Source: Clostridia bacterium (GTDB lineage Bacteria > Bacillota > DAOUPZ01). From it: a stretch of 64,000 nt of DNA. How positions within the stretch are numbered: the stretch's first letter is position 1; every line of letters begins with the position of its first letter. The position numbers and the translations under genes were made by a program. Under the pieces are notes generated by a model. It ran no database searches. It worked only from the letters and a program-made list of their open reading frames with translations, and was not told where the DNA came from. Below, one piece after another: positions 1 through 64,000 of the stretch. The stretch covers positions 1 to 64,000 of the forward strand of contig DAOUPZ010000001.1 in assembly GCA_030625885.1 (NCBI GenBank). Reading direction: 5' to 3'.

Positions 1-1
1 T

Positions 2-592
2 CTCCAAGGGGAAAGATCAATGGCTGGGGATAATAAAACCCTGGGTCGTTTCCAACTGACAGGTATTCCACCAGCACCACGCGGTGTTCCTCAAATTGAA
101 GTAACGTTTAATATTGATGCCAATGGTATTGTAAATGTGTCAGCAAAGGATAAAGGCACAGGCAAAGAGCAAAATATTACCATTACTTCATCAAGTGGTC
201 TTTCTGACGAAGAAATTGATCAGATGGTTAATGAAGCTGAATCTCATGCTGATGAAGATTCTAAACGTAAAGAAGCAATCGAGGTACGTAACCAGGCGGA
301 TACGCTGGTTTATTCAACTGAAAAAATGTTGAAAGACTATGGGGATAAAGTAGATTCAACAACTAAGACTTCTGTAGAAGAAGCGCTGGAAGAATTACGT
401 AAAGCAATAGCCAGTGATGATGTTGATGATATTAAAGCTAAAATGGAAAGCTTAAGCCAGAAATCTTATGAGATTGGTCAAAAAATGTATGCGGATTCTG
501 ATCAGGAAGGATCAGAATCAAATGAGCAACAAAATGATGACCAAACCATCAATGCAGATTATGAATTCACAGATGAGGATAAAAGCGAATAA
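2..592 (+). CDS. dnaK: Chaperone DnaK (Hsp70), C-terminal part
   Basis: The frame is open from base 2, so the gene enters from outside the window and only about the last 196 residues are present. DnaK is the ATP-dependent Hsp70 chaperone that works with DnaJ and GrpE in the cytoplasm. The visible part is the end of the substrate-binding beta-sandwich ([18 protein letters not shown], then [17 protein letters not shown]) and the helical lid, ending in an acidic tail rich in D, E, N and Q, as in other DnaK proteins. The ATG at base 20 is an internal Met, not the start. dnaJ follows 77 bases downstream. Identification is firm. Confidence 0.97.
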
Positions 593-605
593 TATAGCAA
601 TAAAT

Positions 606-639
606 GGTCTAAGTCAAAACGTGTGTTTTGACTTAGACC
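606..639 (+). promoter_or_regulatory. Perfect 15-bp hairpin between dnaK and dnaJ
   Basis: The arms GGTCTAAGTCAAAAC and GTTTTGACTTAGACC pair perfectly around a four-base GTGT loop. It starts 14 bases after the dnaK stop codon. It is followed by CTCTTCCTG rather than a run of T, so it is not a typical terminator. A role as an mRNA 3'-end stabiliser or processing site that sets the DnaK:DnaJ ratio, or as a partial attenuator, is inferred. Confidence 0.6.
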
Positions 640-669
640 TCTTCCTGTTTAAAAAAGGAGAGGTGAACT

Positions 670-1842
670 GTGTCAAAGAAAGATTATTATGAATTATTAG
701 GATTATCAAAAAGTGCTGGTGAGGCCGAAATAAAAAAAGCTTATCGTCGTTTGGCAAGACAATATCATCCTGATGCCAATCAAGATGATAAAAATGCAGA
801 AGAAAAGTTTAAGGAAGTTAGTGAAGCATATGAAGTACTCAGTGACACACAGAAGCGGGCCCAATATGACCAATTTGGTCATGCTGCTTTTCAAGAGGGG
901 CAAGGTTATGGTGGGTTTCAAGGTGGCTACGGGGGTGGACCGTTTGAAGATATTTTTAATATGTTCACCGGTCGTGGCTTTAGCGAAGATGATATTTTTG
1001 GTATGTTTCATGGAGGGGGGCAGACGCGCCAAAAGAAGGGCCCAGAGAAAGGCAATGATTTGCGTTATGACCTTGAAGTGGAATTTATTGAAGCGGCTTT
1101 TGGTGTTGAAAAGGAAATTCAAATCATGCGTGCCGAAAATTGTCCTGAGTGTAATGGAACGGGTGCACAAAAGGGCTCTTCACCAAAGACTTGTCCTAAA
1201 TGTGGTGGGAGCGGACAGGTAAAATATGCACAGAACACAATGTTGGGTCAGTTTGTTAATATTAAAACCTGTGATGAATGTCATGGAGCCGGTGAAGTCA
1301 ATGAAGATCCTTGTCATAACTGCCACGGTACGGGAAGGATACGTCGGAAACGAAAAATTAAAGTAAAAATACCCGCTGGTGTCGATACAGGCTATCGGAT
1401 TCGAATTTCCGGTGAAGGAGAACCGGGAATTCGTGGAGGCGGTTCGGGGGATCTTTACATTTTTATTCACGTAAAATCCCATGAAATTTTCAAACGTGAA
1501 GGCAATGACATATTTTGCAATATGACAGTCACTTTTGCTCAAGCCGCTTTAGGAGATGAAATTGAAGTCACCACGCTGGAAGGACATTCAAAATTCAACC
1601 TACCGGCTGGAACACAAAATGGAAAAGTTTACAAATTAAGAGAAGAAGGCATTCCGGCTTTCCGAGGTCGGCGAGGCGATTTATATTTTGAAATTCAGGT
1701 AGAAACACCAACAGATTTATCTAAGGATCAAAGAGAATTATTGATGCAGTTTGCTGAGGTAAGAGGCGAGAAAATAAAGCCTTCGGAAGATAAAGAAAAA
1801 GGATTTTTCAAGAAGGTTAAAGATGCCTTAGGTGGGAGTTAA
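670..1842 (+). CDS. dnaJ: Chaperone DnaJ (Hsp40)
   Basis: Co-chaperone that delivers unfolded clients to DnaK and stimulates its ATPase. All four family regions are visible in 390 residues, the usual length. The J domain has HPD at residues 33-35. A Gly/Phe-rich linker follows at about 75-115. The zinc region carries four CxxCxGxG repeats ([32 protein letters not shown]). The C-terminal client-binding domains complete the protein. The start is GTG, preceded by GGAGAGG. It is transcribed with dnaK, with a strong hairpin between them. Confidence 0.98.
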
Positions 1843-1860
1843 AAATACACTAAGAGTGCT

Positions 1861-1888
1861 TTGACAGGTGGCTCGTTTGTGCTATACA
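1861..1888 (+). promoter_or_regulatory. Candidate sigma-A promoter upstream of prmA
   Basis: TTGACA at 1861-1866 is separated by 16 bases from TATACA at 1883-1888, with a TG just upstream of the -10. It lies in the 174-base dnaJ-prmA gap. The rest of that gap is low-complexity A/G-rich sequence without a recognisable gene. It could let prmA-rsmE-mtaB be expressed independently of heat shock. This is inferred from pattern only. Confidence 0.4.
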
Positions 1889-2016
1889 GCTTTACAGCTA
1901 TTTGTGGTTAATAGATATAGGCTGAAAGCGGAAAGCTAAAGGCTTGAAGGCAAATAGTTAAAAACCTTTAGTTATTAGTTTTAAACCTATTATAAGCCAA
2001 AGGACGTGATGATATA

Positions 2017-2952
2017 TTGGAATGGATGGAAATCAGTGTTCGTACTTCATCAGAAGCAGTAGAAGCGGTAGCCAATGCCTTTTATGAAGTTGGAGCAGGC
2101 GGCGTAGTCATCGAAGAACCATTTTTCTCTGAAACAGACATATCTGGGGATTGGAATGGTATGGTTATTCCTGAAACTGATTTACAAGAAGATGAAAGAA
2201 TCATAAAAAGCTATCTTATGGCAGACGAACAATTAACCGCTAAAGTTGAGGAAATCCGATTGACTGTAGAGCAATTGGCACAATACGATTTGAAAAAAGG
2301 TGCAGGAACGATCGAAATTAAATCAGTTGCGGAAGAGGATTGGGCAAATGCCTGGAAAGCATATTATAAACCTACTAGAGTAGGGCATAAAATGATGATA
2401 AAGCCGACTTGGGAAAAAATCGAAGCGTCTAAAGATGATATTGTGATAGAGTTAGATCCAGGGATGGCATTTGGAACGGGTACCCATCCTTCTACTATGA
2501 TGTGTCTTGAACTTCTGGAAGATTATACTAGAGGGGGAGAAACTGTCTTTGATATTGGAACGGGATCTGGTATTTTAGCTATAGCGGCTGCAAAACTAGG
2601 TGCTAAAGAAGTAAAGGCTTCAGACATTGATCCTCTGGCAGTACATGTTGCTCAATCCAATATAGCGCTTAATGGTTTAGAAGAGGAAATTTTAGTTCAC
2701 GAAGGGGCTTTAGATAGTTTTTTTGGAAGGGAAGCCCAGGTTGTTGTGGCAAATATTATTTCTCAAGTAATTTTGAGTTTTATCCCCGATTTAAAAAAAG
2801 TTGTTCCTAAAGACGGAATATTTATTGCTTCAGGCATTATCTTGGATTACCTTCCTGAAATAGAGAAAAGCTTAGCAATAAACGGGTTTAAACTAATTAA
2901 AATGAAGTCAGTAAAAGAGTGGGTTGGACTGGTAGCCCAAAGGATGGATTAA
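2017..2952 (+). CDS. prmA: Ribosomal protein L11 methyltransferase
   Basis: S-adenosylmethionine-dependent enzyme that trimethylates ribosomal protein L11. The 311-residue protein has the family's N-terminal L11-binding domain (EISVRTSSEAVEAVANAFYE) and then the Rossmann methyltransferase fold with glycine motif VFDIGTGSGILAIAAAKLGA near residue 176. The catalytic-loop sequence VVANIISQVI is also present. The TTG start at 2017 is chosen because homologues begin with a similar (K/E)W.EISV segment and AAAGGA lies upstream. The next in-frame ATG is at 2026. rsmE follows after three bases. Confidence 0.95.
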   Translation: MEWMEISVRTSSEAVEAVANAFYEVGAGGVVIEEPFFSETDISGDWNGMVIPETDLQEDERIIKSYLMADEQLTAKVEEIRLTVEQLAQYDLKKGAGTIEIKSVAEEDWANAWKAYYKPTRVGHKMMIKPTWEKIEASKDDIVIELDPGMAFGTGTHPSTMMCLELLEDYTRGGETVFDIGTGSGILAIAAAKLGAKEVKASDIDPLAVHVAQSNIALNGLEEEILVHEGALDSFFGREAQVVVANIISQVILSFIPDLKKVVPKDGIFIASGIILDYLPEIEKSLAINGFKLIKMKSVKEWVGLVAQRMD

Positions 2953-2955
2953 TAT

Positions 2956-3699
2956 ATGGGACGTTTTTTTGTTAATAATCCTAATAATAACCATATAATC
3001 ATAGATGGTGAGGAGGCTCGCCATCTTGTGCTTGTTTTAAGGAAAAAACCTGGAGATCAGGTTGACTGTTTTGATGAAACCGGTAAAGAATATAAGGTTA
3101 GGATTGAAAAAATCGTAGATAATAAAGTTGAAGGTATTATTATTACCCAATTCGAAAGAAATTGTGAACCTCATATTCAGATTACTTTGTTTCAAGGCGT
3201 ACCTAAAGGGGATAAGATGGATTTAATCGTTCAGAAATGTACTGAATTGGGTGTTTTTACAATTGTACCGATGATAACAGAGCGTACAATTGTTAAATGG
3301 GAGGAAAAAAAAGCACTTCAAAAGCAAATGAGATGGCAGAAAATTGCCAAGGAAGCCGCTAAACAATCTCGCAGAAAAGTTATTCCTAAAATTGAACCCA
3401 TTATTTCTTTTAACGAAGCAATCCAAAAGAAAGGTGTTCAAGAAGCATTTGTTTTGTGGGAAGATGAGCATAAAAAAGGGTTAAAGTTGTTTTTGCGTCA
3501 AAGCCCTGTGAAAGATAAAATGAGTTTTTTTGTTGGGCCTGAAGGTGGGTTTTCAGAAGCAGAAGTCTCTATAGCTGTGAAGGCTGGTATAACACCGTTA
3601 ACTTTAGGACCACGTATATTACGTACTGAGACGGCTGGGTTAGCCGCACTCACTATGATTCTCTATGAATTGGATGATTTAGGAGGAAAAGATGGCTAA
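2956..3699 (+). CDS. rsmE: 16S rRNA (uracil-1498-N3)-methyltransferase
   Basis: SPOUT-class enzyme that methylates U1498 in the decoding region of 16S rRNA. The 247-residue length is typical. An N-terminal PUA-like RNA-binding part (HLVLVLRKKPGDQVDCFD) precedes the knotted SAM-binding domain, which shows the diagnostic FFVGPEGGFSEAE and LGPRILRTETAGLAAL motifs. It sits in the usual prmA-rsmE-mtaB order and its end overlaps mtaB by eight bases, which suggests translational coupling. Confidence 0.96.
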   Translation: MGRFFVNNPNNNHIIIDGEEARHLVLVLRKKPGDQVDCFDETGKEYKVRIEKIVDNKVEGIIITQFERNCEPHIQITLFQGVPKGDKMDLIVQKCTELGVFTIVPMITERTIVKWEEKKALQKQMRWQKIAKEAAKQSRRKVIPKIEPIISFNEAIQKKGVQEAFVLWEDEHKKGLKLFLRQSPVKDKMSFFVGPEGGFSEAEVSIAVKAGITPLTLGPRILRTETAGLAALTMILYELDDLGGKDG

Positions 3700-5002
3700 A
3701 GCAGCATTTTTTACATTAGGATGTAAAGTCAATCAAAATGATACGGAAGCTATGATGAGTCTTTTTCGTAAAGATGGGTACGAAATTGTACCATTTTCGG
3801 ATGAAGCGGATGTATATATCATTAATACATGTACAGTTACGCATTTAGCTGAAAGGAAATCCCGCCAAATGATCCGTCGAGCGGTTAAGCAAAATCCTGA
3901 TGCTGTGGTAGGGGTAGTAGGGTGTCTTTCACAACTCAAAGCAGAAGATATTCTTAAGATGTCAGGTATCAACCTAGTTTTAGGGACTCAAAATAGAAAT
4001 CAAATTGTGCAGTGGGTTCAAAGGGCACAAGTTGCTAAACAACCTTTAAATGCTGTTGCAAAAATGGAAGATGCAACACCGTTTGAAAACATTGTTATAG
4101 ATGATCATTGGGAGCGGACACGAGCTTTCTTAAAAATACAGGAAGGATGCAGTCAATTTTGCTCATACTGTATTGTGCCTTATGCACGAGGGCCAGCTCG
4201 CAGCCGGGAACCGGAAAATGTTTTGACAGAAGTCAAAAAGATTGTTGCTGCAGGATTTAAAGAACTTGTTTTAACAGGTACTCATTTAGGGACATATGGA
4301 CAAGATATTGGAACGGATGTTGACTTAGTTTCGATTCTTAGAGAAATGTGTCGTATTGATGGACTAGAACGGATCCGCTTAGGGTCTATTGAGCCAGTAG
4401 ATTTAACACCATCATTAATTGAGTTTGTTTCTATGGAGAAAAAAGTATGTAATCATTTTCATATTCCGCTTCAAAACGGTGATGACACCATTCTTAAAAA
4501 AATGAATCGACCCTATCGTTCTGATGACTTCCGTAAATTGGTTGCTCAAATCAGAGAAAAAATTCCACATGCCTCTATATCAACGGATGTAATGGTAGGA
4601 TTTCCAGGAGAAAGTGAAAGCCATTTTCAGAATTCTTATGATTTTTATCAGGAGATGGCATTTTCGCGAATGCATGTATTTAAGTATTCTAAACGAGAAG
4701 GAACGCCAGCCGCAACTTTTGCTGGTCAGGTTTCTCCCCAGATTAAAGATGAACGAAGCCATTGTCTTATAGAGTTGGGTAAGCAGATGATGAGTCGCTA
4801 TTATCATCAGTTTGAAGGTTGTGTTATGCCTCTACTAGTAGAGCAACAAAAACAGGAAGACGTATGGGAAGGGTTAACAGAACATTATATAAAAGTGCAT
4901 GCAGCAGGAAATGATATTAAGAAGGGCGAAATAATATTTGTTCAATTAGAAAAGGATATGGGAGAATATATGACGGGGAAAATGATAAGCAGGGGGGAAT
5001 AA
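3692..5002 (+). CDS. mtaB: tRNA t6A37 methylthiotransferase MtaB
   Basis: Radical SAM enzyme that converts t6A to ms2t6A at position 37 of ANN-decoding tRNAs. The N-terminal domain carries the three cysteines of the auxiliary 4Fe-4S cluster (TLGCKVNQ, INTCTV, VVGCLSQ). The radical SAM domain carries CSQFCSYC, and a TRAM RNA-binding domain is at the C-terminus. The length of 436 residues and the TLGCKVNQ start distinguish MtaB from the related MiaB. The start overlaps rsmE, and GGAGG lies inside the rsmE end. Confidence 0.96.
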   Translation: MAKAAFFTLGCKVNQNDTEAMMSLFRKDGYEIVPFSDEADVYIINTCTVTHLAERKSRQMIRRAVKQNPDAVVGVVGCLSQLKAEDILKMSGINLVLGTQNRNQIVQWVQRAQVAKQPLNAVAKMEDATPFENIVIDDHWERTRAFLKIQEGCSQFCSYCIVPYARGPARSREPENVLTEVKKIVAAGFKELVLTGTHLGTYGQDIGTDVDLVSILREMCRIDGLERIRLGSIEPVDLTPSLIEFVSMEKKVCNHFHIPLQNGDDTILKKMNRPYRSDDFRKLVAQIREKIPHASISTDVMVGFPGESESHFQNSYDFYQEMAFSRMHVFKYSKREGTPAATFAGQVSPQIKDERSHCLIELGKQMMSRYYHQFEGCVMPLLVEQQKQEDVWEGLTEHYIKVHAAGNDIKKGEIIFVQLEKDMGEYMTGKMISRGE

Positions 5003-5003
5003 G

Positions 5004-5185
5004 ATGATTGGAAATTGGGATCGTCAAAGTGGTATTCCCTTAGAGAATCTAATGTCTGGTACGGTTTTACGATTAGGGGAGGCTGAAATGGGCGGCATTA
5101 TATTGTGAGTCGTGAGGGGCGATTTGGAAAAGTGCTTAAAAGTGGGAAGGTAAAGGTTGGGGATACTGTAGGGGGATTAAAATAA
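5004..5185 (+). pseudogene. MOSC-domain protein remnant
   Basis: Directly after mtaB there are two short frames. The first (from ATG 5004) ends in SGTVLRLGEAEMGGIIL and a stop. The second, from 5105, reads SREGRFGKVLKSGKVKVGD and stops at 5185. These match, in order, the LRLGEA and REGIFARVLKGGxVKVGD stretches of MOSC domains, which are molybdenum-cofactor or sulfur-carrier-associated domains. The middle of the domain, which normally holds the conserved Cys, is missing. I read this as a gene decayed by an internal deletion and frameshift. Assignment rests on motif memory only. Confidence 0.55.
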
Positions 5186-5265
5186 GAAACATAAAAAATA
5201 TATTTTAACTAATTTACAAAAGGTATTTGTAGGTATATAATAGATTTCAGAAAAGAGGTGATTGG

Positions 5266-5670
5266 ATGATTCATGATGAGGATAAGCCCATGTATACGAT
5301 TGGGGTTGTAGCCGATTTGATGGATGTGCATCCTGAGACATTAAGAATTTGGGAACGTAATGAATTAGTTAAGCCGGCACGACGTAATAATCAGCGGCTT
5401 TATTCCAATAATGATTTAAAACGCTTAAAGTTTATCCAATACCTGATTGAAGAAAATGGCCTTAACTTAGCAGGTGTGAAGCATGTTATACAATTTTATC
5501 CCTGTTGGTACACAATACATTGTTCCGGCGGTCAGCCAGGCGAAATCAACTGTGAGCATCGACTGCGTGCCTGTTGGAAGGAAGAAGGAACGTATTGCTT
5601 AGACGTAAGAGATAAGGCGGATTTATGCACCAGCTGTGCGATCAAGAGAGAAAAAAACAAACAAACATAG
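5266..5670 (+). CDS. MerR-family regulator with cysteine-rich C-terminus
   Basis: Predicted transcription factor of 134 residues. Residues 9-75 form a MerR/HspR-type winged helix (YTIGVVADLMDVHPETLRIW, then RRNNQRLYSNNDLKRLKFI). The C-terminal 55 residues contain seven cysteines (CWYTIHC, NCEHRLRAC, YCLDV, LCTSC), which could bind a metal or Fe-S cluster or act as a redox switch. It starts at ATG 5266 behind AAGAGGTGAT. The next genes encode an Mrp/NBP35-type ATPase and a NifX-like protein, which suggests that it senses Fe-S or metal status and controls them. No regulated promoter has been shown. Confidence 0.8.
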   Translation: MIHDEDKPMYTIGVVADLMDVHPETLRIWERNELVKPARRNNQRLYSNNDLKRLKFIQYLIEENGLNLAGVKHVIQFYPCWYTIHCSGGQPGEINCEHRLRACWKEEGTYCLDVRDKADLCTSCAIKREKNKQT

Positions 5671-5771
5671 TAGAAAGAACGCAGGAGCGGATTCTGTTTA
5701 TTATCTAAGCGCATTCAAATAATTACTTAATTTATATATATATAACAATTCTTAATTATCATGAGGGGGTA

Positions 5772-6647
5772 ATGAGAGAGATGAGTGAGGATAAGACAAG
5801 TTGTAATGGACAATGTGGCAGCTGTTCATCTAGCGGGACTTGTGAAGATTCTACAGTTGGAAAACTGGAGAAGGAAGGTATTAATGAAATAAAACATGTC
5901 ATCGCTGTGATGAGCGGCAAAGGCGGTGTAGGAAAATCTTCTATTTCCAGCCTTCTTGCATCAGCATTGAAAAAGCAAGGTCATGCCGTAGGGATATTAG
6001 ATGCTGATATAACGGGTCCTAGTATTCCTAAAATGTTTGGCCTGCGTCAAAAGGCACAAGGTACGGAATTAGGCATTATTCCAGTTTCCAGTGATAACGG
6101 TATAGAAATCATGTCCTTAAATCTATTGTTAGAGAATGAAGATGATCCGGTTGTATGGCGAGGTCCTATGATCGCAGGTGCAATAAAACAATTTTATTCT
6201 GAGGTTATTTGGAATAAGCTTGACTATTTAGTAGTAGATTTACCGCCGGGAACAGGAGATTCCCCGCTAACGGTATTACAATCATTACCTGTAAGTGGTA
6301 TCGTCGTTGTTTCTTCACCCCAGGATTTAGTAGGTATGGTTGTAAAGAAAGCAATCAAAATGGCAGAGATGTTAAATACCAAAGTGTTTGGTTTAGTAGA
6401 AAACATGAGCTATATAAAATGTCCTCATTGTGAAGAAAAAATTGAAGTTTTTGGCAAAGGTCATGGTGAAGAAGTGGCAGCAGAAATGAATATTTCCTTT
6501 CTGGGACAGCTTCCTATGGATGCCGAGCTGGCAAAGATGTGTGATGCAGGCAAAGTAGAAGATTATGAATGCCCTGTAATGAGTGATGTAGCAGATATGG
6601 TAAATAAGGTTCTTAACCTGGAAAGTCAGGTTAAAAAGACTTATTAA
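5772..6647 (+). CDS. Mrp/NBP35-type Fe-S cluster carrier ATPase
   Basis: P-loop ATPase of the Mrp/NBP35 class, which carries and transfers 4Fe-4S clusters to apoproteins. The deviant Walker A (MSGKGGVGKSS) lies near residue 48. DADITGPSIPKMFG and VVDLPPGTGD are also present. The C-terminal CPHC is the bridging cluster site. An N-terminal extension with CNGQCGSCSSSGTC resembles the NBP35 N-terminal cluster motif. The start may be ATG 5772 or 5781. A NifX-like gene follows after a small inverted-repeat element. Function in Fe-S assembly is a family inference. Confidence 0.9.
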   Translation: MREMSEDKTSCNGQCGSCSSSGTCEDSTVGKLEKEGINEIKHVIAVMSGKGGVGKSSISSLLASALKKQGHAVGILDADITGPSIPKMFGLRQKAQGTELGIIPVSSDNGIEIMSLNLLLENEDDPVVWRGPMIAGAIKQFYSEVIWNKLDYLVVDLPPGTGDSPLTVLQSLPVSGIVVVSSPQDLVGMVVKKAIKMAEMLNTKVFGLVENMSYIKCPHCEEKIEVFGKGHGEEVAAEMNISFLGQLPMDAELAKMCDAGKVEDYECPVMSDVADMVNKVLNLESQVKKTY

Positions 6648-6651
6648 TTAT

Positions 6652-6723
6652 AAGGTATATGAAAGAAAATAATAAGCCAAAGATACGAGCATACTGATTT
6701 GTTATTTTTTTGAATGTGCCTAA
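6652..6723. repeat. Dispersed inverted-repeat element, family R3, copy 1
   Basis: About 72 bases flanked by imperfect inverted repeats: left AGGTATATGAAAGAAAATAA, right end reading as AGGCACATTCAAAAAAATAA on the other strand. A longer relative with the same ends lies at 29711-29875. It occupies the space between the ATPase and NifX-like genes. It could be a MITE or a folded RNA element in the transcript. Confidence 0.6.
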
Positions 6724-6739
6724 TAAGGAGGTGAGAGAA

Positions 6740-7111
6740 ATGCGTATTGCGATTGCAACAGATGGGAATGAGGTTTCACCACATTTTGGAAATTGCAGTG
6801 GTTATACCTTGGTAGACATTGAGAATAACAAAGTTGTTAATCGAGAGATGCTTGACTGTCCAGCTCATGAACCAGGTTTTTTACCCGGATATCTTGCTGA
6901 AAATAAAGCAAATGTTATTGTTACTGGCGGAATGGGAAACAAGGCGAAGCTTTTATTTGCACAAAAAGGGGTTCAAGTCATGACGGGTGTTTCCGGAATG
7001 GTTGATGATGTTGTGAGTCAGTTTATTGAAGGTGCATTAAAATCAGTTGATGTTGAGTGCGATCATGATCGTGCGGATCATGGTGATAAAGGACATCATT
7101 GTGAACATTAA
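6740..7111 (+). CDS. NifX/NifB-domain (dinitrogenase cofactor-type) protein
   Basis: Small protein of 123 residues with the NifX/NifY/VnfX/NafY-type fold (MRIAIATDGNEVSPHFGNC at the start, VTGGMGNKAKLLFAQKGVQV in the middle) and a His-rich end (CDHDRADHGDKGHHCEH). Members bind Fe-S or metal cofactor precursors; many in anaerobes are unrelated to nitrogen fixation. ATG 6740 is chosen because AAGGAGGTG sits just upstream; an earlier in-frame start at 6710 lacks a site and lies in the repeat. It is linked to the ATPase gene and is followed by a strong terminator. Confidence 0.85.
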   Translation: MRIAIATDGNEVSPHFGNCSGYTLVDIENNKVVNREMLDCPAHEPGFLPGYLAENKANVIVTGGMGNKAKLLFAQKGVQVMTGVSGMVDDVVSQFIEGALKSVDVECDHDRADHGDKGHHCEH

Positions 7112-7114
7112 TAA

Positions 7115-7166
7115 TTTATTAAAAATACCAGATGTCGAAAACATGACATCTGGTATTTTTAATAAA
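7115..7166. terminator. Bidirectional-looking terminator after the NifX-like gene
   Basis: A perfect 22-bp inverted repeat (TTTATTAAAAATACCAGATG plus TC, and its complement) surrounds an eight-base loop. It has A-rich and T-rich flanks, so it could end transcription from either side. Confidence 0.9.
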
Positions 7167-7255
7167 TGGGTGTAAATAAGAAGTATTTGTTATTTTTGCC
7201 AGGGGTTAAGCAGAACAAGGAAGACTAGAACATCTTTGAGAGGCGTGTGACTACG

Positions 7256-8098
7256 ATGATAAAAATAACCACTTTAACTGAGGATTATATTCCTCAAGGA
7301 CAAGAGCTTATCGGTGAACATGGGCTAAGTTTTTTTATTGAAGCAGATGGCAAGGGATTCCTTTTCGATACGGGACAAACTTTTACGGCTGTACATAATG
7401 CTCGTAAGCTTGGGGTTAATTTAGCTAAAACAGATAAGATTATTTTAAGTCATGGGCATTATGACCATACAGGTGGATTGAAAAGTGTTTTGAATGAAAT
7501 CGATGATGAAATTGAAATCATTGCTCATCCTCATATATTTGAAAACAAAGTTGTGTTAGATGGAAATGGTAATAAGCGATTAGCTGGTATTCCTTACGCA
7601 AAAAATGAATTAGAGCACTGGGGTGTAAAATTCACTTTATCTTCTCAACCTGTCAAGATTACAGAAAATATCATTCTTTCCGGAGAGATTCCGATGGTTA
7701 CAAATTTCGAAATCATTGATCATAAGCTATGCGTAGAGAATGAGAAAGGGATAGAGCAGGATCAATTATTAGATGATCAGGCAATTTTTATAAAGACAGC
7801 CCGGGGTCTTTTAGTTGTTTTGGGGTGTGCACATCGGGGCATGATTAATACCATTAAATATGGCATGAATTTAACAGGAGAGAAGAGGTTATTTGGGGTT
7901 ATGGGAGGGTCTCATTTAGTTGCTGCTGATGAAATCCAAACTAAAAAAACAGCAGAGGCCTTGTTAGAATATCAACCTCAGTATATAGGTTTATGTCATT
8001 GTACTGGGATGAAAGCAGCACAGTTTATAAAAAACAGCTTTCCTAATGTATGTTCATATAATTATTGTGGATCTATGCATATATTTGATAGTAACTGA
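7256..8098 (+). CDS. Metallo-beta-lactamase-fold hydrolase
   Basis: Protein of 280 residues with the binuclear metal motif SHGHYDHTGG, a later LGCAHRGMINT and GLCHCTG histidines. This is the pattern of the MBL subfamily related to the archaeal dihydropterin ribofuranosylaminobenzene phosphate synthase. The substrate is not predictable from sequence. ATG 7256 is preferred over GTG 7247, which touches the GAGAGG ribosome site. It follows the MerR/ATPase/NifX genes in the same direction but sits behind a terminator, so it is probably transcribed separately. Confidence 0.85.
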   Translation: MIKITTLTEDYIPQGQELIGEHGLSFFIEADGKGFLFDTGQTFTAVHNARKLGVNLAKTDKIILSHGHYDHTGGLKSVLNEIDDEIEIIAHPHIFENKVVLDGNGNKRLAGIPYAKNELEHWGVKFTLSSQPVKITENIILSGEIPMVTNFEIIDHKLCVENEKGIEQDQLLDDQAIFIKTARGLLVVLGCAHRGMINTIKYGMNLTGEKRLFGVMGGSHLVAADEIQTKKTAEALLEYQPQYIGLCHCTGMKAAQFIKNSFPNVCSYNYCGSMHIFDSN

Positions 8099-8361
8099 TA
8101 AAAATAGTTTCAGTATCATTGGCAAGAATACACAAACTAGAAAATGAATATCCAAAAAGTTGTTAAATTCTTTTTCTACGAAATTAATCTTAAAAAGATT
8201 TAAATATTTTTATTATTTAAGTATAATAATGCAAAAATTTCATAAACTTTTGCAGGGGATAATAAATTTTTGTAGAAAATATGTAATTAGGTTGTAAAAA
8301 ACTAAGGGATAAGAAAAAATTCTTTGTTAATCATCCCTAAGCTAGGAAGGAGGTGGCAAAT

Positions 8362-8706
8362 GTGCCAGATTGTCTCTTTTGTAAGATTGTGAACAAAGAA
8401 ATTCCCAGTGATATTGTATATGAAGATGATCAGGTCTTGGCTTTTCGTGATATAGAGCCACAGTCACCTGTACATATTCTAGTCATTCCTAAAGAGCACT
8501 TTGCTAGTATCCTTCATATTCAATCAGAAAACTTTGAACTCTTAGGCCATATCTTTCAGGTATGTAATCAATTAGCCCATGAGTTTGATATTGATGAAAG
8601 TGGTTTTCGTATTGTTAATAATTGCAAGGAAGACGGTGGGCAAACGGTAAATCATTTACATTTCCATTTATTAGGAGGAAGAAAATTGGCATGGCCTCCA
8701 GGTTAA
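8362..8706 (+). CDS. HIT-family nucleotide-binding protein
   Basis: Histidine-triad hydrolase/transferase acting on nucleoside phosphoramidates or dinucleotides. The 114-residue protein starts DCLFCKIVNKEIPS, has the zinc Cys pair of the HINT branch (CLFC), and ends with the triad HLHFHLLGG. I place the start at GTG 8362 because AAGGAGGTG (8347-8355) overlaps the earlier GTG at 8353. It lies just upstream of rpsU, a common arrangement in Bacillota. The 260-base gap upstream holds only AT-rich sequence. Confidence 0.95.
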   Translation: MPDCLFCKIVNKEIPSDIVYEDDQVLAFRDIEPQSPVHILVIPKEHFASILHIQSENFELLGHIFQVCNQLAHEFDIDESGFRIVNNCKEDGGQTVNHLHFHLLGGRKLAWPPG

Positions 8707-8713
8707 TAGACGC

Positions 8714-8742
8714 TTGACGAATTGCAGAAATATCTTTATAAT
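8714..8742 (+). promoter_or_regulatory. Sigma-A promoter of rpsU
   Basis: TTGACG at 8714-8719 and TATAAT at 8737-8742 are separated by exactly 17 bases. They lie between the HIT gene and rpsU, so rpsU has its own strong promoter. Confidence 0.75.
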
Positions 8743-8827
8743 AATACTGTTAGTCCCTATTATATATCTAATATATGCTGTTGCATAAACTTAGCACTAT
8801 CTTCACTAGTGGAGGGAGGGGAAATGC

Positions 8828-9001
8828 ATGTCAGAGGTTAAAGTTGGAAAAAATGAAACGTTAGAAAAAGCACTACGTCGTTTTAAAAGAAAGTGTCAAC
8901 AATCTGGTGTTTTATCTGAAGTAAGAAAACGTGAACACTATGAAAAACCTAGTGTGAAAAGAAAAAAGAAATCTGAAGCTGCGAGAAGACGGAAATTCTA
9001 G
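8828..9001 (+). CDS. rpsU: 30S ribosomal protein S21
   Basis: A 57-residue basic protein, the usual length for S21, which helps 30S subunits start translation. It begins [20 protein letters not shown], contains the conserved [10 protein letters not shown] and ends [10 protein letters not shown]. The ribosome site GGAGGGAGG (8811-8819) is strong. It has its own promoter and terminator and stands between the HIT gene and the NfeD gene. Confidence 0.97.
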
Positions 9002-9024
9002 TTTTATAATTCCGTATAGATAAG

Positions 9025-9053
9025 CCGATATCATGTTCATGATATCGGTTTTT
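9025..9053 (+). terminator. rpsU terminator
   Basis: CCGATATCAT and ATGATATCGG pair around a short loop and are followed by TTTTT. It starts 24 bases after the rpsU stop. Confidence 0.9.
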
Positions 9054-9210
9054 ATTAACCTTTACTTTTCTTTCGAAAGCGCACTTAAATATAATAAGAA
9101 ATGACTATTTGAAGAAATTACCATATCCCAAAAGAGGGAAAAGGAATATGATAGCGAATACATGATATATTATATATATAAGCCTAAATGCGAAAAGCTG
9201 GAGGAGAACT

Positions 9211-10536
9211 ATGAAAAGATGGGTATTGCGAATAATAAGTCTATCTTGTTTATTAGTGATCATATCACTTTCTTTAATCAGTTCCACAGGATTAGGAGCA
9301 CAACAGAAAATTTCTTGGATTCCAATACAAGGTACGATTGATCCTGGACTGGCAGGCTTTATAAAACGAGGTATAGATGAAGCGCAAAAACTAGGGTCTG
9401 ATGGTATTGTCTTAGAGATTGATACTTTGGGAGGACGGATTGATGCTGCGCTGCAAATTAGAGATTTGATACTGGATGCACAAATCCCTGTAACGGCATA
9501 TGTTAAAAACAGAGCATGGTCAGCAGGCGTACTTATTTCTATTGCAGCTAATAAAATATATATGGCGCCGGGGAGTAGTATCGGTGCTGCAGAACCGCGG
9601 CCGGCAGAGGAAAAAATTATTGCTGCCTGGCGGAAAGAATTGGAGACAACAGCTGAAAGACGAGGTCGAAACGAACTGTTAGTAGGTGCTATGGCTGATA
9701 AAGATATGTCTATCGAGGGTCTAGTTAAAGAAGGAAAATTATTATCATTAACCGCTAAGCAAGCTGAAAAAGAGGGGTTAATTGATGGTATCGTTTCGGA
9801 TAATCGCTCATTACTTGCTAATATAGGGATGGGTGGGGCTCACGTCGAAGTAATTGAACCGAATATGGGGGAAAAGATTGCTTTGTTTGTGACTGATCCG
9901 GTTGTGATGCCAGTATTATTAACACTCGGACTTTTAGGGGCTGTGATAGAGGTTTTTACTTTTGGTTTTGGTATTGCGGGTACCATAAGTGTTTTAGCCC
10001 TGGGCCTCTTCTTTGGCGGTAACTTTATTGCAGGCGTAACAGGATGGGCTGCGTTGGTACTTTGGGCTGCAGGAATATTGTTGTTGATTTTAGAAGTTTT
10101 TGTCATACCTGGATTTGGTTTTGCGGGTGTTAGCGGTATCATTTCCATTGTCTTTAGCATTTTTTTAGCTTCAACCGGTAACCCAGCTATTTTACGTGCA
10201 CTGGTTTATGCAATAATTGCTACAGTTGTAATTGCTTTTTTCTTACTGCGTTATGTTTTCAAACAGCGTGCTTGGAATAAGTTGATTTTAGGGACAAATC
10301 AGAATAAAGAAGCTGGATATATTGCAGTTACTAATTTTTCCGAATTAGTAGGGAAGACTGGAATTTCGTTAACGGTATTACGTCCTGCAGGGATTATTTT
10401 AATAGGAGACCAAAAAGTGGATGCATTATCAGAAGGAGATTATATAAATGTAAATACACCAATAAAGGTGGTGAAAGTGGAGGGAACTGCAGTTTATGTT
10501 AGAACTGAAATTAACAAAGTAGAGGAGGAACAATAA
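9211..10536 (+). CDS. NfeD-family membrane serine protease (ClpP class)
   Basis: Long-form NfeD protein of 441 residues. It starts with a signal or anchor segment (residues 5-28). A ClpP-like serine protease domain follows, with [15 protein letters not shown] and the nucleophile region [20 protein letters not shown]. Several membrane helices lie at about 225-350, and the protein ends in the NfeD OB-fold domain (about 365-435). Such proteins pair with flotillin/stomatin proteins in membrane quality control. The flotillin gene floA follows after two bases, which supports a shared operon and complex. The start at ATG 9211 has GGAGGAG upstream. Confidence 0.93.
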
Positions 10537-10538
10537 TC

Positions 10539-11540
10539 ATGCTACAGTTTGTATATTTAATACCAATTTTTTTGATTTTAATTGGAGTGGCTATTGTCTT
10601 TTCATTCATTCCTTTAGGGTTATGGATTTCTGCTTTAGCAGCGGGAGTAAAAGTAGGTATTATTACGTTAATAGGGATGCGGCTGAGACGCGTACCACCT
10701 GCACGAATTGTATTGCCTATGATTAAGTCTGTTAAGGCGGGTATGGATATTACCGTTGATAAACTGGAAAGCCACTATCTAGCTGGTGGAAATGTCGATC
10801 GTGTGGTGGATGCTTTAATTGCTGCACAACGTGCAGATATTCCACTAACGTTTGAACGGGCAGCTGCCATTGATTTGGCAGGGAGGGACGTACTGGAAGC
10901 AGTACAGATGAGTGTTAACCCTAAAGTGATTGAAACGCCTTTAATCTCTGCGGTGGCTGGTAATGGAATTGAATTGAAGGCTAGAGCACGAGTAACAGTA
11001 AGAGCAAATATTGAGCGTTTAGTAGGGGGCGCTGGTGAAGCAACTATTATTGCCCGTGTGGGTGAAGGAATTGTAACGAGTATCGGAAGTAGTGCTTCTC
11101 ATTCTAATGTTTTAGAAAATCCAGATAACATTTCAAAACTTGTACTGGAGAAAGGCTTGGATTCAGGAACCGCTTTTAACATTCTGTCAATCGATATAGC
11201 GGATGTGGATGTAGGAAGAAATATTGGCGCACAACTCCAAATGGATCAAGCACAAGCCGATAAAAACATTGCCCAGGCTAAAGCGGAAGAACGTCGGGCA
11301 ATGGCGATTGCTAAAGAACAGGAAATGAAAGCAACGGTACAGGAAATGCGCGCCCGCGTTGTAGAGGCAGAAGCAGAAGTGCCAAAAGCGATGGCGGAAG
11401 CGTTGCGTTTAGGTAAACTAGGTGTGATGGATTATTATAATATGCAAAATATCTCCGCTGATACAAAAATGAGAGAATCTATCTCCAAACCTAAACAAGA
11501 AACGAGCTTAAGTAAAAACAAATCAAAAATAGATGAATAA
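10539..11540 (+). CDS. floA: Flotillin-like protein FloA
   Basis: Membrane scaffold of 333 residues that organises functional membrane microdomains. An N-terminal hydrophobic hairpin (residues 3-42) precedes the SPFH/band-7 region ([20 protein letters not shown]). A helical Ala/Glu-rich coiled coil with EA repeats follows ([20 protein letters not shown]). This is the short YqfA type of Bacillota. It is tightly coupled to nfeD, and the order nfeD-floA-yqfC-yqfD-phoH matches Bacillus. Confidence 0.96.
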
Positions 11541-11551
11541 AGGTGATGACC

Positions 11552-11974
11552 ATGAAGTCTCTCTTTTGGATATTTGTAATCTATTCAATTTTTAAACGAT
11601 TGAAGGGCATATCTAAACCTGAGAAACAAATAACTGATGTGCCGAAAATAAAAGATGAGGAACAATTATATTTTCCGGAAGGAAAAGAAACAGATCAATG
11701 GCTTGAATCAGATGTTACATCTCAATTTGATGGTCCTAATAAGATGCAAGAGGTTAAGTCACCTGTTTTAATGGATGAAGAAAAAATTTCCAAGAAGATA
11801 AAACAAGAAACAACAAAAGAAATAACAAAGGAAACAACTTGCGTATCTATAGAAGGACATGAAGATAATGATCTTGACTTTGATAGTGACGCTCTAAGAG
11901 AAGGTGTTTTATGGGCGGAGATTTTGGAACCGCCACGAGCAAAACGGCCTTTTGGTTTCAAGAATTACAATTGA
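11552..11974 (+). CDS. Uncharacterised acidic protein in the floA operon
   Basis: I do not recognise this 140-residue protein. It begins with a short hydrophobic stretch (SLFWIFVIYSIF) that may be a membrane anchor, then a charged, K/E/T-rich and probably disordered middle (KQETTKEITKETT). It ends with a more ordered segment LREGVLWAEILEPPRAKRPF, which looks like the conserved part. ATG 11552 is preferred because AAAGGTGAT precedes it. It lies 11 bases after floA and is followed by a terminator, so it probably belongs to the nfeD-floA unit. Confidence 0.75.
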   Translation: MKSLFWIFVIYSIFKRLKGISKPEKQITDVPKIKDEEQLYFPEGKETDQWLESDVTSQFDGPNKMQEVKSPVLMDEEKISKKIKQETTKEITKETTCVSIEGHEDNDLDFDSDALREGVLWAEILEPPRAKRPFGFKNYN

Positions 11975-11988
11975 TAGTAAAGCATGAG

Positions 11989-12021
11989 AAACTGGACAAG
12001 AAAAATCTTGTCCAGTTTTTT
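11989..12021 (+). terminator. Terminator ending the nfeD-floA operon
   Basis: AAACTGGACAAGA and TCTTGTCCAGTTT pair perfectly around AAAA, followed by TTTTG. Confidence 0.9.
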
Positions 12022-12308
12022 GTATTATGAGCAGGATAACAGTTGTTGTTGATAGGACAGCGTTATGCTTTCAGGTATTTCTGAAGCTAAAGAAGGCTAT
12101 CCAAGTAGGTTTTATCATTTCTAACTTACTACTTACCTTTTGCCACTTATCGAAAGACAGCAAAGCTGTCTTTCTTAATCATTTCCTACCTGCTACCTGC
12201 TGGTTGTTACCTGCAGAAAACAACTTCAGACTGTTTTCATATTTTCTGTTTCTGATGCATAAATTTAGTAAGGGATTAAGTAAGGTTAATAAATAGAGGG
12301 GGATCATC
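12022..12308. other. Gene-free gap with a small hairpin
   Basis: No convincing gene is seen; a 90-codon frame here has no ribosome site and odd composition. GAAAGACAGC/GCTGTCTTTC at 12151-12174 forms a hairpin. The C/T-rich text TACCTGCTACCTGCTGG resembles sequences near 45420-45450, so this may be the decayed remains of repeated intergenic sequence. Confidence 0.4.
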
Positions 12309-12581
12309 ATGTCTAATAAAATAATTAAAGAACAGCTGGTAAATACCTTTGATTTACCCAAAGATGTTGTATATAATTCTGTGCGGATTACAGTTATCGG
12401 AGGAAATCAGGTAACTATAGAAAACCATCGGGGGATCATTGAATATACAGCTGATAGCATACGTGTTAATACACTTGATGGTGAAGTGTGTGTATTAGGA
12501 AAAGAATTAGTTATTAAGGATATATCTCCTGAATTGATCATTGTTATTGGGGCAATCTTAGAGATTAAAATGGCAAATTAA
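12309..12581 (+). CDS. yqfC: Sporulation protein YqfC
   Basis: A 90-residue YabP/YqfC-family protein. In Bacillus subtilis yqfC is transcribed by sigma-E in the mother cell. The sequence shows the family's beta-rich pattern (VRITVIGGNQVTIENHRGI, then IRVNTLDGEVCVLGKELVI). It starts at ATG 12309 behind AGAGGGGG and is followed after 17 bases by yqfD, its usual partner. Confidence 0.93.
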   Translation: MSNKIIKEQLVNTFDLPKDVVYNSVRITVIGGNQVTIENHRGIIEYTADSIRVNTLDGEVCVLGKELVIKDISPELIIVIGAILEIKMAN

Positions 12582-12598
12582 GGAGTGAACGTTTAATT

Positions 12599-13825
12599 AT
12601 GAAGAATATTTGGTATTATATATTAGGGTATTTGCTCATAGAAGTGCAGGGAAAGGCTTTGGAGAAATTTATAAATATTGCGATAGAACAAGGTATTTAC
12701 TTATGGGATATACATAAGACAGGAGATAAAGTATATCTTAAAACGCATATAAAAAATTTCTTCTCTTTACGCGCCTTAGCTCGAAGAACTCAATGTCATA
12801 TTCATATTGTACAAAAATATGGTTTGCCATTTTTTTATCTAAGAATTAGAAATCGTAAAATGTTATTACTTGGAGCAATTGTCTTTTCAGCTATTATTTA
12901 CATTTTTTCCTCATATATTTGGTTTATTGAGATAGAAGGTTTAAAAGATGTCAAACCAGAAACGATTTTAAAAATTGCTCAGTCTCAAGGGCTGGAACCC
13001 GGGGTTTTAAAGTGTAAAATTGATGATGAAAAGATTGAGAAAGAAATATTGAAACAAGTTAATGAAATATCGTGGCTGGCAATTAATATCAACGGTTCTA
13101 AAGCTAGTATATGTGTGGTGGAGAAAATTATTGTTAAAGAAGATATGCCTTGCGATTTAGTAGCTGCTAAGGCGGGTGTCATTGAGCGATTTATTGTTCT
13201 TGATGGAGAACCCATGGTTAAAGAGGGGGATTTTGTAAAAAAAGGACAGATTTTAGTAAAAGGTGTTAGAAGATACAAAGTTAAAGATCAAATTAGAAAT
13301 GATGAGGAAGAATGGGAAGAAAGTATAGAATTAACTCATGCAAAAGCAATCGTTGAGGGAAGAATAGAATATGCGGCGATCGGAACGATGCCCTTAAAAA
13401 TTATTTCTGAAAAAATGACAGGTGATTTTATTCGGGAAATTGGGATCGCATTACCTAATAAAGTGTTTATTTTTAACCCATTAAAACAAAATCATTATTC
13501 ATATTATCAGAAAGAAGAAAAACGCAAAAAAATCTTTACATGGAGGAATATAGAAATCCCTGTCGAAGGTATAATAGTTACATATCGAGAAATTGAGCGG
13601 CATGAGAAAAACTATACGCATGAACAAGCGAAAGCTAGAGCAGTACAGTCGGCATGGGAAAAAATGGTTTCATCCATTCCATTGGACGCGCGTATTGTAA
13701 AACGTAATGCCATGCTTATTTCACAAAAAAACAAAGAAACAGTTAAGGTAAAATTAGTGATTGAAACGATTGAAGACATTGCAGAACACCAAAATATCAA
13801 AGGAGGCACAATTTCATTTGACTGA
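12599..13825 (+). CDS. yqfD: Sporulation protein YqfD
   Basis: Membrane protein of 408 residues in the YqfD family, needed for normal sporulation and expressed in the mother cell. The N-terminal third is soluble (about residues 1-85). One membrane helix, LLLGAIVFSAIIYIFSSYIW, lies near residue 88, and a long extracytoplasmic domain follows. The motif INGSKASICVVEK and the C-terminal repeats of positive and polar residues fit the family. The 3' end overlaps the phoH start. Confidence 0.94.
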   Translation: MKNIWYYILGYLLIEVQGKALEKFINIAIEQGIYLWDIHKTGDKVYLKTHIKNFFSLRALARRTQCHIHIVQKYGLPFFYLRIRNRKMLLLGAIVFSAIIYIFSSYIWFIEIEGLKDVKPETILKIAQSQGLEPGVLKCKIDDEKIEKEILKQVNEISWLAININGSKASICVVEKIIVKEDMPCDLVAAKAGVIERFIVLDGEPMVKEGDFVKKGQILVKGVRRYKVKDQIRNDEEEWEESIELTHAKAIVEGRIEYAAIGTMPLKIISEKMTGDFIREIGIALPNKVFIFNPLKQNHYSYYQKEEKRKKIFTWRNIEIPVEGIIVTYREIERHEKNYTHEQAKARAVQSAWEKMVSSIPLDARIVKRNAMLISQKNKETVKVKLVIETIEDIAEHQNIKGGTISFD

Positions 13826-14789
13826 TCATTATACTGTTAAAGTAGTTTTAGATAGTATCGCAGAAGCGCAAAATTTATTTGGAGACTATGACGAGAATTT
13901 AAAAATAATCGAAGAAAACTTTAATGTTCATTTAGTTGCACGAGGAAGTGAAATTAATATTTCCGGAAGAAACCAAGAAGTTGACCAAGTTGCGCGATTA
14001 TTTAAAGAGTTAGTTGGCCTTATTCGAAATGGCCAGGATTTAAATTTACAGCAGACTAATTATGCTATTGATTTAATTAAAACGGGTAGAACCCAAGAAC
14101 TTCACGACTTTTATGATGAAACTGTCATTATTAATTCACATGGTAAACCCATTCGTCCTAAAACAATTGGTCAAAAACAATATGTTCAAGCGATTAAAGA
14201 TCATGATATTGTTTTAAGTATTGGTCCTGCGGGGACCGGTAAGACTTATTTAGCGATTGCTATGGCAGTCATGGCTTTAAAGCGTAAAGAAGTCAGTCGT
14301 ATTATTTTAACCCGACCGGCTGTAGAAGCAGGAGAAAAGTTAGGGTTTTTACCCGGAGATTTACAGGATAAAGTCGATCCATATTTACGTCCCCTATATG
14401 ATGCTTTATATGATACGATGGGTGTTGAAACTTTTCAAAAATACATTGAACGTCGAATTATTGAAGTGGCCCCTTTAGCGTATATGCGTGGAAGAACGTT
14501 GGATGATTCTTTTATCATTTTAGATGAAGCTCAGAATACAACCCATGAACAGATGAAAATGTTTTTAACCCGCCTTGGCTTTGGCTCTAAAGCAGTTGTG
14601 ACAGGTGATATCACACAAATTGATTTACCACGAGGAAAAGTATCTGGACTTAAAAAAGCAGAAAAAATTTTAAAAAACGTAAAAGGAATTGAAATTGCCT
14701 ATTTGACAGCTAAAGATGTTGTGCGGCATCAATTGGTACAACGTATTATTGCTGCCTACGATCGGTACGATCAGAAAAATAATGAGTAG
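13818..14789 (+). CDS. phoH: PhoH-like ATPase (PhoH/YbeZ family)
   Basis: Cytoplasmic P-loop ATPase of 323 residues; the YbeZ branch works with YbeY in rRNA maturation and RNA metabolism. Walker A is SIGPAGTGKTYLAIA and Walker B is FIILDEAQNTT. An N-terminal KH-like region is present. I place the start at TTG 13818, behind AAAGGAGG at 13799-13806, rather than a longer frame from 13761 that lies inside yqfD. ybeY lies two genes downstream. Confidence 0.95.
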   Translation: MTDHYTVKVVLDSIAEAQNLFGDYDENLKIIEENFNVHLVARGSEINISGRNQEVDQVARLFKELVGLIRNGQDLNLQQTNYAIDLIKTGRTQELHDFYDETVIINSHGKPIRPKTIGQKQYVQAIKDHDIVLSIGPAGTGKTYLAIAMAVMALKRKEVSRIILTRPAVEAGEKLGFLPGDLQDKVDPYLRPLYDALYDTMGVETFQKYIERRIIEVAPLAYMRGRTLDDSFIILDEAQNTTHEQMKMFLTRLGFGSKAVVTGDITQIDLPRGKVSGLKKAEKILKNVKGIEIAYLTAKDVVRHQLVQRIIAAYDRYDQKNNE

Positions 14790-14811
14790 GTGCAATTGAG
14801 GAGTGAAATAG

Positions 14812-16971
14812 ATGAATTTTAAAAAGAAAATAAAAGAAAAATTAAATAATTCAATTTTAGGTAAATTTTTTGAAAATTTGATGGTGAGACAGATTACGGG
14901 TGGTATTATCCTTTTTGTGCTTGTTACCTTCATTCTTTCAGCAAACTTTACAATGAACAAGGTAGATTTAAAGGTGGGTCAACCCAGTCCCAAAAAAATT
15001 GTAGCACCCAAAACAGTTGTCGATGTTAAGAAAACGGAGGAATTACGAGAAAAGGCAGCACAAGCAGTTCCGAAAGCTTATGATCTACAAAGTTCTATTA
15101 CTGATCAAGCAGAAAATGATGTTGTTATGCTTTTTAATACCGTTCAAACAATAAGAAACAATATAGATTATGATCTAAACCAAAAAATAAGCGTTTTAAA
15201 GGAAACAGAAATTATTGACATACCATTGGAAATTATGGAAAATTTATTTAAAGCAAGTGATGAACAGTTCATACAGATAAAAGAAGCAAGTCGTTTATTA
15301 TTGAGACAAGCTATGCAATATGGTGTAAAAGAAGAACAAGTGAAAATAGTCAAAAATAGTCTTCCTGATAAAGCCCAAGAGATTATTCCACAGCAAAGTT
15401 ATCGACCTGTTGCAATTGCTGTGGTTCAAAATATGATTCGACCTAATTTGATTTATAATGCTACAGTAACTGAACAAAGTCGGCAAGTTATTGAAGATTC
15501 TGTTGAGGAAGCAAAGATTTTGAAAGACCAATTGATTATTCAAGAAGGAGATATCGTAACATTAGAGCATATCGCTATGTTGGAAGCGTTGGGGTTGCAG
15601 CACCAAAAGATAAACATTAAGGCGATCTTAGGGATTGCTTTGCTTGCAGCACTTTCTATTATGAGTTTGATTTTTTATGTTTTTCGTTATAAAAGGGAAT
15701 TATTTCATGAAGATAAGCTCATTATATTACTTGAGATGGTATTTCTCTCAAGTATATTACTCAGTAAGATTATAAGTAATATTTCTTCATATATGGCTAT
15801 TATACCGATTGTAGCCGGTGTGATCTTACTCGTTATTTTACTAGATGTTCGGCTTGCTTTGATTAGCGGGATTATTATGACCATTATGATGGCAACGTTG
15901 GTCGGTAATGAAATGAATTATGTATTAATTGCTTTGTTTGCTTGTATAACAGCAGCTTTTAGTATGTCAAAAGCGAGTCAGCGAACGGATTTGGTTCGTT
16001 GGGGAATTATGATTAGCCTAGTTAGTATTTTAGTTATTTTTACTTGGGGACTCATGACTAATAAGTCTTTTGTAGATGCGATGATAGAAAGTGCCTGGGG
16101 GGCAACGATTGGGTTAGCAGCTGCATTGGCAGGTACCGCATTACCTTTCTTAGAAAATATTTTTGATATTACGACGGGTATAAAATTATTGGAACTTTCT
16201 AATCCTAGTAAGCCATTATTACGGCGGTTGCTAGTAGAAGCACCGGGCAGTTATCACCACAGTATTATTGTTGGGAACTTAGCAGAAGCTGCTGCAGAAG
16301 AAGTAGGGGCTGATCCTTTATTAGTACGTGTAGGCGCCTATTATCATGATATTGGTAAAATAAAAAGACCTTACTTTTATATTGAGAATCAATTAATGGA
16401 TGACAATCCTCATGAGAAGATAACCCCTACATTGAGTGCGTTAATTCTAACGTTACATGTTAAAGATGGGGTAGAGATTGCGAGAAAGGAAAAATTACCT
16501 CAAGATGTTATTGATATTATTGAACAACATCATGGTACTTCCCTTATTTCCTATTTTTATCATCAAGCAGCAGAACAAGACAAAACGGATACTTTATCAG
16601 AAGAAAAGTTTCGCTATCCTGGTCCCAAGCCGCAAACAAAAGAAGCTGCCATTGTTATGTTGGCTGATTCAACGGAAGCGGCTGTGCGTTCTCTGTCAAA
16701 GCCTGTACCCAATAGGGTAGAAAAGTTGGTTAAGAAGATCATTCGTGATCGCTTGAATGATGGACAATTGGATGAGTGTCCACTGACACTTCGGGATTTA
16801 GATCGTATTGGAAACGTGTTTGTAACTGTTTTATCAGGTATTTTCCATAGTCGTATTGAATATCCGGAAACACAAAAAGCACTCGAAGAAGAAATAAAGA
16901 AGGAAAATGCAGAAAGATTGAAAGGAAATGATGAAGCTAATGGAATTGTTGATCAACCAGCAACAAAATAG
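14812..16971 (+). CDS. 7TM-HD cyclic-di-AMP phosphodiesterase (PgpH/YqfF type)
   Basis: Membrane protein of 719 residues. A cytoplasmic N-terminus and first helix (residues 25-45) are followed by an extracellular 7TM-HDED domain (about 50-270). Further membrane helices extend to about 460. The C-terminal HD phosphodiesterase domain has YYHDIGKIKRPYFY and later HHGT. Listeria PgpH, with the same layout, hydrolyses c-di-AMP. Gene order phoH-yqfF-ybeY is conserved. The last 44 bases overlap ybeY. Confidence 0.94.
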   Translation: MNFKKKIKEKLNNSILGKFFENLMVRQITGGIILFVLVTFILSANFTMNKVDLKVGQPSPKKIVAPKTVVDVKKTEELREKAAQAVPKAYDLQSSITDQAENDVVMLFNTVQTIRNNIDYDLNQKISVLKETEIIDIPLEIMENLFKASDEQFIQIKEASRLLLRQAMQYGVKEEQVKIVKNSLPDKAQEIIPQQSYRPVAIAVVQNMIRPNLIYNATVTEQSRQVIEDSVEEAKILKDQLIIQEGDIVTLEHIAMLEALGLQHQKINIKAILGIALLAALSIMSLIFYVFRYKRELFHEDKLIILLEMVFLSSILLSKIISNISSYMAIIPIVAGVILLVILLDVRLALISGIIMTIMMATLVGNEMNYVLIALFACITAAFSMSKASQRTDLVRWGIMISLVSILVIFTWGLMTNKSFVDAMIESAWGATIGLAAALAGTALPFLENIFDITTGIKLLELSNPSKPLLRRLLVEAPGSYHHSIIVGNLAEAAAEEVGADPLLVRVGAYYHDIGKIKRPYFYIENQLMDDNPHEKITPTLSALILTLHVKDGVEIARKEKLPQDVIDIIEQHHGTSLISYFYHQAAEQDKTDTLSEEKFRYPGPKPQTKEAAIVMLADSTEAAVRSLSKPVPNRVEKLVKKIIRDRLNDGQLDECPLTLRDLDRIGNVFVTVLSGIFHSRIEYPETQKALEEEIKKENAERLKGNDEANGIVDQPATK

Positions 16972-17398
16972 TATTGAACTCCAAAATGATATCAAAGAAT
17001 TACTTGAAAAAATAGCGCTTGTCGCTCTACAAGAAGAAATGTGGCCAGTTAATGCTGAAATTAGTCTGGTTTTTACAGATGATGAAGAAATAAGAAAGTT
17101 AAATAAAGATTATCGGCACAAAGATATTTCAACAGATGTGCTTTCTTTTCCAATGTTTTTAGAAAAGAACGAAGTCCCAACATCTAGACTGTATCCTTTA
17201 GGGGACATTGTTATTTCTCTAGATACCGCTAAGCGACAAGCACAAGAATACGGACATTCTCTAACGCGAGAAATTACATATTTGTTTGTTCATAGTTTGT
17301 TTCATTTAATGGGATACGATCATATGGCTGAGATAGAGCGGAAGGAGATGCGAGTCAAAGAAGAAAAAGTGTTGGCACAATTTGAAATATCCAGATAG
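16928..17398 (+). CDS. ybeY: Endoribonuclease YbeY (rRNA maturation)
   Basis: Zinc-dependent RNase involved in 16S rRNA 3' maturation and ribosome quality control. The 156-residue protein ends with the metal site HSLFHLMGYDH and has the central STDVLSFPM motif. It starts inside the end of the upstream 7TM-HD gene, at ATG 16928 or 16931, after AAAGGAAATG. That gives a 44-base overlap and probable translational coupling. Confidence 0.96.
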   Translation: MMKLMELLINQQQNSIELQNDIKELLEKIALVALQEEMWPVNAEISLVFTDDEEIRKLNKDYRHKDISTDVLSFPMFLEKNEVPTSRLYPLGDIVISLDTAKRQAQEYGHSLTREITYLFVHSLFHLMGYDHMAEIERKEMRVKEEKVLAQFEISR

Positions 17399-17409
17399 GG
17401 GAATAAAAC

Positions 17410-18105
17410 ATGAAAAGACTTATTTCCAGTTTTAACTACGCTGTTGAAGGCGTCATTTATGCTTTAAGTACTCAAAAAAACATGAAAATTCATTTTTGCA
17501 TTGCTTTAATTATTTTAATTTTTAGCCTTTTCATGGGTCTAACAAAAATAGAGTTAATTGTGCTGTTGTTGACTATGTCATCTGTTATTATTGCTGAAAT
17601 GATTAATACAGCTGTAGAATCAACCATTGATATCTATATTAAAGAATTTCACCCATTGGCAAAAATAGCAAAAAACGTGGCAGCTGGGGCTGTTCTGGTC
17701 GCCGCTCTTAATTCGATTATTATCGCCTATCTTTTGTTTTATAAACGTTTTGATTTTACAACTCATTTAGTATTCTATAAGCTTAAACAAGTTCCATTAC
17801 ATATTGCGTTTATAAGTATGGTTATTGTTATCATATTAGCTATAGCAGCAAAAACGCAATCGGGGCAGAAACACTCTTTGCTCCAAGGCGGTATTATTAG
17901 TGGTCACAGTGCTGTAGCTTTTTCCATGTGTATGGCTATTTTTTGGATGACGGAAAACGGACTCATTTTTACAATGACTTTTATTATGGCTTTATTAGTC
18001 GCTCAGAGTCGGGTAGAAGGGGGAATACATAGTACTAGGGAAGTTATAATGGGAGGGATTTTAGGTTCTGTTATAACTTTTATCCTTTTTCGTTTATTTG
18101 GATGA
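17410..18105 (+). CDS. Diacylglycerol/undecaprenol kinase fused to a PAP2-like domain
   Basis: Membrane protein of 231 residues. Residues 1-115 are a DgkA-type kinase (FNYAVEGVIYALSTQKNMKI, EMINTAVESTIDIYI), which in Gram-positives phosphorylates undecaprenol. Residues 120-231 add a hydrophobic PAP2-like phosphatase part with SGHSAVAFSM and SRVEGGIHSTREVI. Kinase and phosphatase on one chain suggest control of the lipid carrier phosphate pool. The first phosphatase motif is not clear, so activity of that half is uncertain. It follows ybeY by 11 bases. Confidence 0.9.
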   Translation: MKRLISSFNYAVEGVIYALSTQKNMKIHFCIALIILIFSLFMGLTKIELIVLLLTMSSVIIAEMINTAVESTIDIYIKEFHPLAKIAKNVAAGAVLVAALNSIIIAYLLFYKRFDFTTHLVFYKLKQVPLHIAFISMVIVIILAIAAKTQSGQKHSLLQGGIISGHSAVAFSMCMAIFWMTENGLIFTMTFIMALLVAQSRVEGGIHSTREVIMGGILGSVITFILFRLFG

Positions 18106-18136
18106 ATTTAGGCAACTGATAAAGGGAGAGATTTAT

Positions 18137-19402
18137 TTGCTATCCATTGATTTATTAATAAAAATTTGCATGCTTTTGCTATTATTATGCTTATCAGGAT
18201 TTTTTTCAGGTGCAGAGACAGGACTAGCTTCTTTGAACAAAATTAAAATTAAAAAGATGCAACAAGAAGAAATCCATGGGGCAGAGCGATTAGAGGTATT
18301 TTTAAAAAAACCGAATCGCGTTCTTTCAACTATTCTTATTGGTAATAATATTGTTAATATTAGTGCTTCAGCTTTAGCAACTAGTATTGCTACAGAGATT
18401 TTTCGCGCTAAGGGAATGGCAATTGCAATCGGTGTGATGACATTTTTAGTTTTGCTTTTCGGGGAAATTACACCTAAGACTTATGCAGCAAACAATAGTG
18501 AGAAGGTTTCCTTATGGGTTGCCAGACCCATTGAAATTCTTTCGGTTGTTTTATATCCTGTTGTAAGAGTTTTGAGCTATATTACTAATTTTATCATTAA
18601 GATTTTGGGTGGAGATATAAAAGGGCCTTCGCCGTTTATAACAGAAGAAGAGATTATGACTTTAATGGATGTTGGACAAGAAGAGGGATTGATTGAACGG
18701 CAGGAAAGAGAAATGATTAATAGTATTTTTGAATTTGACGACATCCGTGTTGGAGAAGTCATGGTGCCCCGTATTGATATCGTGGGGATTGAAGTAGATA
18801 CTTCTTTTATGGAAGTTTTGGATGTGATCATCCAATTAGGTCATTCGCGTATTCCTGTCTATGAAAAAACCATTGATCATATTATTGGTGTTGTGTATGC
18901 TAAGGATTTATTGTCATTTTTTAAGGAGGGAAAGTTAGATGTCGGCATGAGAGAAATTATGCGACCAACCTATTTTGTTCCTGAAACTAAAAAAGTAAAT
19001 GATTTATTGACTAATCTGCAAGCAAAAAAGATTCATATGGCGATTGTAGTAGATGAATATGGGGGTACTGCTGGACTCATAACGATAGAAGATGTGATTG
19101 AAGAGATTGTAGGAGATATTTTAGATGAGTATGATATAGAAGAAGAACATATCAAAATTTTAGATGATGGGCATATTATTTGTGATGGAAGAACGGACAT
19201 TGAAGCAATTAATGAAGTGCTTATTCACACTCAAATCCCTGAGGAAGCGTTTGAAACCATTAGCGGTTTCATATTCGATTTAATAGGACGAGTTCCATAC
19301 CAAGGTGAAATTATTAATTATAACGATTTAAACATTGAAATTCTAGAGATGGCGGAACAAAGAATTAGTAAAATAAAAATTGAACCATTACATGCACTAT
19401 AG
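18137..19402 (+). CDS. CorC/HlyC-family CNNM-CBS transporter-type protein
   Basis: About 421 residues. The N-terminal DUF21/CNNM membrane domain (residues 1-160) begins LLLLLCLSGFFSGAETGLAS. A CBS pair follows (EVMVPRIDIVGIE, IHMAIVVDEYGGTAGLITIE), then a CorC_HlyC domain (about 345-420). CNNM proteins export or regulate magnesium. I place the start at TTG 18137 behind AAAGGGAGAG; an upstream ATG at 18098 overlaps the previous gene. It is in the ybeY-dgkA operon. Confidence 0.93.
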   Translation: MLSIDLLIKICMLLLLLCLSGFFSGAETGLASLNKIKIKKMQQEEIHGAERLEVFLKKPNRVLSTILIGNNIVNISASALATSIATEIFRAKGMAIAIGVMTFLVLLFGEITPKTYAANNSEKVSLWVARPIEILSVVLYPVVRVLSYITNFIIKILGGDIKGPSPFITEEEIMTLMDVGQEEGLIERQEREMINSIFEFDDIRVGEVMVPRIDIVGIEVDTSFMEVLDVIIQLGHSRIPVYEKTIDHIIGVVYAKDLLSFFKEGKLDVGMREIMRPTYFVPETKKVNDLLTNLQAKKIHMAIVVDEYGGTAGLITIEDVIEEIVGDILDEYDIEEEHIKILDDGHIICDGRTDIEAINEVLIHTQIPEEAFETISGFIFDLIGRVPYQGEIINYNDLNIEILEMAEQRISKIKIEPLHAL

Positions 19403-19422
19403 GATTAATTAATTGGGGGCCG

Positions 19423-20043
19423 ATGAATTTGAAGAGAATTGGTAAAAGCATAAAGAAAAATTTTTTGGCAGGATTTGCAATCATTTTACCGGTAGGTATA
19501 ACATTATATTTGATTGTATTTATGTTTGAATTTCTTGATGGTATTTTAGGACCGGTTTTCAGATGGATTTTTGGAAGGGCGGTGCCTGGTTTAGGTCTTC
19601 TGGTTTCTTTAATTTTGATTCTAATGGTAGGCATGATGGCAACAAATGTAATTGGCAGCCGGTTGATTGCATTTGGAGAAAAAATAATAACGGGAACACC
19701 TTTTGTAAGAAGTGTCTATATATCTACTAAACAAGTGTTTACTACCCTTTTTAGAAATACAACGACAAATGCGTTTAATAGAGTTGTGATGGTTGAATAT
19801 CCGCGTAAAGGCATGTATGTTCTTGGTTTTGCCACCGCGCCAGCTTCGGGAGAAGTGCAGAATAAGACCAAAGAAAACGTTATCAATATATTTATTCCGA
19901 CAACACCCAATCCCACATCGGGATTTTTAATTATGGTGCCTGAGCAAGATGTTGTGGCTATGGATATGTCTGTAGAAGATGCGATTAAAGTGATTATATC
20001 TGGTGGCGTTCTTCCCCCACAGAAAAAGGAAATTAATGAATAA
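19423..20043 (+). CDS. DUF502 membrane protein
   Basis: A 206-residue protein of the DUF502 family, function unknown. Two membrane helices occupy residues 10-35 and 55-80. They are followed by the conserved GTPFVRSVYISTKQVF and a soluble C-terminal domain with VMVEYPRKGMYVLGF and TTPNPTSGFLIMVP. GGGGGCCGATG precedes the start. It is the last gene before spoVS and points the same way. Confidence 0.92.
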   Translation: MNLKRIGKSIKKNFLAGFAIILPVGITLYLIVFMFEFLDGILGPVFRWIFGRAVPGLGLLVSLILILMVGMMATNVIGSRLIAFGEKIITGTPFVRSVYISTKQVFTTLFRNTTTNAFNRVVMVEYPRKGMYVLGFATAPASGEVQNKTKENVINIFIPTTPNPTSGFLIMVPEQDVVAMDMSVEDAIKVIISGGVLPPQKKEINE

Positions 20044-20078
20044 AAAAGAAATATATAGTATTAACTCTAACAATTAAC

Positions 20079-20115
20079 TTGAAAATATAGGAATTTCATG
20101 CTATTATAGTTGAAG
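20079..20115 (+). promoter_or_regulatory. Overlapping sigma-A-like and sigma-H-like promoters of spoVS
   Basis: TTGAAA at 20079-20084 and TATTAT at 20102-20107 are 17 bases apart, as for sigma-A. In the same stretch AGGAATTT (20089-20096) and GTTGAAG (20109-20115) fit the sigma-H pattern known to drive spoVS in Bacillus. Both assignments are by eye. Confidence 0.5.
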
Positions 20116-20148
20116 ATGCAACCAACACTTTAAGGGAGGTAATACAAT

Positions 20149-20409
20149 ATGGAAGTATTAAAAGTATCATCTAAATCAAATCCTAATTCTGTAGCAGGAG
20201 CTTTAGCAGGCGTGTTGCGTGAAAGCGGCAAGGCTGAAATTCAAGCTATTGGTGCAGGCGCTTTGAATCAAGCGGTTAAAGCAGTAGCCATAGCTAGAGG
20301 CTTTGTAGCTCCTAGTGGGGTTGATCTAATCTGTGTTCCGGCTTTCACTGATGTTGAAATTGATGGTGAAGAAAGAACGGCTATTAAGTTAATTGTAGAA
20401 CCTAGATAA
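20149..20409 (+). CDS. spoVS: Stage V sporulation protein S
   Basis: The 86-residue length and sequence (LKVSSKSNPNSVAGALAGVL, then IGAGALNQAVKAVAIARGFV) are diagnostic for SpoVS. It is a small Alba-like protein that affects entry into and progress through sporulation. AAGGGAGGT lies at a good distance before ATG 20149. It stands alone between a promoter and a strong hairpin. Confidence 0.98.
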   Translation: MEVLKVSSKSNPNSVAGALAGVLRESGKAEIQAIGAGALNQAVKAVAIARGFVAPSGVDLICVPAFTDVEIDGEERTAIKLIVEPR

Positions 20410-20428
20410 TTATTTTTATTGAAGGTAG

Positions 20429-20460
20429 GCCCGTTCTTCCCTGATCAGGGAAGAACGGGC
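20429..20460 (+). terminator. Strong hairpin after spoVS
   Basis: GCCCGTTCTTCCCT and AGGGAAGAACGGGC pair perfectly over 14 bp around GATC. The tail TATTATTATA is only moderately T-rich. Confidence 0.8.
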
Positions 20461-20619
20461 TATTATTATATTATGGTTAGATAAAGAAAGCCAAGATTTA
20501 TTCTTTTTGAGCATAATTTGCCATTTATTAATCATTTTTTTTATTATATAATACTTTCGTGGGAACTTTTAGGGCTGATTTGCAGTCTAATTAATGAAGG
20601 TGAAGGGAGTGCTAATGCA

Positions 20620-21240
20620 TTGGAACAAATTTCCGAAAAAGTTCTGATAAACAGAGCTAAGAGTGGAGATCCCGATGCCTTTAATGAGCTAGTTCTTCGT
20701 TATGAGAAGCAGGTTTACAATTTAACATATCGAATGATGGGTAATCCAGAAGATGCGAGTGATCTTGCACAAGAAGGGTTTTTAAGAATTTATCGTGCAT
20801 TGTCCCGTTTCAGGGGGGAATCATTGTTTTCGACTTGGGTATATCGTATTGTGTCCAATACTTGTTTGGATGAATTGCGTAAGCGCAAAAATTATAAAAT
20901 TCAATCTTTTGACGAAACTTTTGTTCCTGGTCAAGAAGAACCTCGTTTAGCTTTATCAAACTTTGGTGAGTCACCAGAAGCTATTATTGAACAAAGGGAA
21001 ACCCAACAAGAAGTACATAAAGCAATCACCCAGCTTTCGGAGGAATACAGATTGGCGATTATTCTCAGGGATATTCAAGGGCTTAGTTATGATGAAATGG
21101 CTGCAACATTATCCTGTTCTATTGGAACTGTAAAATCGAGAATCAATCGTGGTCGAAAAAAATTAAAAGAAGAATTACAAAAAGTGTATCATAGCTCATT
21201 AGGTTGTAATAAAATAGATAGTATAAGAAAGGAGGGATAA
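20620..21240 (+). CDS. ECF-type RNA polymerase sigma factor (SigW-like)
   Basis: Sigma-70 group 4 protein of 206 residues. Region 2 reads DAFNELVLRYEKQVYNLTYR and EDASDLAQEGFLRIYRAL. Region 4 is YDEMAATLSCSIGTVKSRIN. ECF factors respond to envelope stress, and the next gene encodes a zinc-finger anti-sigma. I place the start at TTG 20620 behind GAAGGGAG; the longer frame from 20518 adds an unusual hydrophobic leader without a ribosome site. The 160 bases upstream may carry its own promoter, but no autoregulatory site is evident. Confidence 0.93.
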   Translation: MEQISEKVLINRAKSGDPDAFNELVLRYEKQVYNLTYRMMGNPEDASDLAQEGFLRIYRALSRFRGESLFSTWVYRIVSNTCLDELRKRKNYKIQSFDETFVPGQEEPRLALSNFGESPEAIIEQRETQQEVHKAITQLSEEYRLAIILRDIQGLSYDEMAATLSCSIGTVKSRINRGRKKLKEELQKVYHSSLGCNKIDSIRKEG

Positions 21241-21242
21241 CC

Positions 21243-22307
21243 ATGAAGTGCTGTGAGGTAGAAAAATTATTATCTGCATTCTTAGATGGAGAAGTAACAA
21301 TAGAAGAAAAAGAAAACATTGAAGCACATCTTATATCCTGTTTAAAATGTCAGGATGAGTTAGTAGCACTAGAACAAGTTAAGGCACTTTTAGGTAATTT
21401 GGGAACATTAGAACCTCCTGATGGCTTTCATGAGCAACTGATGAAGAAAATTACATATGAAAGGTTAAATGATTCTACGGTTATTAACATAGAGCAGCAC
21501 AAGCAACGCAAACCATTGCTTAGTAGATGGAATAAGAAATGGTCTATTGCTGCATCAGTTGCTAGTATTGCATTATGTATTTCAATGACATTTTCTCAGG
21601 TTGGTCAGCTCATTCCGCAAATTGCTGCTCCTGAAAAAAGTAACCAGCAAGATGTGATTGATGTAACGCATGAATCGCAAACCAATGGAGAAGTCAAATC
21701 AAGTGGTGAAGTTGATTTGAATGACAATAACGTAAAACCGGATGATGTAAAAGGTTTAGATCATTCTGTAGTGGCGGAAGAAACAAATCGTCCTTCCACG
21801 GATTTAGTTCCTCAGCCGAGTGAGGTGTCTGCCAATGGAGCGGAAGGGATAACACCCGTATTGCCAATTGAGAAAAATACAGAACCTTCGGTGCAAGAGG
21901 AATTATCTAAGAAATTAATTCGTAGTGTTAATTTAGTGATTGCTGTCCCTGATCTTAATGAGATGATGGATGATTCTACTCAAGAAGGCGTATCTCATAT
22001 TGCAGGTACGAGCGATTTAAACTATACGCTTTCGGTTCCCAATGATTTAATGCCGGGAATGGTGGATGAATTAGTTAAAAAGGGAACAGTTATGAAGCAT
22101 GAGATTTCCGAAAAAGATATAACGGAAGAATATAATCAGTTGCTTAAGGAAAAGGATACATTAGAACAACAAATAAATAATGTATCAAATGAAGAACAAC
22201 TTAGAGAATTGGAACAACAATTACAGGAAATTAATACTAAACTTGTCGAAGTGGATGAGCGTGTTTCAAAAACGAGTATAGACGTAAAAATGGAAGAAGC
22301 AAAATAG
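21243..22307 (+). CDS. Zinc-finger (HC2) anti-sigma factor with DUF4349-like exterior
   Basis: 354 residues, coupled to the sigma gene (two bases apart, GGAGGG upstream). Residues 1-45 form the ZAS domain with CC near the start and HLISCLKC, which binds and holds the ECF sigma factor. A membrane helix lies near residues 97-120 (SIAASVASIALCISMTFSQV). The outside part is a T/E/D-rich linker and then a segment resembling DUF4349 with a coiled coil (EKDTLEQQINNVSNEEQLRE). The signal it senses is unknown. Confidence 0.88.
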   Translation: MKCCEVEKLLSAFLDGEVTIEEKENIEAHLISCLKCQDELVALEQVKALLGNLGTLEPPDGFHEQLMKKITYERLNDSTVINIEQHKQRKPLLSRWNKKWSIAASVASIALCISMTFSQVGQLIPQIAAPEKSNQQDVIDVTHESQTNGEVKSSGEVDLNDNNVKPDDVKGLDHSVVAEETNRPSTDLVPQPSEVSANGAEGITPVLPIEKNTEPSVQEELSKKLIRSVNLVIAVPDLNEMMDDSTQEGVSHIAGTSDLNYTLSVPNDLMPGMVDELVKKGTVMKHEISEKDITEEYNQLLKEKDTLEQQINNVSNEEQLRELEQQLQEINTKLVEVDERVSKTSIDVKMEEAK

Positions 22308-22325
22308 TTAATGATGTGGATTGAT

Positions 22326-22365
22326 AATCCTGGATTGCTTTTAAAAGTAATCTAGGATTTTTTTT
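22326..22365 (+). terminator. Terminator of the sigma/anti-sigma operon
   Basis: AATCCTGGATT and AATCTAGGATT pair with an inner CTTTTAAAAG helix, followed by eight T. Confidence 0.88.
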
Positions 22366-22418
22366 GAGTTTTTTGATATGTCTTATAGAAAAATAAAAAT
22401 AAACCACTTCCTTAAATT

Positions 22419-22895
22419 TTACCAGTAGTTCCTTTCATCAGAATATTTTCTTATAATAGCCAATACGCTGCGACCCATTAAGAAGAATAGGATTAAACCA
22501 GTAAACGTGTGCATCCATGTCCACCATTTGTGATAAACAATCAGTTGAGTATTTTTTTCAAACCAAGACTCTAGCAAAGTTATTGACGCACTATATAAAA
22601 TGGCCTGTCCAATGATGCCTGAAAGTTTAGAGCGGTAGGTTGTCTGATTATAAAATACACACAGAGTAGGAAATACTAAGAAATTAAATAACACACTAAT
22701 TTTAAAAACTTCTGGAAAAAAGCGATTTGGATATTCAATTAGATTATACGCTACCACAAAACTATCAGTGAATCCAGAAAAAAGGGCCCGAAAAAGATAA
22801 CAAATTATCCAATCTTTAATAGGCTGTTTTGGCAGCCAGAAAAAAAATGAAATTCCCCACAATATGACAAAGATCCAATTGATATACCATTCCAT
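22419..22895 (-). CDS. CBO0543-type multi-pass membrane protein
   Basis: Hydrophobic protein of 158 residues with four to five membrane helices and many aromatic residues (INWIFVILWGISFFFWLP, HKWWTWMHTFTGLILFFLMG). It resembles the CBO0543 family of Bacillota membrane proteins, whose role is unknown; some are found near sporulation genes. It is encoded opposite to its neighbours, converging on the anti-sigma terminator. AGGTGA precedes the ATG at 22895. Confidence 0.75.
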   Translation of the reverse strand: MEWYINWIFVILWGISFFFWLPKQPIKDWIICYLFRALFSGFTDSFVVAYNLIEYPNRFFPEVFKISVLFNFLVFPTLCVFYNQTTYRSKLSGIIGQAILYSASITLLESWFEKNTQLIVYHKWWTWMHTFTGLILFFLMGRSVLAIIRKYSDERNYW

Positions 22896-23006
22896 ATTTT
22901 CACCTCATACTAAAAATTTCAATGATCACAATTTTGATTTTAAATATTTAGATAAAAATTCCAAAGACTATAGTCATAAAGTATAAATTTCTTGTGAACT
23001 TTGTAC

Positions 23007-23154
23007 TTAGGTATGGTTATGCTTCCAGTCATCTTCTAAGCTAAAGAATTTTGTGTAATATAGAAAGATCGTACGCTTGAAGTAGGGTGGTTGATATGAG
23101 ATATTGTTGAGACCATCGACGCGATAAGTTGCCTTCCAGCATAACCATACCTAA
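23007..23154. repeat. Dispersed inverted-repeat element, family R2, copy 1
   Basis: The 148-base element has perfect 16-bp terminal inverted repeats (TTAGGTATGGTTATGC). A TGTA motif lies at both outer edges and could be a target duplication. A diverged copy of equal length lies at 45254-45402. No protein is encoded. It fills part of the gap between the CBO0543-type gene and the next + strand gene. Confidence 0.7.
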
Positions 23155-23247
23155 TGTAATGGTTTTTTATCTAAGTTTTTATCTTTTAAAATCTTTTACT
23201 ATCCCCTTTCAGCAGCCTTAGGCTGCGACCTTTCTGCTTTCCGCCAG

Positions 23248-23267
23248 AAAACCCCAAAGGGGTTTTT
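23248..23267. terminator. Small GC hairpin after repeat R2 copy 1
   Basis: AAAACCCC, AAA, GGGGTTTTT. The remaining 23155-23350 sequence has no gene; it contains a second short hairpin, CAGCCTTAGGCTG, at 23212-23224. Confidence 0.5.
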
Positions 23268-23350
23268 CTTATCTTCTACTAAATAAGAGAATTTATGTAT
23301 ATTGTTGAGTGTTTTAGGTGAAAAATAGGTTTGGGAAGGAATGATCTATT

Positions 23351-24634
23351 TTGCTTAATCGTATAAAAAAAGAAGATGTACGCTATTATAAAATGAACAT
23401 AACCTCTTTTGGTATTAATTATTTGCAACATAGCAGTCCTTGGGCTGCTGCTTGGTGGTCAGCAGCTCTGCCAGGATTTGGCCATTTGTATCTCGGTTCC
23501 TATGTAAAAGGCTTTACATTTATGACATGGGAGATTTTGGTTAACCTAAAAGCGAATCTTAATTTGGCGATTTATTATACATTCATTGGTGATTTCTCAA
23601 AAGCAAATGATGTATTTAATGAACGCTGGGGGATATTTTACATGGCTGTTTGGTTATTTGCTATGTATGATGCCTATAGATTATCAGTAGAATTCAACAA
23701 AATATACGAACTGGAAGGGATGCAAGAAAAACGACATTTCGAAAAGTTCAGAATGGGTACGTTGAGTATAGATTTTTTAGAGCAACGTCCTCCCTGGTTG
23801 GCTGCTTTTTTTTCTGGAGTGTTAGGGGGAATAGGGCATATTTACATGGCGCAATTTGTAAAAGGTTTTATTTTGTTAACTTGGACAATTGCTATTAATT
23901 ATTATGCTCAGGTTAATCACTTGTTTGTAAAGACGATCTTAGGTAGAGAGATTTTCTTACAACATGTTAATTGGCAGTGGCTGTTGTTTTGGCCTTCAAT
24001 TTATGGATTTTGCATTTGGGATAGTTATGTCAATGCCATTGAGATCAATAAGCTGTTAGTAGAGGAACAGCGTTATGTATTTGGTCAAAAAATTAATTTT
24101 CATGCTATAAGTGAAGGGAGACATTACCCTATGTATCTTCTAGGGACATGTAAACAATCCGTTAATCTGGAACTTATTGTAAGTTCATTGAAAACACAGG
24201 GCTTTGAGAAGTACGCCGTTATCTTTTTAGACCGATTAAATAATAATAAGCGGGAGACAGGGGATAGTATTCGCAAATCAGATGGAATCAGTAACTTTAA
24301 TGGGGCTATATGTGGGGCTGCGATATTCATGCTGTTCGGTACGATGTGGGGTGGTGCAATTATTCCTGGAGGACCAATTGCCATAGGTTTAGCTGGTTTT
24401 CTAATAGGGGCAATTATTGGCTATACAATAGATCGCTATATAGTAGGCTGGATAAGAGCCAAAATGAACTGGGATACGATTAAAAGCGGTAACTCGGTTG
24501 ATGGTGAAGTGTTAATATGTGTAAATGTTGCAGATGAAAAGCAGTATGATTATGTCAGTAAAATTTTTGCGGAAAAAGATGTGCGTTTTGTGGGAGAAGT
24601 AGAAGGAAAAGCCATGGCTGATTTGGTTTTATAA
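23351..24634 (+). CDS. Membrane protein with two TM2-like repeats
   Basis: 427 residues, function unknown. Two similar segments are visible. The first (about residues 28-130) begins SSPWAAAWWSAALPGFGHLY; the second (about 150-250) begins RPPWLAAFFSGVLGGIGHIY. Each continues with KGF followed by hydrophobic helices, so the gene arose by internal duplication. The C-terminal part has a Gly-rich membrane segment (FLIGAIIGYTID) and then a small soluble tail. TTG 23351 with GGAAGGA upstream is the likely start. The lipoprotein gene follows after 20 bases and may act with it. Confidence 0.75.
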   Translation: MLNRIKKEDVRYYKMNITSFGINYLQHSSPWAAAWWSAALPGFGHLYLGSYVKGFTFMTWEILVNLKANLNLAIYYTFIGDFSKANDVFNERWGIFYMAVWLFAMYDAYRLSVEFNKIYELEGMQEKRHFEKFRMGTLSIDFLEQRPPWLAAFFSGVLGGIGHIYMAQFVKGFILLTWTIAINYYAQVNHLFVKTILGREIFLQHVNWQWLLFWPSIYGFCIWDSYVNAIEINKLLVEEQRYVFGQKINFHAISEGRHYPMYLLGTCKQSVNLELIVSSLKTQGFEKYAVIFLDRLNNNKRETGDSIRKSDGISNFNGAICGAAIFMLFGTMWGGAIIPGGPIAIGLAGFLIGAIIGYTIDRYIVGWIRAKMNWDTIKSGNSVDGEVLICVNVADEKQYDYVSKIFAEKDVRFVGEVEGKAMADLVL

Positions 24635-24654
24635 AGGTGAAAGAGGCATAATAT

Positions 24655-25260
24655 ATGAAACGGATGATATGTATCATTATTTTACTTATAACATGTGTTG
24701 ATTTATCAGGTTGTATCAAGCCTTACGCAGCAAGTGAAAGCTTTAGAAAAATTGATGCTACAGCTGCAAGAGTAAAATTTCTACAGGAAGCACCTGACAA
24801 GGAGCATGTATTAAAACAAAAGATAAAAGGGATTCCCGATAGTTTTAAATTAGAAGGGGGATTAGAAGCGCTTAAAGATTTAGAGATTGTTAAAGATGCT
24901 GAAATAAATAATAATAAGATCAAGGTTGATTTCTTGGCTAAGAAAATGAACAGTAAAATTAAATTCAACACTAATGAGGAAAAAGAGATAACGCTGGAAC
25001 AAATAATTTTTGAAAATGCTTTATTTTTAGTTTATACCATTGTTGATACATTCCCAGATGTAAATAGAATACGTTTGAGTGCGGATTATTACTATCTAAA
25101 CGAGTATGGTGACCCCAATAAAGAGGCTGTTTTTATTGCTAATGTTAAAAGAATTAGAATAGATAAAATTGATCGCAACTATTTTAGACCGGATATGCTG
25201 CAAAATATTTTAGATTATTATCTCTCAGAAGTTATTACTGAAGAAAGTAATTTAGATTAA
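24655..25260 (+). CDS. Uncharacterised lipoprotein
   Basis: 201 residues with a signal peptide and lipobox LSGC at about residues 17-20, so it should be anchored to the outer face of the membrane. The mature part alternates charged and hydrophobic residues (EIVKDAEINNNKIKVDFLAK, then NALFLVYTIVDTFPDVNRIR). It recalls GerMN-domain proteins, but I cannot confirm this. It is probably co-transcribed with the upstream membrane protein. Confidence 0.75.
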   Translation: MKRMICIIILLITCVDLSGCIKPYAASESFRKIDATAARVKFLQEAPDKEHVLKQKIKGIPDSFKLEGGLEALKDLEIVKDAEINNNKIKVDFLAKKMNSKIKFNTNEEKEITLEQIIFENALFLVYTIVDTFPDVNRIRLSADYYYLNEYGDPNKEAVFIANVKRIRIDKIDRNYFRPDMLQNILDYYLSEVITEESNLD

Positions 25261-25323
25261 TGATAATAAGAAAAACCTACTTTCCCATTGAGATTTTGAT
25301 AATTGAAGGTGATAGAAGCATTG

Positions 25324-25345
25324 AAACAGCTGAAGCTGTTTTTTG
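25324..25345 (+). terminator. Short terminator upstream of polA
   Basis: AAACAGC, TGAA, GCTGTTT, then TTTG. It lies between the lipoprotein gene and polA. Confidence 0.65.
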
Positions 25346-25423
25346 TTTTCTCAAATCTTTCTTTTACTTTCATAATAAATAGGGTATGATAGAATATAAG
25401 CTTGGACATATGGGGGAGATATC

Positions 25424-28123
25424 ATGGAGAAATTCATTTTAATTGATGGACATAGTTTAGCGTTTCGTGCCTTTTATGCTTTACCATTGATGGCTAATAA
25501 GAATGGCCAATATACCAATGCGGCTTATGGGTTTACCATGATGCTTATGCGTTTGGTTGAAGAAGAGAAACCGGACTATGTTGCGGTATCATTCGACTTA
25601 CCCAAACCAACTTTTCGTCATGAAGCATTTAAAGACTATAAGGGAAATCGGCAAAAAGCCCCTGATGAATTTACTCCTCAGATTACATTAATCAAGGAAA
25701 TATGTCAGGCGTTTCGAGTTCCCATCATTGAAAAAGAAGGATTTGAAGCGGATGATGTGATAGGAACGCTAGCTAAAATGGGTGAAAAAGCAGGTGCAAA
25801 AGTTTACATTGTGACTGGGGATCGCGATTCCTTTCAGCTCATATCAGAAAATATTTCTGTCATGCTGACACGTAAAGGCATTACACAAGTTGAATTGATA
25901 GATGAAAATGTATTGCAAGAAATGTATGGCTTGTCACCTCAACAGATCGTAGATTTAAAAGCTTTAATGGGAGATAAATCAGATAATATCCCAGGTGTTC
26001 CAGGTGTTGGTGAGAAAACAGCATTAAAATTATTACATCAATTCGGTAACATTGAAAACCTGTATCAGCATGTTGAAACGGTTAAAGGGGTTAAACTGAT
26101 AGAAAAACTGAGAAACAATGAGGATTTAGCCCTATTGAGTCATAAACTTGCCAAAATTGAATGTAATATTCCTATGGATATGGAATTAAATGCTTTTAAA
26201 ACTAAGGATTATCACCAAGATAGGATCATAGAATTGTTTAAAACCCTGGAATTTAATAAGTTATTAGAAAAAATAGGAAACAGTCAAATAGATGAGAAAG
26301 AAATTCAGGTTGAAATAGATAGAAAGCTAGATGTGCATTTAATTGAAAACGGGGATGATGCGCAGGTTGTTATAAATCATATTATGACACAGCAAGAATT
26401 TACTTGTCATTTTTTACTGGATGGTGATCATCCGCTAGAAGGAAAATTTTTAGGGTTAGGATTAAAGCCGATCAATAAAGGATATTATTATTTATCTTTT
26501 AAAGGGGAAACTGAAGCGGTACTTAGGCAAAAAATAGGCTGGTTTAGAGAGATATTTAATCAGCCCCATATAAAAATTAACTGCTCAGATAGCAAAAAGG
26601 CTTATCAGATCTTAAAACGATGGGGTATTAAGTCGACGGCGTTTTCATTTGATCCTTTAGTTGCTGCGTATTTGTTACAACCATCTGAATCTGAATATAA
26701 TATCAAAAAAATGACAAATGATTTTTTGCAAAATAATGTGGTTTTATTGGATGATTTAGTTGGTAAATGTAAAAAATATACCTGTATAGATGAAGTACCA
26801 ACTGAAGAAATTACGTATGGTATAGCTGTAGAAATGCAGCAAGTTGAGACGTTGAAACCTATTTTGCGTTCACAGTTGGAAAACCTAGATTTAAGCACTT
26901 TGTTTGAAGAAGTGGAGATGCCATTAACTCGAGTTTTGGGAGAAATGGAGTTTGCGGGAATTGCTGTTGATGCGACGCGTCTAGAGCAATTAAAACAGGA
27001 AATGGGGCAGCATTTAATAGCGGTTGAAAAGAAAATATTTGCTCAGGCTGGTGAGGAGATTAATTTAAATTCACCTAAGCAGTTGGCGAACTTATTGTTC
27101 AATAAGATGGGTATACCACCTGTCAAAAAGACTAAGACAGGTTATTCTACCAATGCGGAAGTCTTGGAGCAATTATCATCTCAATATGAAATTGCAGCTT
27201 TGATTTTAGAGTATCGGCAGGTTATGAAATTAACATCTACCTATGTAGATGGGCTAAAAAAATTAATCAATACCCAAACAAAAAAGATCCATACAACCTT
27301 TAATCAATTGGTTACGACAACCGGACGATTAAGTAGTACGGAGCCTAACTTGCAGAATATTCCTATTCGTACTGAGGAGGGAAGAAAAATCAGAGAAGTT
27401 TTTGTTCCGCAAGCGGGTTATCAACTCTTAGCCGCTGATTACTCGCAAATTGAATTGCGCATACTAGCGCATTTGTCTGAAGATGACGGCCTTAAAGAAG
27501 CGTTTGTTCATCAAGAAGATATTCATACAAAAACCGCATCAGAAGTATTCGGTGTCGCTAGGGATGAAGTGACGCCAGAAATGCGGCGGCGGGCAAAGGC
27601 GGTCAATTTTGGGATTGTTTATGGTATTAGTGATTATGGTCTGTCTCGTGATTTGAAGATTAGCAGGCGTGAGGCAAAACAGTATATTGATAAATATTTT
27701 TTACGCTATCCTGGGGTTAAAATCTATATGGAAAAAGCAATAGATGAAGCCAGAGAAACGGGGTATGCAAGTACGTTACTCAAACGGCGACGGTATTTAC
27801 CAGATTTGCATAATAAAAACAAGAATATTCGTCAGTTTGCGGAGAGAACGGCAATGAATACGCCGATTCAAGGAAGTGCAGCAGATTTAATTAAGATTGC
27901 CATGGTATCCATTTTTGCAGAACTATCTAAACAACAGTGGAAATCTCAGATGTTACTGCAAGTTCATGATGAACTTATTTTTGCAGTTCCGGAAGATGAA
28001 CGATATCGTTTAGCCAATTTGACAAAGCAAGTCATGGAGAATGCTTTAAAACTTAATGTACCACTAGTCGTTGATCTCAAATCAGGTGATAACTGGAACC
28101 AGATGAGCCCTATGAAAATATAA
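25424..28123 (+). CDS. polA: DNA polymerase I
   Basis: 899 residues. An N-terminal 5'-3' exonuclease (residues 1-290; YIVTGDRDSFQLISE, GDKSDNIPGVPGVGEKTA) is followed by a 3'-5' exonuclease-like domain that lacks the catalytic D-x-E (FLLDGDHP instead of DTET). Proofreading is therefore probably lost, as in Bacillus enzymes. The family A polymerase domain has YSQIELRILAHL, RRRAKAVNFGIVYG and QVHDELIF. It works in repair and Okazaki fragment processing. It begins at ATG 25424 behind GGGGGAG, and mutM and coaE follow. Confidence 0.97.
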   Translation: MEKFILIDGHSLAFRAFYALPLMANKNGQYTNAAYGFTMMLMRLVEEEKPDYVAVSFDLPKPTFRHEAFKDYKGNRQKAPDEFTPQITLIKEICQAFRVPIIEKEGFEADDVIGTLAKMGEKAGAKVYIVTGDRDSFQLISENISVMLTRKGITQVELIDENVLQEMYGLSPQQIVDLKALMGDKSDNIPGVPGVGEKTALKLLHQFGNIENLYQHVETVKGVKLIEKLRNNEDLALLSHKLAKIECNIPMDMELNAFKTKDYHQDRIIELFKTLEFNKLLEKIGNSQIDEKEIQVEIDRKLDVHLIENGDDAQVVINHIMTQQEFTCHFLLDGDHPLEGKFLGLGLKPINKGYYYLSFKGETEAVLRQKIGWFREIFNQPHIKINCSDSKKAYQILKRWGIKSTAFSFDPLVAAYLLQPSESEYNIKKMTNDFLQNNVVLLDDLVGKCKKYTCIDEVPTEEITYGIAVEMQQVETLKPILRSQLENLDLSTLFEEVEMPLTRVLGEMEFAGIAVDATRLEQLKQEMGQHLIAVEKKIFAQAGEEINLNSPKQLANLLFNKMGIPPVKKTKTGYSTNAEVLEQLSSQYEIAALILEYRQVMKLTSTYVDGLKKLINTQTKKIHTTFNQLVTTTGRLSSTEPNLQNIPIRTEEGRKIREVFVPQAGYQLLAADYSQIELRILAHLSEDDGLKEAFVHQEDIHTKTASEVFGVARDEVTPEMRRRAKAVNFGIVYGISDYGLSRDLKISRREAKQYIDKYFLRYPGVKIYMEKAIDEARETGYASTLLKRRRYLPDLHNKNKNIRQFAERTAMNTPIQGSAADLIKIAMVSIFAELSKQQWKSQMLLQVHDELIFAVPEDERYRLANLTKQVMENALKLNVPLVVDLKSGDNWNQMSPMKI

Positions 28124-28150
28124 GGCTTATGAAAGAAAGGAAGATGATAG

Positions 28151-28993
28151 ATGCCCGAATTGCCGGAGGTAGAAACCATTCGGAGGGGATTGGAAGAGCG
28201 GGTAATGGGTAGAATGTTCGAACAAGTGGAGGTGTTATTACCGTATCTCATTAAAAGCCCTTCAGTAGGAGAATTTATACAACAATTACAAGGGAAAAAG
28301 ATTGAACGGGTAGGAAGACGGGGGAAATACTTATTATTTTTCCTTTCGGGGGAATATGTGCTAGTTGTTCATTTAAGAATGACGGGACAAATCAATTATG
28401 TGAAGTCGGATGAAGCATTGCATCAAAAAACATATATCATCTTGACATTAGATAATGGCTATCAACTTCGCTACATTGATCCGCGAAAATTTGGTATGTT
28501 CTTTTTACTTCGTCTTAATCAACTAAATGAGATACCGGGCTTAAGAAATATGGGGCCTGAACCGTTGGAAGAGGAATTTACATTTGGGTATTTTGAATCA
28601 TTATTAAGTGGGAAAAAACGTAAAATAAAAGCACTTTTATTAGATCAATCAGCTATTGCGGGGCTTGGCAATATTTATGTGGACGAATGCTTGTTTCTTG
28701 CTGCTATTCATCCAGAGCGAATGGCAGGCGAATTAACGTCGATAGAACGCAGAATGTTATTTAACGCCATAAAGCAAGTATTACGTGAGGGAATTATGCA
28801 TCGGGGGACGTCTTCACAGGACTATTTTGATGTAGAAGGTGAAAAAGGGACGCATCAGGAACATTTGAAAGTTTATCAGCGTAAAGGAAACCCATGCTAT
28901 GCTTGTGGAACACCTATTATAAGACAAGTGGTAGCGGGAAGAGGAACCCATATTTGTCCTCAGTGTCAGCCCGAGAAAAAGGATGCAACATAA
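28151..28993 (+). CDS. mutM: Formamidopyrimidine-DNA glycosylase (Fpg)
   Basis: Removes 8-oxoguanine and formamidopyrimidines from DNA and cleaves the abasic site. The 280-residue protein starts PELPEVETIRRGLEE (the catalytic Pro is exposed after Met removal). It has the helix-two-turn-helix LDQSAIAGLGNIYVDECL and ends with a four-Cys zinc finger (CYACG, CPQC). It is in the polA-mutM-coaE cluster. GAAAGGAAG precedes the ATG. Confidence 0.98.
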   Translation: MPELPEVETIRRGLEERVMGRMFEQVEVLLPYLIKSPSVGEFIQQLQGKKIERVGRRGKYLLFFLSGEYVLVVHLRMTGQINYVKSDEALHQKTYIILTLDNGYQLRYIDPRKFGMFFLLRLNQLNEIPGLRNMGPEPLEEEFTFGYFESLLSGKKRKIKALLLDQSAIAGLGNIYVDECLFLAAIHPERMAGELTSIERRMLFNAIKQVLREGIMHRGTSSQDYFDVEGEKGTHQEHLKVYQRKGNPCYACGTPIIRQVVAGRGTHICPQCQPEKKDAT

Positions 28994-29004
28994 AGTGAGG
29001 GATT

Positions 29005-29604
29005 ATGATGTATGTCATTGGTTTGACAGGTGGAATTGCTAGTGGCAAAAGTACCATTTTGAATATTTTAAAGACAAAAATGGATATTCCAATCATTGAT
29101 GCAGATAAAATTGCACGAATTATTGTTGAACCTGGTAAAAAAGCGTGGAAAGAATTGGTTTCATATTTTGGGACAGGCATTTTATATGATGATCAAACCG
29201 TTAATCGAAAAAAATTAGGGGAGATCATATTTAATAATGCTGGATATAGGAAGAGAATTAATGAAATAACGCACCCAATTATTATTGACGAAATCAAGAC
29301 ATTATTACGTTACTATAATAATAATGGTGAAAAGTTTGTAATAGTGGATGTTGCGTTATTAATTGAAATAAATATGATGCCCATGGTGGATACCTTATGG
29401 GTTGTATTCGTGCCATTAGAGGTACAGATTAAACGATTAATGAAGCGAAATGATTTCACGTCGGAGGAAGCTTTGGTACGTATTGAAAGCCAAATGCCGT
29501 TAATCGAGAAAGTTAAATATGCGGATGTTGTTATCGATAATTCAGGTTCAATAGAAGAGACTAAACACCAGATCGAGAAGCTGTGTGAAAAGTATTTTTT
29601 TTAA
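29005..29604 (+). CDS. coaE: Dephospho-CoA kinase
   Basis: Last step of coenzyme A synthesis. The 199-residue protein has Walker A GLTGGIASGKST, the DADKIAR motif and VDVALLIE, all typical. The start is ATG 29005 (GTGAGGGATTATG). It follows mutM by 11 bases and is the third gene of the polA operon. Confidence 0.97.
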   Translation: MMYVIGLTGGIASGKSTILNILKTKMDIPIIDADKIARIIVEPGKKAWKELVSYFGTGILYDDQTVNRKKLGEIIFNNAGYRKRINEITHPIIIDEIKTLLRYYNNNGEKFVIVDVALLIEINMMPMVDTLWVVFVPLEVQIKRLMKRNDFTSEEALVRIESQMPLIEKVKYADVVIDNSGSIEETKHQIEKLCEKYFF

Positions 29605-29710
29605 TTTTTCTGATGAGGATAAAAGTGACACATATTTGCAGTGGAAATAGAATATTTGTTGTTAGAATTTTTCAAACTGTAGTATAAAATATTTATAATA
29701 GTATAAGATT

Positions 29711-29875
29711 AAGGCATATGAAAGAAAATAACAAGTCAAAGATACGACGGATATTTTGTGTCAGACAAAGAAACAGGTTCCGTTGATAGTTAGTTCTATC
29801 AGCGGGTTCTGTTGATGCAGTATGGTGCAAAATAGACTAGCATATTGACTTATTATTTTTTCGAATATGCCTAAC
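29711..29875. repeat. Dispersed inverted-repeat element, family R3, copy 2
   Basis: Same termini as the copy at 6652 (AAGGCATATGAAAGAAAATA at the left, CGAATATGCCTAA at the right), but about 165 bases long. The extra central part holds its own hairpin, CCGTTGATAG/CTATCAGCGG. It occupies most of the coaE-transglycosylase gap. Confidence 0.65.
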
Positions 29876-29904
29876 TAAGGGATAAGAAACTAATACAGGG
29901 TGGT

Positions 29905-30492
29905 ATGTATGTGGTTATTAACTTGAAGCGTATGTCATTACGCATCATTTTTCTAGTATTAATGATTTGGGTGTTGTGGACAGGAATATCAAAAGGATGG
30001 GATGGATTTTGGCGTTGGCTGTATCCCGTAGATTATGAGTCATACGTGATGGAAAGCAGTCAGGAATATCGGATAGATCCCTATTTGATTTTTGCGATGG
30101 TACGTGTAGAAAGTAAGTTTGATCCAATGGCCAATTCTCCTAAAGGTGCCCGGGGATTATTACAACTGATGCCGGATACGGCAAATTGGATTGCTGGAAA
30201 AAATAATAAAGATGATTTTAATCAAGAGCTGTTATATGATCCACAGATCAATATAGACATGGGAACCTGGTATTTGTCCAATTTACGCGAAGAATTTGGT
30301 GACAATGTGATACTTATTTTGGCAGCTTATAACGGGGGTAGGGGCAATGTGCAGAAATGGTTGGGTGAGGAAGGTTGGCGGCCTGAGCAAGAGCGCATCA
30401 AGGATATTCCTTTTCCAGAAACCCGGGAATATGTGTGGCGTGTGCTCAAATCATATTATCGATATCATAAAATTTATGGGGATAAGCAGTAA
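29905..30492 (+). CDS. Lytic murein transglycosylase (Slt type)
   Basis: 195 residues. One N-terminal membrane anchor (SLRIIFLVLMIWVLWTG) is followed by a goose-lysozyme-like SLT domain. It has the catalytic Glu in MVRVESKFDP, KGARGLLQLMPDTA, and ILAAYNGGRGNVQKWL. It cleaves peptidoglycan to 1,6-anhydromuropeptides outside the membrane. Position after coaE is typical for Bacillota. The start may be ATG 29905 or 29932. Confidence 0.94.
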   Translation: MYVVINLKRMSLRIIFLVLMIWVLWTGISKGWDGFWRWLYPVDYESYVMESSQEYRIDPYLIFAMVRVESKFDPMANSPKGARGLLQLMPDTANWIAGKNNKDDFNQELLYDPQINIDMGTWYLSNLREEFGDNVILILAAYNGGRGNVQKWLGEEGWRPEQERIKDIPFPETREYVWRVLKSYYRYHKIYGDKQ

Positions 30493-30545
30493 AATATCTT
30501 GACATTATTATGCAGCATATATATAATGGAAAGGTAGCAAAATAA

Positions 30546-30632
30546 GCAGGGGTGGCGGAATTGGCAGACGCGCATGATTCAGGTTCATGTGAGCTAACGC
30601 TTGTGTGGGTTCGACTCCCATCCTCTGCACCA
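30546..30632 (+). tRNA. tRNA-Leu (anticodon CAG)
   Basis: The acceptor GCAGGGG pairs with CCTCTGC. The anticodon stem CATGA/TCATG encloses TTCAGGT, giving CAG. The long variable arm fits a class II tRNA, and CCA is encoded. Length is 87 bases. Confidence 0.95.
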
Positions 30633-30641
30633 ATGAAAACT

Positions 30642-30668
30642 AAGTGGGTATGACCCGCTTTTTTTTAT
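30642..30668 (+). terminator. Terminator after tRNA-Leu(CAG)
   Basis: AAGTGGGT and ACCCGCTT pair around ATG, followed by eight T. Confidence 0.85.
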
Positions 30669-30812
30669 GTTTAAAAACTAGTTCTTTCATTTCATTAGGG
30701 TCATATGATGGCAATAGGAAATAATATACAAATGTATATATTGTATGCTTTAAATTGTAAGCGTATAATAGAAATAAAATAAGAAATATTTTATAAAAGG
30801 TGAGGCAATAGA

Positions 30813-31784
30813 ATGAAAAAATTAATGATTGTACTAAGTACCTTGTTTTTCATTTCAACAGTTCCTGCGTTTTCTAATAGCGGCCCATGGCGGTTTGAAC
30901 CTGCTCCAGGATTTAATGCGATTCCCGTTAAGAGTGATTCAGTTGAAATTTTAAGTGAAGAGTTGATATATGATATCGATGAAGAAAAGCATGATTTGGC
31001 TGAAGTCACTGCCATCTATACAATGAAAAATGTAAGTCATGAAGATCAAAAGTTATTAGTTGCTTTTCCATTTGTAGATGGTGATTTGAATTGTTGGGAA
31101 GAGGATCATCATTTGAAAAATATAACTGTAACTTTGGATGGGAATATTATTGAAAAAAAGATAAAAAGAATCCATAATCTTGGGTTTGATTCAACAGATG
31201 GAATGAAGGGGAAAGGTTTATACAGAAAAAGTGACGGTAAGGCAATGGACGATTTATCATTCGAAGATATACTAGCTGAAATAAACCAATCAGCAAATGA
31301 GCAGGATTATAATATCGAAAATGATAAAGAAAACTGGGATGAAATTGTAGAGTTAATATTGTTTGAGCTTACTTTACAACCAGATACAGAGCATAAATTA
31401 GTGGTATCCTACGTTCAAGAAGGTGGCAAAGATCGCCATGAGTCTAATAATGCCTATGAATATAATAAGTATATGTACTATTACTTCTTAGAACCGGCTT
31501 CCTATTGGAGTGACTTTAGTAATTTAAGCATTACAATTCATGTTCCGGAAGACTATAATATTACTAATTGTACTTTGGATTTAAAGGAAAGTGAGGGAAA
31601 TACTTATAACGGCTACTTTGAAAAATTACCGGAAGATAATCTGTTTTTTGAAATAACTAAAGATAAAAATATGATTGACAAGTTTAATAACTATAAATGG
31701 TTACTATTAATGGTTATCCTAAGTATTTTGATAATTATATTATTGCTAATCCATAGACATAAAAAAACAAAAACAATATATTAA
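30813..31784 (+). CDS. Secreted membrane-anchored protein of unknown function
   Basis: I do not recognise this 323-residue protein. It has a signal peptide (residues 1-20, MKKLMIVLSTLFFISTVPAF) and an acidic extracytoplasmic body of about 270 residues. A C-terminal membrane helix (WLLLMVILSILIIILLLIH) and a short basic tail follow, so it is a type I membrane protein. The body contains AEVTAIYTMKNVSHEDQKLL and VVSYVQEGG, patterns seen in cell-surface beta-sandwich domains. AAAGGTGAG precedes the ATG. It is a single gene between the tRNA and the acetate-type permease. Confidence 0.75.
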   Translation: MKKLMIVLSTLFFISTVPAFSNSGPWRFEPAPGFNAIPVKSDSVEILSEELIYDIDEEKHDLAEVTAIYTMKNVSHEDQKLLVAFPFVDGDLNCWEEDHHLKNITVTLDGNIIEKKIKRIHNLGFDSTDGMKGKGLYRKSDGKAMDDLSFEDILAEINQSANEQDYNIENDKENWDEIVELILFELTLQPDTEHKLVVSYVQEGGKDRHESNNAYEYNKYMYYYFLEPASYWSDFSNLSITIHVPEDYNITNCTLDLKESEGNTYNGYFEKLPEDNLFFEITKDKNMIDKFNNYKWLLLMVILSILIIILLLIHRHKKTKTIY

Positions 31785-31890
31785 TATGAAATAAGTAAGA
31801 CATTATTATTCGTACCACATATTTGAGTACCTTAATAATGAAGCAAAAGAGTTCAATTAATCTCTCTATATACAATATTTTACATAGCGA

Positions 31891-31934
31891 AATTCGACAA
31901 AACATTTGACAATTCGACATAAATTTTATACTAT
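31891..31934 (+). promoter_or_regulatory. Promoter and paired 9-bp operator of the permease gene
   Basis: TTGACA (31906-31911) and TACTAT (31929-31934) are 17 bases apart. The nonamer AATTCGACA occurs at 31891-31899 and again at 31911-31919, exactly 20 bases apart and bracketing the -35 box. This is consistent with two activator or repressor sites on the same face of the helix. Confidence 0.6.
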
Positions 31935-31967
31935 AGTTATTATATTATTCTTTTAGGGAGGTTGTTT

Positions 31968-32585
31968 ATGAACACGAATGAAACACAAAATGTAAAAATT
32001 ACGGCAGCGGATCCATCTGCACTGGGACTTTTTGGTCTAGCTATGGTAACGCTTGTGGCATCCTCACAAAAATTGGGGTGGACAGAGGGCGTATCGCTGG
32101 TCATTCCATGGGCCGTATTTTTAGGTGCTTTTGCTCAATTGTTTGCATGTATTAATGATTCCAAGCGCAATAATACATTTGGAACAACTGCATTTGGCGC
32201 GTATGCATTTTTCTGGTTTGCAGTTGCAGCATCGTGGATGATCCAAAAAGGTGTTTTCGGTGAAGGTCTTGCAGCGCAGGCAGATCCTAAACAATTTGCA
32301 TTTGCATTTTTAGGATACCTGATTTTTACACTCTACATGACAATAGGTGCGATGGAAACGCATAAGGTATTATTTATCATATTTTGCTTAATTGATTTTC
32401 TGTTTCTAGGCTTATCCCTAAGCACATTTGGAATTATGCATGAATTTTTCCATAAACTTGCAGCCGTCTCAGAATTATTGATCGCTATATTTGCATTCTA
32501 TGGTTCTGCGGCTTCCGTATTGAACACTCATTTTGGTAGAGTATTTTTACCTGTTGGGAAACCATTTGGCATATTCAAAAAATAA
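31968..32585 (+). CDS. satP: Acetate/succinate-type permease (GPR1/FUN34/YaaH family)
   Basis: 205 residues with six membrane helices. The family signature near the N-terminus is ADPSALGLFGLAMVTL, a variant of NPAPLGL. Related SatP/AceP proteins move acetate and succinate with protons. ATG 31968 is used because GGGAGG ends at 31960; the upstream TTG is too close to it. It has its own promoter and terminator. The substrate is inferred from the family. Confidence 0.9.
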   Translation: MNTNETQNVKITAADPSALGLFGLAMVTLVASSQKLGWTEGVSLVIPWAVFLGAFAQLFACINDSKRNNTFGTTAFGAYAFFWFAVAASWMIQKGVFGEGLAAQADPKQFAFAFLGYLIFTLYMTIGAMETHKVLFIIFCLIDFLFLGLSLSTFGIMHEFFHKLAAVSELLIAIFAFYGSAASVLNTHFGRVFLPVGKPFGIFKK

Positions 32586-32590
32586 GAGAG

Positions 32591-32630
32591 CAAGGAGTAG
32601 GCACTTAATTAAGACCTGCTCCTTTTTTGT
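32591..32630 (+). terminator. Terminator after the permease gene
   Basis: AGGAGTAGG and CCTGCTCCT pair (one G-T), followed by TTTTTTG. Confidence 0.8.
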
Positions 32631-32808
32631 TTCTTTCAATCTATAGATATCCAATGTCAAAAATAGAATTATTATAGTGAACGCATTAAATATTTTTCAT
32701 AGAGTTTAATTTTAGAGGACGGTTGGTTAGTTGGGAAGTTGGTTAGTTGGAAATAAAAGACAAAAAATCAATTATTTAAGTTATCACCTTGGAAATCATT
32801 ATATGTAA

Positions 32809-32932
32809 TGCAATAAAGAACTTACATCGCAGGTTTGCAGGAAAAGCGAAGGAAAGATGGGGACATCCCACGAGGTACGAGTGGTGTGTCCCCATGTTGC
32901 CAGAGCCATTCTAAATGTAAAAACTTTAATGC
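32809..32932. repeat. Dispersed element, family R1, copy 1
   Basis: About 124 bases. The outer inverted repeats are GCAATAAAGAACTTACAT at the left and ATGTAAAAACTTTAATGC at the right. The centre has the hairpin GGGGACA...TGTCCCC, enclosing CCAC...GTGG. Four relatives lie at 43157, 49219, 59106 and 60519. The 570-base gap containing it also has TTGGTTAGTTGG repeated twice (32724-32751) but no gene. Confidence 0.8.
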
Positions 32933-33159
32933 GTTCTCTCTATATATAAATATTTAGCTTGCATAAGCATCTTGAATAATAAATTTGTATACTATAGAAA
33001 TCTTTTATTTGAATCTATAAACTGTAAGGCGTAAAATGATAGAGACGTCGGTTGAGATAATCATGATTGCTTATTTTAGAAGAATGTAAAGGTTTTTAAA
33101 GTGTTATACTATAGTACAAGATAGTAATAATCATATTATATTAGAAGGAGAATTTGAAT

Positions 33160-34512
33160 ATGAAAAAAAGAAGCATGTATTTGCCTTTGATACTGGTTTT
33201 GGTAATGAGTTTTCTTACTTTTTCAGGATGTAATGCAGCAAAAGAAAAGGATGAGACTATTGATCAAGGGAAAATGAACATTTCTACAAAAGAGTTAGCA
33301 GAACAATTAGACAATCCAGAATTAGTTGTGGTTGATGTGCGAAGTGAAGCATCATATAATGGTTGGCAACTTGAAGGAGAAGCAAGAGGCGGACATATTG
33401 AAGGGGCTATTGACTTTCCAATGTCCTGGACGAAAGACGTAAAAGAAAAAGATTTAAAATTAATGTTAGAAGCAAAAGGGATTACAACAGATAAAACAAT
33501 TGTTGTGTATGATACAAAAGGTAATCAGCGTTCTGCAATGGTTGAACTACTTACTGGACTTGGTTATGAAAATTTTCGTTCTTATGATGCTGGAATAGAG
33601 GAATGGGCAGCTGATGAAAATTTACCGATGAATAAACTGGTAAATTATGAAAAGTTAGTTCATCCTGCATGGATTAATGAGCTCATTAAAGGTGAAAATC
33701 CGGATACTTACCCTGGAAAAGGATATAAAATATTTGAAGTTAGTTGGGGAGAACCCAAAGAATATAATAAAGGACATATACCAGGGGCTTTACATTTAGA
33801 TACGAACTTAATTGAAGAAGAGCCGTTGTGGAATCGTGTTTCAGATGCAGATATAGAGGCGATGCTTTTAGCAAATGGTGTTACTTATGATACAACAGTT
33901 GTATTGTATGGTAGTGATACGACGGCTGCTGCTCGTGCAGCATCTATTATGATGTATGCGGGGGTAGAAGATGTTCGCTTGTTGAATGGTGGATTTGAAG
34001 CCTGGAAAGCTGCTGGTTTTGAGGTAGAAACTGAAGCACAGAAACCAGAACCGGTTAAAGGATTTGGGGTTAAGGTACCAGCTCATCCTGAGTATATTAT
34101 TGATACTGAGGAAGCAAAGGCAATTTTGGCAGATGATAATGCAGAATTGGTCAGTATTCGAAGCTGGGCAGAATATATTGGTGAGACTAGCGGTTATACT
34201 TATATAGAACCTAAGGGACGTATTGATGGTGCTGTATGGGGTCATGCAGGGTCTGATGCATATCATATGGAAGACTTTAGGAATGTTGATAATACGATGC
34301 GTAATTATCATGAAATAGAAGCGATATGGAAAGAGTGGAACATTACCTCTGATAAAAAAGTTTCCTTTTTCTGTGGAACGGGTTGGAGAGCAAGTGAAAC
34401 GTTCTTTGATGCTTACCTAATGGGTTGGGATAATATTTCTGTATACGATGGCGGCTGGTATGAATGGAGTATGGATCCATCTAACCCAGTAGAATCTGGG
34501 GAACCTAAATAG
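33160..34512 (+). CDS. ynjE: Triple-rhodanese lipoprotein, YnjE-like sulfurtransferase
   Basis: 450 residues: lipoprotein signal (LTFSGC) and three rhodanese domains at about 45-160, 175-290 and 320-445. The first two have lost the active Cys (VVYDTKGNQRSAM, VVLYGSDTTAAARA). The third keeps it (FFCGTGWRASE). E. coli YnjE has the same three-domain plan with one active Cys. A ynjBCD-type transporter lies 2.3 kb downstream, as in the E. coli ynj cluster. Likely role: moving sulfane sulfur (or selenium) outside the membrane. ATG 33160 is chosen from the AAGGAG spacing. Confidence 0.85.
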   Translation: MKKRSMYLPLILVLVMSFLTFSGCNAAKEKDETIDQGKMNISTKELAEQLDNPELVVVDVRSEASYNGWQLEGEARGGHIEGAIDFPMSWTKDVKEKDLKLMLEAKGITTDKTIVVYDTKGNQRSAMVELLTGLGYENFRSYDAGIEEWAADENLPMNKLVNYEKLVHPAWINELIKGENPDTYPGKGYKIFEVSWGEPKEYNKGHIPGALHLDTNLIEEEPLWNRVSDADIEAMLLANGVTYDTTVVLYGSDTTAAARAASIMMYAGVEDVRLLNGGFEAWKAAGFEVETEAQKPEPVKGFGVKVPAHPEYIIDTEEAKAILADDNAELVSIRSWAEYIGETSGYTYIEPKGRIDGAVWGHAGSDAYHMEDFRNVDNTMRNYHEIEAIWKEWNITSDKKVSFFCGTGWRASETFFDAYLMGWDNISVYDGGWYEWSMDPSNPVESGEPK

Positions 34513-34531
34513 AAGCGCATTCAGTCAATAT

Positions 34532-34565
34532 AGACAACACTTTATGATTTGGTGTTGTCTTTTTC
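34532..34565 (+). terminator. Terminator after the triple-rhodanese gene
   Basis: AGACAACAC and GTGTTGTCT pair, followed by TTTTT. Confidence 0.85.
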
Positions 34566-34589
34566 CTATTTGAGATGGAGGTAGAAACT

Positions 34590-35105
34590 TTGAAAGTGAG
34601 AAGAGAAAAGTTACTTACATGTAATAATATAAATAAAGTTTTTTCAAAGATTGTTGAACAAATTTTGCCGGTCACATCATGGGTTATCTTCATGATGAGT
34701 TTAGTTTTACAGATTGGTGTTCAAAACAGAATGGGCATTCAAAGAGATTTAATTGTTCGGAATAAAAAATTAGCTGCTACGGTTTTTTCCACGACTTATT
34801 TGGAAGGTTACAAATTAATTTTAATAGCAGGGATTGCATTTTGTATCATATTATTTATTTGGAAGCGGAAAATATTTTCTCATCAAAATATATCGATATT
34901 AAAGTGGCCTTTCTCATATAGGTGGAGAAAATATTTAATCTATACTTTAGCGGTCAGTATCTTAGGGATTATTATGCTTGCATTTTATAATTCAGTGTCA
35001 TGGTTAGCTTATCCATGGATGCTATTAAGTGTATTGATCATGGTTATTGTGCAATATAGCCGTTTATTATACTTAATTTTTTTTACCCCAAATTTGTTTA
35101 AGTAA
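34590..35105 (+). CDS. Uncharacterised membrane protein, DUF4395/DoxX-like in appearance
   Basis: About 171 residues with four predicted membrane helices (PVTSWVIFMMSLVLQIGV, LILIAGIAFCIILFIW, YLIYTLAVSILGIIMLAFYN, WMLLSVLIMVIVQYS). I do not recognise the family with confidence. I place the start at TTG 34590 because GGAGGT lies just before it. Its end overlaps by 33 bases the convergent TVP38 gene, so the two genes share their 3' region. Position between two rhodanese genes suggests a link to the same pathway. Confidence 0.65.
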   Translation: MKVRREKLLTCNNINKVFSKIVEQILPVTSWVIFMMSLVLQIGVQNRMGIQRDLIVRNKKLAATVFSTTYLEGYKLILIAGIAFCIILFIWKRKIFSHQNISILKWPFSYRWRKYLIYTLAVSILGIIMLAFYNSVSWLAYPWMLLSVLIMVIVQYSRLLYLIFFTPNLFK

Positions 35106-35753
35106 GAAAAAGAAAACACTTAAAGAAAATAATATGAGAAGTCCAAATACAAATTTCTTTGTTCCACCTACTAACATATCGCCTACGTAAGAATAGATGA
35201 TGGTTGCTGGTAATTGCCCAAGCCCTGTTGCCCAGAAAAAGGACCAGAAACTCATTGAGGTTAATCCTGCAGCGTAGCTCACAATGTCAAAAGAGATGAA
35301 AGGCAGTAAGCGAGCGATTAAAATGGCATATTTACCGTATTTATCGAAAAACCGATCGACATTCTCTAATGCGAATTTGCTTGTTAATTTTTCTACCACT
35401 TCTCTTCCATAAAATCGAGCAATGTAAAAACATAAAACGGCTCCCGCCATAGCACTAGACCAGGATAAAAGTGCCCCTTTGACCCATCCGAATAAACTAG
35501 CATTGGCAAATGTAATCATAAATGCCGGCAGGGGAGCCATAACGGATTGAAAAATCATTAATAAGAAAGAAATAATAGGAGCCCATATGCCAAATGATAA
35601 TATATATCCTTTTATTAAACTAACATCTAGCATGCGAAAGATTAAAAATAATTGTTTGACTGTATTTTGCACGGGTTTAATAAAAAAATAGATAGCTGCA
35701 AAAAGCAAAAGAATACCAATTTTGATCCAAGTGGATTGTTTAAGTTGTTTCAA
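35073..35753 (-). CDS. TVP38/TMEM64 (DedA-like, VTT domain) membrane protein
   Basis: 226 residues with five to six membrane helices and the VTT-domain core (AFMITFANASLFGWVKGALL, RLLPFISFDIVSYAAGLT). Family members are possible lipid scramblases or transporters; in bacteria they are often next to rhodanese, mercuric reductase or arsenosugar genes. A second member is encoded at 43403. It converges with the previous gene. On this strand it lies downstream of the small rhodanese gene but is separated from it by a terminator. Confidence 0.9.
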   Translation of the reverse strand: MKQLKQSTWIKIGILLLFAAIYFFIKPVQNTVKQLFLIFRMLDVSLIKGYILSFGIWAPIISFLLMIFQSVMAPLPAFMITFANASLFGWVKGALLSWSSAMAGAVLCFYIARFYGREVVEKLTSKFALENVDRFFDKYGKYAILIARLLPFISFDIVSYAAGLTSMSFWSFFWATGLGQLPATIIYSYVGDMLVGGTKKFVFGLLILFSLSVFFFLLKQIWGKKN

Positions 35754-35814
35754 TTAGATCACACAACCTTTCATTAAATTTTCATTATAATATTATACTA
35801 TAAAAAATTAATAT

Positions 35815-35850
35815 AAAACCCCTTCCTTATTTAAAGTAGGAAGGGGTTTT
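35815..35850. terminator. Bidirectional terminator between rhodanese and TVP38 genes
   Basis: AAAACCCCTTCCT and AGGAAGGGGTTTT form a perfect 13-bp stem. Confidence 0.88.
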
Positions 35851-35862
35851 ATAGGGAATAAA

Positions 35863-36324
35863 TTACTTTTCTAAAAGTGCTTCATAAGGCCAGCCTGATT
35901 GACCGTTTTCTAAGATAAAGAGGCGATCTTTAGCAATTTCATTTTCAAGAAAATATTGATATGTTCTTTGTGCACCGCTTTTACCACCAGGGCAGACAAT
36001 GATGATCGGATTTTCAGAATCTTTAAGTTCAGGTAATACGGGATCTAATTTTGCTTTTTCTTCTTCTGTTTTGACAGGGTAAGCATAGGTAGGAATAACA
36101 CCTTTGATATGATGTTGATTAAACGCTTCTTCAACTTGAATATCTACAATTGTAATTGATTCATTTGCTTCTATACTCTGTTTTAATTGTTCAGCAGTAT
36201 AATACGTAAATTCTGATTCCTCCGGTTGCTCTGCTTGTTGAGGTGCTGTTTCTTGTGAGCAGCCTACAATTAGAAATACGGAAAGGATTGCCAGCAGCCC
36301 TACTAAATAAAGTGATTTTTTCAT
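35863..36324 (-). CDS. Single-domain rhodanese lipoprotein
   Basis: 153 residues: lipoprotein signal ending LIVGC (residues 18-22), a short Q/E-rich linker, then one rhodanese domain with active Cys in IIIVCPGGKSGAQRTY. It is predicted to sit on the outer face of the membrane and take part in persulfide transfer. Together with the three-domain YnjE-like protein it gives the cluster two extracytoplasmic sulfurtransferases. GAGGAG lies upstream of ATG 36324. Confidence 0.9.
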   Translation of the reverse strand: MKKSLYLVGLLAILSVFLIVGCSQETAPQQAEQPEESEFTYYTAEQLKQSIEANESITIVDIQVEEAFNQHHIKGVIPTYAYPVKTEEEKAKLDPVLPELKDSENPIIIVCPGGKSGAQRTYQYFLENEIAKDRLFILENGQSGWPYEALLEK

Positions 36325-36791
36325 GTTTCATTTCTCCTCTCAAAGTTTTTTGATCTTAACTGGACTTGATTATATACAACTATATTTAAATAATCAAATT
36401 AAAAAACTTTATAATGATTAGCGTTTGAATAAGAGAAATCAATACCCGCTTCTAATAGGGTCCCTTGTGTAAGAAGGTGTTTTGAAAACAATTTATTACA
36501 TATGTCTAATTGCATACTGTTTTTTAGAATATTAAATGGATAAATGACAGAAAATGATTATGTATTGTGATGTATTCATATTTTCAATAATCAATTCAAA
36601 TATTATAAATATTTTCAATACTAGAAGTTAAAGCATAAGTATATAAACCTAAAATATATTGATGTATAATATTGTAATTGGATAAATGATTCAACGGCAG
36701 AATAACATTCGAATTGAATTTTTAACCCGTTAGTGTGAGTGACAGAAACGCTCGCTGAACGCCAGAAAATGATTGATGGAGGAGAACATAA
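36325..36791. other. Divergent intergenic region before the ynjBCD-type operon
   Basis: 467 bases between divergent genes, very AT-rich. TGGATAAATGA occurs twice (36536 and 36679 regions), possibly operator half-sites. An imperfect hairpin, CGTTAGTGTGAGTG...CGCTCGCTGAACG, lies at 36729-36762, just before the substrate-binding protein gene. I see no TPP or other riboswitch core here. Confidence 0.4.
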
Positions 36792-38027
36792 ATGAAGAAA
36801 ACATCCTATACGTTGTTGGTATTTATTTTGATTTTTAACTTGGTGGGTTGTGGGCAACAAAATATGCCAGTGGATGAAAGTGTTTTGGAAGCAGATTGGG
36901 AAGCGATTACTGAAAATGTGAAGGGGACAACTGTTAATTTTTATGGTTGGGGTGGAAGTGAAAGAACCAATCGGTGGATTGACGAATATTTGAAAAAAAG
37001 AATTCAGGAAGAATATCATATCACCTTAAATAGAGTGCCGATGGATATTGACAATATATTAAGTAAGCTTTTAGGAGAAAAGCAGCAAAATGTTGAAAAA
37101 GGGACGATTGATATCGTATGGATTAATGGTGAAAATTTCTATACTGCCAAGAATAATGAATTGCTTTATGGGCCATTTACGGAAAAATTACCTAACTTTA
37201 ATGACTATATTGATCAAGATTCTGTAGAAGTTAAAACGGACTTTGGGTTTCCAATCGATGGTTATGAAGCACCATATGGCAAGGCTCAATTTGCGTTGGT
37301 ATATGATCAAGAAAGATTGGATCAAGCGCCTAAGAATCATTTGGAATTATTAGAAATGGCAAAGGATAATCCCGGAAAATTTACTTATCCTGCGCCGCCG
37401 GACTTTACGGGCAGCGCTTTTGTCAGAAACGTGATTTATGATATTGTGGGGTCTGAACAGTTTATGGATATGGAACCTAATCAAGAAATTGTTCGAGAAG
37501 CTGTTCAGCCAGCCATGGATTTTTTAAAAAGATTAAAGCCTTATCTTTGGAACCAAGGTAAGACGTATCCTGCAACGATTGCGCAATTAGATAATATGTA
37601 CGCCGATAATGAAGTGTTTAACACGATGACATACCACCCATACGCTGTTGCAGGACGAATTGCTACAGGAACGTTTTCATCTGGTAGTCAAATTTTCTTA
37701 TTTGATAAAGGAACAATAGGGAACACGCATTTCTTAGCGATACCTCAGAATGCGCCCAATAAGGCGGGGGCCTTAGCAGTGATTAATTTTATTCTAAGCC
37801 CGGAAGCACAGGCATCTAAATATGATCCTGAGAATTGGGGAGATCTATCCGTTTTAAGCTTTGATCAGTTAAGTATAGAAGAAAAGAAACGATTTGAAGC
37901 TATAAAAATAGGTGAAGGTGTTTTACCGATAGAAGAACTATTAAGTCACAGGGTACCGGAAATGCCTGCTGACTTAATACCAATCATTGAGGACATTTGG
38001 TCTGAAAATATACTAAAGGGTGAATAA
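36792..38027 (+). CDS. ynjB: ABC transporter substrate-binding lipoprotein, YnjB-like
   Basis: 411 residues: lipobox LVGC (residues 17-20) and a type II periplasmic-binding fold (TVNFYGWGGSERTNRWID, GTIDIVWINGENFY, PAPPDFTGSAFVRNVIYD). The sequence matches the YnjB family, which is paired with YnjC and YnjD. The ligand is not known; thiamine-like and sulfur compounds have been suggested for relatives. It starts the four-gene transporter operon behind GGAGGAG. Confidence 0.9.
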   Translation: MKKTSYTLLVFILIFNLVGCGQQNMPVDESVLEADWEAITENVKGTTVNFYGWGGSERTNRWIDEYLKKRIQEEYHITLNRVPMDIDNILSKLLGEKQQNVEKGTIDIVWINGENFYTAKNNELLYGPFTEKLPNFNDYIDQDSVEVKTDFGFPIDGYEAPYGKAQFALVYDQERLDQAPKNHLELLEMAKDNPGKFTYPAPPDFTGSAFVRNVIYDIVGSEQFMDMEPNQEIVREAVQPAMDFLKRLKPYLWNQGKTYPATIAQLDNMYADNEVFNTMTYHPYAVAGRIATGTFSSGSQIFLFDKGTIGNTHFLAIPQNAPNKAGALAVINFILSPEAQASKYDPENWGDLSVLSFDQLSIEEKKRFEAIKIGEGVLPIEELLSHRVPEMPADLIPIIEDIWSENILKGE

Positions 38028-38030
38028 ACA

Positions 38031-38903
38031 TTGAGAACAAGGTATAAGCCGTATATTTTGCTCATCCCGGTTACCATTGTGCTTTTAGGTATTTTTTTAT
38101 CCGGCATTAGCATTGGTCTTTTGCAGAGTTTGGGTTACTTCCCTGCTGTAGGGCTCAGGCAAATGACTTTAAAGTATTATAAAGAGATATTGGCAGACCC
38201 AGGCTTTTTAGCATCCTTGAGATTCAGTTTATATACCGCCTTTATCTCTTCTGTTTTAGCTGTGATCATGGGCGTGTTGCTAGCCTATTCCATCCTGCAA
38301 AGCAAACAAAAAAAAGGAATTGAAGAGCTGGTTTATAAACTGCCGATTATCGTTCCGCATACGGTAGCAGTGATACTTGTCTATAATATTTTTTCTCAAA
38401 GCGGCTTGCTGTCTCGGTTTTTATTTCATTTAGGCTTTATTAATGAGCCCACCCAATTTGCATCAGTGCTGTTTAATCGAAATGGTTTTGGCATCATTTT
38501 CGCTTATTTATGGAAAGAGATCCCTTTTGTGGCCATGATTGTTTATACTGTACTTGGTAATATGAATGATAAATTATCAGAAACTGCATTAAATTTGGGG
38601 GCGAGTCAAAAGCAGGTTTTTTGGCATGTTCAGCTGCCCTTAATCATGCCATCTATTGTTTCTGCCTTTATTATTATATTTGCGTTTTCATTTGGTGCGT
38701 TTGAAGTGCCTTTCTTATTAGGACCCACCTATCCCCAAGCTTTACCGGTAAAAGCTTATATTGAATATACACAGCCGGATTTATTAAATAGACCGTATGC
38801 AATGGCCATCAATATGGTCTTAATTTTTATGGTGATTGTGTTTATCGGGATATGTCATAAAATTTTTAGGATTTTCTATCAATACGATGGGAGTAAAGAA
38901 TGA
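38031..38903 (+). CDS. ABC transporter permease, YnjC N-terminal half equivalent
   Basis: 290 residues with six membrane helices and the coupling motif ETALNLGASQKQVFWHVQLP (EAA loop). E. coli YnjC is one long protein with two such halves; here the halves are separate genes. It starts at TTG 38031, three bases after the binding-protein gene. It overlaps the next permease by four bases. Confidence 0.9.
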   Translation: MRTRYKPYILLIPVTIVLLGIFLSGISIGLLQSLGYFPAVGLRQMTLKYYKEILADPGFLASLRFSLYTAFISSVLAVIMGVLLAYSILQSKQKKGIEELVYKLPIIVPHTVAVILVYNIFSQSGLLSRFLFHLGFINEPTQFASVLFNRNGFGIIFAYLWKEIPFVAMIVYTVLGNMNDKLSETALNLGASQKQVFWHVQLPLIMPSIVSAFIIIFAFSFGAFEVPFLLGPTYPQALPVKAYIEYTQPDLLNRPYAMAINMVLIFMVIVFIGICHKIFRIFYQYDGSKE

Positions 38904-39709
38904 AAAGGATAAAAAAATCAGGTTATACTTTGCTAATGAATACCATTATTTTCATACTGGGTTTTCCGCTGATTGTTTTAGTGATATGGAGCTTTACAAA
39001 GAGGTGGCCTTGGCCCTGCATGTTTCCTAAGGCGTTTGGGATCAGATCATTTCAATATATGATTAGTCCAGGCAGCAATACTTTGCAAGTGTTGATAGGC
39101 AGCATTTGGCTATCTATTGTTGTAACGCTCATTACCTTGCTGATTAGTATTCCTGCCGCGAGAGCATTAGGCATATATCATTTTAAAGGAAAGAAGTTAT
39201 TCAAGATGGCGATACTGGCTCCAATTATTGTTCCTCCTGTAGCAACTGGTATGGGGATTCATGTGGCGTTTATCAAAATGGGATTGGTGAATACATTTAT
39301 GGGGGTTGTACTGGTTCATTTAATTCCCTGTTTGCCTTATGGTGTCCGAATCTTGACAAATACATTTGAAATTACAGGAAAATCTATGGAAATGCAGGCC
39401 AAAGTTTTAGGTGCAAGTGGATTACAAGCTTTTTTTTACATTACACTTCCCTTAATTGCACCGGGATTAATGGCTGCATCCAGTCTGGTTTTTATTGTGT
39501 CTTTTAGTCAATACTTTTTAACATTTTTGATTGGCGGAGGAAATGTGATCACTTTCTCTATGATGATGTTTCCGTATATTCAAAGTGGTGATCGGATGAT
39601 GGCATCGGCATATAGTCTTGTTTTTGTATTGACAATTTTTGTTTTGCTTATCGTGATGGAGAAGATTGTAAAGCGTTATTACAAGACTCATAATCATTTT
39701 TATATATAG
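38900..39709 (+). CDS. ABC transporter permease, YnjC C-terminal half equivalent
   Basis: 269 residues, six membrane helices, EAA loop EMQAKVLGASGLQAFFYITL. ATGA overlap with the previous permease shows translational coupling. With it, this subunit would form the membrane channel of the importer. Confidence 0.9.
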   Translation: MKRIKKSGYTLLMNTIIFILGFPLIVLVIWSFTKRWPWPCMFPKAFGIRSFQYMISPGSNTLQVLIGSIWLSIVVTLITLLISIPAARALGIYHFKGKKLFKMAILAPIIVPPVATGMGIHVAFIKMGLVNTFMGVVLVHLIPCLPYGVRILTNTFEITGKSMEMQAKVLGASGLQAFFYITLPLIAPGLMAASSLVFIVSFSQYFLTFLIGGGNVITFSMMMFPYIQSGDRMMASAYSLVFVLTIFVLLIVMEKIVKRYYKTHNHFYI

Positions 39710-39719
39710 GAGAAAAGCC

Positions 39720-40751
39720 ATGTTTGAAATCGAAATAAAGCATGTTTTAAAATCTTTTGACAACAAGAAAGTATTAAAAGACATTAACTTTTCTGTGAAA
39801 GAGGGAGAAATGATTACCCTATTAGGACCTTCCGGGTGCGGGAAAAGTACAACTTTGAAAATTATTGCTGGACTATTAATGCCTGAACAAGGTGATGTAT
39901 TGTTTAACGGACGTTCCGTTTTAAATATTCCGGTTGCTAAAAGGGGCGCTGTTATTGTATTTCAAGAGTATCTTTTGTTTCCCCATATGACAGTAGAAGA
40001 TAATATCGGTTTTGGCCTAAAAATGGCTAAGATGCCTAAAAACAAGCGAGCGGAACGGGTAAAAAAAATGCTTCAACTTGTGCAATTGGAGGCATGCAGT
40101 AAAAAGCTTCCCGATGAACTTTCAGGCGGGCAAAAGCAAAGAGTTGCGATTGCAAGGGCTTTAGCCATAGAACCTCAAGTATTATTATTAGATGAACCCT
40201 TTTCCAATTTAGATATTCGGCTTAGAGAGACGATGCGCTCATTTATTTGTGAACTGCAAAAAAAACTGAAAATCACAACTATTTTAGTGACGCATGATAA
40301 AGAAGAAGCGCTCATGGTTTCTGATCGTATAGCTGTGATGCTGGATGGGGAAATTGCCCAATACAGTGTACCCATGGAACTGTATGAAACCCCCATTTCC
40401 CCTAGGGTTGCGGATTTTTTAGGAGAAAAGAATTACATTTGCGGGAACATTGATAACGGCGTATTTTATTGTTGTTTTGGTAAATATAAAGTGCATACGA
40501 ATAAACAGGAAGAAGTTAAGGCTATGATTAAACCCGAGGATGTTGAAATGATGCCTTTAGATCATAAGAGGGCAATACAGGGACGTGTGAAGCAAAAGCG
40601 ATATACAGGAGATCGAATGCATTATATCATTATATCTAAAGAGATGGAAATTAAGTGTATCACTACGTTAAAAAGCGTATTTGAAATTGGAGAAGAAGTT
40701 TCATTAGATATCCTGTGGGATAAAGTTGTTTTTTATCAGAAAAATAAATAA
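39720..40751 (+). CDS. ynjD: ABC transporter ATPase, YnjD/CUT1-like
   Basis: 343 residues. Walker A LLGPSGCGKSTTLK, Q-loop VFQEYLLFPHM, signature LSGGQKQRVAIARA, Walker B LLLDEPFSNLD, and a C-terminal TOBE-like region from about residue 240. This is longer than E. coli YnjD (about 217 residues) because of the added domain, so it could also be called PotA/ThiQ-like. It completes the importer. The next gene starts 12 bases later, so glycosyltransferases and importer share one operon. Confidence 0.9.
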   Translation: MFEIEIKHVLKSFDNKKVLKDINFSVKEGEMITLLGPSGCGKSTTLKIIAGLLMPEQGDVLFNGRSVLNIPVAKRGAVIVFQEYLLFPHMTVEDNIGFGLKMAKMPKNKRAERVKKMLQLVQLEACSKKLPDELSGGQKQRVAIARALAIEPQVLLLDEPFSNLDIRLRETMRSFICELQKKLKITTILVTHDKEEALMVSDRIAVMLDGEIAQYSVPMELYETPISPRVADFLGEKNYICGNIDNGVFYCCFGKYKVHTNKQEEVKAMIKPEDVEMMPLDHKRAIQGRVKQKRYTGDRMHYIIISKEMEIKCITTLKSVFEIGEEVSLDILWDKVVFYQKNK

Positions 40752-40763
40752 GTTGGTGATGAT

Positions 40764-41438
40764 GTGATATCAATCATTATTCCAGTTCTAAATGAAGAAA
40801 AAACCATTGAGAAACTTCTTGTGCAGATTAATGAATTAAAAGAAGATAAAGAAATCATTGTAGTAGATGGGGGAAGCAGAGATCGGACTTCTAGTATTGC
40901 TTCAAGATATGCAAAAGTGATTCATAGTCAAAAAGGCAGGGCAAACCAAATGAATGCAGGTGTAAAGAAGGCTAGTGGGGATATATTATGGTTTATCCAT
41001 TCTGATAGTATGATAAATGGACATGCTCTTGATGATATTGAGAAGACCATTGAAGCAGGTTATATTGGTGGGGGATTTTCACTGTATTTTTACGATTTTG
41101 ATTCAATATTAATGAGATATATTGCTAAAACATCGAATTGGCGGGCTAAATATATCGGCTTGTTTTTTGGGGACCAGGGGTTATTTGTAAAGCGTCATAT
41201 TTTTCAGCAAGTCGGTGGATACCCTCTAATAGAAATTATGGAGGATTGGGAATTAGCAATGAGGCTCAAAAGGGTAGACAAGATGAAACTTTTGGGTTCT
41301 TTGATTGGTACTTCGGGCAGGCGATTTAAGAAAAAAGGTGTTTTCAAAACACTGTTATTCATGCACAAAATTAAGTTTTTATATATGATTGGGGTACCGC
41401 CAGACAAATTAAGTGAAATGTACAGGGAGGTTCGATGA
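40764..41438 (+). CDS. TIGR04283-family glycosyltransferase
   Basis: 224 residues of the GT2 fold: MISIIIPVLNEEKTIEKLL, VVDGGSRDRT and SQKGRANQMNAGVKKASGD, then LWFIHSDS. This start-to-motif pattern defines the TIGR04283 family, named rSAM/selenodomain-associated transferase 2 and later arsenosugar biosynthesis glycosyltransferase. The sugar acceptor is unknown. GTG 40764 is behind GGTGATGAT. The stop overlaps the start of the TIGR04282 gene, the usual partner. Confidence 0.92.
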   Translation: MISIIIPVLNEEKTIEKLLVQINELKEDKEIIVVDGGSRDRTSSIASRYAKVIHSQKGRANQMNAGVKKASGDILWFIHSDSMINGHALDDIEKTIEAGYIGGGFSLYFYDFDSILMRYIAKTSNWRAKYIGLFFGDQGLFVKRHIFQQVGGYPLIEIMEDWELAMRLKRVDKMKLLGSLIGTSGRRFKKKGVFKTLLFMHKIKFLYMIGVPPDKLSEMYREVR

Positions 41439-42145
41439 TGGATGCACTTATATTGATGACAAGGGTACCTGTTCCTGGAAAAACAAAAACGCGATTAATG
41501 GAAATTTTATCTGGAGAAGAATGTGCTCAAATTCATCGATGTTTTCTTTTGGACTTGTTTAATATGTTAAATCGTATCAACCTAGATATCGATGTTTTTT
41601 TAAGTTATACACCGGATCCTAGTTTTTCCATTATGGCGGATATGATTCCTGATGATATCGAATGTTTCCCTCAAAGGGGTGAAGGTTTAGGAGAAAGGAT
41701 GTTAAATGCCATAGATGATTTGTTTAAAAGGAATTACGATAAAGTTGTATTGATCGGTACGGATATACCGGATATTCAACCTGTCGATATTAAGAAAGCA
41801 TTTGCAATTTTAGACCATAAGGATGTTTGTTTAGGGCCTACAGCAGATGGCGGATATTACTTAATAGGCATGAAGCAACTCTATCCGGAATTATTTGGTG
41901 AGCAACTCAAGTGGGGTAATCGTTCAGTATTTGAGAGTACTGTAGATATAGGCAATAGACAAAATTTGAAAGTGGGTCTTTGTTCTAAACATCGGGATAT
42001 AGATACCAAAGAAGACTTGTTTGCTTTGAAAGAAGGAATCTTAAATGGTGGATTAGATGAGCAAATGATACCTAAAAATACGTTTGAGTTTATCAAAAAA
42101 TGTTGGAGTGGTGCTGAGAATGTTAAAGGAATCATTAATGGGTAG
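41435..42145 (+). CDS. TIGR04282-family glycosyltransferase (CofC-like fold)
   Basis: 236 residues: ALILMTRVPVPGKTKTRL at the start, VLIGTDIPDIQPVDI in the middle, then LGPTADGGYYLIGM. These are the hallmarks of TIGR04282 (rSAM/selenodomain-associated transferase 1), a nucleotidyltransferase-like enzyme. It overlaps both neighbours by a few bases, so three genes are translationally coupled. The missing partner in the window is ArsS, the radical SAM protein. Confidence 0.92.
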   Translation: MMDALILMTRVPVPGKTKTRLMEILSGEECAQIHRCFLLDLFNMLNRINLDIDVFLSYTPDPSFSIMADMIPDDIECFPQRGEGLGERMLNAIDDLFKRNYDKVVLIGTDIPDIQPVDIKKAFAILDHKDVCLGPTADGGYYLIGMKQLYPELFGEQLKWGNRSVFESTVDIGNRQNLKVGLCSKHRDIDTKEDLFALKEGILNGGLDEQMIPKNTFEFIKKCWSGAENVKGIING

Positions 42146-43136
42146 AATTACAGATTACTTGAAACATAATACAATAAGTCGCGATCTGGAATTAAACAAT
42201 GGATTTGAAGTAAGCTTTTTAGCACAGGGCGAATACAACATCAATTTTGTTATTGAAGGTAATGGAAAAAAATATGTGTTTCGAGTGAATACAGGAAGCC
42301 AATTACAGCTTGATAATCAAATTAGATATGAATATGAGGCGCTTAAAACTTTAGAAGTCAGTGGTGTTACCCCAAAAGTTTATTACGTAGATGATACGAA
42401 AGAAGATTTGGAATATGGTGTTTTAATTATGGAATTTTTAGCAGGGAAACCGTTGAAATATGATAAAGATTTAAAGAAAGCAGCGCATATATTTGCTAAA
42501 ATTCATTCTTTAAATTTAAATGATATAAATACGAATCACTTTCTTGTGGAAAAAAGCCTATTCAGCGATCGAATAGAAGAAGCTGAAAGACTTTTGCATG
42601 AATTTCTTTGCACCTCGGTAGTGGATAAAAGGCTTAAACATTTTTTTGTTAAATACTTAGAATGGGCTAAAGGGCATAAAAAGGAGGAAAAGTTTTTTTT
42701 AGAAAATCCATGGTATGTGATCAATAATACTGAAGTCAATTCTCATAATTTTATTATTGGGAAAGAGAACAGCTATCTCATTGATTGGGAAAAGCCAGTT
42801 ATCAGTGATCCCTGTCAGGATATTACCCAGTTTCTAGCAGAGACAACAACACTTTGGAAAACAAATCATATTTTAAGTGAAGCAGAGAAAAAATTTTTTT
42901 TTAAAAACTATACAAAATGTCTGGGAATAATGGATCAAAATATAGAAGAAAGAGTAGCACTATATATGCCTTATCTTTATTTAAGAGCTTTATCCTGGTG
43001 TGCCTATGCCTGGGTAGCGTACCATAAACCGAATAAGGCTATTAAAAATAGGGATACTTTCAATAAAATAAAAGCCTATCTAGATATCTATTTTATGGAT
43101 AAATTACTAAAAGGAAGCGGCGTTGTTTTAAAATAG
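42138..43136 (+). CDS. Phosphotransferase (APH/choline kinase-like) with altered catalytic loop
   Basis: 332 residues with a protein-kinase-like fold: KKYVFRVNTGSQLQLDNQIR with a Glu-containing helix, then NNTEVNSHNFII and YLIDWEKPVISDPCQDITQF. The usual catalytic loop HxDxxxxN reads NTEVNSHN here, so the catalytic Asp is replaced. The metal-binding Asp of the DxE motif (IDWE) remains. It may phosphorylate a sugar or act as a binding protein. ATG 42138 overlaps the preceding stop and is chosen from AAAGGA at 42125. Confidence 0.8.
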   Translation: MGRITDYLKHNTISRDLELNNGFEVSFLAQGEYNINFVIEGNGKKYVFRVNTGSQLQLDNQIRYEYEALKTLEVSGVTPKVYYVDDTKEDLEYGVLIMEFLAGKPLKYDKDLKKAAHIFAKIHSLNLNDINTNHFLVEKSLFSDRIEEAERLLHEFLCTSVVDKRLKHFFVKYLEWAKGHKKEEKFFLENPWYVINNTEVNSHNFIIGKENSYLIDWEKPVISDPCQDITQFLAETTTLWKTNHILSEAEKKFFFKNYTKCLGIMDQNIEERVALYMPYLYLRALSWCAYAWVAYHKPNKAIKNRDTFNKIKAYLDIYFMDKLLKGSGVVLK

Positions 43137-43156
43137 CCGTCTTTCTTATTATATAT

Positions 43157-43286
43157 AATGTAATAAAGAATTTACATTTCGGGTTTGCAGGAAAAGCGAA
43201 GGCAAGATTGGGGACATTCCACGAGGCACGAGTGGTGTGTCCCTATGTTGCAAGAGCATTTCTAAATGCAAAATTTTTATTGCAAA
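43157..43286. repeat. Dispersed element, family R1, copy 2
   Basis: About 130 bases with the R1 pattern: ATAAAGAATTTACATTT at the left, AAATGCAAAATTTTTATTGC at the right. The central GGGGACA...TGTCCC core holds CACGAGGCACGAG. It lies between the phosphotransferase and TVP38 genes. Confidence 0.8.
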
Positions 43287-43402
43287 GCATATATAAATAT
43301 TTTCTATACATATAGATCAATTCATTAATTATCTCTATTTGTTTTATGGCCTTATCTACGATTATAATAGTTGTGGATTAAGCATATGTGGAGGTATCAT
43401 GA

Positions 43403-44068
43403 ATGTTAAAAAACAATAAAAAGCGTATTATAGCAGGTGGTTTATTAATCGTTATGCTTATTTTTATGTATGTTTGTCATAGTAATGGGATATTTAGAAA
43501 TTGTACGGCGGAAAGTGTAAAGGATTATGTGAATTCTTTTGGTTCATTAGCACCGCTTGTATATATTGTCATGTTTACTTTTGTACCTTTAACCTTATTT
43601 CCGGATTCCGTATTAGTGATATCGGCAGGCATGCTATTTGGCATTTATGCTGCTGCAGTTTATACCATGATGGGTGCGATTTGCGGAGCGACTCTTGCCT
43701 TTTTTCTTTCAAGGTTTCTTGGAAAGGATTTAATAGAAAAATTATTACAGCATAAAGGAGGGCAAATTGTAGAGGAAATTGGGAAAAAAGGATTTATATT
43801 AATTTTAATCCTTAGACTCATCCCTTTGGTGCCTTTTGATGTCATTAGTTATGGTGCAGGACTTTCGAAAATTAAGTATGGGGACTTTATCTTCGCAACC
43901 TTATTAGGTATTATACCAGGTGTTTTGGTGTTTACCAATCTGGGAGATAAGGCAGGGAATTTGGGTTCAATAGAATTTCTTGAAGCTTTGGTAATTTTAG
44001 GGTTATTACTTGTTACATCTTATTTAATGAGAAAAAAGATTTCTTTTGGTGGGTATGAAAGTGAATGA
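43403..44068 (+). CDS. Second TVP38/TMEM64 (VTT domain) membrane protein
   Basis: 221 residues with five to six helices and the VTT core (FPDSVLVISAGMLFGIYAAA, LRLIPLVPFDVISYGAGLSK). It is related to the minus-strand protein at 35073. In arsenosugar-type clusters a TVP38 protein commonly accompanies TIGR04282 and TIGR04283. GGAGG lies about 10 bases before the ATG. The Fe-S protein gene follows after 35 bases. Confidence 0.92.
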   Translation: MLKNNKKRIIAGGLLIVMLIFMYVCHSNGIFRNCTAESVKDYVNSFGSLAPLVYIVMFTFVPLTLFPDSVLVISAGMLFGIYAAAVYTMMGAICGATLAFFLSRFLGKDLIEKLLQHKGGQIVEEIGKKGFILILILRLIPLVPFDVISYGAGLSKIKYGDFIFATLLGIIPGVLVFTNLGDKAGNLGSIEFLEALVILGLLLVTSYLMRKKISFGGYESE

Positions 44069-44103
44069 TTAGATGGGGATAGAGGCTAAGAAAGCAGGGA
44101 AAT

Positions 44104-45243
44104 ATGAAAAAAATAGTTTTAACCGATAAAATCAGAAAGCAAGCAATAGACTTTGGAGAGCGATGTTCAGGATGTAATCTTTGTATGCAAAATTGTCCTA
44201 TGCTCTCTTCTTTTTGTGATACACCTAAAACGTTATTACAGGAAATTGGCATAAAAGGAGAAGTCAATCCATCTCTTGCTTATTCCTGCTGCTTGTGTGA
44301 TTATTGTTCGCAGGTATGTCCCAGAGGGATTGACCTGAAAGCGTTGTTTTCTGAGATGAGACAGCATCAATTTCAGGGCTATTTTGACTCAGTTAAGAAG
44401 ATGGGGTATTGGATTATAAAATCACATCAAAAAAAAAGCTTTTCAAAGCTATTTAGGAGTCAGACCGATCAAGGGGATGTAAAAGAAAACAAACGCGCCT
44501 TTTTTCCAGGATGCAGCTTGATGGCGTATAGCCCTGAATTGGTGATGAAAACATATGGCTATTTAAAGAATATAGATTTTAATATAGAATTGATCGTAAA
44601 TTGTTGTGGCAATCCCACTCATGCTATAGGGGACCATGCACAATTTAATGAATATTATAAAACATTAGAGGAACAGGTTGAAGAAACGGGAATAGAGGAA
44701 TTGATCGTAGCTTGTCCTAATTGTTATCAAATGATTTCAACTAAGCGTCCAGAATTAAAAGTGACATCCATATGGCTGGATATTGCTAAACAGGGTGTTC
44801 CGGAAACAGTTAAAGGGATAGGTGAGAACCTTAATATCAGTTTTGCTATTCATGATCCCTGTCCAACCCGAAAAGAAACAGAAATTCATGAAGCGGTGCG
44901 GGAAATATTAAGAGAACTTGGTGTAAACATTCAAGAGTTTAAGTTTTGCAGGGAGAAAACATTGTGTTGTGGGGCTGGCGGTATGGTTGGAATCACCAAT
45001 AAACCGATTGCGACGCAACAAATGCAAAAGAGAGCCAACCAGACAGCAGCATCACATATTGTTTCTTATTGCGAATCCTGTGTGGAATCCATGATTCAAG
45101 GGGGAAAGAAGGCCGTTCATTTATTAGATCTCATCTTTAATGAATCCATGTATGAAAGGAATAGCTTTAATCAAAGGAAAGAGACTTCTTTAAAAAAGTG
45201 GGTCAATCGTTATAGAATGAAACAATGTATAAAGAAGATGTAA
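44104..45243 (+). CDS. (Fe-S)-binding protein, GlpC/HdrD-like
   Basis: 379 residues. Two 4Fe-4S ferredoxin motifs (CSGCNLCMQNCP, CCLCDYCSQVCP) are followed by two cysteine-rich CCG domains (FFPGCSLMAYSPEL...VNCCGNP, and KTLCCGAGGMVG). Such proteins pass electrons to or from membrane quinones, disulfides or lactate/glycerol-3-phosphate dehydrogenases. In this cluster it is the only obvious redox enzyme and may reduce an oxidised sulfur, selenium or arsenic intermediate. This role is inferred from position only. Confidence 0.9.
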   Translation: MKKIVLTDKIRKQAIDFGERCSGCNLCMQNCPMLSSFCDTPKTLLQEIGIKGEVNPSLAYSCCLCDYCSQVCPRGIDLKALFSEMRQHQFQGYFDSVKKMGYWIIKSHQKKSFSKLFRSQTDQGDVKENKRAFFPGCSLMAYSPELVMKTYGYLKNIDFNIELIVNCCGNPTHAIGDHAQFNEYYKTLEEQVEETGIEELIVACPNCYQMISTKRPELKVTSIWLDIAKQGVPETVKGIGENLNISFAIHDPCPTRKETEIHEAVREILRELGVNIQEFKFCREKTLCCGAGGMVGITNKPIATQQMQKRANQTAASHIVSYCESCVESMIQGGKKAVHLLDLIFNESMYERNSFNQRKETSLKKWVNRYRMKQCIKKM

Positions 45244-45253
45244 AAGTATGTGC

Positions 45254-45402
45254 TTAGATATGGTTATGTTTCCAGCCACCTTCTAAGCTAAAGAAACTTG
45301 TGCAGTATCGAAAGGTGTTACTCATAAAGTATGGTGTTTAATATGTGATATTGTTAAAGCCGCCGACGCAATAAGCTTTCTTCCAGCATAGTCATGTCCA
45401 AG
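45254..45402. repeat. Dispersed inverted-repeat element, family R2, copy 2
   Basis: About 148 bases like the element at 23007: TTAGATATGGTTATG at the left, GCATAGTCATGTCCAA at the right, and shared internal text (TTCTAAGCTAAAGAA, GATATTGTT). The ends are more diverged than in copy 1. A GC hairpin AAACCCCATAAGGGGTTTTT lies downstream at 45451-45470, as it also does after copy 1. Confidence 0.65.
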
Positions 45403-45548
45403 TAGGTTTAGTCTTTTCCTACCTGCTTTTTGCTGTTTGCTACCTGTCCCAAACCCCATAAGGGGTTTTTATTATTATAGGCTCATAAAAAGGAGGAAAA
45501 CAGAGGACAATCAAGAAGTACTATGTAATATCAAAGGGGGGGACCGCA

Positions 45549-46988
45549 GTGCGTAATTTAACGATGCTAACAGATTTTTATCAACTGACCATGATGTATG
45601 GGTACTATAAAGAAGATAAAATGGATCAAGAGGTTGTTTTTGATGTTTATTTCAGAAAACTGCCTTTTAATAATGGTTATGCCATTTTTGCGGGATTGGA
45701 ACAAGTTATTGATTATGTTAATGAACTTAAATTTAACAAGGAAGATATTGAATATCTTCGGAGTCTAAATACATTCGAGGAAGGTTTTTTGACTGCTTTA
45801 AAGGATTTTTCATTTACGGGTGAAATATATGCGGTACCTGAAGGAACGGTTGTTTTTCCGAATGAACCGCTAATTCGTATAAAAGCGCCAATTTTTGAAG
45901 CACAATTATTGGAAACAGCTGTATTAAACATGATCAATCATCAGACCTTAATTGCGACTAAAGCAGCGCGCGTTTGCTTTGTGGCTCAAGGTGATAAAGT
46001 CATGGAATTTGGTCTCAGACGGGCGCAGGGGCCAGATGCTGGGATTTATGGTGCACGTGCAGCGATTATTGGAGGGTGTGATTCTACCTCTAATGTATTG
46101 ACGGGACAAATGTTTGGTGTTCCTATTTCTGGAACACATGCACATAGTTGGATACAGAGTTTTTCATCTGAATTAGAAGCTTTTGAAGCGTATGCCAATA
46201 CGTTTCCTGATGCATGTTTGTTATTGGTAGATACTTATGATACGTTAAGAACGGGTATTCCCAATGCGATAAAAGTAGCACATAAATTAGAAGAAGCAGG
46301 TCATAAATTTATTGGGATTCGTTTAGATAGTGGTGATTTGGCTTATCTGTCCAAGAAGGCCAGAAAAATGTTAGATGATGCAGGTCTTAAAGATGCGATT
46401 ATTGTTGCGTCTAATGATTTAGATGAGCATACCATCCAAAGCCTGAAAATTCAAGGTGCAAGAATTGATGGCTGGGGTGTAGGAACTCATCTGATTACAG
46501 CAAAAGGGAATCCTTCCCTCGGGGGAGTTTATAAATTGATGGCGGAAGAGGAAAATGGTGTTTTGAAACCTAAGATTAAGATTTCTGAAAATGTTGAGAA
46601 GATTACCAATCCCGGTTATAAAAAGCTTGTTCGTCTTTACCGTCGAACGACTCATAAAATAATTGCCGATTTGATTATGTTAGAAGAAGAAAGCTTGCAA
46701 CTTGAACAACCTTATGAATTATTTGATCCGGTAGATACGTGGAAACGGAAAACGGTTAATCAATTCTATGTAAAACCTTTATTAGTACCTATTTTTGTAG
46801 AAGGGGAACAGGTTTATCAATCACCTTCTTTGATGGAAATAAAAGAATATGCTAAGAAGGAATTTGATACCTTATGGGATGAACATAAACGGCTGATTCG
46901 ACCCCAAAAATATTATGTTGATTTAACACCAAAATTATTTAAACTTAAACAGGAATTATTTTTAAAAGAACGGGGAGAAAAACTATAA
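45549..46988 (+). CDS. pncB: Nicotinate phosphoribosyltransferase
   Basis: NAD salvage enzyme joining nicotinate and PRPP. The 479-residue protein has LTDFYQLTMMYGYYK at the start, DAGIYGARAAIIGG and SGTHAHSWIQSF in the middle, and IRLDSGDLAYLSKKAR. This is the long form of Bacillota. GTG 45549 lies behind AAAGGGGGG. It is a single gene followed by a strong terminator. Confidence 0.97.
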   Translation: MRNLTMLTDFYQLTMMYGYYKEDKMDQEVVFDVYFRKLPFNNGYAIFAGLEQVIDYVNELKFNKEDIEYLRSLNTFEEGFLTALKDFSFTGEIYAVPEGTVVFPNEPLIRIKAPIFEAQLLETAVLNMINHQTLIATKAARVCFVAQGDKVMEFGLRRAQGPDAGIYGARAAIIGGCDSTSNVLTGQMFGVPISGTHAHSWIQSFSSELEAFEAYANTFPDACLLLVDTYDTLRTGIPNAIKVAHKLEEAGHKFIGIRLDSGDLAYLSKKARKMLDDAGLKDAIIVASNDLDEHTIQSLKIQGARIDGWGVGTHLITAKGNPSLGGVYKLMAEEENGVLKPKIKISENVEKITNPGYKKLVRLYRRTTHKIIADLIMLEEESLQLEQPYELFDPVDTWKRKTVNQFYVKPLLVPIFVEGEQVYQSPSLMEIKEYAKKEFDTLWDEHKRLIRPQKYYVDLTPKLFKLKQELFLKERGEKL

Positions 46989-47030
46989 CAGAAAAAACGT
47001 TTGCCTTTGGGGCAAACGTTTTTTCTGTTA
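46985..47030. terminator. pncB terminator
   Basis: TAACAGAAAAAACGTTTGCC and its complement pair perfectly around TTTG; A- and T-rich flanks allow either direction. Confidence 0.92.
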
Positions 47031-47059
47031 TAGAAAGGGAACATTTTTTGAAAAAAGCA

Positions 47060-47094
47060 TTGACATATATAGTTAATATGTTTACTATATATGT
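47060..47094 (+). promoter_or_regulatory. marR promoter with palindromic operator
   Basis: TTGACA (47060-47065) and TACTAT (47083-47088) are 17 bases apart. A perfect inverted repeat, ACATATATAGT and ACTATATATGT (47063-47073 and 47084-47094), overlaps both boxes. This is the geometry expected for autorepression by a MarR dimer. Confidence 0.75.
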
Positions 47095-47144
47095 ATTAAA
47101 TATAAATATATTAATTTTTTATTTTTGAAAGGAGGATGTTTGTT

Positions 47145-47624
47145 GTGAAAACAGAACCTAAGAGAAATATTAAGGGTTATAACTGGATTGAGGATATATC
47201 GAGTAAAATGCTTATTGGTCTTGTGAGTGCCAATGATCTTCTGATTCAAATCCTAAACAGCAATTATGCTAAATTTGGTATATCAGAAACTAAATTCAAT
47301 GCGCTGTTTCTACTTTATAAATCAAAGGAAGAAGGGATGCTGCTTTCCGAGTTAGGAGAAGAAATGGTGGTAACTCGGGCTAACATTACCGGTCTCATTG
47401 ACCGTTTAGAAAAAGATGAATTGGTTAGACGCTTATCACACCCAACTGATCGGCGTAGTAAAATTGCCAAAATTACTTCAAAAGGGATACAACTGATTGA
47501 AAATATCATTCCCGTTCACATTGAATTGAATCAAAAGCTGACTGCACTATTAACGGTAAAAGAAAAAGAAACCATGATTAATTTACTAGATAAATTTTAT
47601 GAAGGGTTAGCAGCTATGGAATAA
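47145..47624 (+). CDS. MarR-family transcriptional regulator
   Basis: 159 residues with the MarR winged helix (FGISETKFNALFLLYKSKEE, MVVTRANITGLIDRLEKDEL, HPTDRRSKIAKITSKG). GTG 47145 is used because AAAGGAGG ends at 47135, directly abutting an earlier ATG. It is followed in the same direction by TolC, adaptor and RND genes, so it most likely represses this efflux set and itself through the palindrome at 47063-47094. Confidence 0.92.
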   Translation: MKTEPKRNIKGYNWIEDISSKMLIGLVSANDLLIQILNSNYAKFGISETKFNALFLLYKSKEEGMLLSELGEEMVVTRANITGLIDRLEKDELVRRLSHPTDRRSKIAKITSKGIQLIENIIPVHIELNQKLTALLTVKEKETMINLLDKFYEGLAAME

Positions 47625-47651
47625 AATTTTCAGAAAAAGTTAAGGAGTGAG

Positions 47652-49106
47652 ATGAAAATGAAAAAAACAATGACTATTTTCTTGGTAGTCCTGAGTATGA
47701 TTTTAGGTGTTGTAGGGTTACCCGTATTAAAGGCTCAGGCAGGACATCAGGATATAAAAAAAGATCATAGTTTAAATTTAACCAATGATGAGATAAGTGA
47801 ATCAGCTGTTGTAAAACCTGAGCAGCAAGTTAAAAATCCTATAGTAGAAGTCAAATTGGATACAGAGAAACCGTTGTTAGATAATGCGAATGAAATGGCA
47901 AAGGTTTTAGCGCAGTTAGATGAAACGGATGAAAAACCGTTAAAAAGCAGAGCCGATAATGCCAAAGTAATGAATTTGAATGCATGTATTGAGTATGCGT
48001 TACAAAACAGTTTGGATTTACAGCAAGCATTGTTATTAGAAGAGCAAAAGGAAGAGGAACAGGATAAGGCTGACTTTTATAGCAGGAAGTTGAAAAATAG
48101 TAAGAAGAAACTTGATTTGGCAAGAAGTTTAAATGCTCCAGAAACAATGATTACTGCGGGTGAACAAAGTCTTTACGCTGCGCTACAAGATATCAAAGAA
48201 GGATTACAAGATGTGGATTCTACCCGTGACCTCATGGAAACACAGTCTGATGTTGGTTTAGCAGTGGCTCAAGCCGGGGTGGAAATACAGAAGAAAGGTA
48301 TTGAATTGCAGGTACGGAATGCTTATTACGAAGTGTTAAAGGAACAACGGTTGGTAGAGGTAAGGGAAGCGGCCTTAAATCGTGCCTTAGAGCAGTATAA
48401 TATTATTAAAGCGGGCTATGAAATTGGCATGAATGCTAAAGACGAACATCTGTTAACGGATGTTCAGATGAGATCGATGCGTTTGAAATTATTGGAAGCG
48501 CAAAATCAATTAAATGAAGCAAATATGAATCTAAAGCAATTAATGAACATGGATCTGACTCAGAATATTGTCTGCGAGGATGACTTTACGACAGAGAACA
48601 TGGACGCAAATCTGCAAAAAGGGATTGAGCAAGGTCAAAAGAAGCGTTTGGAAGTTTTAAAAGCGGATGGAGAATTACTGGTTTATCGTTTGAATAAAGA
48701 GGTTATGCAAAAAAGCTATACATCTAACACGTTTTATGTACGCGAAGCGGTGCTGCAGGAAAAAATTGCAGACGTTAATTATAAGAAACAGTTACAAGAG
48801 GTAGAAGCATCTATACGTAATTCGTATAACGCATTAGAAACAACTAATAAGATGTTACAAGAAGTTAATGAAATGAAATTAAAAGCAGAAGAAAACTTGA
48901 AAATTGCAACTGCCAAATATCAAATTGGTTTTGGGAAAGATTCGATCCTCTTAAAGAAATTGGATTCCGAAGCTCTATCCGGAACAATCATGGAGGTTAT
49001 GGCTGCCCAGGAAAATGCAGCTGAAGTCGATGAAGCAGTTGTAAACGTAATTTATAATTATAATTTAGCAAAAGTAAAATATTTGTTTGATATAGGGACG
49101 TATTAA
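47652..49106 (+). CDS. TolC-family outer-membrane-type efflux protein
   Basis: 484 residues: a signal peptide (to about AQA, residue 28), an unusual acidic N-terminal segment, then the TolC/OEP fold beginning MNLNACIEYALQNSLDLQQA. Long helical repeats follow (LEAQNQLNEANMNLKQLMNM, LKAEENLKIATAKYQIGFG). In diderms such proteins form the outer channel of efflux pumps. ATG 47658 is equally possible as start and has better spacing to AAGGAG. It is separated from the adaptor gene by a repeat element. Confidence 0.88.
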   Translation: MKMKKTMTIFLVVLSMILGVVGLPVLKAQAGHQDIKKDHSLNLTNDEISESAVVKPEQQVKNPIVEVKLDTEKPLLDNANEMAKVLAQLDETDEKPLKSRADNAKVMNLNACIEYALQNSLDLQQALLLEEQKEEEQDKADFYSRKLKNSKKKLDLARSLNAPETMITAGEQSLYAALQDIKEGLQDVDSTRDLMETQSDVGLAVAQAGVEIQKKGIELQVRNAYYEVLKEQRLVEVREAALNRALEQYNIIKAGYEIGMNAKDEHLLTDVQMRSMRLKLLEAQNQLNEANMNLKQLMNMDLTQNIVCEDDFTTENMDANLQKGIEQGQKKRLEVLKADGELLVYRLNKEVMQKSYTSNTFYVREAVLQEKIADVNYKKQLQEVEASIRNSYNALETTNKMLQEVNEMKLKAEENLKIATAKYQIGFGKDSILLKKLDSEALSGTIMEVMAAQENAAEVDEAVVNVIYNYNLAKVKYLFDIGTY

Positions 49107-49218
49107 TTATTATTTGTTCTCAGTTATCTGCTAAGAACCAATCTTTGCTTTTGGGTATGTAAGATGAGAACCAAAATCTATATTGAAGCTTTTCTATTTA
49201 TGAAAGGTGCTATATGTA

Positions 49219-49343
49219 ATGCAATAAAAAACTTACATTGCAGGTTTGCAGGAAAAGCGAAGGAAAGATGGGGAAATTCCATGAGGCACGAGTGGCGTGT
49301 CCCCATGTTGCCAGAGCCATTCTAAATGTAAAAACTTTAATGC
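49219..49343. repeat. Dispersed element, family R1, copy 3
   Basis: About 125 bases, almost the same as copy 1 at 32809: GCAATAAAAAACTTACAT, central GGGGA...CGTGTCCCC, ATGTAAAAACTTTAATGC. It sits inside the efflux operon between tolC and the adaptor gene, so it must be transcribed unless a promoter lies after it. Confidence 0.82.
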
Positions 49344-49401
49344 TATTTATATTAATACATAAACAAACAAAAATGATCGACTGTTGATGGGAGCGATGGA
49401 G

Positions 49402-50457
49402 ATGAAAAGGTCTGTTGTTATACTGTGGGTATTATGTCTAACCGTATTAGTTTCAGGATGTGGAAATAAAAGCCAGGAAGCGATTTCCCATGTAAAACCC
49501 GTAAAAGTAATGGAAGTAAAAGAAGCAACGTATCCTATTATTCATGATTATACTGGCACGATAGATTCTAAAGAGTTGAAAAAATATAGTTTTAAAATTC
49601 CAGGCAAAGTGGGTAGAATCAATGTTGAGGAAGGTCAAGCTGTGCACAAGGGAGAAATTTTAGCTCAATTGGATACTAAAGATCTAGATTTTGCTTTGGA
49701 AGCTGCGCAAAATACGCTTATTAAAGCCCAAAATGGTTATGATTATACCAATGCGCTTTTTGAAAGGGTTAAAGCTTTGCACGAAGTAGGCGGGGTTTCC
49801 AAGCAGGGATATGATAATGCTAAACTGGAATTAGATTTAAGAAAAGCAGATTTGGATAATGCTCAGGTTAATTATAATAATAAAATGAGTATGTTGCAGC
49901 AGGATGCGAGAATTGTTGCAGATGTAGATGGCTATGTTGTCGATACGATATTTGAAGAAGGTGAAGTGGTGGGTGCGGGTTATCCAGTTGTAGCCATTCG
50001 GACTGGGGAGCAAATTGTCAATGTTGGATTATCACAGGAGGATGTACGTAAAGTAGAGATGGGATTACCTGCTAAAGTCATTATTGATGATGAAACGGTT
50101 GATGGAGAGATCGCAACGATTGAACAAGTTCCCGATTTGCAGAGTAGAACCTATAATGTGGAAATCAGTTTGCCTGAAAAGATTGCCAAAGATAAATTTT
50201 ATTTAGGTGCTATTGCGGATATATCTTTGAAACTGGGTGAAGAAAAGGGAATCATGATACCCATTACCAGTGTTATGTCCAATGGTCAGGATTATGTATA
50301 TGTGGTAGTGGAAGAAAAGGCGGTGAAACAGAAAGTTGAACTGGGTGATGTTATTGAGAATAACGTTTCAGTCAAGGGAATAACTTCTGGAAGTAAACTT
50401 GTCATCGAAGGTATGAAGAGCTTGGAAGATGGTTATGAGGTAACGGTTAAGCAATGA
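49402..50457 (+). CDS. RND efflux periplasmic adaptor (membrane fusion protein)
   Basis: 351-residue lipoprotein (LVSGC at about residues 16-20) of the AcrA/HlyD type. A lipoyl half-motif (IPGKVGRINVEEGQAVHKGE), a helical hairpin (about 75-140) and the second lipoyl half (RIVADVDGYVVDTIFEEGEV) precede the beta-barrel and membrane-proximal domains. It links the RND pump to TolC. I place the start at ATG 49402; upstream in-frame TTG/ATG codons have weaker sites. The pump gene follows after 20 bases. Confidence 0.93.
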   Translation: MKRSVVILWVLCLTVLVSGCGNKSQEAISHVKPVKVMEVKEATYPIIHDYTGTIDSKELKKYSFKIPGKVGRINVEEGQAVHKGEILAQLDTKDLDFALEAAQNTLIKAQNGYDYTNALFERVKALHEVGGVSKQGYDNAKLELDLRKADLDNAQVNYNNKMSMLQQDARIVADVDGYVVDTIFEEGEVVGAGYPVVAIRTGEQIVNVGLSQEDVRKVEMGLPAKVIIDDETVDGEIATIEQVPDLQSRTYNVEISLPEKIAKDKFYLGAIADISLKLGEEKGIMIPITSVMSNGQDYVYVVVEEKAVKQKVELGDVIENNVSVKGITSGSKLVIEGMKSLEDGYEVTVKQ

Positions 50458-50477
50458 TAGAGGAGGTATAAGGACAA

Positions 50478-53400
50478 ATGAAAAAAGGACTCATATATGC
50501 AGCAATTAAAGAGAAAAAAGTAACTTTGTTTTTAGCCGTTATCGTGATGATTATGGGGTTATATAATTACCATATTATCCCCAAACAAGAAAACCCCGAT
50601 GTAACGGCACCGATTGCCCAAATTGTAACCATTTATCCAGGGGCTTCTCCGGAGGAAGTAGAGAGTTTGGTAACCAGTAAAATTGAAGATAAACTGACAG
50701 AGATTGATGGATATGATTATTCAAAATCTTGGTCTAAGAATAGTGTGTCAATTATTGTTTTGTATTTAGATAATGATGATGCAGATGTAGATAAAGCCTG
50801 GCCTGAATTGAGGCAAAAAATGGATGATGTACAAAGTGACTTGCCAGAAGAGTGTTTTGATATAGATATTAATACAAACCTGGCAGATACGGCAGGGATG
50901 ATTATCAGTCTTTCTGGTGAGGGATACAGCTATGAACAGTTGGGTAGTTATGCTGAAAGTTTTAAAAAAGAATTATCTAAAATTGAAGGCGTATCACGCT
51001 TTGATATTGATGGGGAATTGGAAAAAGAAGTTAAGGTTGAAGTTAATGTTGAAAAATTAAATCATTATGGATTGTCTTTAGAGGATGTTTGGAAAATATT
51101 AAAAATACAAAATTTAGAGATTCCTTCGGGCGCAATTGAAAATAACGAAGCCAAAATTAATGTTAAAGCGCCTGGACATTATGCTTCTATACATGATATT
51201 GAAAATACAATCATAGATATCTCTAGAACAACTGGTGGGGCAGTACGGTTAAAAGATATCGCCAATGTTTATATGGGTTTAGAGGATTCGAGTTATAAAA
51301 TAAAACAAGAAGGGGAAAATGCTGTTTTACTGACTGGTTATTTTAAAGATAATAAAAATATTGTTATTATTGGTAAAGATGTACGGGAAAAATTAGAAGA
51401 ATTAAAAACACGTTTGCCACAGGATGTGTTGATTGATGAAGTGTTGTATCAACCTGACGATGTTAATCAAGCGGTATCTGGATTTATTTTAAATCTGCTA
51501 GAAGGGATTGCGTTTGTAATTATTGTTGTCTTTATCGGTATGGGATTTCGAAATGCAATTGTTGTTTCAACTGCTATTCCATTATCTATATTAATGACCT
51601 TTATTTCAATGAAATTTTTAGAAATTAAAGTACATCAAATTTCAACAACAGCCATCATTATTGCTTTGGGGATTTTAGTTGATAATGCCATTGTTATCAG
51701 TGATGCGATTCAAAAAAATATTGATATGGGTAAAGAACGATTGGAATCATGCATTGATGGTGCAAGACAATCTGCAATTCCAATTTTTACATCTACTTTA
51801 ACAACAATTGTTGCTTTTGGTCCGTTATTAATGCTGCCCGGCCTTGCAGGTGAATATTTAGCAAGTATTCCCCAACTCGTCATTATTTCCTTATTTTCTT
51901 CATTTTTGGTTGCTATTCTAGTGACTCCAGCGATGGCATTTATGTTTTTTAAAGAAAGCAAGAATAAAAATGAAAAACAAGGTAAATTACGTCAAATTTT
52001 TTATCATTTGTTGGCGGAAGGTCTAAAGAAGAAAAAAACAACCCTTCTTATTTCTCTGGCTTCATTTATTTTAGCCATCTTTTTAGCCTCTCATTTGGGT
52101 TTGCAGTTTTTTCCAAAAGCTGATAAAAACATGGTTTATATTGATATCAATACGGAAGCCTCTGCAGATTTAGATAAAACGGAAATGATTGCTGGAGAGG
52201 TGGAAAAAATCTTAAGTGATCAGCAAGAAGTTCTGACGTATACGACGGCTATTGGTGATGGATTACCAAAATTTTATTTTACAATTCAACCCGCTGTACC
52301 TTCTAAAGATTTTGCGCAGACGTTGGCGCGTGTAGATCTTAAGAAAACAAAGCGGTTTAAGAATAATCAGCAAATTGCTGATTACTTACAGGAAATCTTT
52401 GATACGCAGATTGTTGGTGGTACCGTAACCGTGAAACTACCTGAGCAAGGCAAACCCATTGGGTCACCCATTCGGGTACGTGTTGTAGGAGATGAAAAGG
52501 AACGTTTGATTGCGGTAGCGGAACAATTAGAAATATTGCTAAAAGATATTCCTGGAACGATTAATGTTCATAATGATTCTGAGGATAAGAATTATGAATT
52601 TATAGTAGATGTGGATGATGCTCGAGCAACTAATATGGGTATTACAAAATATGATATCCAAAGGCAAATTAATATTGCTTTAAAAGGTTCAAAATCATCT
52701 GTATTTCGTAAATCGGGTAAAGAATATAATATTATCGTAAAAAGTAATGTTCAATCCAAAGAAGAATTGGAGAATTTAGCTATTAAATCTTCCATTACGG
52801 GCAACAAGGTTTTATTGAAACAATTTGCGGAGATTGGATTGCGTTCTACTGTTTCCACTATCAAAAAATATGATAGGGAAATGGCTGTTAGCGTTATGGG
52901 TGATGTTAAAGCGGGATATAGTTCTGTGGATGTTGAAAATGCATTGGAGCAGGAACTAGCTATACTAGATTTACAGGGGAACAGTGTTGTATTTGATGGT
53001 GAACGTGAAGAAATAAGAGAATATTTTGGTACGATGGGAATCGTTTCCCTTTTTGCTATTTTCTTTATTTATGTTATCCTGTTGGTACAATTTAATTCTT
53101 TTGCGCAACCGCTTGTTATCTTAATTACGGTTCCGCTTTCTTTAGTTGGATCTGTTCTAGGATTAATGATTTTCAGGCAGCCCCTTTCACTTATGGCTTT
53201 ATTAGGGATCATCAGTTTGATTGGTTTAGTCGTAAAAAATGCCATTTTGCTTATTGAATTTATCAACAATGCCAGAGAAGAAGGGAAAGATATAGAGGCA
53301 GCTTGTGTAGATGCAGTTGATAAGCGATTTAGACCAATTGTACTGAGCACGGTTACGACAGTAATTGGTTTAGTACCCCTGGCATTTTCAGGCAGCAGTA

Positions 53401-53543
53401 TGTTTGTACCCATGTCTGTATCACTTATGAGTGGTTTGATTGTAGCTACGTTTTTGACGTTGATTATTATTCCGGTTGTATATAGTAGAATAGAAGGAAG
53501 AATACATTCTTACATGAAAGAAAAGGGGGAAATTGAAGTTTAG
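50478..53543 (+). CDS. RND (HAE1/AcrB-like) efflux pump permease
   Basis: 1021 residues with 12 membrane helices, two large porter domains and the characteristic GILVDNAIVISDAI in helix 4 and LLGIISLIGLVVKNAILLIE in helix 10-11. The porter parts begin YPGASPEEVESLVTSKIEDK. The substrate class (drug or metal) cannot be told; the lack of a CzcA-type DFGxxxD motif argues for a drug/solvent-type HAE1 pump. It is third in the marR-tolC-adaptor-pump series. AGGAGGT precedes the ATG. Confidence 0.95.
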   Translation: MKKGLIYAAIKEKKVTLFLAVIVMIMGLYNYHIIPKQENPDVTAPIAQIVTIYPGASPEEVESLVTSKIEDKLTEIDGYDYSKSWSKNSVSIIVLYLDNDDADVDKAWPELRQKMDDVQSDLPEECFDIDINTNLADTAGMIISLSGEGYSYEQLGSYAESFKKELSKIEGVSRFDIDGELEKEVKVEVNVEKLNHYGLSLEDVWKILKIQNLEIPSGAIENNEAKINVKAPGHYASIHDIENTIIDISRTTGGAVRLKDIANVYMGLEDSSYKIKQEGENAVLLTGYFKDNKNIVIIGKDVREKLEELKTRLPQDVLIDEVLYQPDDVNQAVSGFILNLLEGIAFVIIVVFIGMGFRNAIVVSTAIPLSILMTFISMKFLEIKVHQISTTAIIIALGILVDNAIVISDAIQKNIDMGKERLESCIDGARQSAIPIFTSTLTTIVAFGPLLMLPGLAGEYLASIPQLVIISLFSSFLVAILVTPAMAFMFFKESKNKNEKQGKLRQIFYHLLAEGLKKKKTTLLISLASFILAIFLASHLGLQFFPKADKNMVYIDINTEASADLDKTEMIAGEVEKILSDQQEVLTYTTAIGDGLPKFYFTIQPAVPSKDFAQTLARVDLKKTKRFKNNQQIADYLQEIFDTQIVGGTVTVKLPEQGKPIGSPIRVRVVGDEKERLIAVAEQLEILLKDIPGTINVHNDSEDKNYEFIVDVDDARATNMGITKYDIQRQINIALKGSKSSVFRKSGKEYNIIVKSNVQSKEELENLAIKSSITGNKVLLKQFAEIGLRSTVSTIKKYDREMAVSVMGDVKAGYSSVDVENALEQELAILDLQGNSVVFDGEREEIREYFGTMGIVSLFAIFFIYVILLVQFNSFAQPLVILITVPLSLVGSVLGLMIFRQPLSLMALLGIISLIGLVVKNAILLIEFINNAREEGKDIEAACVDAVDKRFRPIVLSTVTTVIGLVPLAFSGSSMFVPMSVSLMSGLIVATFLTLIIIPVVYSRIEGRIHSYMKEKGEIEV

Positions 53544-53607
53544 ATTCACAGGTGTATTGACAATTAGTGAAAACTAAGCTATAATTATTTTCTGGAAACT
53601 TAATTTT

Positions 53608-53692
53608 GCCGGGGTGGCGGAATAGGCAGACGCGCACGCTTGAGGGGCGTGTGGGTAACACCGTATGGGTTCAAGTCCCATTCCCGGCACCA
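53608..53692 (+). tRNA. tRNA-Leu (anticodon GAG)
   Basis: The acceptor GCCGGGG pairs with TCCCGGC. The anticodon stem CACGC/GCGTG encloses TTGAGGG, giving GAG. The long variable arm is present and CCA is encoded. Length is 85 bases. Confidence 0.95.
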
Positions 53693-53703
53693 TTATTGCT
53701 GAT

Positions 53704-53750
53704 AAAGGCCTTATAATCGCTGATATATAGCGGTTTATAAGGCCTTTTTT
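53704..53750 (+). terminator. Terminator after tRNA-Leu(GAG)
   Basis: AAGGCCTTATAA and TTATAAGGCCTT with an inner CGCT/AGCG pair, then six T. Confidence 0.92.
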
Positions 53751-54050
53751 GTTTTTTCTGTATTTTTAAATTCCAATGGTGATGTCCTTGTTTTTCAAAG
53801 TGGACGTGTGCATTAGAAACGTGTGAACTCCTAATAACCAATAAGGAGTGATATATTATGCAAAAAAGAAGAGGGAAAATGAATGATATCTTAAAGATAG
53901 GGGCTTGATTAATAAGATTAATATTGATATTTTTAAATATGGTAACTATTCTTATAATAATAACGGGTCATATCGTGATATTGGCTGATAGTTATAAAAA
54001 ACAAACAAATTTGAGACTATGTTGGTTTTGTGTATTTGTAAGTCTCATGC

Positions 54051-54056
54051 TATAAT
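54051..54056 (+). promoter_or_regulatory. Extended -10 promoter of the non-coding RNA
   Basis: TATAAT preceded by TG one base upstream (TGCTATAAT). The -35 region (TTGTGT, 54028-54033) is weak. Transcription would start near 54063. The 290 bases before it (53751-54040) contain no gene I can support. Confidence 0.55.
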
Positions 54057-54062
54057 AGTTTC

Positions 54063-54413
54063 ATTGAGTTCGCATTCTTTGTTTGAAAATGAAGAGGTGT
54101 GAAATAGTAATGAGCCTTGTGTATGATTAAAAACAGCTAAAACATTACATTGTTAAATCATTTCTGAAATATTCGTCACGCTTTTATTTTGAACCTACAG
54201 AGTGAATTCGGGAGTTCTAAATCTGGATGTTTGATGTATCAAGCCCAGTGTAAGTCCATTTATGGCAGGGGAAGATAGCGGCATTCATGCGGACACCCAC
54301 CTATCGAGAGATAGGTATCAAAATTAAAGCAACGGTATTTCGGATAACTTATTATATTAAATAAAGGATTTTGCAGGTTTTCTAAAGTGAAAACACGCAA
54401 GGTCTTTTTTTAT
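54063..54413 (+). ncRNA. Structured non-coding RNA, 6S-like
   Basis: A promoter, about 350 bases without an open frame, and a hairpin terminator (TTGCAGGTTTTC/GAAAACACGCAA then seven T) make a complete RNA gene. The block GACACCCACCTATC, GAGA, GATAGGTATCA near 54292-54320 parallels the GACAC..CACCT hairpin near the 3' end of 6S RNA, the RNA that binds RNA polymerase holoenzyme. A second hairpin, CTGG..TTGAT/ATCAA..CCAG, lies at 54222-54246. The mature 5' end is unclear, and the unit is longer than most 6S RNAs. The class assignment is from memory of the family. Confidence 0.5.
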
Positions 54414-54643
54414 TATGCATGAGAACTAACCATGTGTTTCTTTAGTTCATATATACGCTTGGATAATATATTTTCGTAAGAGGTAATATTATAAACTTAG
54501 AATTTTAAAAGGATTTATTAAAGATTTATGGAATAATTAAACATAAGTTATAGAAAAAGATTTATCACGTTTGTTTAGAAATATTAAGAAGTATATAAAG
54601 AAAATTCGAGCTATCATTAATCTTATTTTTCGGAGGAAATAAA

Positions 54644-55978
54644 GTGAATAAAAATAAATTTGATATTTTGTTAAGTCCATGGATTATTATATCGGGGATG
54701 GTATTAGGAATTATAATAGGTATAAAATATAAAATGCTTGCTTTGTATATTAAACCATTTGGGGATATCTATCTAGCGCTTTTGCAAATGTGTGTCATCC
54801 CTATCATGGCTTCTGCTGTTGTTGTAAGTGTTGCTAAACTTTTAAGATCTAAAGATAATAATAGTCATTTTAAAAAAATTATGAAGGTATTTGCCATCTT
54901 TTTATTTTCTGTTTCTTTTGTGAGTTTAGTAATTGGCTTTGTGGCTAAACCCTTTATGGTCATTGATGTCGCTACCCAAAGAACGATTGGAGAAATAATG
55001 ATTGAAAATGTAGAAGATGATGATGTGGTTTATAGTGATCCTGCAATAAAGGAAATTGATTCTAAATATTATGAGGAAGAGGAAAAAGAGGGAGGTTTAG
55101 TAGATTTTATAATAAATATTGTACCAAGAAATATTTTTAAGGCTTTAACAGATGGGGATAATATTAAAATTGTTTTTTTCTTCATGATATTAGGTGTTAT
55201 GATAAATTTTATTCCTCAAAACTTTTATGAGGTTATTATTATTCTATTTGAAGGTTGTTTTTGTGCTTTTCAACAATTAATTAGCGTTTCTATGTATTTG
55301 CTTCCTTTTGGATTATGTGCTTTAATGGCTACGCAGTTTTCTCAAATAGGTTTTCCGATTTTGATTTCCCTTATGAAATTGATATTAGTAATTACCGCAG
55401 TTTTTTTATTTATGTTTATCATTAGTACAGTAATCGTTTGGAAGATGACAGATGGGTCATATTTAAAGCAGTTTAAGGCTTTAAAGGATGCAATTATAAT
55501 TTGTTTAGGTACACGAAATAGCCTGGCTGCTATTCCTTCTGGGATAACAGGTTTGAATAAGGGATTGAAATTAAATAAAGATTTGGTTAATTTGTCGGTT
55601 ACTTTAGGGATTACTTTATGCAGATATGCATATATTATATATTTTTCAATCTCAGCAATTTTTGCTATGCAATTATATGGATGTCCTATAAATATGAGCA
55701 GTTTTTTAATAATAATCTTCACTTCCGTTTTAGCGGCATTATCTACTGCAGGGGCTCCAGGGCTTATTGCTGTTACAATGGTTAGTATTATATTAACACC
55801 GTTAGGTATTCCGCCTGCTGCTATTATTGTTATTCTTTTGGCTATAGATCCAATACTGGATCCAATAGTAGCGCTTGTTAATCTTTATTTAAATAGTGCA
55901 GCTGCAGCCGTTATTGCTAGCGATAAAGAAGTGATATTTGAACAAAAGATGAAATTAAAGGAACAGGTGGGAAGATAA
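54644..55978 (+). CDS. Dicarboxylate/amino acid:cation symporter (SDF family)
   Basis: 444 residues with about eight helices of the GltP/DctA (SDF) fold: PFGDIYLALLQMCVIPIMAS near the N-terminus, then CLGTRNSLAAIPSGI, and the hairpin LSTAGAPGLIAVTMVS. It imports a dicarboxylate or acidic amino acid with Na+ or H+. It has an extra acidic loop at about 120-145. GTG 54644 lies behind GGAGG. The last codons and stop lie inside a duplicated copy of the upstream RNA's 3' sequence, so its C-terminus may have been replaced. Confidence 0.92.
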   Translation: MNKNKFDILLSPWIIISGMVLGIIIGIKYKMLALYIKPFGDIYLALLQMCVIPIMASAVVVSVAKLLRSKDNNSHFKKIMKVFAIFLFSVSFVSLVIGFVAKPFMVIDVATQRTIGEIMIENVEDDDVVYSDPAIKEIDSKYYEEEEKEGGLVDFIINIVPRNIFKALTDGDNIKIVFFFMILGVMINFIPQNFYEVIIILFEGCFCAFQQLISVSMYLLPFGLCALMATQFSQIGFPILISLMKLILVITAVFLFMFIISTVIVWKMTDGSYLKQFKALKDAIIICLGTRNSLAAIPSGITGLNKGLKLNKDLVNLSVTLGITLCRYAYIIYFSISAIFAMQLYGCPINMSSFLIIIFTSVLAALSTAGAPGLIAVTMVSIILTPLGIPPAAIIVILLAIDPILDPIVALVNLYLNSAAAAVIASDKEVIFEQKMKLKEQVGR

Positions 55979-56110
55979 CGGCATTCATGCGGGTATCCAC
56001 CTATCAAGAGATAGGTATCAAAATTAAAACAATGGTATTTGGGATATAATATTTTTGAGTCTAAAGACTTTGTTTGATTCCTGAAGTGAAAACACGCAAG
56101 GTCTTTTTTG
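55963..56110 (+). repeat. Second copy of the ncRNA 3' end
   Basis: About 148 bases repeat 54264-54412 with many identities: GGGAAGATAACGGCATTCAT, CCACCTATC..GAGATAGGTATCAAAATTA, and GTGAAAACACGCAAGGTC then T. The left arm of the terminator hairpin has changed, and a TCTAAAGA hairpin is inserted. It overlaps the symporter stop codon. Confidence 0.85.
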
Positions 56111-56308
56111 TTATGTATGGAGTGGGGGTATGGTATTACTATTGTTATGATTATTGTAGCGGTAGAAGAAGTAATCCGCTGTGGTCTTTGTATAGTGAGG
56201 CTAGTAAGTGGCAAGTGGGTCAATATACTGTTCAAAGAAGATGCCTTATATTAGATACGGGATTTTGGTTTGTGATTTGGAATATATGAAGGAAGGTAGA
56301 CTGTTACT

Positions 56309-56497
56309 ATGAACCAGGAAAGAATATATTGTAAAAAATGTAAACACTTCTATATTACCTGGGATACAAGATTTCCTAATGGTTGTAGATTATTTGGCAT
56401 CAAGTCAAAACAGTTACCGTCTATGACGGTTTATCAGTCTACAGGAAAAAATTGCGATCATTTCATTGAAAGAGTTCAAGTACATGGTAAAGTATAA
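56309..56497 (+). CDS. Small cysteine-containing protein (zinc-ribbon-like)
   Basis: 62 residues: CKKCKHFYITWDTRFPNGCR, then FGIKSKQLPS and STGKNCDHF. Four or five conserved Cys could bind zinc. I recall similar stand-alone small proteins in other anaerobes, sometimes labelled uracil-DNA glycosylase-like, but the role is unknown. GAAGGTAG precedes ATG 56309, and the HAD hydrolase gene follows closely. Confidence 0.75.
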   Translation: MNQERIYCKKCKHFYITWDTRFPNGCRLFGIKSKQLPSMTVYQSTGKNCDHFIERVQVHGKV

Positions 56498-56562
56498 TTG
56501 TGTTATATTTTAAGTTGAGCGTATTGAACAACATAAATTTTTTAAGTAGGTGTGTCTTAGTG

Positions 56563-57213
56563 ATGAAAACATTAAATTATAAACATATTATATGGGATTG
56601 GAATGGAACATTACTGAATGATGTAGATTATTCTTTAAATATTACGAATCAGATGTTATCCAAACGTAATCTGCCACAAATGTCTTATGAAAAGTATCGC
56701 GAAATTTTCGAATTTCCAATCATTAATTATTATAATAAAATAGGTTTTAGTTTTGAAAGTGAACCTTTTGAAGTCATTGCAGATGAATTCATTACGCTAT
56801 ATGAAAGTAATTGTTATGAATGTGGTTTGCATCACGAGACTGAAAAAATTTTACAAAGTATTATGGCTGCCGGTATATCACAGTCCATATTATCAGCGGC
56901 TTATGAGACGAGTCTTAAGCAATTTGTAAATCATTTTGATATTACACATTATTTTATCCAAATTATTGGGCTTAGTAATCACTATGCCGAAAGTAAGATT
57001 GATAATGGAAAAATGTGGATAGAACACAATGATATCAGTCCACAAGAAGTTTTGTTAATTGGTGATACGGTGCATGATTATGAAACGGCACAAGCGATGG
57101 GAACGAAGTGCTTGTTGATTGCAGAAGGACATCATAATATTGAAAAATTAAAAACGTGTGGTGTAGAAGTTGTTGATTCATTATTAGAGTTTTATCATCA
57201 ATATTTTAGATGA
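56563..57213 (+). CDS. HAD-superfamily hydrolase, phosphoglycolate phosphatase-like
   Basis: 216 residues. The HAD motif I is HIIWDWNGTLLND. Motif II is the SILSAA region. Motif III/IV reads LLIGDTVHDYETAQAMGTKC. A helical cap (about 20-90) marks subfamily I. Likely a small-molecule phosphatase; the substrate is unknown. I place the start at ATG 56563 because AAGTAGGTG lies before it; a longer frame from 56500 adds an unrelated leader. Confidence 0.88.
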   Translation: MKTLNYKHIIWDWNGTLLNDVDYSLNITNQMLSKRNLPQMSYEKYREIFEFPIINYYNKIGFSFESEPFEVIADEFITLYESNCYECGLHHETEKILQSIMAAGISQSILSAAYETSLKQFVNHFDITHYFIQIIGLSNHYAESKIDNGKMWIEHNDISPQEVLLIGDTVHDYETAQAMGTKCLLIAEGHHNIEKLKTCGVEVVDSLLEFYHQYFR

Positions 57214-57334
57214 AGCATTAGCGTTCTTCAGGGCTTTTTATTATAAGCAAAAAATATGAATAAAATGCATTCAATATGGAGAACTTAATATGCGAAAAGT
57301 AGATTATCATAATAAAATATGAGGTGATATAACA

Positions 57335-57784
57335 ATGAATCAATTTATGGAAATGGCTGTTCAAGAAGCTATGGAAGGTGTAAAAAACAATGATGGAAGT
57401 CCATTTGGAGCAGTTGTTGTAAAAAATGGGCAAATGATTGCAAAAGCCCATAATGAAGTGAATAAGTCACTGGATCCAACGGCACATGCTGAGGTTTTAG
57501 CGATTCGAGAAGCTGCTGCTAATTTAAAAAGTGCAAATTTGGCTGGGTGTGAAATTTATTGTTCTACTGAACCCTGTTCCTTATCACTTGCGGCAATTGA
57601 TTGGGCGAAAATGAATAAAATATATTATGGATGCTCAAGGGATGATGCAGCGCAAGCTGGTTACGTTGATAAATTAGATAATCAGCTTTTGGATCAAATG
57701 GTGAATGCTTCACCGGTACAAACTTCGCAAATAGATCAACAATCATGTATGAAAACATTACAATACCCTCCAAAGAATGTTTAA
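57335..57784 (+). CDS. Guanine/nucleoside deaminase-like protein with an altered zinc site
   Basis: 149 residues closest to GuaD: DGSPFGAVVVKNGQMIAKAH, the catalytic PTAHAEVLAIREAA with proton-shuttle Glu, and the GuaD-like YYGCSRDDAAQAGYVDKL. The usual PCxxC zinc pair reads EPCSLSLAAI, so the second Cys ligand is Ser (codon TCA). Enzyme activity may be lost or changed. AGGTGAT lies before the ATG. It is a single gene with its own long terminator. Confidence 0.85.
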   Translation: MNQFMEMAVQEAMEGVKNNDGSPFGAVVVKNGQMIAKAHNEVNKSLDPTAHAEVLAIREAAANLKSANLAGCEIYCSTEPCSLSLAAIDWAKMNKIYYGCSRDDAAQAGYVDKLDNQLLDQMVNASPVQTSQIDQQSCMKTLQYPPKNV

Positions 57785-57786
57785 TA

Positions 57787-57846
57787 TAAGAGTATAAAAA
57801 TAGGCCTCTTTTACCATGGTAAGAGAGGCCTATTTTTATACTCTTA
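57787..57846. terminator. Long inverted-repeat terminator after the deaminase gene
   Basis: TAAGAGTATAAAAATAGGCC and its complement extend to 29 bp with a single mismatch. Confidence 0.92.
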
Positions 57847-57965
57847 ACTATACAATAATCACCAAAACAGATTTAACTATTCTGTAACTATTTTTAATGG
57901 ATTACTCGTTATAATAAGTGTAAAGAGAACATTATGAATTTGTTTTAATGAATAGGGGGGGTACA

Positions 57966-58991
57966 ATGAAAAACCAGTTCAAAAAACTAACATTATTTAT
58001 AATCCTTTTGATTGGGGTAATAGGAGTTTCAGTGGGATGTGCGCAACAGGTGCCTGAGGGACAGGTTAAGCAGGACGGAGATAAGATTGAGGCTAACAAA
58101 CAATTAGAGGCGCTTTTGCCTGAAGATGAAGGGTATACCTGGATCTATAATGGTTTTGCGGAATACGGTCACCAGATGAGTTTAGAATCCATTGAGAAAA
58201 CAGAACAAAAAATTGAGTATCATATTTATGGTAAAGTGGATGATCTTTCAGACGGAGAATCAAAGCTTAAACCTGATATCAACTTGAACTATATTATCAA
58301 AGCGGGTATCCTCACTCAAACTAAACAGGAAGAAGCTATGCTGGATAGCGATTATGATTCCATTCAATTAATTAAAACCCCATTGGAAAAAGGGACAAAA
58401 TGGGAGCAGGATGTTAAAGATCAAGATGGAAATCATATTTCTCTGGACTGTGAAATCACAGATATCCAGGAAAAAGATGGTCAAAAAGTATATACGATTG
58501 TTTATGGGGATACCAATAGTGATTATTATGAGAAACGGAAAATTACAGAAGGAACTGGGGTTGTTTACTTTGAAAAATTATGGATTACTGAGGATCTAAA
58601 AATGCCCATTGGTTATACACTTTATGAAGAGAAACCGAAAGATAAGACAACGCCCCAAGCCATACAAAAAATGAATAAATTTTATACCAAAGGCGAACTT
58701 ATGAATTTATTACAGGATGGAGAATACAACAAGAATATTGTCTGGGATCCCCAAAATGAACACGTCATATATGCTACGTACAATCTAGGTAACAAAACAT
58801 ATAAAGTGTTTTTTAGCAGTGTATACATGAAAGGGGAAATTGCTATTACAGAAGAATTATCTGAGATGCCGAAGTTAGGATGGTCTAACGATAGTAAAGA
58901 GATTATTATTGAACAAAAACAGGATGACAATTCATCAAAAAGAATGACAATAGCAGTTGAAGATATAGATAAAACAGTAAAGCATGATTAA
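57966..58991 (+). CDS. Uncharacterised lipoprotein
   Basis: 341 residues with lipobox VSVGC at about residues 21-25. An N-terminal segment ALLPEDEGYTWIYNGFAEYG is followed by a beta-rich body (INLNYIIKAGILTQTKQEEA, IYGKVDDLSDGE) and a C-terminal part with IVWDPQNEHVIYATYNLGNK. It looks like extracytoplasmic proteins of Bacillota with no assigned role. ATG 57966 has AGGGGGGG upstream. Confidence 0.8.
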   Translation: MKNQFKKLTLFIILLIGVIGVSVGCAQQVPEGQVKQDGDKIEANKQLEALLPEDEGYTWIYNGFAEYGHQMSLESIEKTEQKIEYHIYGKVDDLSDGESKLKPDINLNYIIKAGILTQTKQEEAMLDSDYDSIQLIKTPLEKGTKWEQDVKDQDGNHISLDCEITDIQEKDGQKVYTIVYGDTNSDYYEKRKITEGTGVVYFEKLWITEDLKMPIGYTLYEEKPKDKTTPQAIQKMNKFYTKGELMNLLQDGEYNKNIVWDPQNEHVIYATYNLGNKTYKVFFSSVYMKGEIAITEELSEMPKLGWSNDSKEIIIEQKQDDNSSKRMTIAVEDIDKTVKHD

Positions 58992-59009
58992 TGATATAAA
59001 GACGAATAT

Positions 59010-59047
59010 AAAATACCAGCCATAGGAAGTTTGAGGCTGGTATTTTG
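59010..59047 (+). terminator. Terminator after the lipoprotein gene
   Basis: AAATACCAGCC and GGCTGGTATTT pair, followed by TG rather than a long T run. Confidence 0.75.
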
Positions 59048-59105
59048 CTGTAAGTTCATCAAACTATGGATTGTCTTTAGTCTGTTTATACATTACTATA
59101 TAAAT

Positions 59106-59166
59106 TGTATTAAAGTTTTTACATTTAGAATGGCTCTGGCAACATGGGGATACACCACTCTAGGGC
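59106..59166 (-). repeat. Truncated, inverted element of family R1
   Basis: ATTAAAGTTTTTACATTTAG, then ATGGCTCTGGCAACATGGGG and ACACCACTC. This is the reverse complement of the right half of the 32809 copy; the left half is missing. It lies just before the EamA gene. Confidence 0.75.
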
Positions 59167-59238
59167 AAGGCAGAACCATTAAGCTATAATATTAGTTGAT
59201 AGAGACTAATGACTTATTATTATTTGGCGGTGAACTTT

Positions 59239-60087
59239 ATGAACTTGAGAAGTAGTAGTCTAATTGAAATTCATATAGCTGTTTTATTATTTGGTCTGGC
59301 AGGGTTATTTGCAAAGTTAGTATCATTACCCTCAACAATAATTGTATTGGGACGGGTATTTTTTGCAACTGTTTTTTTGTCATTGATCCTTTTGTATTAT
59401 AAGCAAAGCATCAAATTAAATCGAAAAAGGGATTATTTCTATTTAGGAATGTTGGGAATAATTTTAGCCATACACTGGGTCACTTTTTTTAAGTCCATTC
59501 AGCTATCAACAGTAGCAATCGGTTTATTGACATTTTCTACTTTTCCTGTTTTCGTTACTTTTCTTGAACCCTGTTTTTTTAGAGAAAGAATTAAGTTATC
59601 TGATGTTTCTATAGCATTTATTACATTTTTAGGTGTGGCACTTGTTATTCCTCAATTCGAATTGGGAAATAATATGACTCAAGGTGCTATGTGGGGAATT
59701 CTATCAGGTTTTACTTTTGCCATCCTTTCAATTCTTAACAAAAAATATGTAAAAGAATATTCTAGTTTAGTGATTGCTTTCTATCAAGATTTGATAGCTG
59801 CAATCGTATTGCTTCCTTTTCTGTTTTTACAGGAATCTGTTATTCCGTTTAAAGATATATTACTTCTTTTACTATTAGGCGTTGTTTTTACAGGAATCGC
59901 TCACTCGTTATTCATCAAAGGGTTAATAAATGTCAAGGCTCAAACGGCGAGTATTATTGCTAGTCTTGAACCGGTTTATGGAATTATTTTTGCTTTTATT
60001 TTATTGGGATAAATTCCTACATTAAGAGTACTTTTAGGAGGTATAATTATTATAAGTGTTGCATTTTATGCCACAATGAAATCATAA
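59239..60087 (+). pseudogene. EamA/DMT-family transporter with a premature stop
   Basis: Ten-helix drug/metabolite-type transporter with both EamA repeats (VLLFGLAGLFAKLVSLPSTI, and GAMWGILSGFTFAILSILNK). The frame stops with TAA at 60010-60012 just after AFILLG. It then continues in the same frame for 24 codons as IPTLRVLLGGIIIISVAFYA and an end at 60087. That is the last helix of the family, where LGEIPT is usual, so a GAA codon has probably become TAA. Losing the last helix may inactivate the protein. The start is uncertain (59239 or 59209). Confidence 0.8.
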
Positions 60088-60179
60088 TTCTTTTTAAAAT
60101 GGCTAAATTCTTGGACAAATATCTTTTTAAATGATACCATCTATTTAAGTGATTCTCACAGAGAAAGGAGCTATGAACA

Positions 60180-60497
60180 ATGAGTTTTTTTGAAAAGCTG
60201 GGAAAAGATATTGAAGAATGGGGTAAGAAATCCAAAGATGTGATAGGAACATCTGCAGATATTGTAGAAAAGAAGTCCAAACAAGTGGTGGAAATAACAA
60301 AGTTAAAATACAATCGCACCAAATTAGAAAATGAGAAGCAGAACCAATTACTTGAATTAGGTCAAATTATTTATAAAGGCTATGTTGATGAAAATCTTAA
60401 TGAAGAATCAGCAACCAATATATGCCAGAAAATAAAAGGTATTGACAGGGAAATTGAAAAATTGACTTTAGATATTGATAGCTTATCAAAAAAGTAG
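60180..60497 (+). CDS. Small coiled-coil protein
   Basis: 105 residues, highly charged and helical (KTLENEKQ-type heptads: TKLENEKQNQLLELGQIIYK, GIDREIEKLTLDIDSLSKK). No membrane segment or enzyme motif is visible. Related small proteins in Clostridia often end in a zinc ribbon, which is absent here. AGAAAGGAG precedes the ATG. Function unknown. Confidence 0.75.
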   Translation: MSFFEKLGKDIEEWGKKSKDVIGTSADIVEKKSKQVVEITKLKYNRTKLENEKQNQLLELGQIIYKGYVDENLNEESATNICQKIKGIDREIEKLTLDIDSLSKK

Positions 60498-60518
60498 TAT
60501 TTTCACTACTATATATAA

Positions 60519-60581
60519 TGCAATAAAGAGTTTACATTGTGGTTTTGCAAGAGTAATTCTAGATGCAAAATCTTTATTGTA
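60519..60581. repeat. Internally deleted element of family R1
   Basis: About 63 bases that keep both R1 ends (GCAATAAAGAGTTTACATTG and GATGCAAAATCTTTATTG) but have lost most of the central hairpin. This is the expected form of a non-autonomous deletion derivative. Confidence 0.75.
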
Positions 60582-60593
60582 AAATATATAATA

Positions 60594-60635
60594 AAAAAAT
60601 TCTGTCACAATTTAAATTGTGACAGAATTTTTTTA
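60594..60635. terminator. Palindromic terminator upstream of hgcA
   Basis: AAAATTCTGTCACAATTT and its exact complement form an uninterrupted palindrome with A/T tails. Confidence 0.85.
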
Positions 60636-60714
60636 TTAGTACTACTTTTCTCTAAAATTATTTATTTATGATATAATCATTTTATAATATTGTAATAGTT
60701 AGGAGGGGATTGTT

Positions 60715-61860
60715 GTGGAAAAAAATTCCAAACAGTCCTGCTGAGTGGTTGAAGAGAAAACCTCCAGTTTGGAAGGTTTAAGTGAAAAAGATATCTTTAT
60801 TAAAGAGGGTGAGGAAGAAATATCATATCACGCGATTCATCATGCTATTAAAAGATGGGTTAAAATTGATGATAAGCGAATCCCGATCATTGACACTCAG
60901 CTTAAAACGAAAGATTATTTGGGATCATGTATGGTTAGGCTTGGAATTGGCAGATATGATTATAAAATCCCACCGGGATTATATGGGGTGGGGCATGTGG
61001 ATGAAAAAAGTCCTGTTATTGTTACTGCCAATTTTAAGTTAACCTTTGATTGTTTAAGAAAAGAATTGACAGAAAGTGGCTATTGGATTCTAGTTTTAGA
61101 TACGAAAGGTATTAATGTATGGTGTGCTGCTGGGAAAGGAACGTTTGGTTCCAGAGAATTAATCTATCAGATTAATAAGTGGGAACTTAAAAAAGTGGTT
61201 AAAACACGAAATCTGATTCTGCCTCAACTAGGCGCAACGAGTATGGAACCTCATTTGGTTAGAAAATATACTGGATTTAAAGTGATGTATGGGCCAGTAA
61301 GAAGTGTGGATATACTCAATTATATTGAACAAAATTATGAAGCGGATGAAGACATGAGACGGGTAAGTTTTAGTTTGAAGGAACGACTGGTTTTAACGCC
61401 TTTAGAAATAATTTTAAATATGAAATATGTAGGTATGTTCTTTTTATATTTTTTGTTGCTAAATATATTTAATGGTACAGCAGAAATTTTGACAAAAAGC
61501 TTTTATAATACGCTGCCATTTATGATGGCAAATTTGACTGGTTCTCTCGTGTTTCCTATAATACTCCCATTAGTTCCCTTTAGGAGTTTTTCATTAAATG
61601 GTGGGTTGCTAGGCGTCTTGTTAGGCAGTTACATTTTATACGATTTTAGGATTTATACGTATCCGGAAAGCTTTTGTTTTAAATTAGGCATTTTCCTATT
61701 ATTAGTGATGTTTGTTTCTTATATTGCATTTAATTTTACCGGTTCAACAACGTATACTTCTTTTTCAGGTGTTAAAAAAGAGACAAGAATGTTTTTCCCT
61801 GCTTTATTGATAAAGGTAGGTGTGGGATTTATTCTAACGTTGATTGGAATACTTTTATAA
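60715..61860 (+). CDS. hgcA: Mercury methylation corrinoid protein HgcA, candidate selenoprotein
   Basis: HgcA transfers a methyl group from its corrinoid to Hg(II). The cap-helix motif NVWCAAGKGTFGS has its cobalt-ligand Cys codon at 61123. A CFeSP-like corrinoid domain (about residues 45-180) is followed by four or five membrane helices (about 225-380). hgcB follows. The only good ribosome site, AGGAGGGG (60701-60708), serves GTG 60715. That frame reads EKNSKQSC and then TGA (60742-60744) before continuing VVEEKTSSLEG to the end. No ribosome site precedes GTG 60745. AAACCTCC/GGAAGGTTT at 60758-60779 could be the SECIS. Selenocysteine is inferred; otherwise the start is at 60745 or the gene carries a nonsense mutation. 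Confidence 0.9.
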
Positions 61861-61872
61861 GGATGTGTTGTG

Positions 61873-62139
61873 ATGAAGTTTAAGTACCTCAAAAATGTTG
61901 TGACGCTGGAATTAAATAGAGAAGCGTGTATTGGGTGTGGGTTATGTAAGATGGTTTGTCCGCATAGGGTTTTTCAATTGGAAAACCGGAAGGCAATCAT
62001 TACAGATAAAGAAAAATGCATGGAATGTGGTGCTTGTGCTTCTAATTGCCCGGTAGACGCCATAAAGGTTGACAGCGGCGTCGGTTGTGCGGCAGCAATG
62101 ATTAATAAAATTTTGGGGAGCAAGGGAGGATGTTGTTAA
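61873..62139 (+). CDS. hgcB: Mercury methylation ferredoxin HgcB
   Basis: 88-residue ferredoxin that supplies low-potential electrons to the HgcA corrinoid. Two 4Fe-4S motifs (CIGCGLCKMVCP and CMECGACASNCP), one extra conserved Cys (VGCAAAM, residue 72) and the C-terminal GGCC pair are exactly the HgcB pattern; the Cys pair is thought to bind mercury. It starts at ATG 61873 (or GTG 61870), 12 bases after hgcA, with AAGGATG upstream. The two genes form one operon. Confidence 0.96.
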   Translation: MKFKYLKNVVTLELNREACIGCGLCKMVCPHRVFQLENRKAIITDKEKCMECGACASNCPVDAIKVDSGVGCAAAMINKILGSKGGCC

Positions 62140-62152
62140 AAGGAATTTTTGG

Positions 62153-62815
62153 TTATTTTAACTTGAAGGCGTTTATGATACTGGTATCTTTTCCATAGAC
62201 CAGAATATTGTCGCCTTTTTCAAAAATATAATTAGTGGGCGGAAATGGGATGAAGACATTACCCTTATCGACATTAAGAACTTGTATGTTTTGTTCCTTT
62301 AGATTGGATTCTTTTAGGGTTCTATTAATTAAAAAACAATTCTCTTCAAGCAATAGGTTATAGATGCCGTATCCTTTGTTGTGATTCAGCAGCGTAAAGA
62401 TATTATTTTTAGAGTTTCTTTCCAGCCGGGTTTTTAAAATGAGTCTTTCGATAAAAACATCAAGGTTAAACAAAAACCGTTTGTTTTTTATGAAGAAGGC
62501 AATAGCTGCAACACCACTGATAATAAAGAAGATATCAAACAAATCAAGTGAATTTTTAATGATATTTATGATAAAAGAAATAAGTGCGGCACTTCCGATA
62601 TAACCCATAATCATTACGATTTGTGCTAGCTTTCGTCGTGCAGGATGTTGCGATATCAGTTCCGCTTCTTTGGTTGTGAATCCCGTGCCTGTAAGCAGTG
62701 ATATGACTTGAAACCGTGCTTTATCTTCCGATAATCCTGTTGAACGGAATAAAACACAGATGATTTCGATTATAATAAAAAATATAATCAAGAAAATTCC
62801 AAAACAAAGCAGCAT
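62153..62815 (-). CDS. Membrane protein with a TrkA-C (RCK_C) domain
   Basis: 220 residues. Three N-terminal helices (FGIFLIIFFIIIEIICVLF, IVMIMGYIGSAALISFIINI, IFFIISGVAAIAFFI) include a conserved STGLSEDKARFQVISLLTGT loop. The C-terminal TrkA_C domain (about 145-218) ends FEKGDNILVYGKD and probably binds a small ligand. It is convergent with hgcB, 13 bases apart. Role unknown; ion channel or transporter regulation is possible. GGAGG lies upstream of ATG 62815. Confidence 0.82.
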   Translation of the reverse strand: MLLCFGIFLIIFFIIIEIICVLFRSTGLSEDKARFQVISLLTGTGFTTKEAELISQHPARRKLAQIVMIMGYIGSAALISFIINIIKNSLDLFDIFFIISGVAAIAFFIKNKRFLFNLDVFIERLILKTRLERNSKNNIFTLLNHNKGYGIYNLLLEENCFLINRTLKESNLKEQNIQVLNVDKGNVFIPFPPTNYIFEKGDNILVYGKDTSIINAFKLK

Positions 62816-63204
62816 AACAATCCATCCTCCTCATCTTTAGAATAATGAGATATATTCTTCTGACTAATAGATTAATAGTTAGATTATACATATTTGCTAA
62901 AATAATAGCAAATGGGGCGTTTCTGAACTTGCTTAAAGTATGTGATAGGGTATGGATATGTTCCATTTAATATTATGTCTGTTTGTATAGCTGTTGAAGG
63001 TAATGATATGAATGTAATTACTGGTAAAAGATTAAAGCAAAATCTTTATATGACAAATAATGAGAAATATGAATGCTAAGGGGTCAGGATTAACTTTTCA
63101 AAAAGTTAATCCTGATCCTTTTTAACAGGAAATATGAAAAAAATGTCGAAATATAGATTGCACAATTTTTTATAAAAATTTACTAGATAAGGTAGGGAGT
63201 TATT
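62816..63204. other. Gap before the C1 peptidase gene
   Basis: 389 bases between divergent genes. A 23-codon frame (63008-63079) has AAGGTAATG upstream but nothing else to support it. A strong hairpin, GGATTAACTTTT/AAAAGTTAATCC within GGGTCA...TGATCC, then T5, lies at 63079-63123 and would end any transcript entering from the left. Confidence 0.5.
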
Positions 63205-64000
63205 ATGCAAAGAAAACATCTCATTAAAGCATTACAAGGGTTATCACTAGTATTGGTATTTATTCTCACCAGCTGTTTAAGCATGGCAGCAGCGGGTGAC
63301 CTGCAATTGCAGCAATCACCTTTGAACCCGGCTTTTGTGGACTATATGAAGGCGACGGTAGGAAAGTATCAAGCATCATCATTAACGGGTGATGAGGCGT
63401 ATCAGGATGGGTATATTCCCGCTCCGGTTGCCATAACATCACGGGCTAATGCCGGGAAGGTAAGCGCCCAATCTATTTTGCCGGAATACTATGATTTGCG
63501 TACAAAGGGGAAAGTATCTCCCGTTAGAAATCAGAAGCAAAGGGGGGCATGCTGGGCGTTCAGTGCTTATGCAGCTATTGAATCGGCATTATTGCCGGCT
63601 GAACCTTACGATTTTTCCGAATTGAATATGGCTAATAATCACGGGTTTGATGCTAAACAAGGCGGTAATGACTGGATGAGCATGGCTTATTTGGCTAGAT
63701 GGGAAGGAACTGTTTTAGAAGCGGATGATCCTTATGAGAATGGGCAAAATTTTTATTCCCCTTTCAATTTAAAGAGTCAGAAGCATGTGCAGGAGGTTTT
63801 AATTTTACCGGAAAAAGACCGGCAGGCCATCAAGGAAGCGATCATGCAGTATGGTGCTGTTGGAACAGCGATCCATGTTGATTATGATTATCTTAATGAC
63901 GATACCTATACCTATTATTATAACGGGGAAGAAATGGTCGATCATGCGATTAATATTGTAGGCTGGGATGATCACTTCCCGAAGCAGTATTTTATACAAG
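63205..64000 (+). CDS. Papain-family (C1) cysteine protease lipoprotein, N-terminal part
   Basis: The frame runs off the window end, so about 265 residues are seen. A signal peptide ends in the lipobox LTSC (residues 22-25). A propeptide-like stretch follows, then the mature domain: LPEYYDLRTKGKVSPVRNQ, the nucleophile motif RGACWAFSAYAAIE and the active His in DHAINIVGWDDHF. It is predicted to be exported and membrane-anchored, degrading proteins outside the cell. Base composition is richer in G and C than the neighbours. GGTAGGGAG precedes the ATG. Confidence 0.92.
   Translation, partial: MQRKHLIKALQGLSLVLVFILTSCLSMAAAGDLQLQQSPLNPAFVDYMKATVGKYQASSLTGDEAYQDGYIPAPVAITSRANAGKVSAQSILPEYYDLRTKGKVSPVRNQKQRGACWAFSAYAAIESALLPAEPYDFSELNMANNHGFDAKQGGNDWMSMAYLARWEGTVLEADDPYENGQNFYSPFNLKSQKHVQEVLILPEKDRQAIKEAIMQYGAVGTAIHVDYDYLNDDTYTYYYNGEEMVDHAINIVGWDDHFPKQYFIQ

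Follow-up and report, generated by a model that had tools for sequence, protein, structure and literature searches.

Closest described systems and gene content of the locus

In Escherichia coli K-12, the ydjXYZ-ynjABCDEF stretch (NC_000913.3, 1833401-1841403) encodes YnjB, YnjD, YnjE and two VTT (TVP38/DedA-like) proteins together with one fused permease, YdjY, YnjA and YnjF. The literature that we found on the ynj/ydj genes and YnjE does not give the substrate of the YnjBCD importer, most subscription papers being beyond our reach, and the parts of PMC7818093 and PMC3836016 available to us were of no help. A second related system is the neighbourhood of the arsenosugar radical SAM protein ArsS (TIGR04167), which contains TIGR04282 and TIGR04283 proteins and in which VTT, rhodanese and Fe-S protein genes recur. 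Members of these two families are automatically annotated as arsenosugar glycosyltransferases. Nothing on TIGR04282/TIGR04283 neighbourhoods was found in the accessible portions of the arsenosugar literature, including the review PMC12159101, nor was a description of ynj-glycosyltransferase linkage found in the literature within our reach, which excluded most subscription papers.

The window analysed here (the whole stretch of 64,000 nt) has the glycosyltransferase pair in common with ArsS neighbourhoods and YnjB, YnjD, YnjE and two VTT proteins in common with E. coli. In contrast to the window, the E. coli stretch contains neither a kinase gene nor TIGR04282/TIGR04283 genes, and the window encodes a CCG-type Fe-S protein instead of YdjY. 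The genes of the locus are as follows.

33154..34512, + strand: YnjE orthologue, triple rhodanese (three PF00581 stretches; predicted to be exported, lipobox-like signal)
34575..35105, + strand: putative membrane-type protein (a relative adjoins a TIGR04283 locus, L106, in genome G111)
35073..35753, - strand: first VTT protein (PF09335, 107.5 bits)
35863..36324, - strand: single-domain rhodanese lipoprotein with active-site Cys (PF00581, 42.2 bits)
36792..38027, + strand: YnjB-type substrate-binding lipoprotein (NF008633, 494 bits versus cut-off 203)
38031..38903, + strand: permease 1, YnjC N-half type (recurrent gene order)
38900..39709, + strand: permease 2, YnjC C-half type (recurrent gene order)
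39720..40751, + strand: YnjD-type ATPase (PF00005)
40764..41438, + strand: TIGR04283 family 2 glycosyltransferase (251.6 bits versus cut-off 182)
41435..42145, + strand: TIGR04282 protein, CofC-like nucleotidyltransferase/glycosyltransferase (203.5 bits versus cut-off 134)
42084..43136, + strand: APH/choline-kinase-like kinase with altered catalytic loop (PF01636, 44.7 bits; fold; loop)
43403..44068, + strand: second VTT protein (PF09335, 107.5 bits)
44104..45243, + strand: HdrB/GlpC-like dicluster Fe-S protein, two CCG domains (corresponds to the C-terminal half of NF045663)

The kinase frame is listed with a TTG start, and its true start may lie further in.

Every gene named in a sequence-only reading of this region was confirmed at its position. 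By their layout, ynjB, the two permease genes, ynjD and the genes for TIGR04283, TIGR04282 and the kinase form one operon (36792-43136), in which ynjD and the TIGR04283 gene are separated by 12 nt, the TIGR04283 and TIGR04282 genes overlap by 4 nt and the kinase frame overlaps the TIGR04282 gene, in agreement with the gap and overlaps noted in that reading. The YnjE orthologue, the rhodanese lipoprotein, both VTT proteins and the dicluster Fe-S protein are encoded nearby but outside the operon; the first VTT gene and the rhodanese lipoprotein gene are placed outside it because they lie on the opposite strand. The Fe-S protein, which had been called GlpC/HdrD-like, is of the CCG type and matches only the C-terminal half of NF045663, below the cut-off (254.8 versus 530 bits).

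The same reading called the region a composite island. An ad hoc assembly is not supported: the importer, YnjE and both VTT genes belong to the E. coli set. Most of the locus corresponds to the E. coli ydjXYZ-ynjABCDEF neighbourhood, to which a kinase/glycosyltransferase cassette is added. Over 405 aa, the YnjE of the window shares 47% identity with that of E. coli; its closest solved structures are those of YnjE (2wlr and 3ipo), and its active-site loop, as read from the sequence, has Cys in domain 3 only. The YnjB proteins are 34% identical, and the VTT profiles used on the window give scores of 175.8 for YdjX and 237.7 for YdjZ of E. coli. Profiles built from relatives detected neither a YdjY-domain protein nor a YnjF-type CDP-alcohol phosphotransferase in positions 25001-55000 of the window.

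Recurrence and exchange of partner genes

Of 178 YnjB matches, the best 80 supplied the named loci, which are thus biased towards the window's type; wherever possible, frequencies were therefore taken from a sample of 398 genomes of the same phylum. We derived the accessory profiles from the fetched loci and set their thresholds ourselves; locus counts exclude L001, which duplicates the window. Sequences for alignment were picked for diversity and full length (43 of 81 YnjB, 28 of 34 kinase, 20 of 48 hydrolase and 17 of 26 TIGR04282 sequences, with the start coordinate of one TIGR04282 row moved inwards), and one tree contains 57 of 58 rows, a row of <180 aa having been dropped.

The proposal that uptake and sugar-transfer functions lie in one operon is supported, and their linkage is found in other genomes as well: the combination of the importer with the kinase and glycosyltransferases recurs, in several gene orders, in many Clostridia and in one Treponema contig. 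YnjB, which is also present in E. coli, was detected in 29 of the 398 genomes, and YnjB and TIGR04283 were found together in 6 versus ~1.8 expected (Fisher p 0.006), in 5 of the 6 at one locus. None of the locus families was detected, at the thresholds used, in 20 arbitrary 20-kb windows from 8 genomes of the same phylum. Chance proximity of the genes is ruled out by this control and the recurrence.

Among the 25 TIGR04283 loci of the sampled genomes, 16 contain a radical SAM gene and 5 contain ynjBCD, never both. The kinase was found only with ynjBCD or a nucleoside hydrolase, being present at all 6 importer- or hydrolase-type TIGR04283 loci versus none of the 16 radical-SAM ones. At 42 well-flanked ynjB loci, TIGR04283 and the kinase are both present (18) or both absent (24). 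On the YnjB tree, restricted to the 65 ynjB loci flanked on each side by 5.5 kb or more, the kinase goes with TIGR04283 in about 6 of 7 independent pairs, and no pair shows the opposite (p 0.03). There are exceptions: the kinase occurs without TIGR04283 in the stretch at L008, L039, L059 and L131, and also at L076, whose TIGR04283 gene is truncated by the end of the contig, and a 6-kb contig (L097) has TIGR04283 and ynjB but no kinase.

VTT, Fe-S family and rhodanese genes are present at 20, 15 and 16 of the 29 sampled ynjB loci, respectively, and VTT and rhodanese genes occur in both ynj and radical-SAM loci. As 24 of the 29 loci are without TIGR04283 (at 19, a CDP-alcohol phosphotransferase is found instead), the importer also operates in at least one context that lacks the cassette.

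Relation to ArsS

The absence of arsS from the window, already pointed out, extends to the genome, in which profile searches gave at best 32.8 bits for ArsS (cut-off 300) and 51.4 bits for ArsM (cut-off 263). The genome search that the earlier reading had suggested did find SelD, with an in-frame TGA. With no ArsS or ArsM above cut-off, a standard arsenosugar operon is ruled out, and so is an arsS gene of such an operon lying elsewhere in this genome. ArsS is also absent from 31 of 32 further genomes having the importer and TIGR04283. YnjB and ArsS in the same genome were seen 0 times versus 0.8 expected among the 398, a weak absence. Proteins of G079, G210, G146 and G160 called ArsS-like cluster with ArsS; none is listed there as TIGR04167 at E 1e-50.

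Predicted structures of the kinase and the binding protein

The kinase model (pLDDT 92) matches 3fi8 with Z 22.8 over 293 residues (3.3 A). Its fold is nearest to choline kinases, including LicA (Z 21-23), and the matches include the N-acetylhexosamine kinase 4wh1 and LicA 4r77, those shown being 8-18% identical. Judged by this predicted fold, the protein belongs to the APH/choline kinase family. The catalytic loop motif of that family is HxDxxxxN. In 28 of 28 aligned sequences, T-E-x-N replaces x-D-x-x and the final Asn is kept, so that the motif is not matched; because HxD is altered, kinase activity is not assured.

For the YnjB model, VIA-align placed sugar, glycoside and dinucleotide binders nearest, with UgpB among the matches, and Foldseek ranked iron, polyamine and hexose-phosphate binders first. 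The structural neighbours of the binding protein lean towards sugars, but many folds tie, and the fold searches do not settle the ligand. A riboswitch naming the ligand was sought with Rfam in the window and 41 ynj loci; the only one at ynjB was a Moco riboswitch (RF01055) at L131, and the window has none. At L069, a TPP element lies >9 kb from ynjB.

Interpretation of the locus

Beside the observed gene content, operon layout, recurrence, partner swapping and correlated gain and loss, we tentatively favour, at somewhat less than even probability, the reading that the locus is a version, supplied by import, of the neighbourhood that elsewhere combines the TIGR04282/TIGR04283 pair with a radical SAM enzyme such as ArsS. 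Import by YnjBCD would replace the radical-SAM supply, bringing in a small organic compound, probably sugar- or nucleoside-like. In many relatives, a nearby nucleoside hydrolase, absent from the window genome, would free a pentose. The APH/choline-kinase-like enzyme may phosphorylate the compound, TIGR04282 may convert it to a nucleotide sugar and TIGR04283 may pass the activated sugar to an acceptor, possibly a lipid; the order of these steps and the acceptor are suggested by family membership only. The VTT proteins, exported rhodaneses and Fe-S protein, all of which have counterparts at ArsS loci (and the first two in the E. coli operon), could work at the membrane on the product or on its sulfur/redox state. 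Counting against this reading are the sampled ynjB loci without TIGR04283, the lack of the hydrolase in the window genome, the altered HxD of the kinase, the Foldseek ranking and the loci at which the kinase stands without TIGR04283. The hypothesis of the sequence-only reading, synthesis of a glycosylated metabolite containing sulfur, selenium or arsenic, is neither supported nor contradicted by these results.

The operon could instead comprise two adjacent but separate modules, YnjBCDE-type uptake/sulfur and glycosyltransferase, that are regulated or travel together and have no substrate in common. The many ynjB loci without TIGR04283 (24 of 29) and genome G085, in which the glycosyltransferase pair and ynjBCD are on different contigs, are consistent with this, but the correlated gain and loss of kinase and glycosyltransferases on the YnjB tree, the tight gene overlaps and the several gene orders make it rather unlikely. 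We consider unlikely a LicA/LicC-like salvage of lipid head groups, in which YnjBCD would import a polyol or amino-alcohol, the choline-kinase-fold enzyme would phosphorylate it and the TIGR04282/TIGR04283 pair (elsewhere a YnjF-type CDP-alcohol phosphatidyltransferase) would build it into a membrane lipid. The proximity of the kinase fold to choline kinases including LicA, the CDP-alcohol phosphotransferase at 19 of 29 sampled loci, VTT proteins of the lipid-translocase type and UgpB among the YnjB matches point in this direction. Such salvage, however, has no place for the nucleoside hydrolase found at 26 of the 42 well-flanked loci, where it never occurs together with the phosphotransferase, and the catalytic loop is unlike that of choline kinases.

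Scavenging of organoarsenicals, in which arsenosugars or arsenical nucleosides produced by other organisms would enter through the importer and be re-glycosylated by the cassette, is in line with the TIGR04282/TIGR04283, VTT and rhodanese genes that ArsS loci have in common with this one. C. drakei has both an ArsS locus without an adjacent glycosyltransferase pair and a ynj locus with one, and the BioB-like radical SAM gene adjoining ArsS there is also present at six ynjB loci. Nevertheless, this is very unlikely: the window genome has no ArsM or ArsS above cut-off, the distribution is broad, taking in gut anaerobes and E. coli, whose stretch showed no arsenic gene, and nothing points to arsenic as the ligand. 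Similarly improbable is a role in molybdenum-cofactor metabolism, with import of a pterin or Moco-derived nucleotide that the kinase and hydrolase would process. At L131 (genome G222), ynjBCD, the kinase gene and a nucleoside hydrolase gene lie between moeA and moaA-moaC-MOSC-moaB, with the Moco riboswitch ~360 nt upstream of ynjB; RefSeq names YnjE molybdopterin synthase sulfurtransferase, and TusA is found at 7 of the 29 sampled loci. Yet the riboswitch may serve the downstream moa genes, it is missing from the 40 other ynj loci scanned and from the window, and only one further locus (L064) has Moco genes near ynjB. Moreover, a delta-ynjE strain was normal in Moco-dependent phenotypes according to the accessible part of PMC3831636, where the results are given as not shown.

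In a widespread, little-described bacterial cluster, the orphan importer YnjBCD is thus joined by a kinase and by two glycosyltransferases that elsewhere accompany ArsS, and the families named for arsenic accordingly probably have a second, import-fed role. That they occur now with radical-SAM partners, now with an importer and its dedicated kinase casts doubt on the arsenosugar label, and the orphan E. coli operon gains a partner set through which its substrate can be directly tested. It is conceivable, if doubtful, that anaerobes widely possess a second, ArsS-independent route to glycosylated modified ribosides, with the precursor imported via YnjBCD rather than made by radical SAM chemistry, and that the FNR-regulated ydjXYZ-ynjABCDEF genes are members of this pathway family and handle a membrane glycolipid that bears sulfur, selenium or arsenic, or a precursor of such a lipid.

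Comparison with known systems

Compared with the ArsS neighbourhood, the window lacks ArsS, ArsM and the TIGR04169-type AhpD protein and has the importer and kinase in their place. AmgK/MurU and LicA/LicC are pairs of an anomeric or alcohol kinase and a nucleotidyltransferase. The window resembles them in that a kinase of the APH/choline kinase fold adjoins a putative small nucleotidyltransferase; its kinase is 8-18% identical to the fold matches shown and differs in its catalytic loop.

Gene organization of the window locus

In the window, ynjB, two permease genes, ynjD and the genes for a TIGR04283 glycosyltransferase, a TIGR04282 protein and an APH-type kinase follow one another closely, either overlapping or separated by no more than 12 nt. 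The TIGR04283 and TIGR04282 proteins (the GT pair; with the kinase, the cassette) are both clearly above their family cut-offs, and the latter is nucleotidyltransferase-like.

Features of the ynj locus in the window
33154-34512, upstream of ynjB: triple rhodanese
Between these two genes, opposite strand: TVP38/DedA-like (VTT) gene and rhodanese lipoprotein gene
36792-38027, on one strand with the two permease genes, ynjD and the cassette: ynjB
42084-43136, same strand as ynjB: APH-type kinase, last gene of the run
43403-45243 (together), downstream of the kinase: VTT gene, then dicluster Fe-S gene

The Fe-S protein matches the C-terminal half only of NF045663; in another ynj locus (L009), the same half occurs as a fusion with a pyridine-nucleotide-disulfide oxidoreductase.

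Recurrence of the importer and TIGR04283

TIGR04283, YnjB and ArsS exceeded their cut-offs in 25, 29 and 11, respectively, of 398 genomes taken from the phylum. YnjB and TIGR04283 occurred together in 6 of the 398 (∼1.8 expected; Fisher p = 0.006), and in 5 of these (the window genome G000, G046, G176, G361 and G381) they share one locus. The sequence-only reading described the genes correctly, and its observation is stronger than its author could know. In the sixth genome (G085), kinase and nucleoside hydrolase genes adjoin ynjBCD, and the GT pair lies on a separate contig. The TIGR04283 loci of the 25 genomes contain a radical SAM gene in 16 cases (8 ArsS, 4 ArsS-like and 4 BioB-like) and ynjBCD in 5. 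One (G132) has the kinase and nucleoside hydrolase with no ynjB within the stretch, and three (G085, G024 and G285) have neither partner type in the stretch, ArsS being located on another contig in G024. YnjB and ArsS were never seen in one genome among the 398, a non-overlap that is weak by itself because 0.8 genomes were expected.

Among named genomes, ynjB adjoins TIGR04283 in 31 of the 80 loci fetched as the best 80 of 178 YnjB matches (32 of 81 with the window), ranging over Alkalithermobacter, Clostridium carboxidivorans, C. drakei, C. magnum, Tissierella and gut Oscillospiraceae, plus one Treponema contig. ArsS was found in 1 of 32 genomes searched (those of the 31 loci and of a further locus, L076), namely C. 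drakei, on a contig other than that of the ynj locus and together with a BioB-like radical SAM gene, a C_GCAxxG protein and an AhpD-like protein; TIGR04282/TIGR04283 were not found in the 20-kb stretch around it. The BioB-like family adjoining ArsS there (L148, 7859-10808) has no name and no NCBIfam match, and also neighbours ynjB in 6 other loci and TIGR04283 in 4.

The absence of arsS and arsM noted for the window extends to its genome (98% complete), which is without the arsenic pathway: the best scores were 32.8 bits for ArsS (cut-off 300) and 51.4 bits for ArsM (cut-off 263). The selD search proposed earlier found a gene (G000:C20:47285-48208) with an in-frame TGA, so SelD itself is a probable selenoprotein.

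Correlated gain and loss of the cassette

All 6 TIGR04283 loci of the importer or hydrolase type carry the kinase, compared with none of the 16 radical-SAM loci (p = 1.3e-5); the kinase marks the importer type of TIGR04283 locus. Across all loci analysed, 40 of 41 kinase loci contain ynjB and none contains ArsS. Of 42 ynjB loci flanked by 8 kb or more on each side, 18 have TIGR04283 together with the kinase and 24 have neither, and a nucleoside hydrolase (26/42) and a CDP-alcohol phosphotransferase (9/42) never occur in one locus.

Well-supported branches of the YnjB tree (65 loci) force at least 7 changes of TIGR04283 state. Across 7 independent pairs, the kinase tracks TIGR04283 in ∼6 and is opposite in none (sign test p = 0.03), and TIGR04282 tracks it in ∼7 (p = 0.016). 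In the TIGR04283 tree, where the window copy groups with 8 other ynj-linked copies, ynj-linkage must have changed at least 4 times along starred branches. Gene order also differs between groups (ynjD-4283-4282-kinase; ynjD-4282-kinase-4283; cassette divergent from ynjB). The same gene set has been assembled repeatedly, which argues for one function. The earlier interpretation is half right: the proposed union of uptake and sugar transfer is genuine, but the neighbourhood is a conserved one and not a composite island, and nothing found so far points to arsenic.

Proposed pathway and a molybdenum-cofactor alternative

YnjBCD may import an organic ligand. The YnjB model (pLDDT 91) best matches binders of sugars, glycosides, dinucleotides and glycerophosphodiesters in VIA-align (Z 26.5-28.6); iron, polyamine and hexose-phosphate binders rank high in Foldseek. 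In relatives, a nucleoside would then be cleaved by the hydrolase, which keeps the DxDN, DD, ELN and WD positions associated with metal and ribose binding; no IU-type nucleoside hydrolase was found in the window genome. One hydrolase subfamily, seen at L018 (7295-8215, minus strand) and 49 other loci, carries an insertion that separates the DxDN motif from the DD motif, and it adjoins ynjB almost always. Phosphorylation by the kinase is predicted from its fold (choline kinase 3fi8, Z 22.8, 3.3 Å over 293 residues), with the caveat that the catalytic HxD is replaced by T-E-x-N in all 28 kinases aligned, including that of the window. TIGR04282, akin to CofC-type guanylyltransferases, could provide nucleotide activation, and TIGR04283, as a GT2 family member, the final transfer.

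A tie of ynjBCD-kinase-hydrolase to molybdenum-cofactor (Moco) metabolism is suggested by one genome, G222, in which these genes (L131, 8652-14626) lie between moeA and moaA-moaC-MOSC-moaB, directly behind a Moco riboswitch (8168-8294). However, this riboswitch is the sole one among the 41 ynj loci scanned and the window, and we therefore keep the link as a rival reading, an improbable one. A passage in PMC3831636 also reports normal Moco phenotypes, as results not shown, for a delta-ynjE strain.

Other features of the window

60745-61860, plus strand: mercury-methylation gene hgcA (NF040863, 374.6 bits; cut-off 275)
61873-62140 (approximate), plus strand, directly after hgcA: short frame resembling ferredoxins, with two 4Fe-4S motifs and a Cys-Cys end
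54158-54350, plus strand: 6S RNA gene (RF00013, 58.6 bits)

The ferredoxin-like frame reads as a putative hgcB, and the organism may be a mercury methylator.

Comparison with ArsS-type and E. coli loci

ynj and ArsS-type loci have a VTT, rhodanese and Fe-S module in common: VTT genes were present at 20 of 29 sampled ynjB loci and at 13 of 16 TIGR04283 loci of the radical-SAM type; the corresponding counts are 16 and 9 for rhodaneses and 15 and 3 for the Fe-S family. None of these families was present in 20 arbitrary 20-kb windows. YedE-type genes (8/29) and TusA (7/29) accompany ynjB in the sampled loci and neither occurs in a radical-SAM locus, which hints that the importer side involves sulfur or selenium chemistry.

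The core of the window locus is that of E. coli K-12, ydjX-ydjY-ydjZ-ynjA-ynjB-ynjC-ynjD-ynjE-ynjF, which speaks against a composite island. YnjE and the triple rhodanese share 47% identity over 405 aa, the binding protein is 34% identical to YnjB, and YdjX and YdjZ match VTT profiles. ydjXYZ-ynjABCD appears in the FNR-regulon table of an FNR study (PMC3688515), and a passage in PMC10215317 reports poor activity of YnjE with thiosulfate and 3-mercaptopyruvate and calls its substrate unclear. Unlike the window, the E. coli set has a fused permease, YdjY, YnjA and YnjF, whereas the kinase and glycosyltransferases belong to the window locus and are absent from the E. coli set.

Follow-up and report, generated by a model that had tools for sequence, protein, structure and literature searches.

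HgcAB makes methylmercury, and mercury is bound more tightly by selenium than by sulfur, so a selenol in the methylase would bear directly on the uptake and release of Hg. Forms of both HgcA and HgcB that contain selenocysteine (Sec) have already been described: in the parts covered here, PMC11588087 and PMC13188914 cite Haft & Gwadz 2023 (J Bacteriol 205:e00259-22) for them, and the second of these, a 2026 review, gives HgcA as NF040863 with a 'CU' motif (WP_250697417.1) and HgcB as NF040864 with 'GVGU'. A CU motif is also found in the MerB-like SaoL and in SaoC of the Sao (Sec-assisted organometallic) system, proteins thought to handle organometals, according to the section of PMC13188914 that treats them. 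By term search, no mention of HgcA was found in the portions of the 2008 GOS and deep-Sep papers that were covered.

The window, by which we mean the whole 64,000-nucleotide stretch analysed, contains an hgcA gene whose reading frame extends upstream through an in-frame UGA directly preceded by a Cys codon. The initial annotation proposed a Sec-containing HgcA here and knew of no described HgcA selenoprotein; the latter statement was wrong, as Sec-HgcA was predicted in 2023 according to the same parts of PMC11588087 and PMC13188914. The window protein shares both its family and its CU motif with this Sec-HgcA, with no difference found in the material covered, and both the CU form of HgcA and the GVGU form of HgcB were recovered independently in the present analysis. 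Judged by its sequence, the window gene thus appears, with good support, to be a further and phylogenetically isolated example of the described Sec-HgcA and not a new class. SaoL and SaoC, by comparison, belong to protein families and an operon unrelated to the window HgcA.

We put the probability that hgcA in the window encodes a selenoprotein at roughly 94%. Translation would start at GTG 60715, SelB with Sec-tRNA, guided by a hairpin at 60758-60779, would place Sec at UGA 60742, and translation would continue into the corrinoid-binding and membrane domains, giving an HgcA with an N-terminal Cys-Sec tail where most homologues carry Cys-Cys. The features concerned are the following.

60701-60708, + strand: ribosome-binding site AGGAGGGG for the extended hgcA, by direct reading
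60715-61860, + strand: hgcA with predicted Sec, MEKNSKQSCUVVEEKTSS..., 381 residues if UGA is Sec (NF040863 for the downstream part; CU/CC alignment)
60742-60744, + strand: in-frame UGA, predicted Sec, second residue of a Cys-Sec pair (aligned with UGA or Cys in homologues)
60758-60779, + strand: bacterial SECIS-like hairpin AAACCUCC-AGUUU-GGAAGGUUU, with place and loop like those of all 12 UGA-type hgcA genes
61870-62139, + strand: hgcB ferredoxin with GVGC (Cys) and a C-terminal CC (NF040864, 2.3e-36, above the cut-off)

On sequence grounds the gene is a true hgcA. The part downstream of the UGA matches NF040863 (NCBIfam) with 374.6 bits (cut-off 275 bits; E=4e-112), its cap-helix motif NVWCAAGK fits N(V/I)WCA(A/G)GK, and hgcB adjoins it. 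The upstream extension was re-read directly and is as originally claimed: AGGAGGGG is separated by six bases from GTG 60715-60717, which is followed by the codons GAA AAA AAT TCC AAA CAG TCC TGC and, nine codons from the start and directly after the Cys codon TGC, by TGA 60742-60744, in the frame of the 371-codon hgcA ORF (60745-61860). The mechanical ORF begins at GTG 60745, so the CU motif is hidden, and gene callers that stop at UGA will lose it in the same way. A TGA lies upstream in 19 of the 56 long frames in the window, and only in hgcA is it preceded by a Cys codon.

In order to compare the N-terminus with those of its homologues, as the initial annotation had suggested, HgcA sequences were taken from 399 genomes of the same phylum and from GTDB contigs, the latter by alignment query, giving a set of 105 genes with a clear cap-helix motif, from many phyla and including a few mutual duplicates. 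Cys or Sec was indeed found at the aligned place. Besides the window, ten genes of this set have Cys-UGA there: L035 (NYCUGPK), L036 (RNCUGPK), L052 (KACUSPD), L053 (KSCUSTD), L091 (APCUGPK), L093 (PSCUPTK), L097 (EACUGPE), L111 (APCUGPR), L114 (ARCUPPI) and L130 (TSCUPPK), with L053 coming from an isolate, Anaeromonas frigoriresistens. Others have Cys-Cys, for example L037 (NSCCSTP), L038 (KPCCAPK) and L120 (APCCGPK), and the last of these shows that close kin exchange Cys and Sec (APCCGPK in L120 versus APCUGPK/R in L091 and L111). In the 103 genes used for the tree, 57 have the N-terminal CC and 34 have neither CC nor CU. The 105 genes have 38 upstream in-frame TGAs in all, of which 11 come immediately after a Cys codon, where about one would be expected assuming even codon use (two Cys codons in 61). 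The other 27 lack a directly preceding Cys, and most of them sit before a plausible start, in no coding stretch.

One gene counted among these 27, L040, has Cys-Asp-UGA instead (QSACDUVTEE), placed just 5' of the HgcA domain and near to the QSCUVVEE of the window. It has a strong hairpin, GUCUCC-AGGUUU-GGAGAC, and could possibly represent a different Sec motif of HgcA.

The hairpin in the window was re-found where the initial annotation had placed it, beginning 13 bases after the TGA, at a SECIS-like position and with a G early in the loop. At the DNA level its arms are AAACCTCC (60758-60765) and GGAAGGTTT (60771-60779), flanking AGTTT; the loop is AGUUU in this five-base reading and GUU in the minimum-energy fold, with the apical loop at +22 from the UGA. 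Its energy is -7.0 kcal/mol, which none of 60 dinucleotide shuffles equalled when hairpins were scored at the same place. Longer stretches around it have competing folds, one of which includes the UGA, and are only moderately better than shuffles. The arrangement is common to all 12 UGA genes (the window included), in which the distance from the UGA to the start of the apical loop is 18-22 bases and the loops are mostly AGGN, GGN or UGA. Median hairpin energy is -9.9 kcal/mol for the UGA genes versus -3.95 kcal/mol at the matching place in 62 CC genes (Mann-Whitney p=2.7e-4, only a guide since the sequences are related). Hairpin energy alone was rejected as a discriminator between UGA and CC genes, because strong hairpins occur in roughly one-seventh of the CC genes too.

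The machinery for Sec decoding, whose presence had been set as a check, was found complete in the same assembly. Both selB (contig C15, 385.9 bits) and selA (C20, 631.8 bits) score above their family cut-offs, as does selD (C20, 396.6 bits), which has an in-frame UGA of its own (KSAGUAAKIG) and likewise a short-loop hairpin 3' of it. A tRNA-Sec with anticodon UCA, the selC product, was located by ARAGORN about 0.2 kb upstream of selB. With these four components, selD itself carrying a UGA, it is very probable that UGA can be decoded as Sec in this genome. The other 11 UGA-type genomes all have selA, and selB is above the cut-off in ten, the eleventh (G404) having a C-terminal selB piece only. 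Of the 15 comparison genomes, 12 carry selA as well, so the machinery, though necessary, does not set the UGA-type genomes apart and alone proves nothing. Taken together, the aligned UGA or Cys, the sel genes and the hairpins in 12 of 12 genes make Sec decoding very likely; they support the proposed Sec-HgcA, and we infer from them that Sec is inserted at UGA 60742.

The alternative most worth weighing, itself very unlikely, is that UGA 60742 is a real stop, so that GTG 60715 would open a nine-codon leader peptide and HgcA would restart at GTG 60745 or TTG 60769. Re-initiation by the terminating ribosome would be possible, as the GTG touches the UGA, and L040 likewise has a GTG directly after its UGA. 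Moreover, the HgcA domain lies wholly downstream of the UGA, and a short HgcA from GTG 60745 would keep all known domains, which is one of the points that weigh against the full Sec reading. However, in each of the other ten UGA genes the codon at this place is not a start (GGC, GGG, TCC, AGT, CCC or similar), and GTG 60745 has no ribosome site upstream, as was stated initially and confirmed by direct reading. Two further points speak against a simple stop: the UGA occupies the place of a conserved Cys, and the following hairpins are, as a group, stronger than those at CC genes.

In favour of a sequencing error or a mutated Cys codon, the TGA is a single base away from TGC or TGT. Yet UGA is found at the same place in eleven other genomes, including the Anaeromonas isolate, and the remainder of hgcA is intact, so this source of refutation, foreseen in the initial annotation, failed, and we give the explanation hardly any weight. 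A different genetic code, in which UGA would stand for some other residue (Trp, for instance), is just as improbable, considering that ordinary frames in the window end at UGA and that tRNA-Sec, selA, selB and selD are present.

As to function, it is plausible that the Cys-Sec tail takes part in binding or relay of Hg(II) or methyl-Hg, or in thiol-selenol redox chemistry. The initial suggestion was that the CU motif might bind Hg(II) or the corrinoid; of these, the corrinoid is the less probable partner, since cobalt is liganded by the Cys of the cap helix (NVWCAAGK). More speculatively, a soft, acidic Cys-Sec pair might bind Hg(II) or methyl-Hg and relay it among the solvent, the C-terminal Cys pair of HgcB and the Co site, or might instead keep the Co-Cys centre reduced or give the corrinoid redox protection. 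The critical residues reported in the parts of PMC11588087 covered here are C93 of HgcA, which is the Co ligand, and C73, C94 and C95 of HgcB; the N-terminal HgcA pair is not named there. The pair is missing from about a third of the HgcA genes; the tail can thus be dispensed with, which suggests an accessory role. Tentatively, the Cys-Sec or Cys-Cys tail could be an arm for Hg(II) or methyl-Hg in which lineages repeatedly swap Cys and Sec, tuning mercury capture or release. In the portions of the literature searched we found no test of the HgcA N-terminal region, for which the CU/CC/none pattern across many lineages offers a ready set for mutagenesis.

The HgcB described as a selenoprotein (NF040864, GVGU; Haft & Gwadz source, in the part covered) is the partner protein, and resembles the present case in the exchange of Cys and Sec in mercury methylation. 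It differs in that the window HgcB has GVGC where some relatives carry GVGU, so that in the window only HgcA is a predicted selenoprotein. An in-frame UGA in GVGU was seen in the HgcB of L035, L036, L074, L088, L099, L116, L128 and L129. In L035 and L036 it occurs together with HgcA CU in one gene pair, both products being predicted selenoproteins, and at Desulfobacula/Desulfobacteraceae loci only HgcB is predicted to be one.

In a quick tree built from 103 HgcA domains, nine changes are needed to account for the CU label, at least three of them forced by well-supported branches. Four of the Bacillota CU genes, L035, L036, L052 and L053, group with the CC genes L037, L038 and L087. The window HgcA has a long end branch (1.04), a best identity of 49% and no well-supported neighbour. 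A single-sequence search with it gave no match in genome contigs or viral contigs, nor did tblastn against plasmids; genome searches at family and class level retrieved no genome other than that of the window, and no further HgcA came from the class of G211.

Two other structures lie near the start of the gene. At 60700-60745 a predicted hairpin (z -3.2 in the fold of 60690-60795) joins the region of the ribosome site and start codon to the last codons 5' of the UGA; it could regulate initiation or be due to chance. Between the upstream gene and hgcA, at 60594-60636, there is a strong, terminator-like inverted repeat (AAAAAAATTCTGTCACAATTTAAATTGTGACAGAATTTTTTT).
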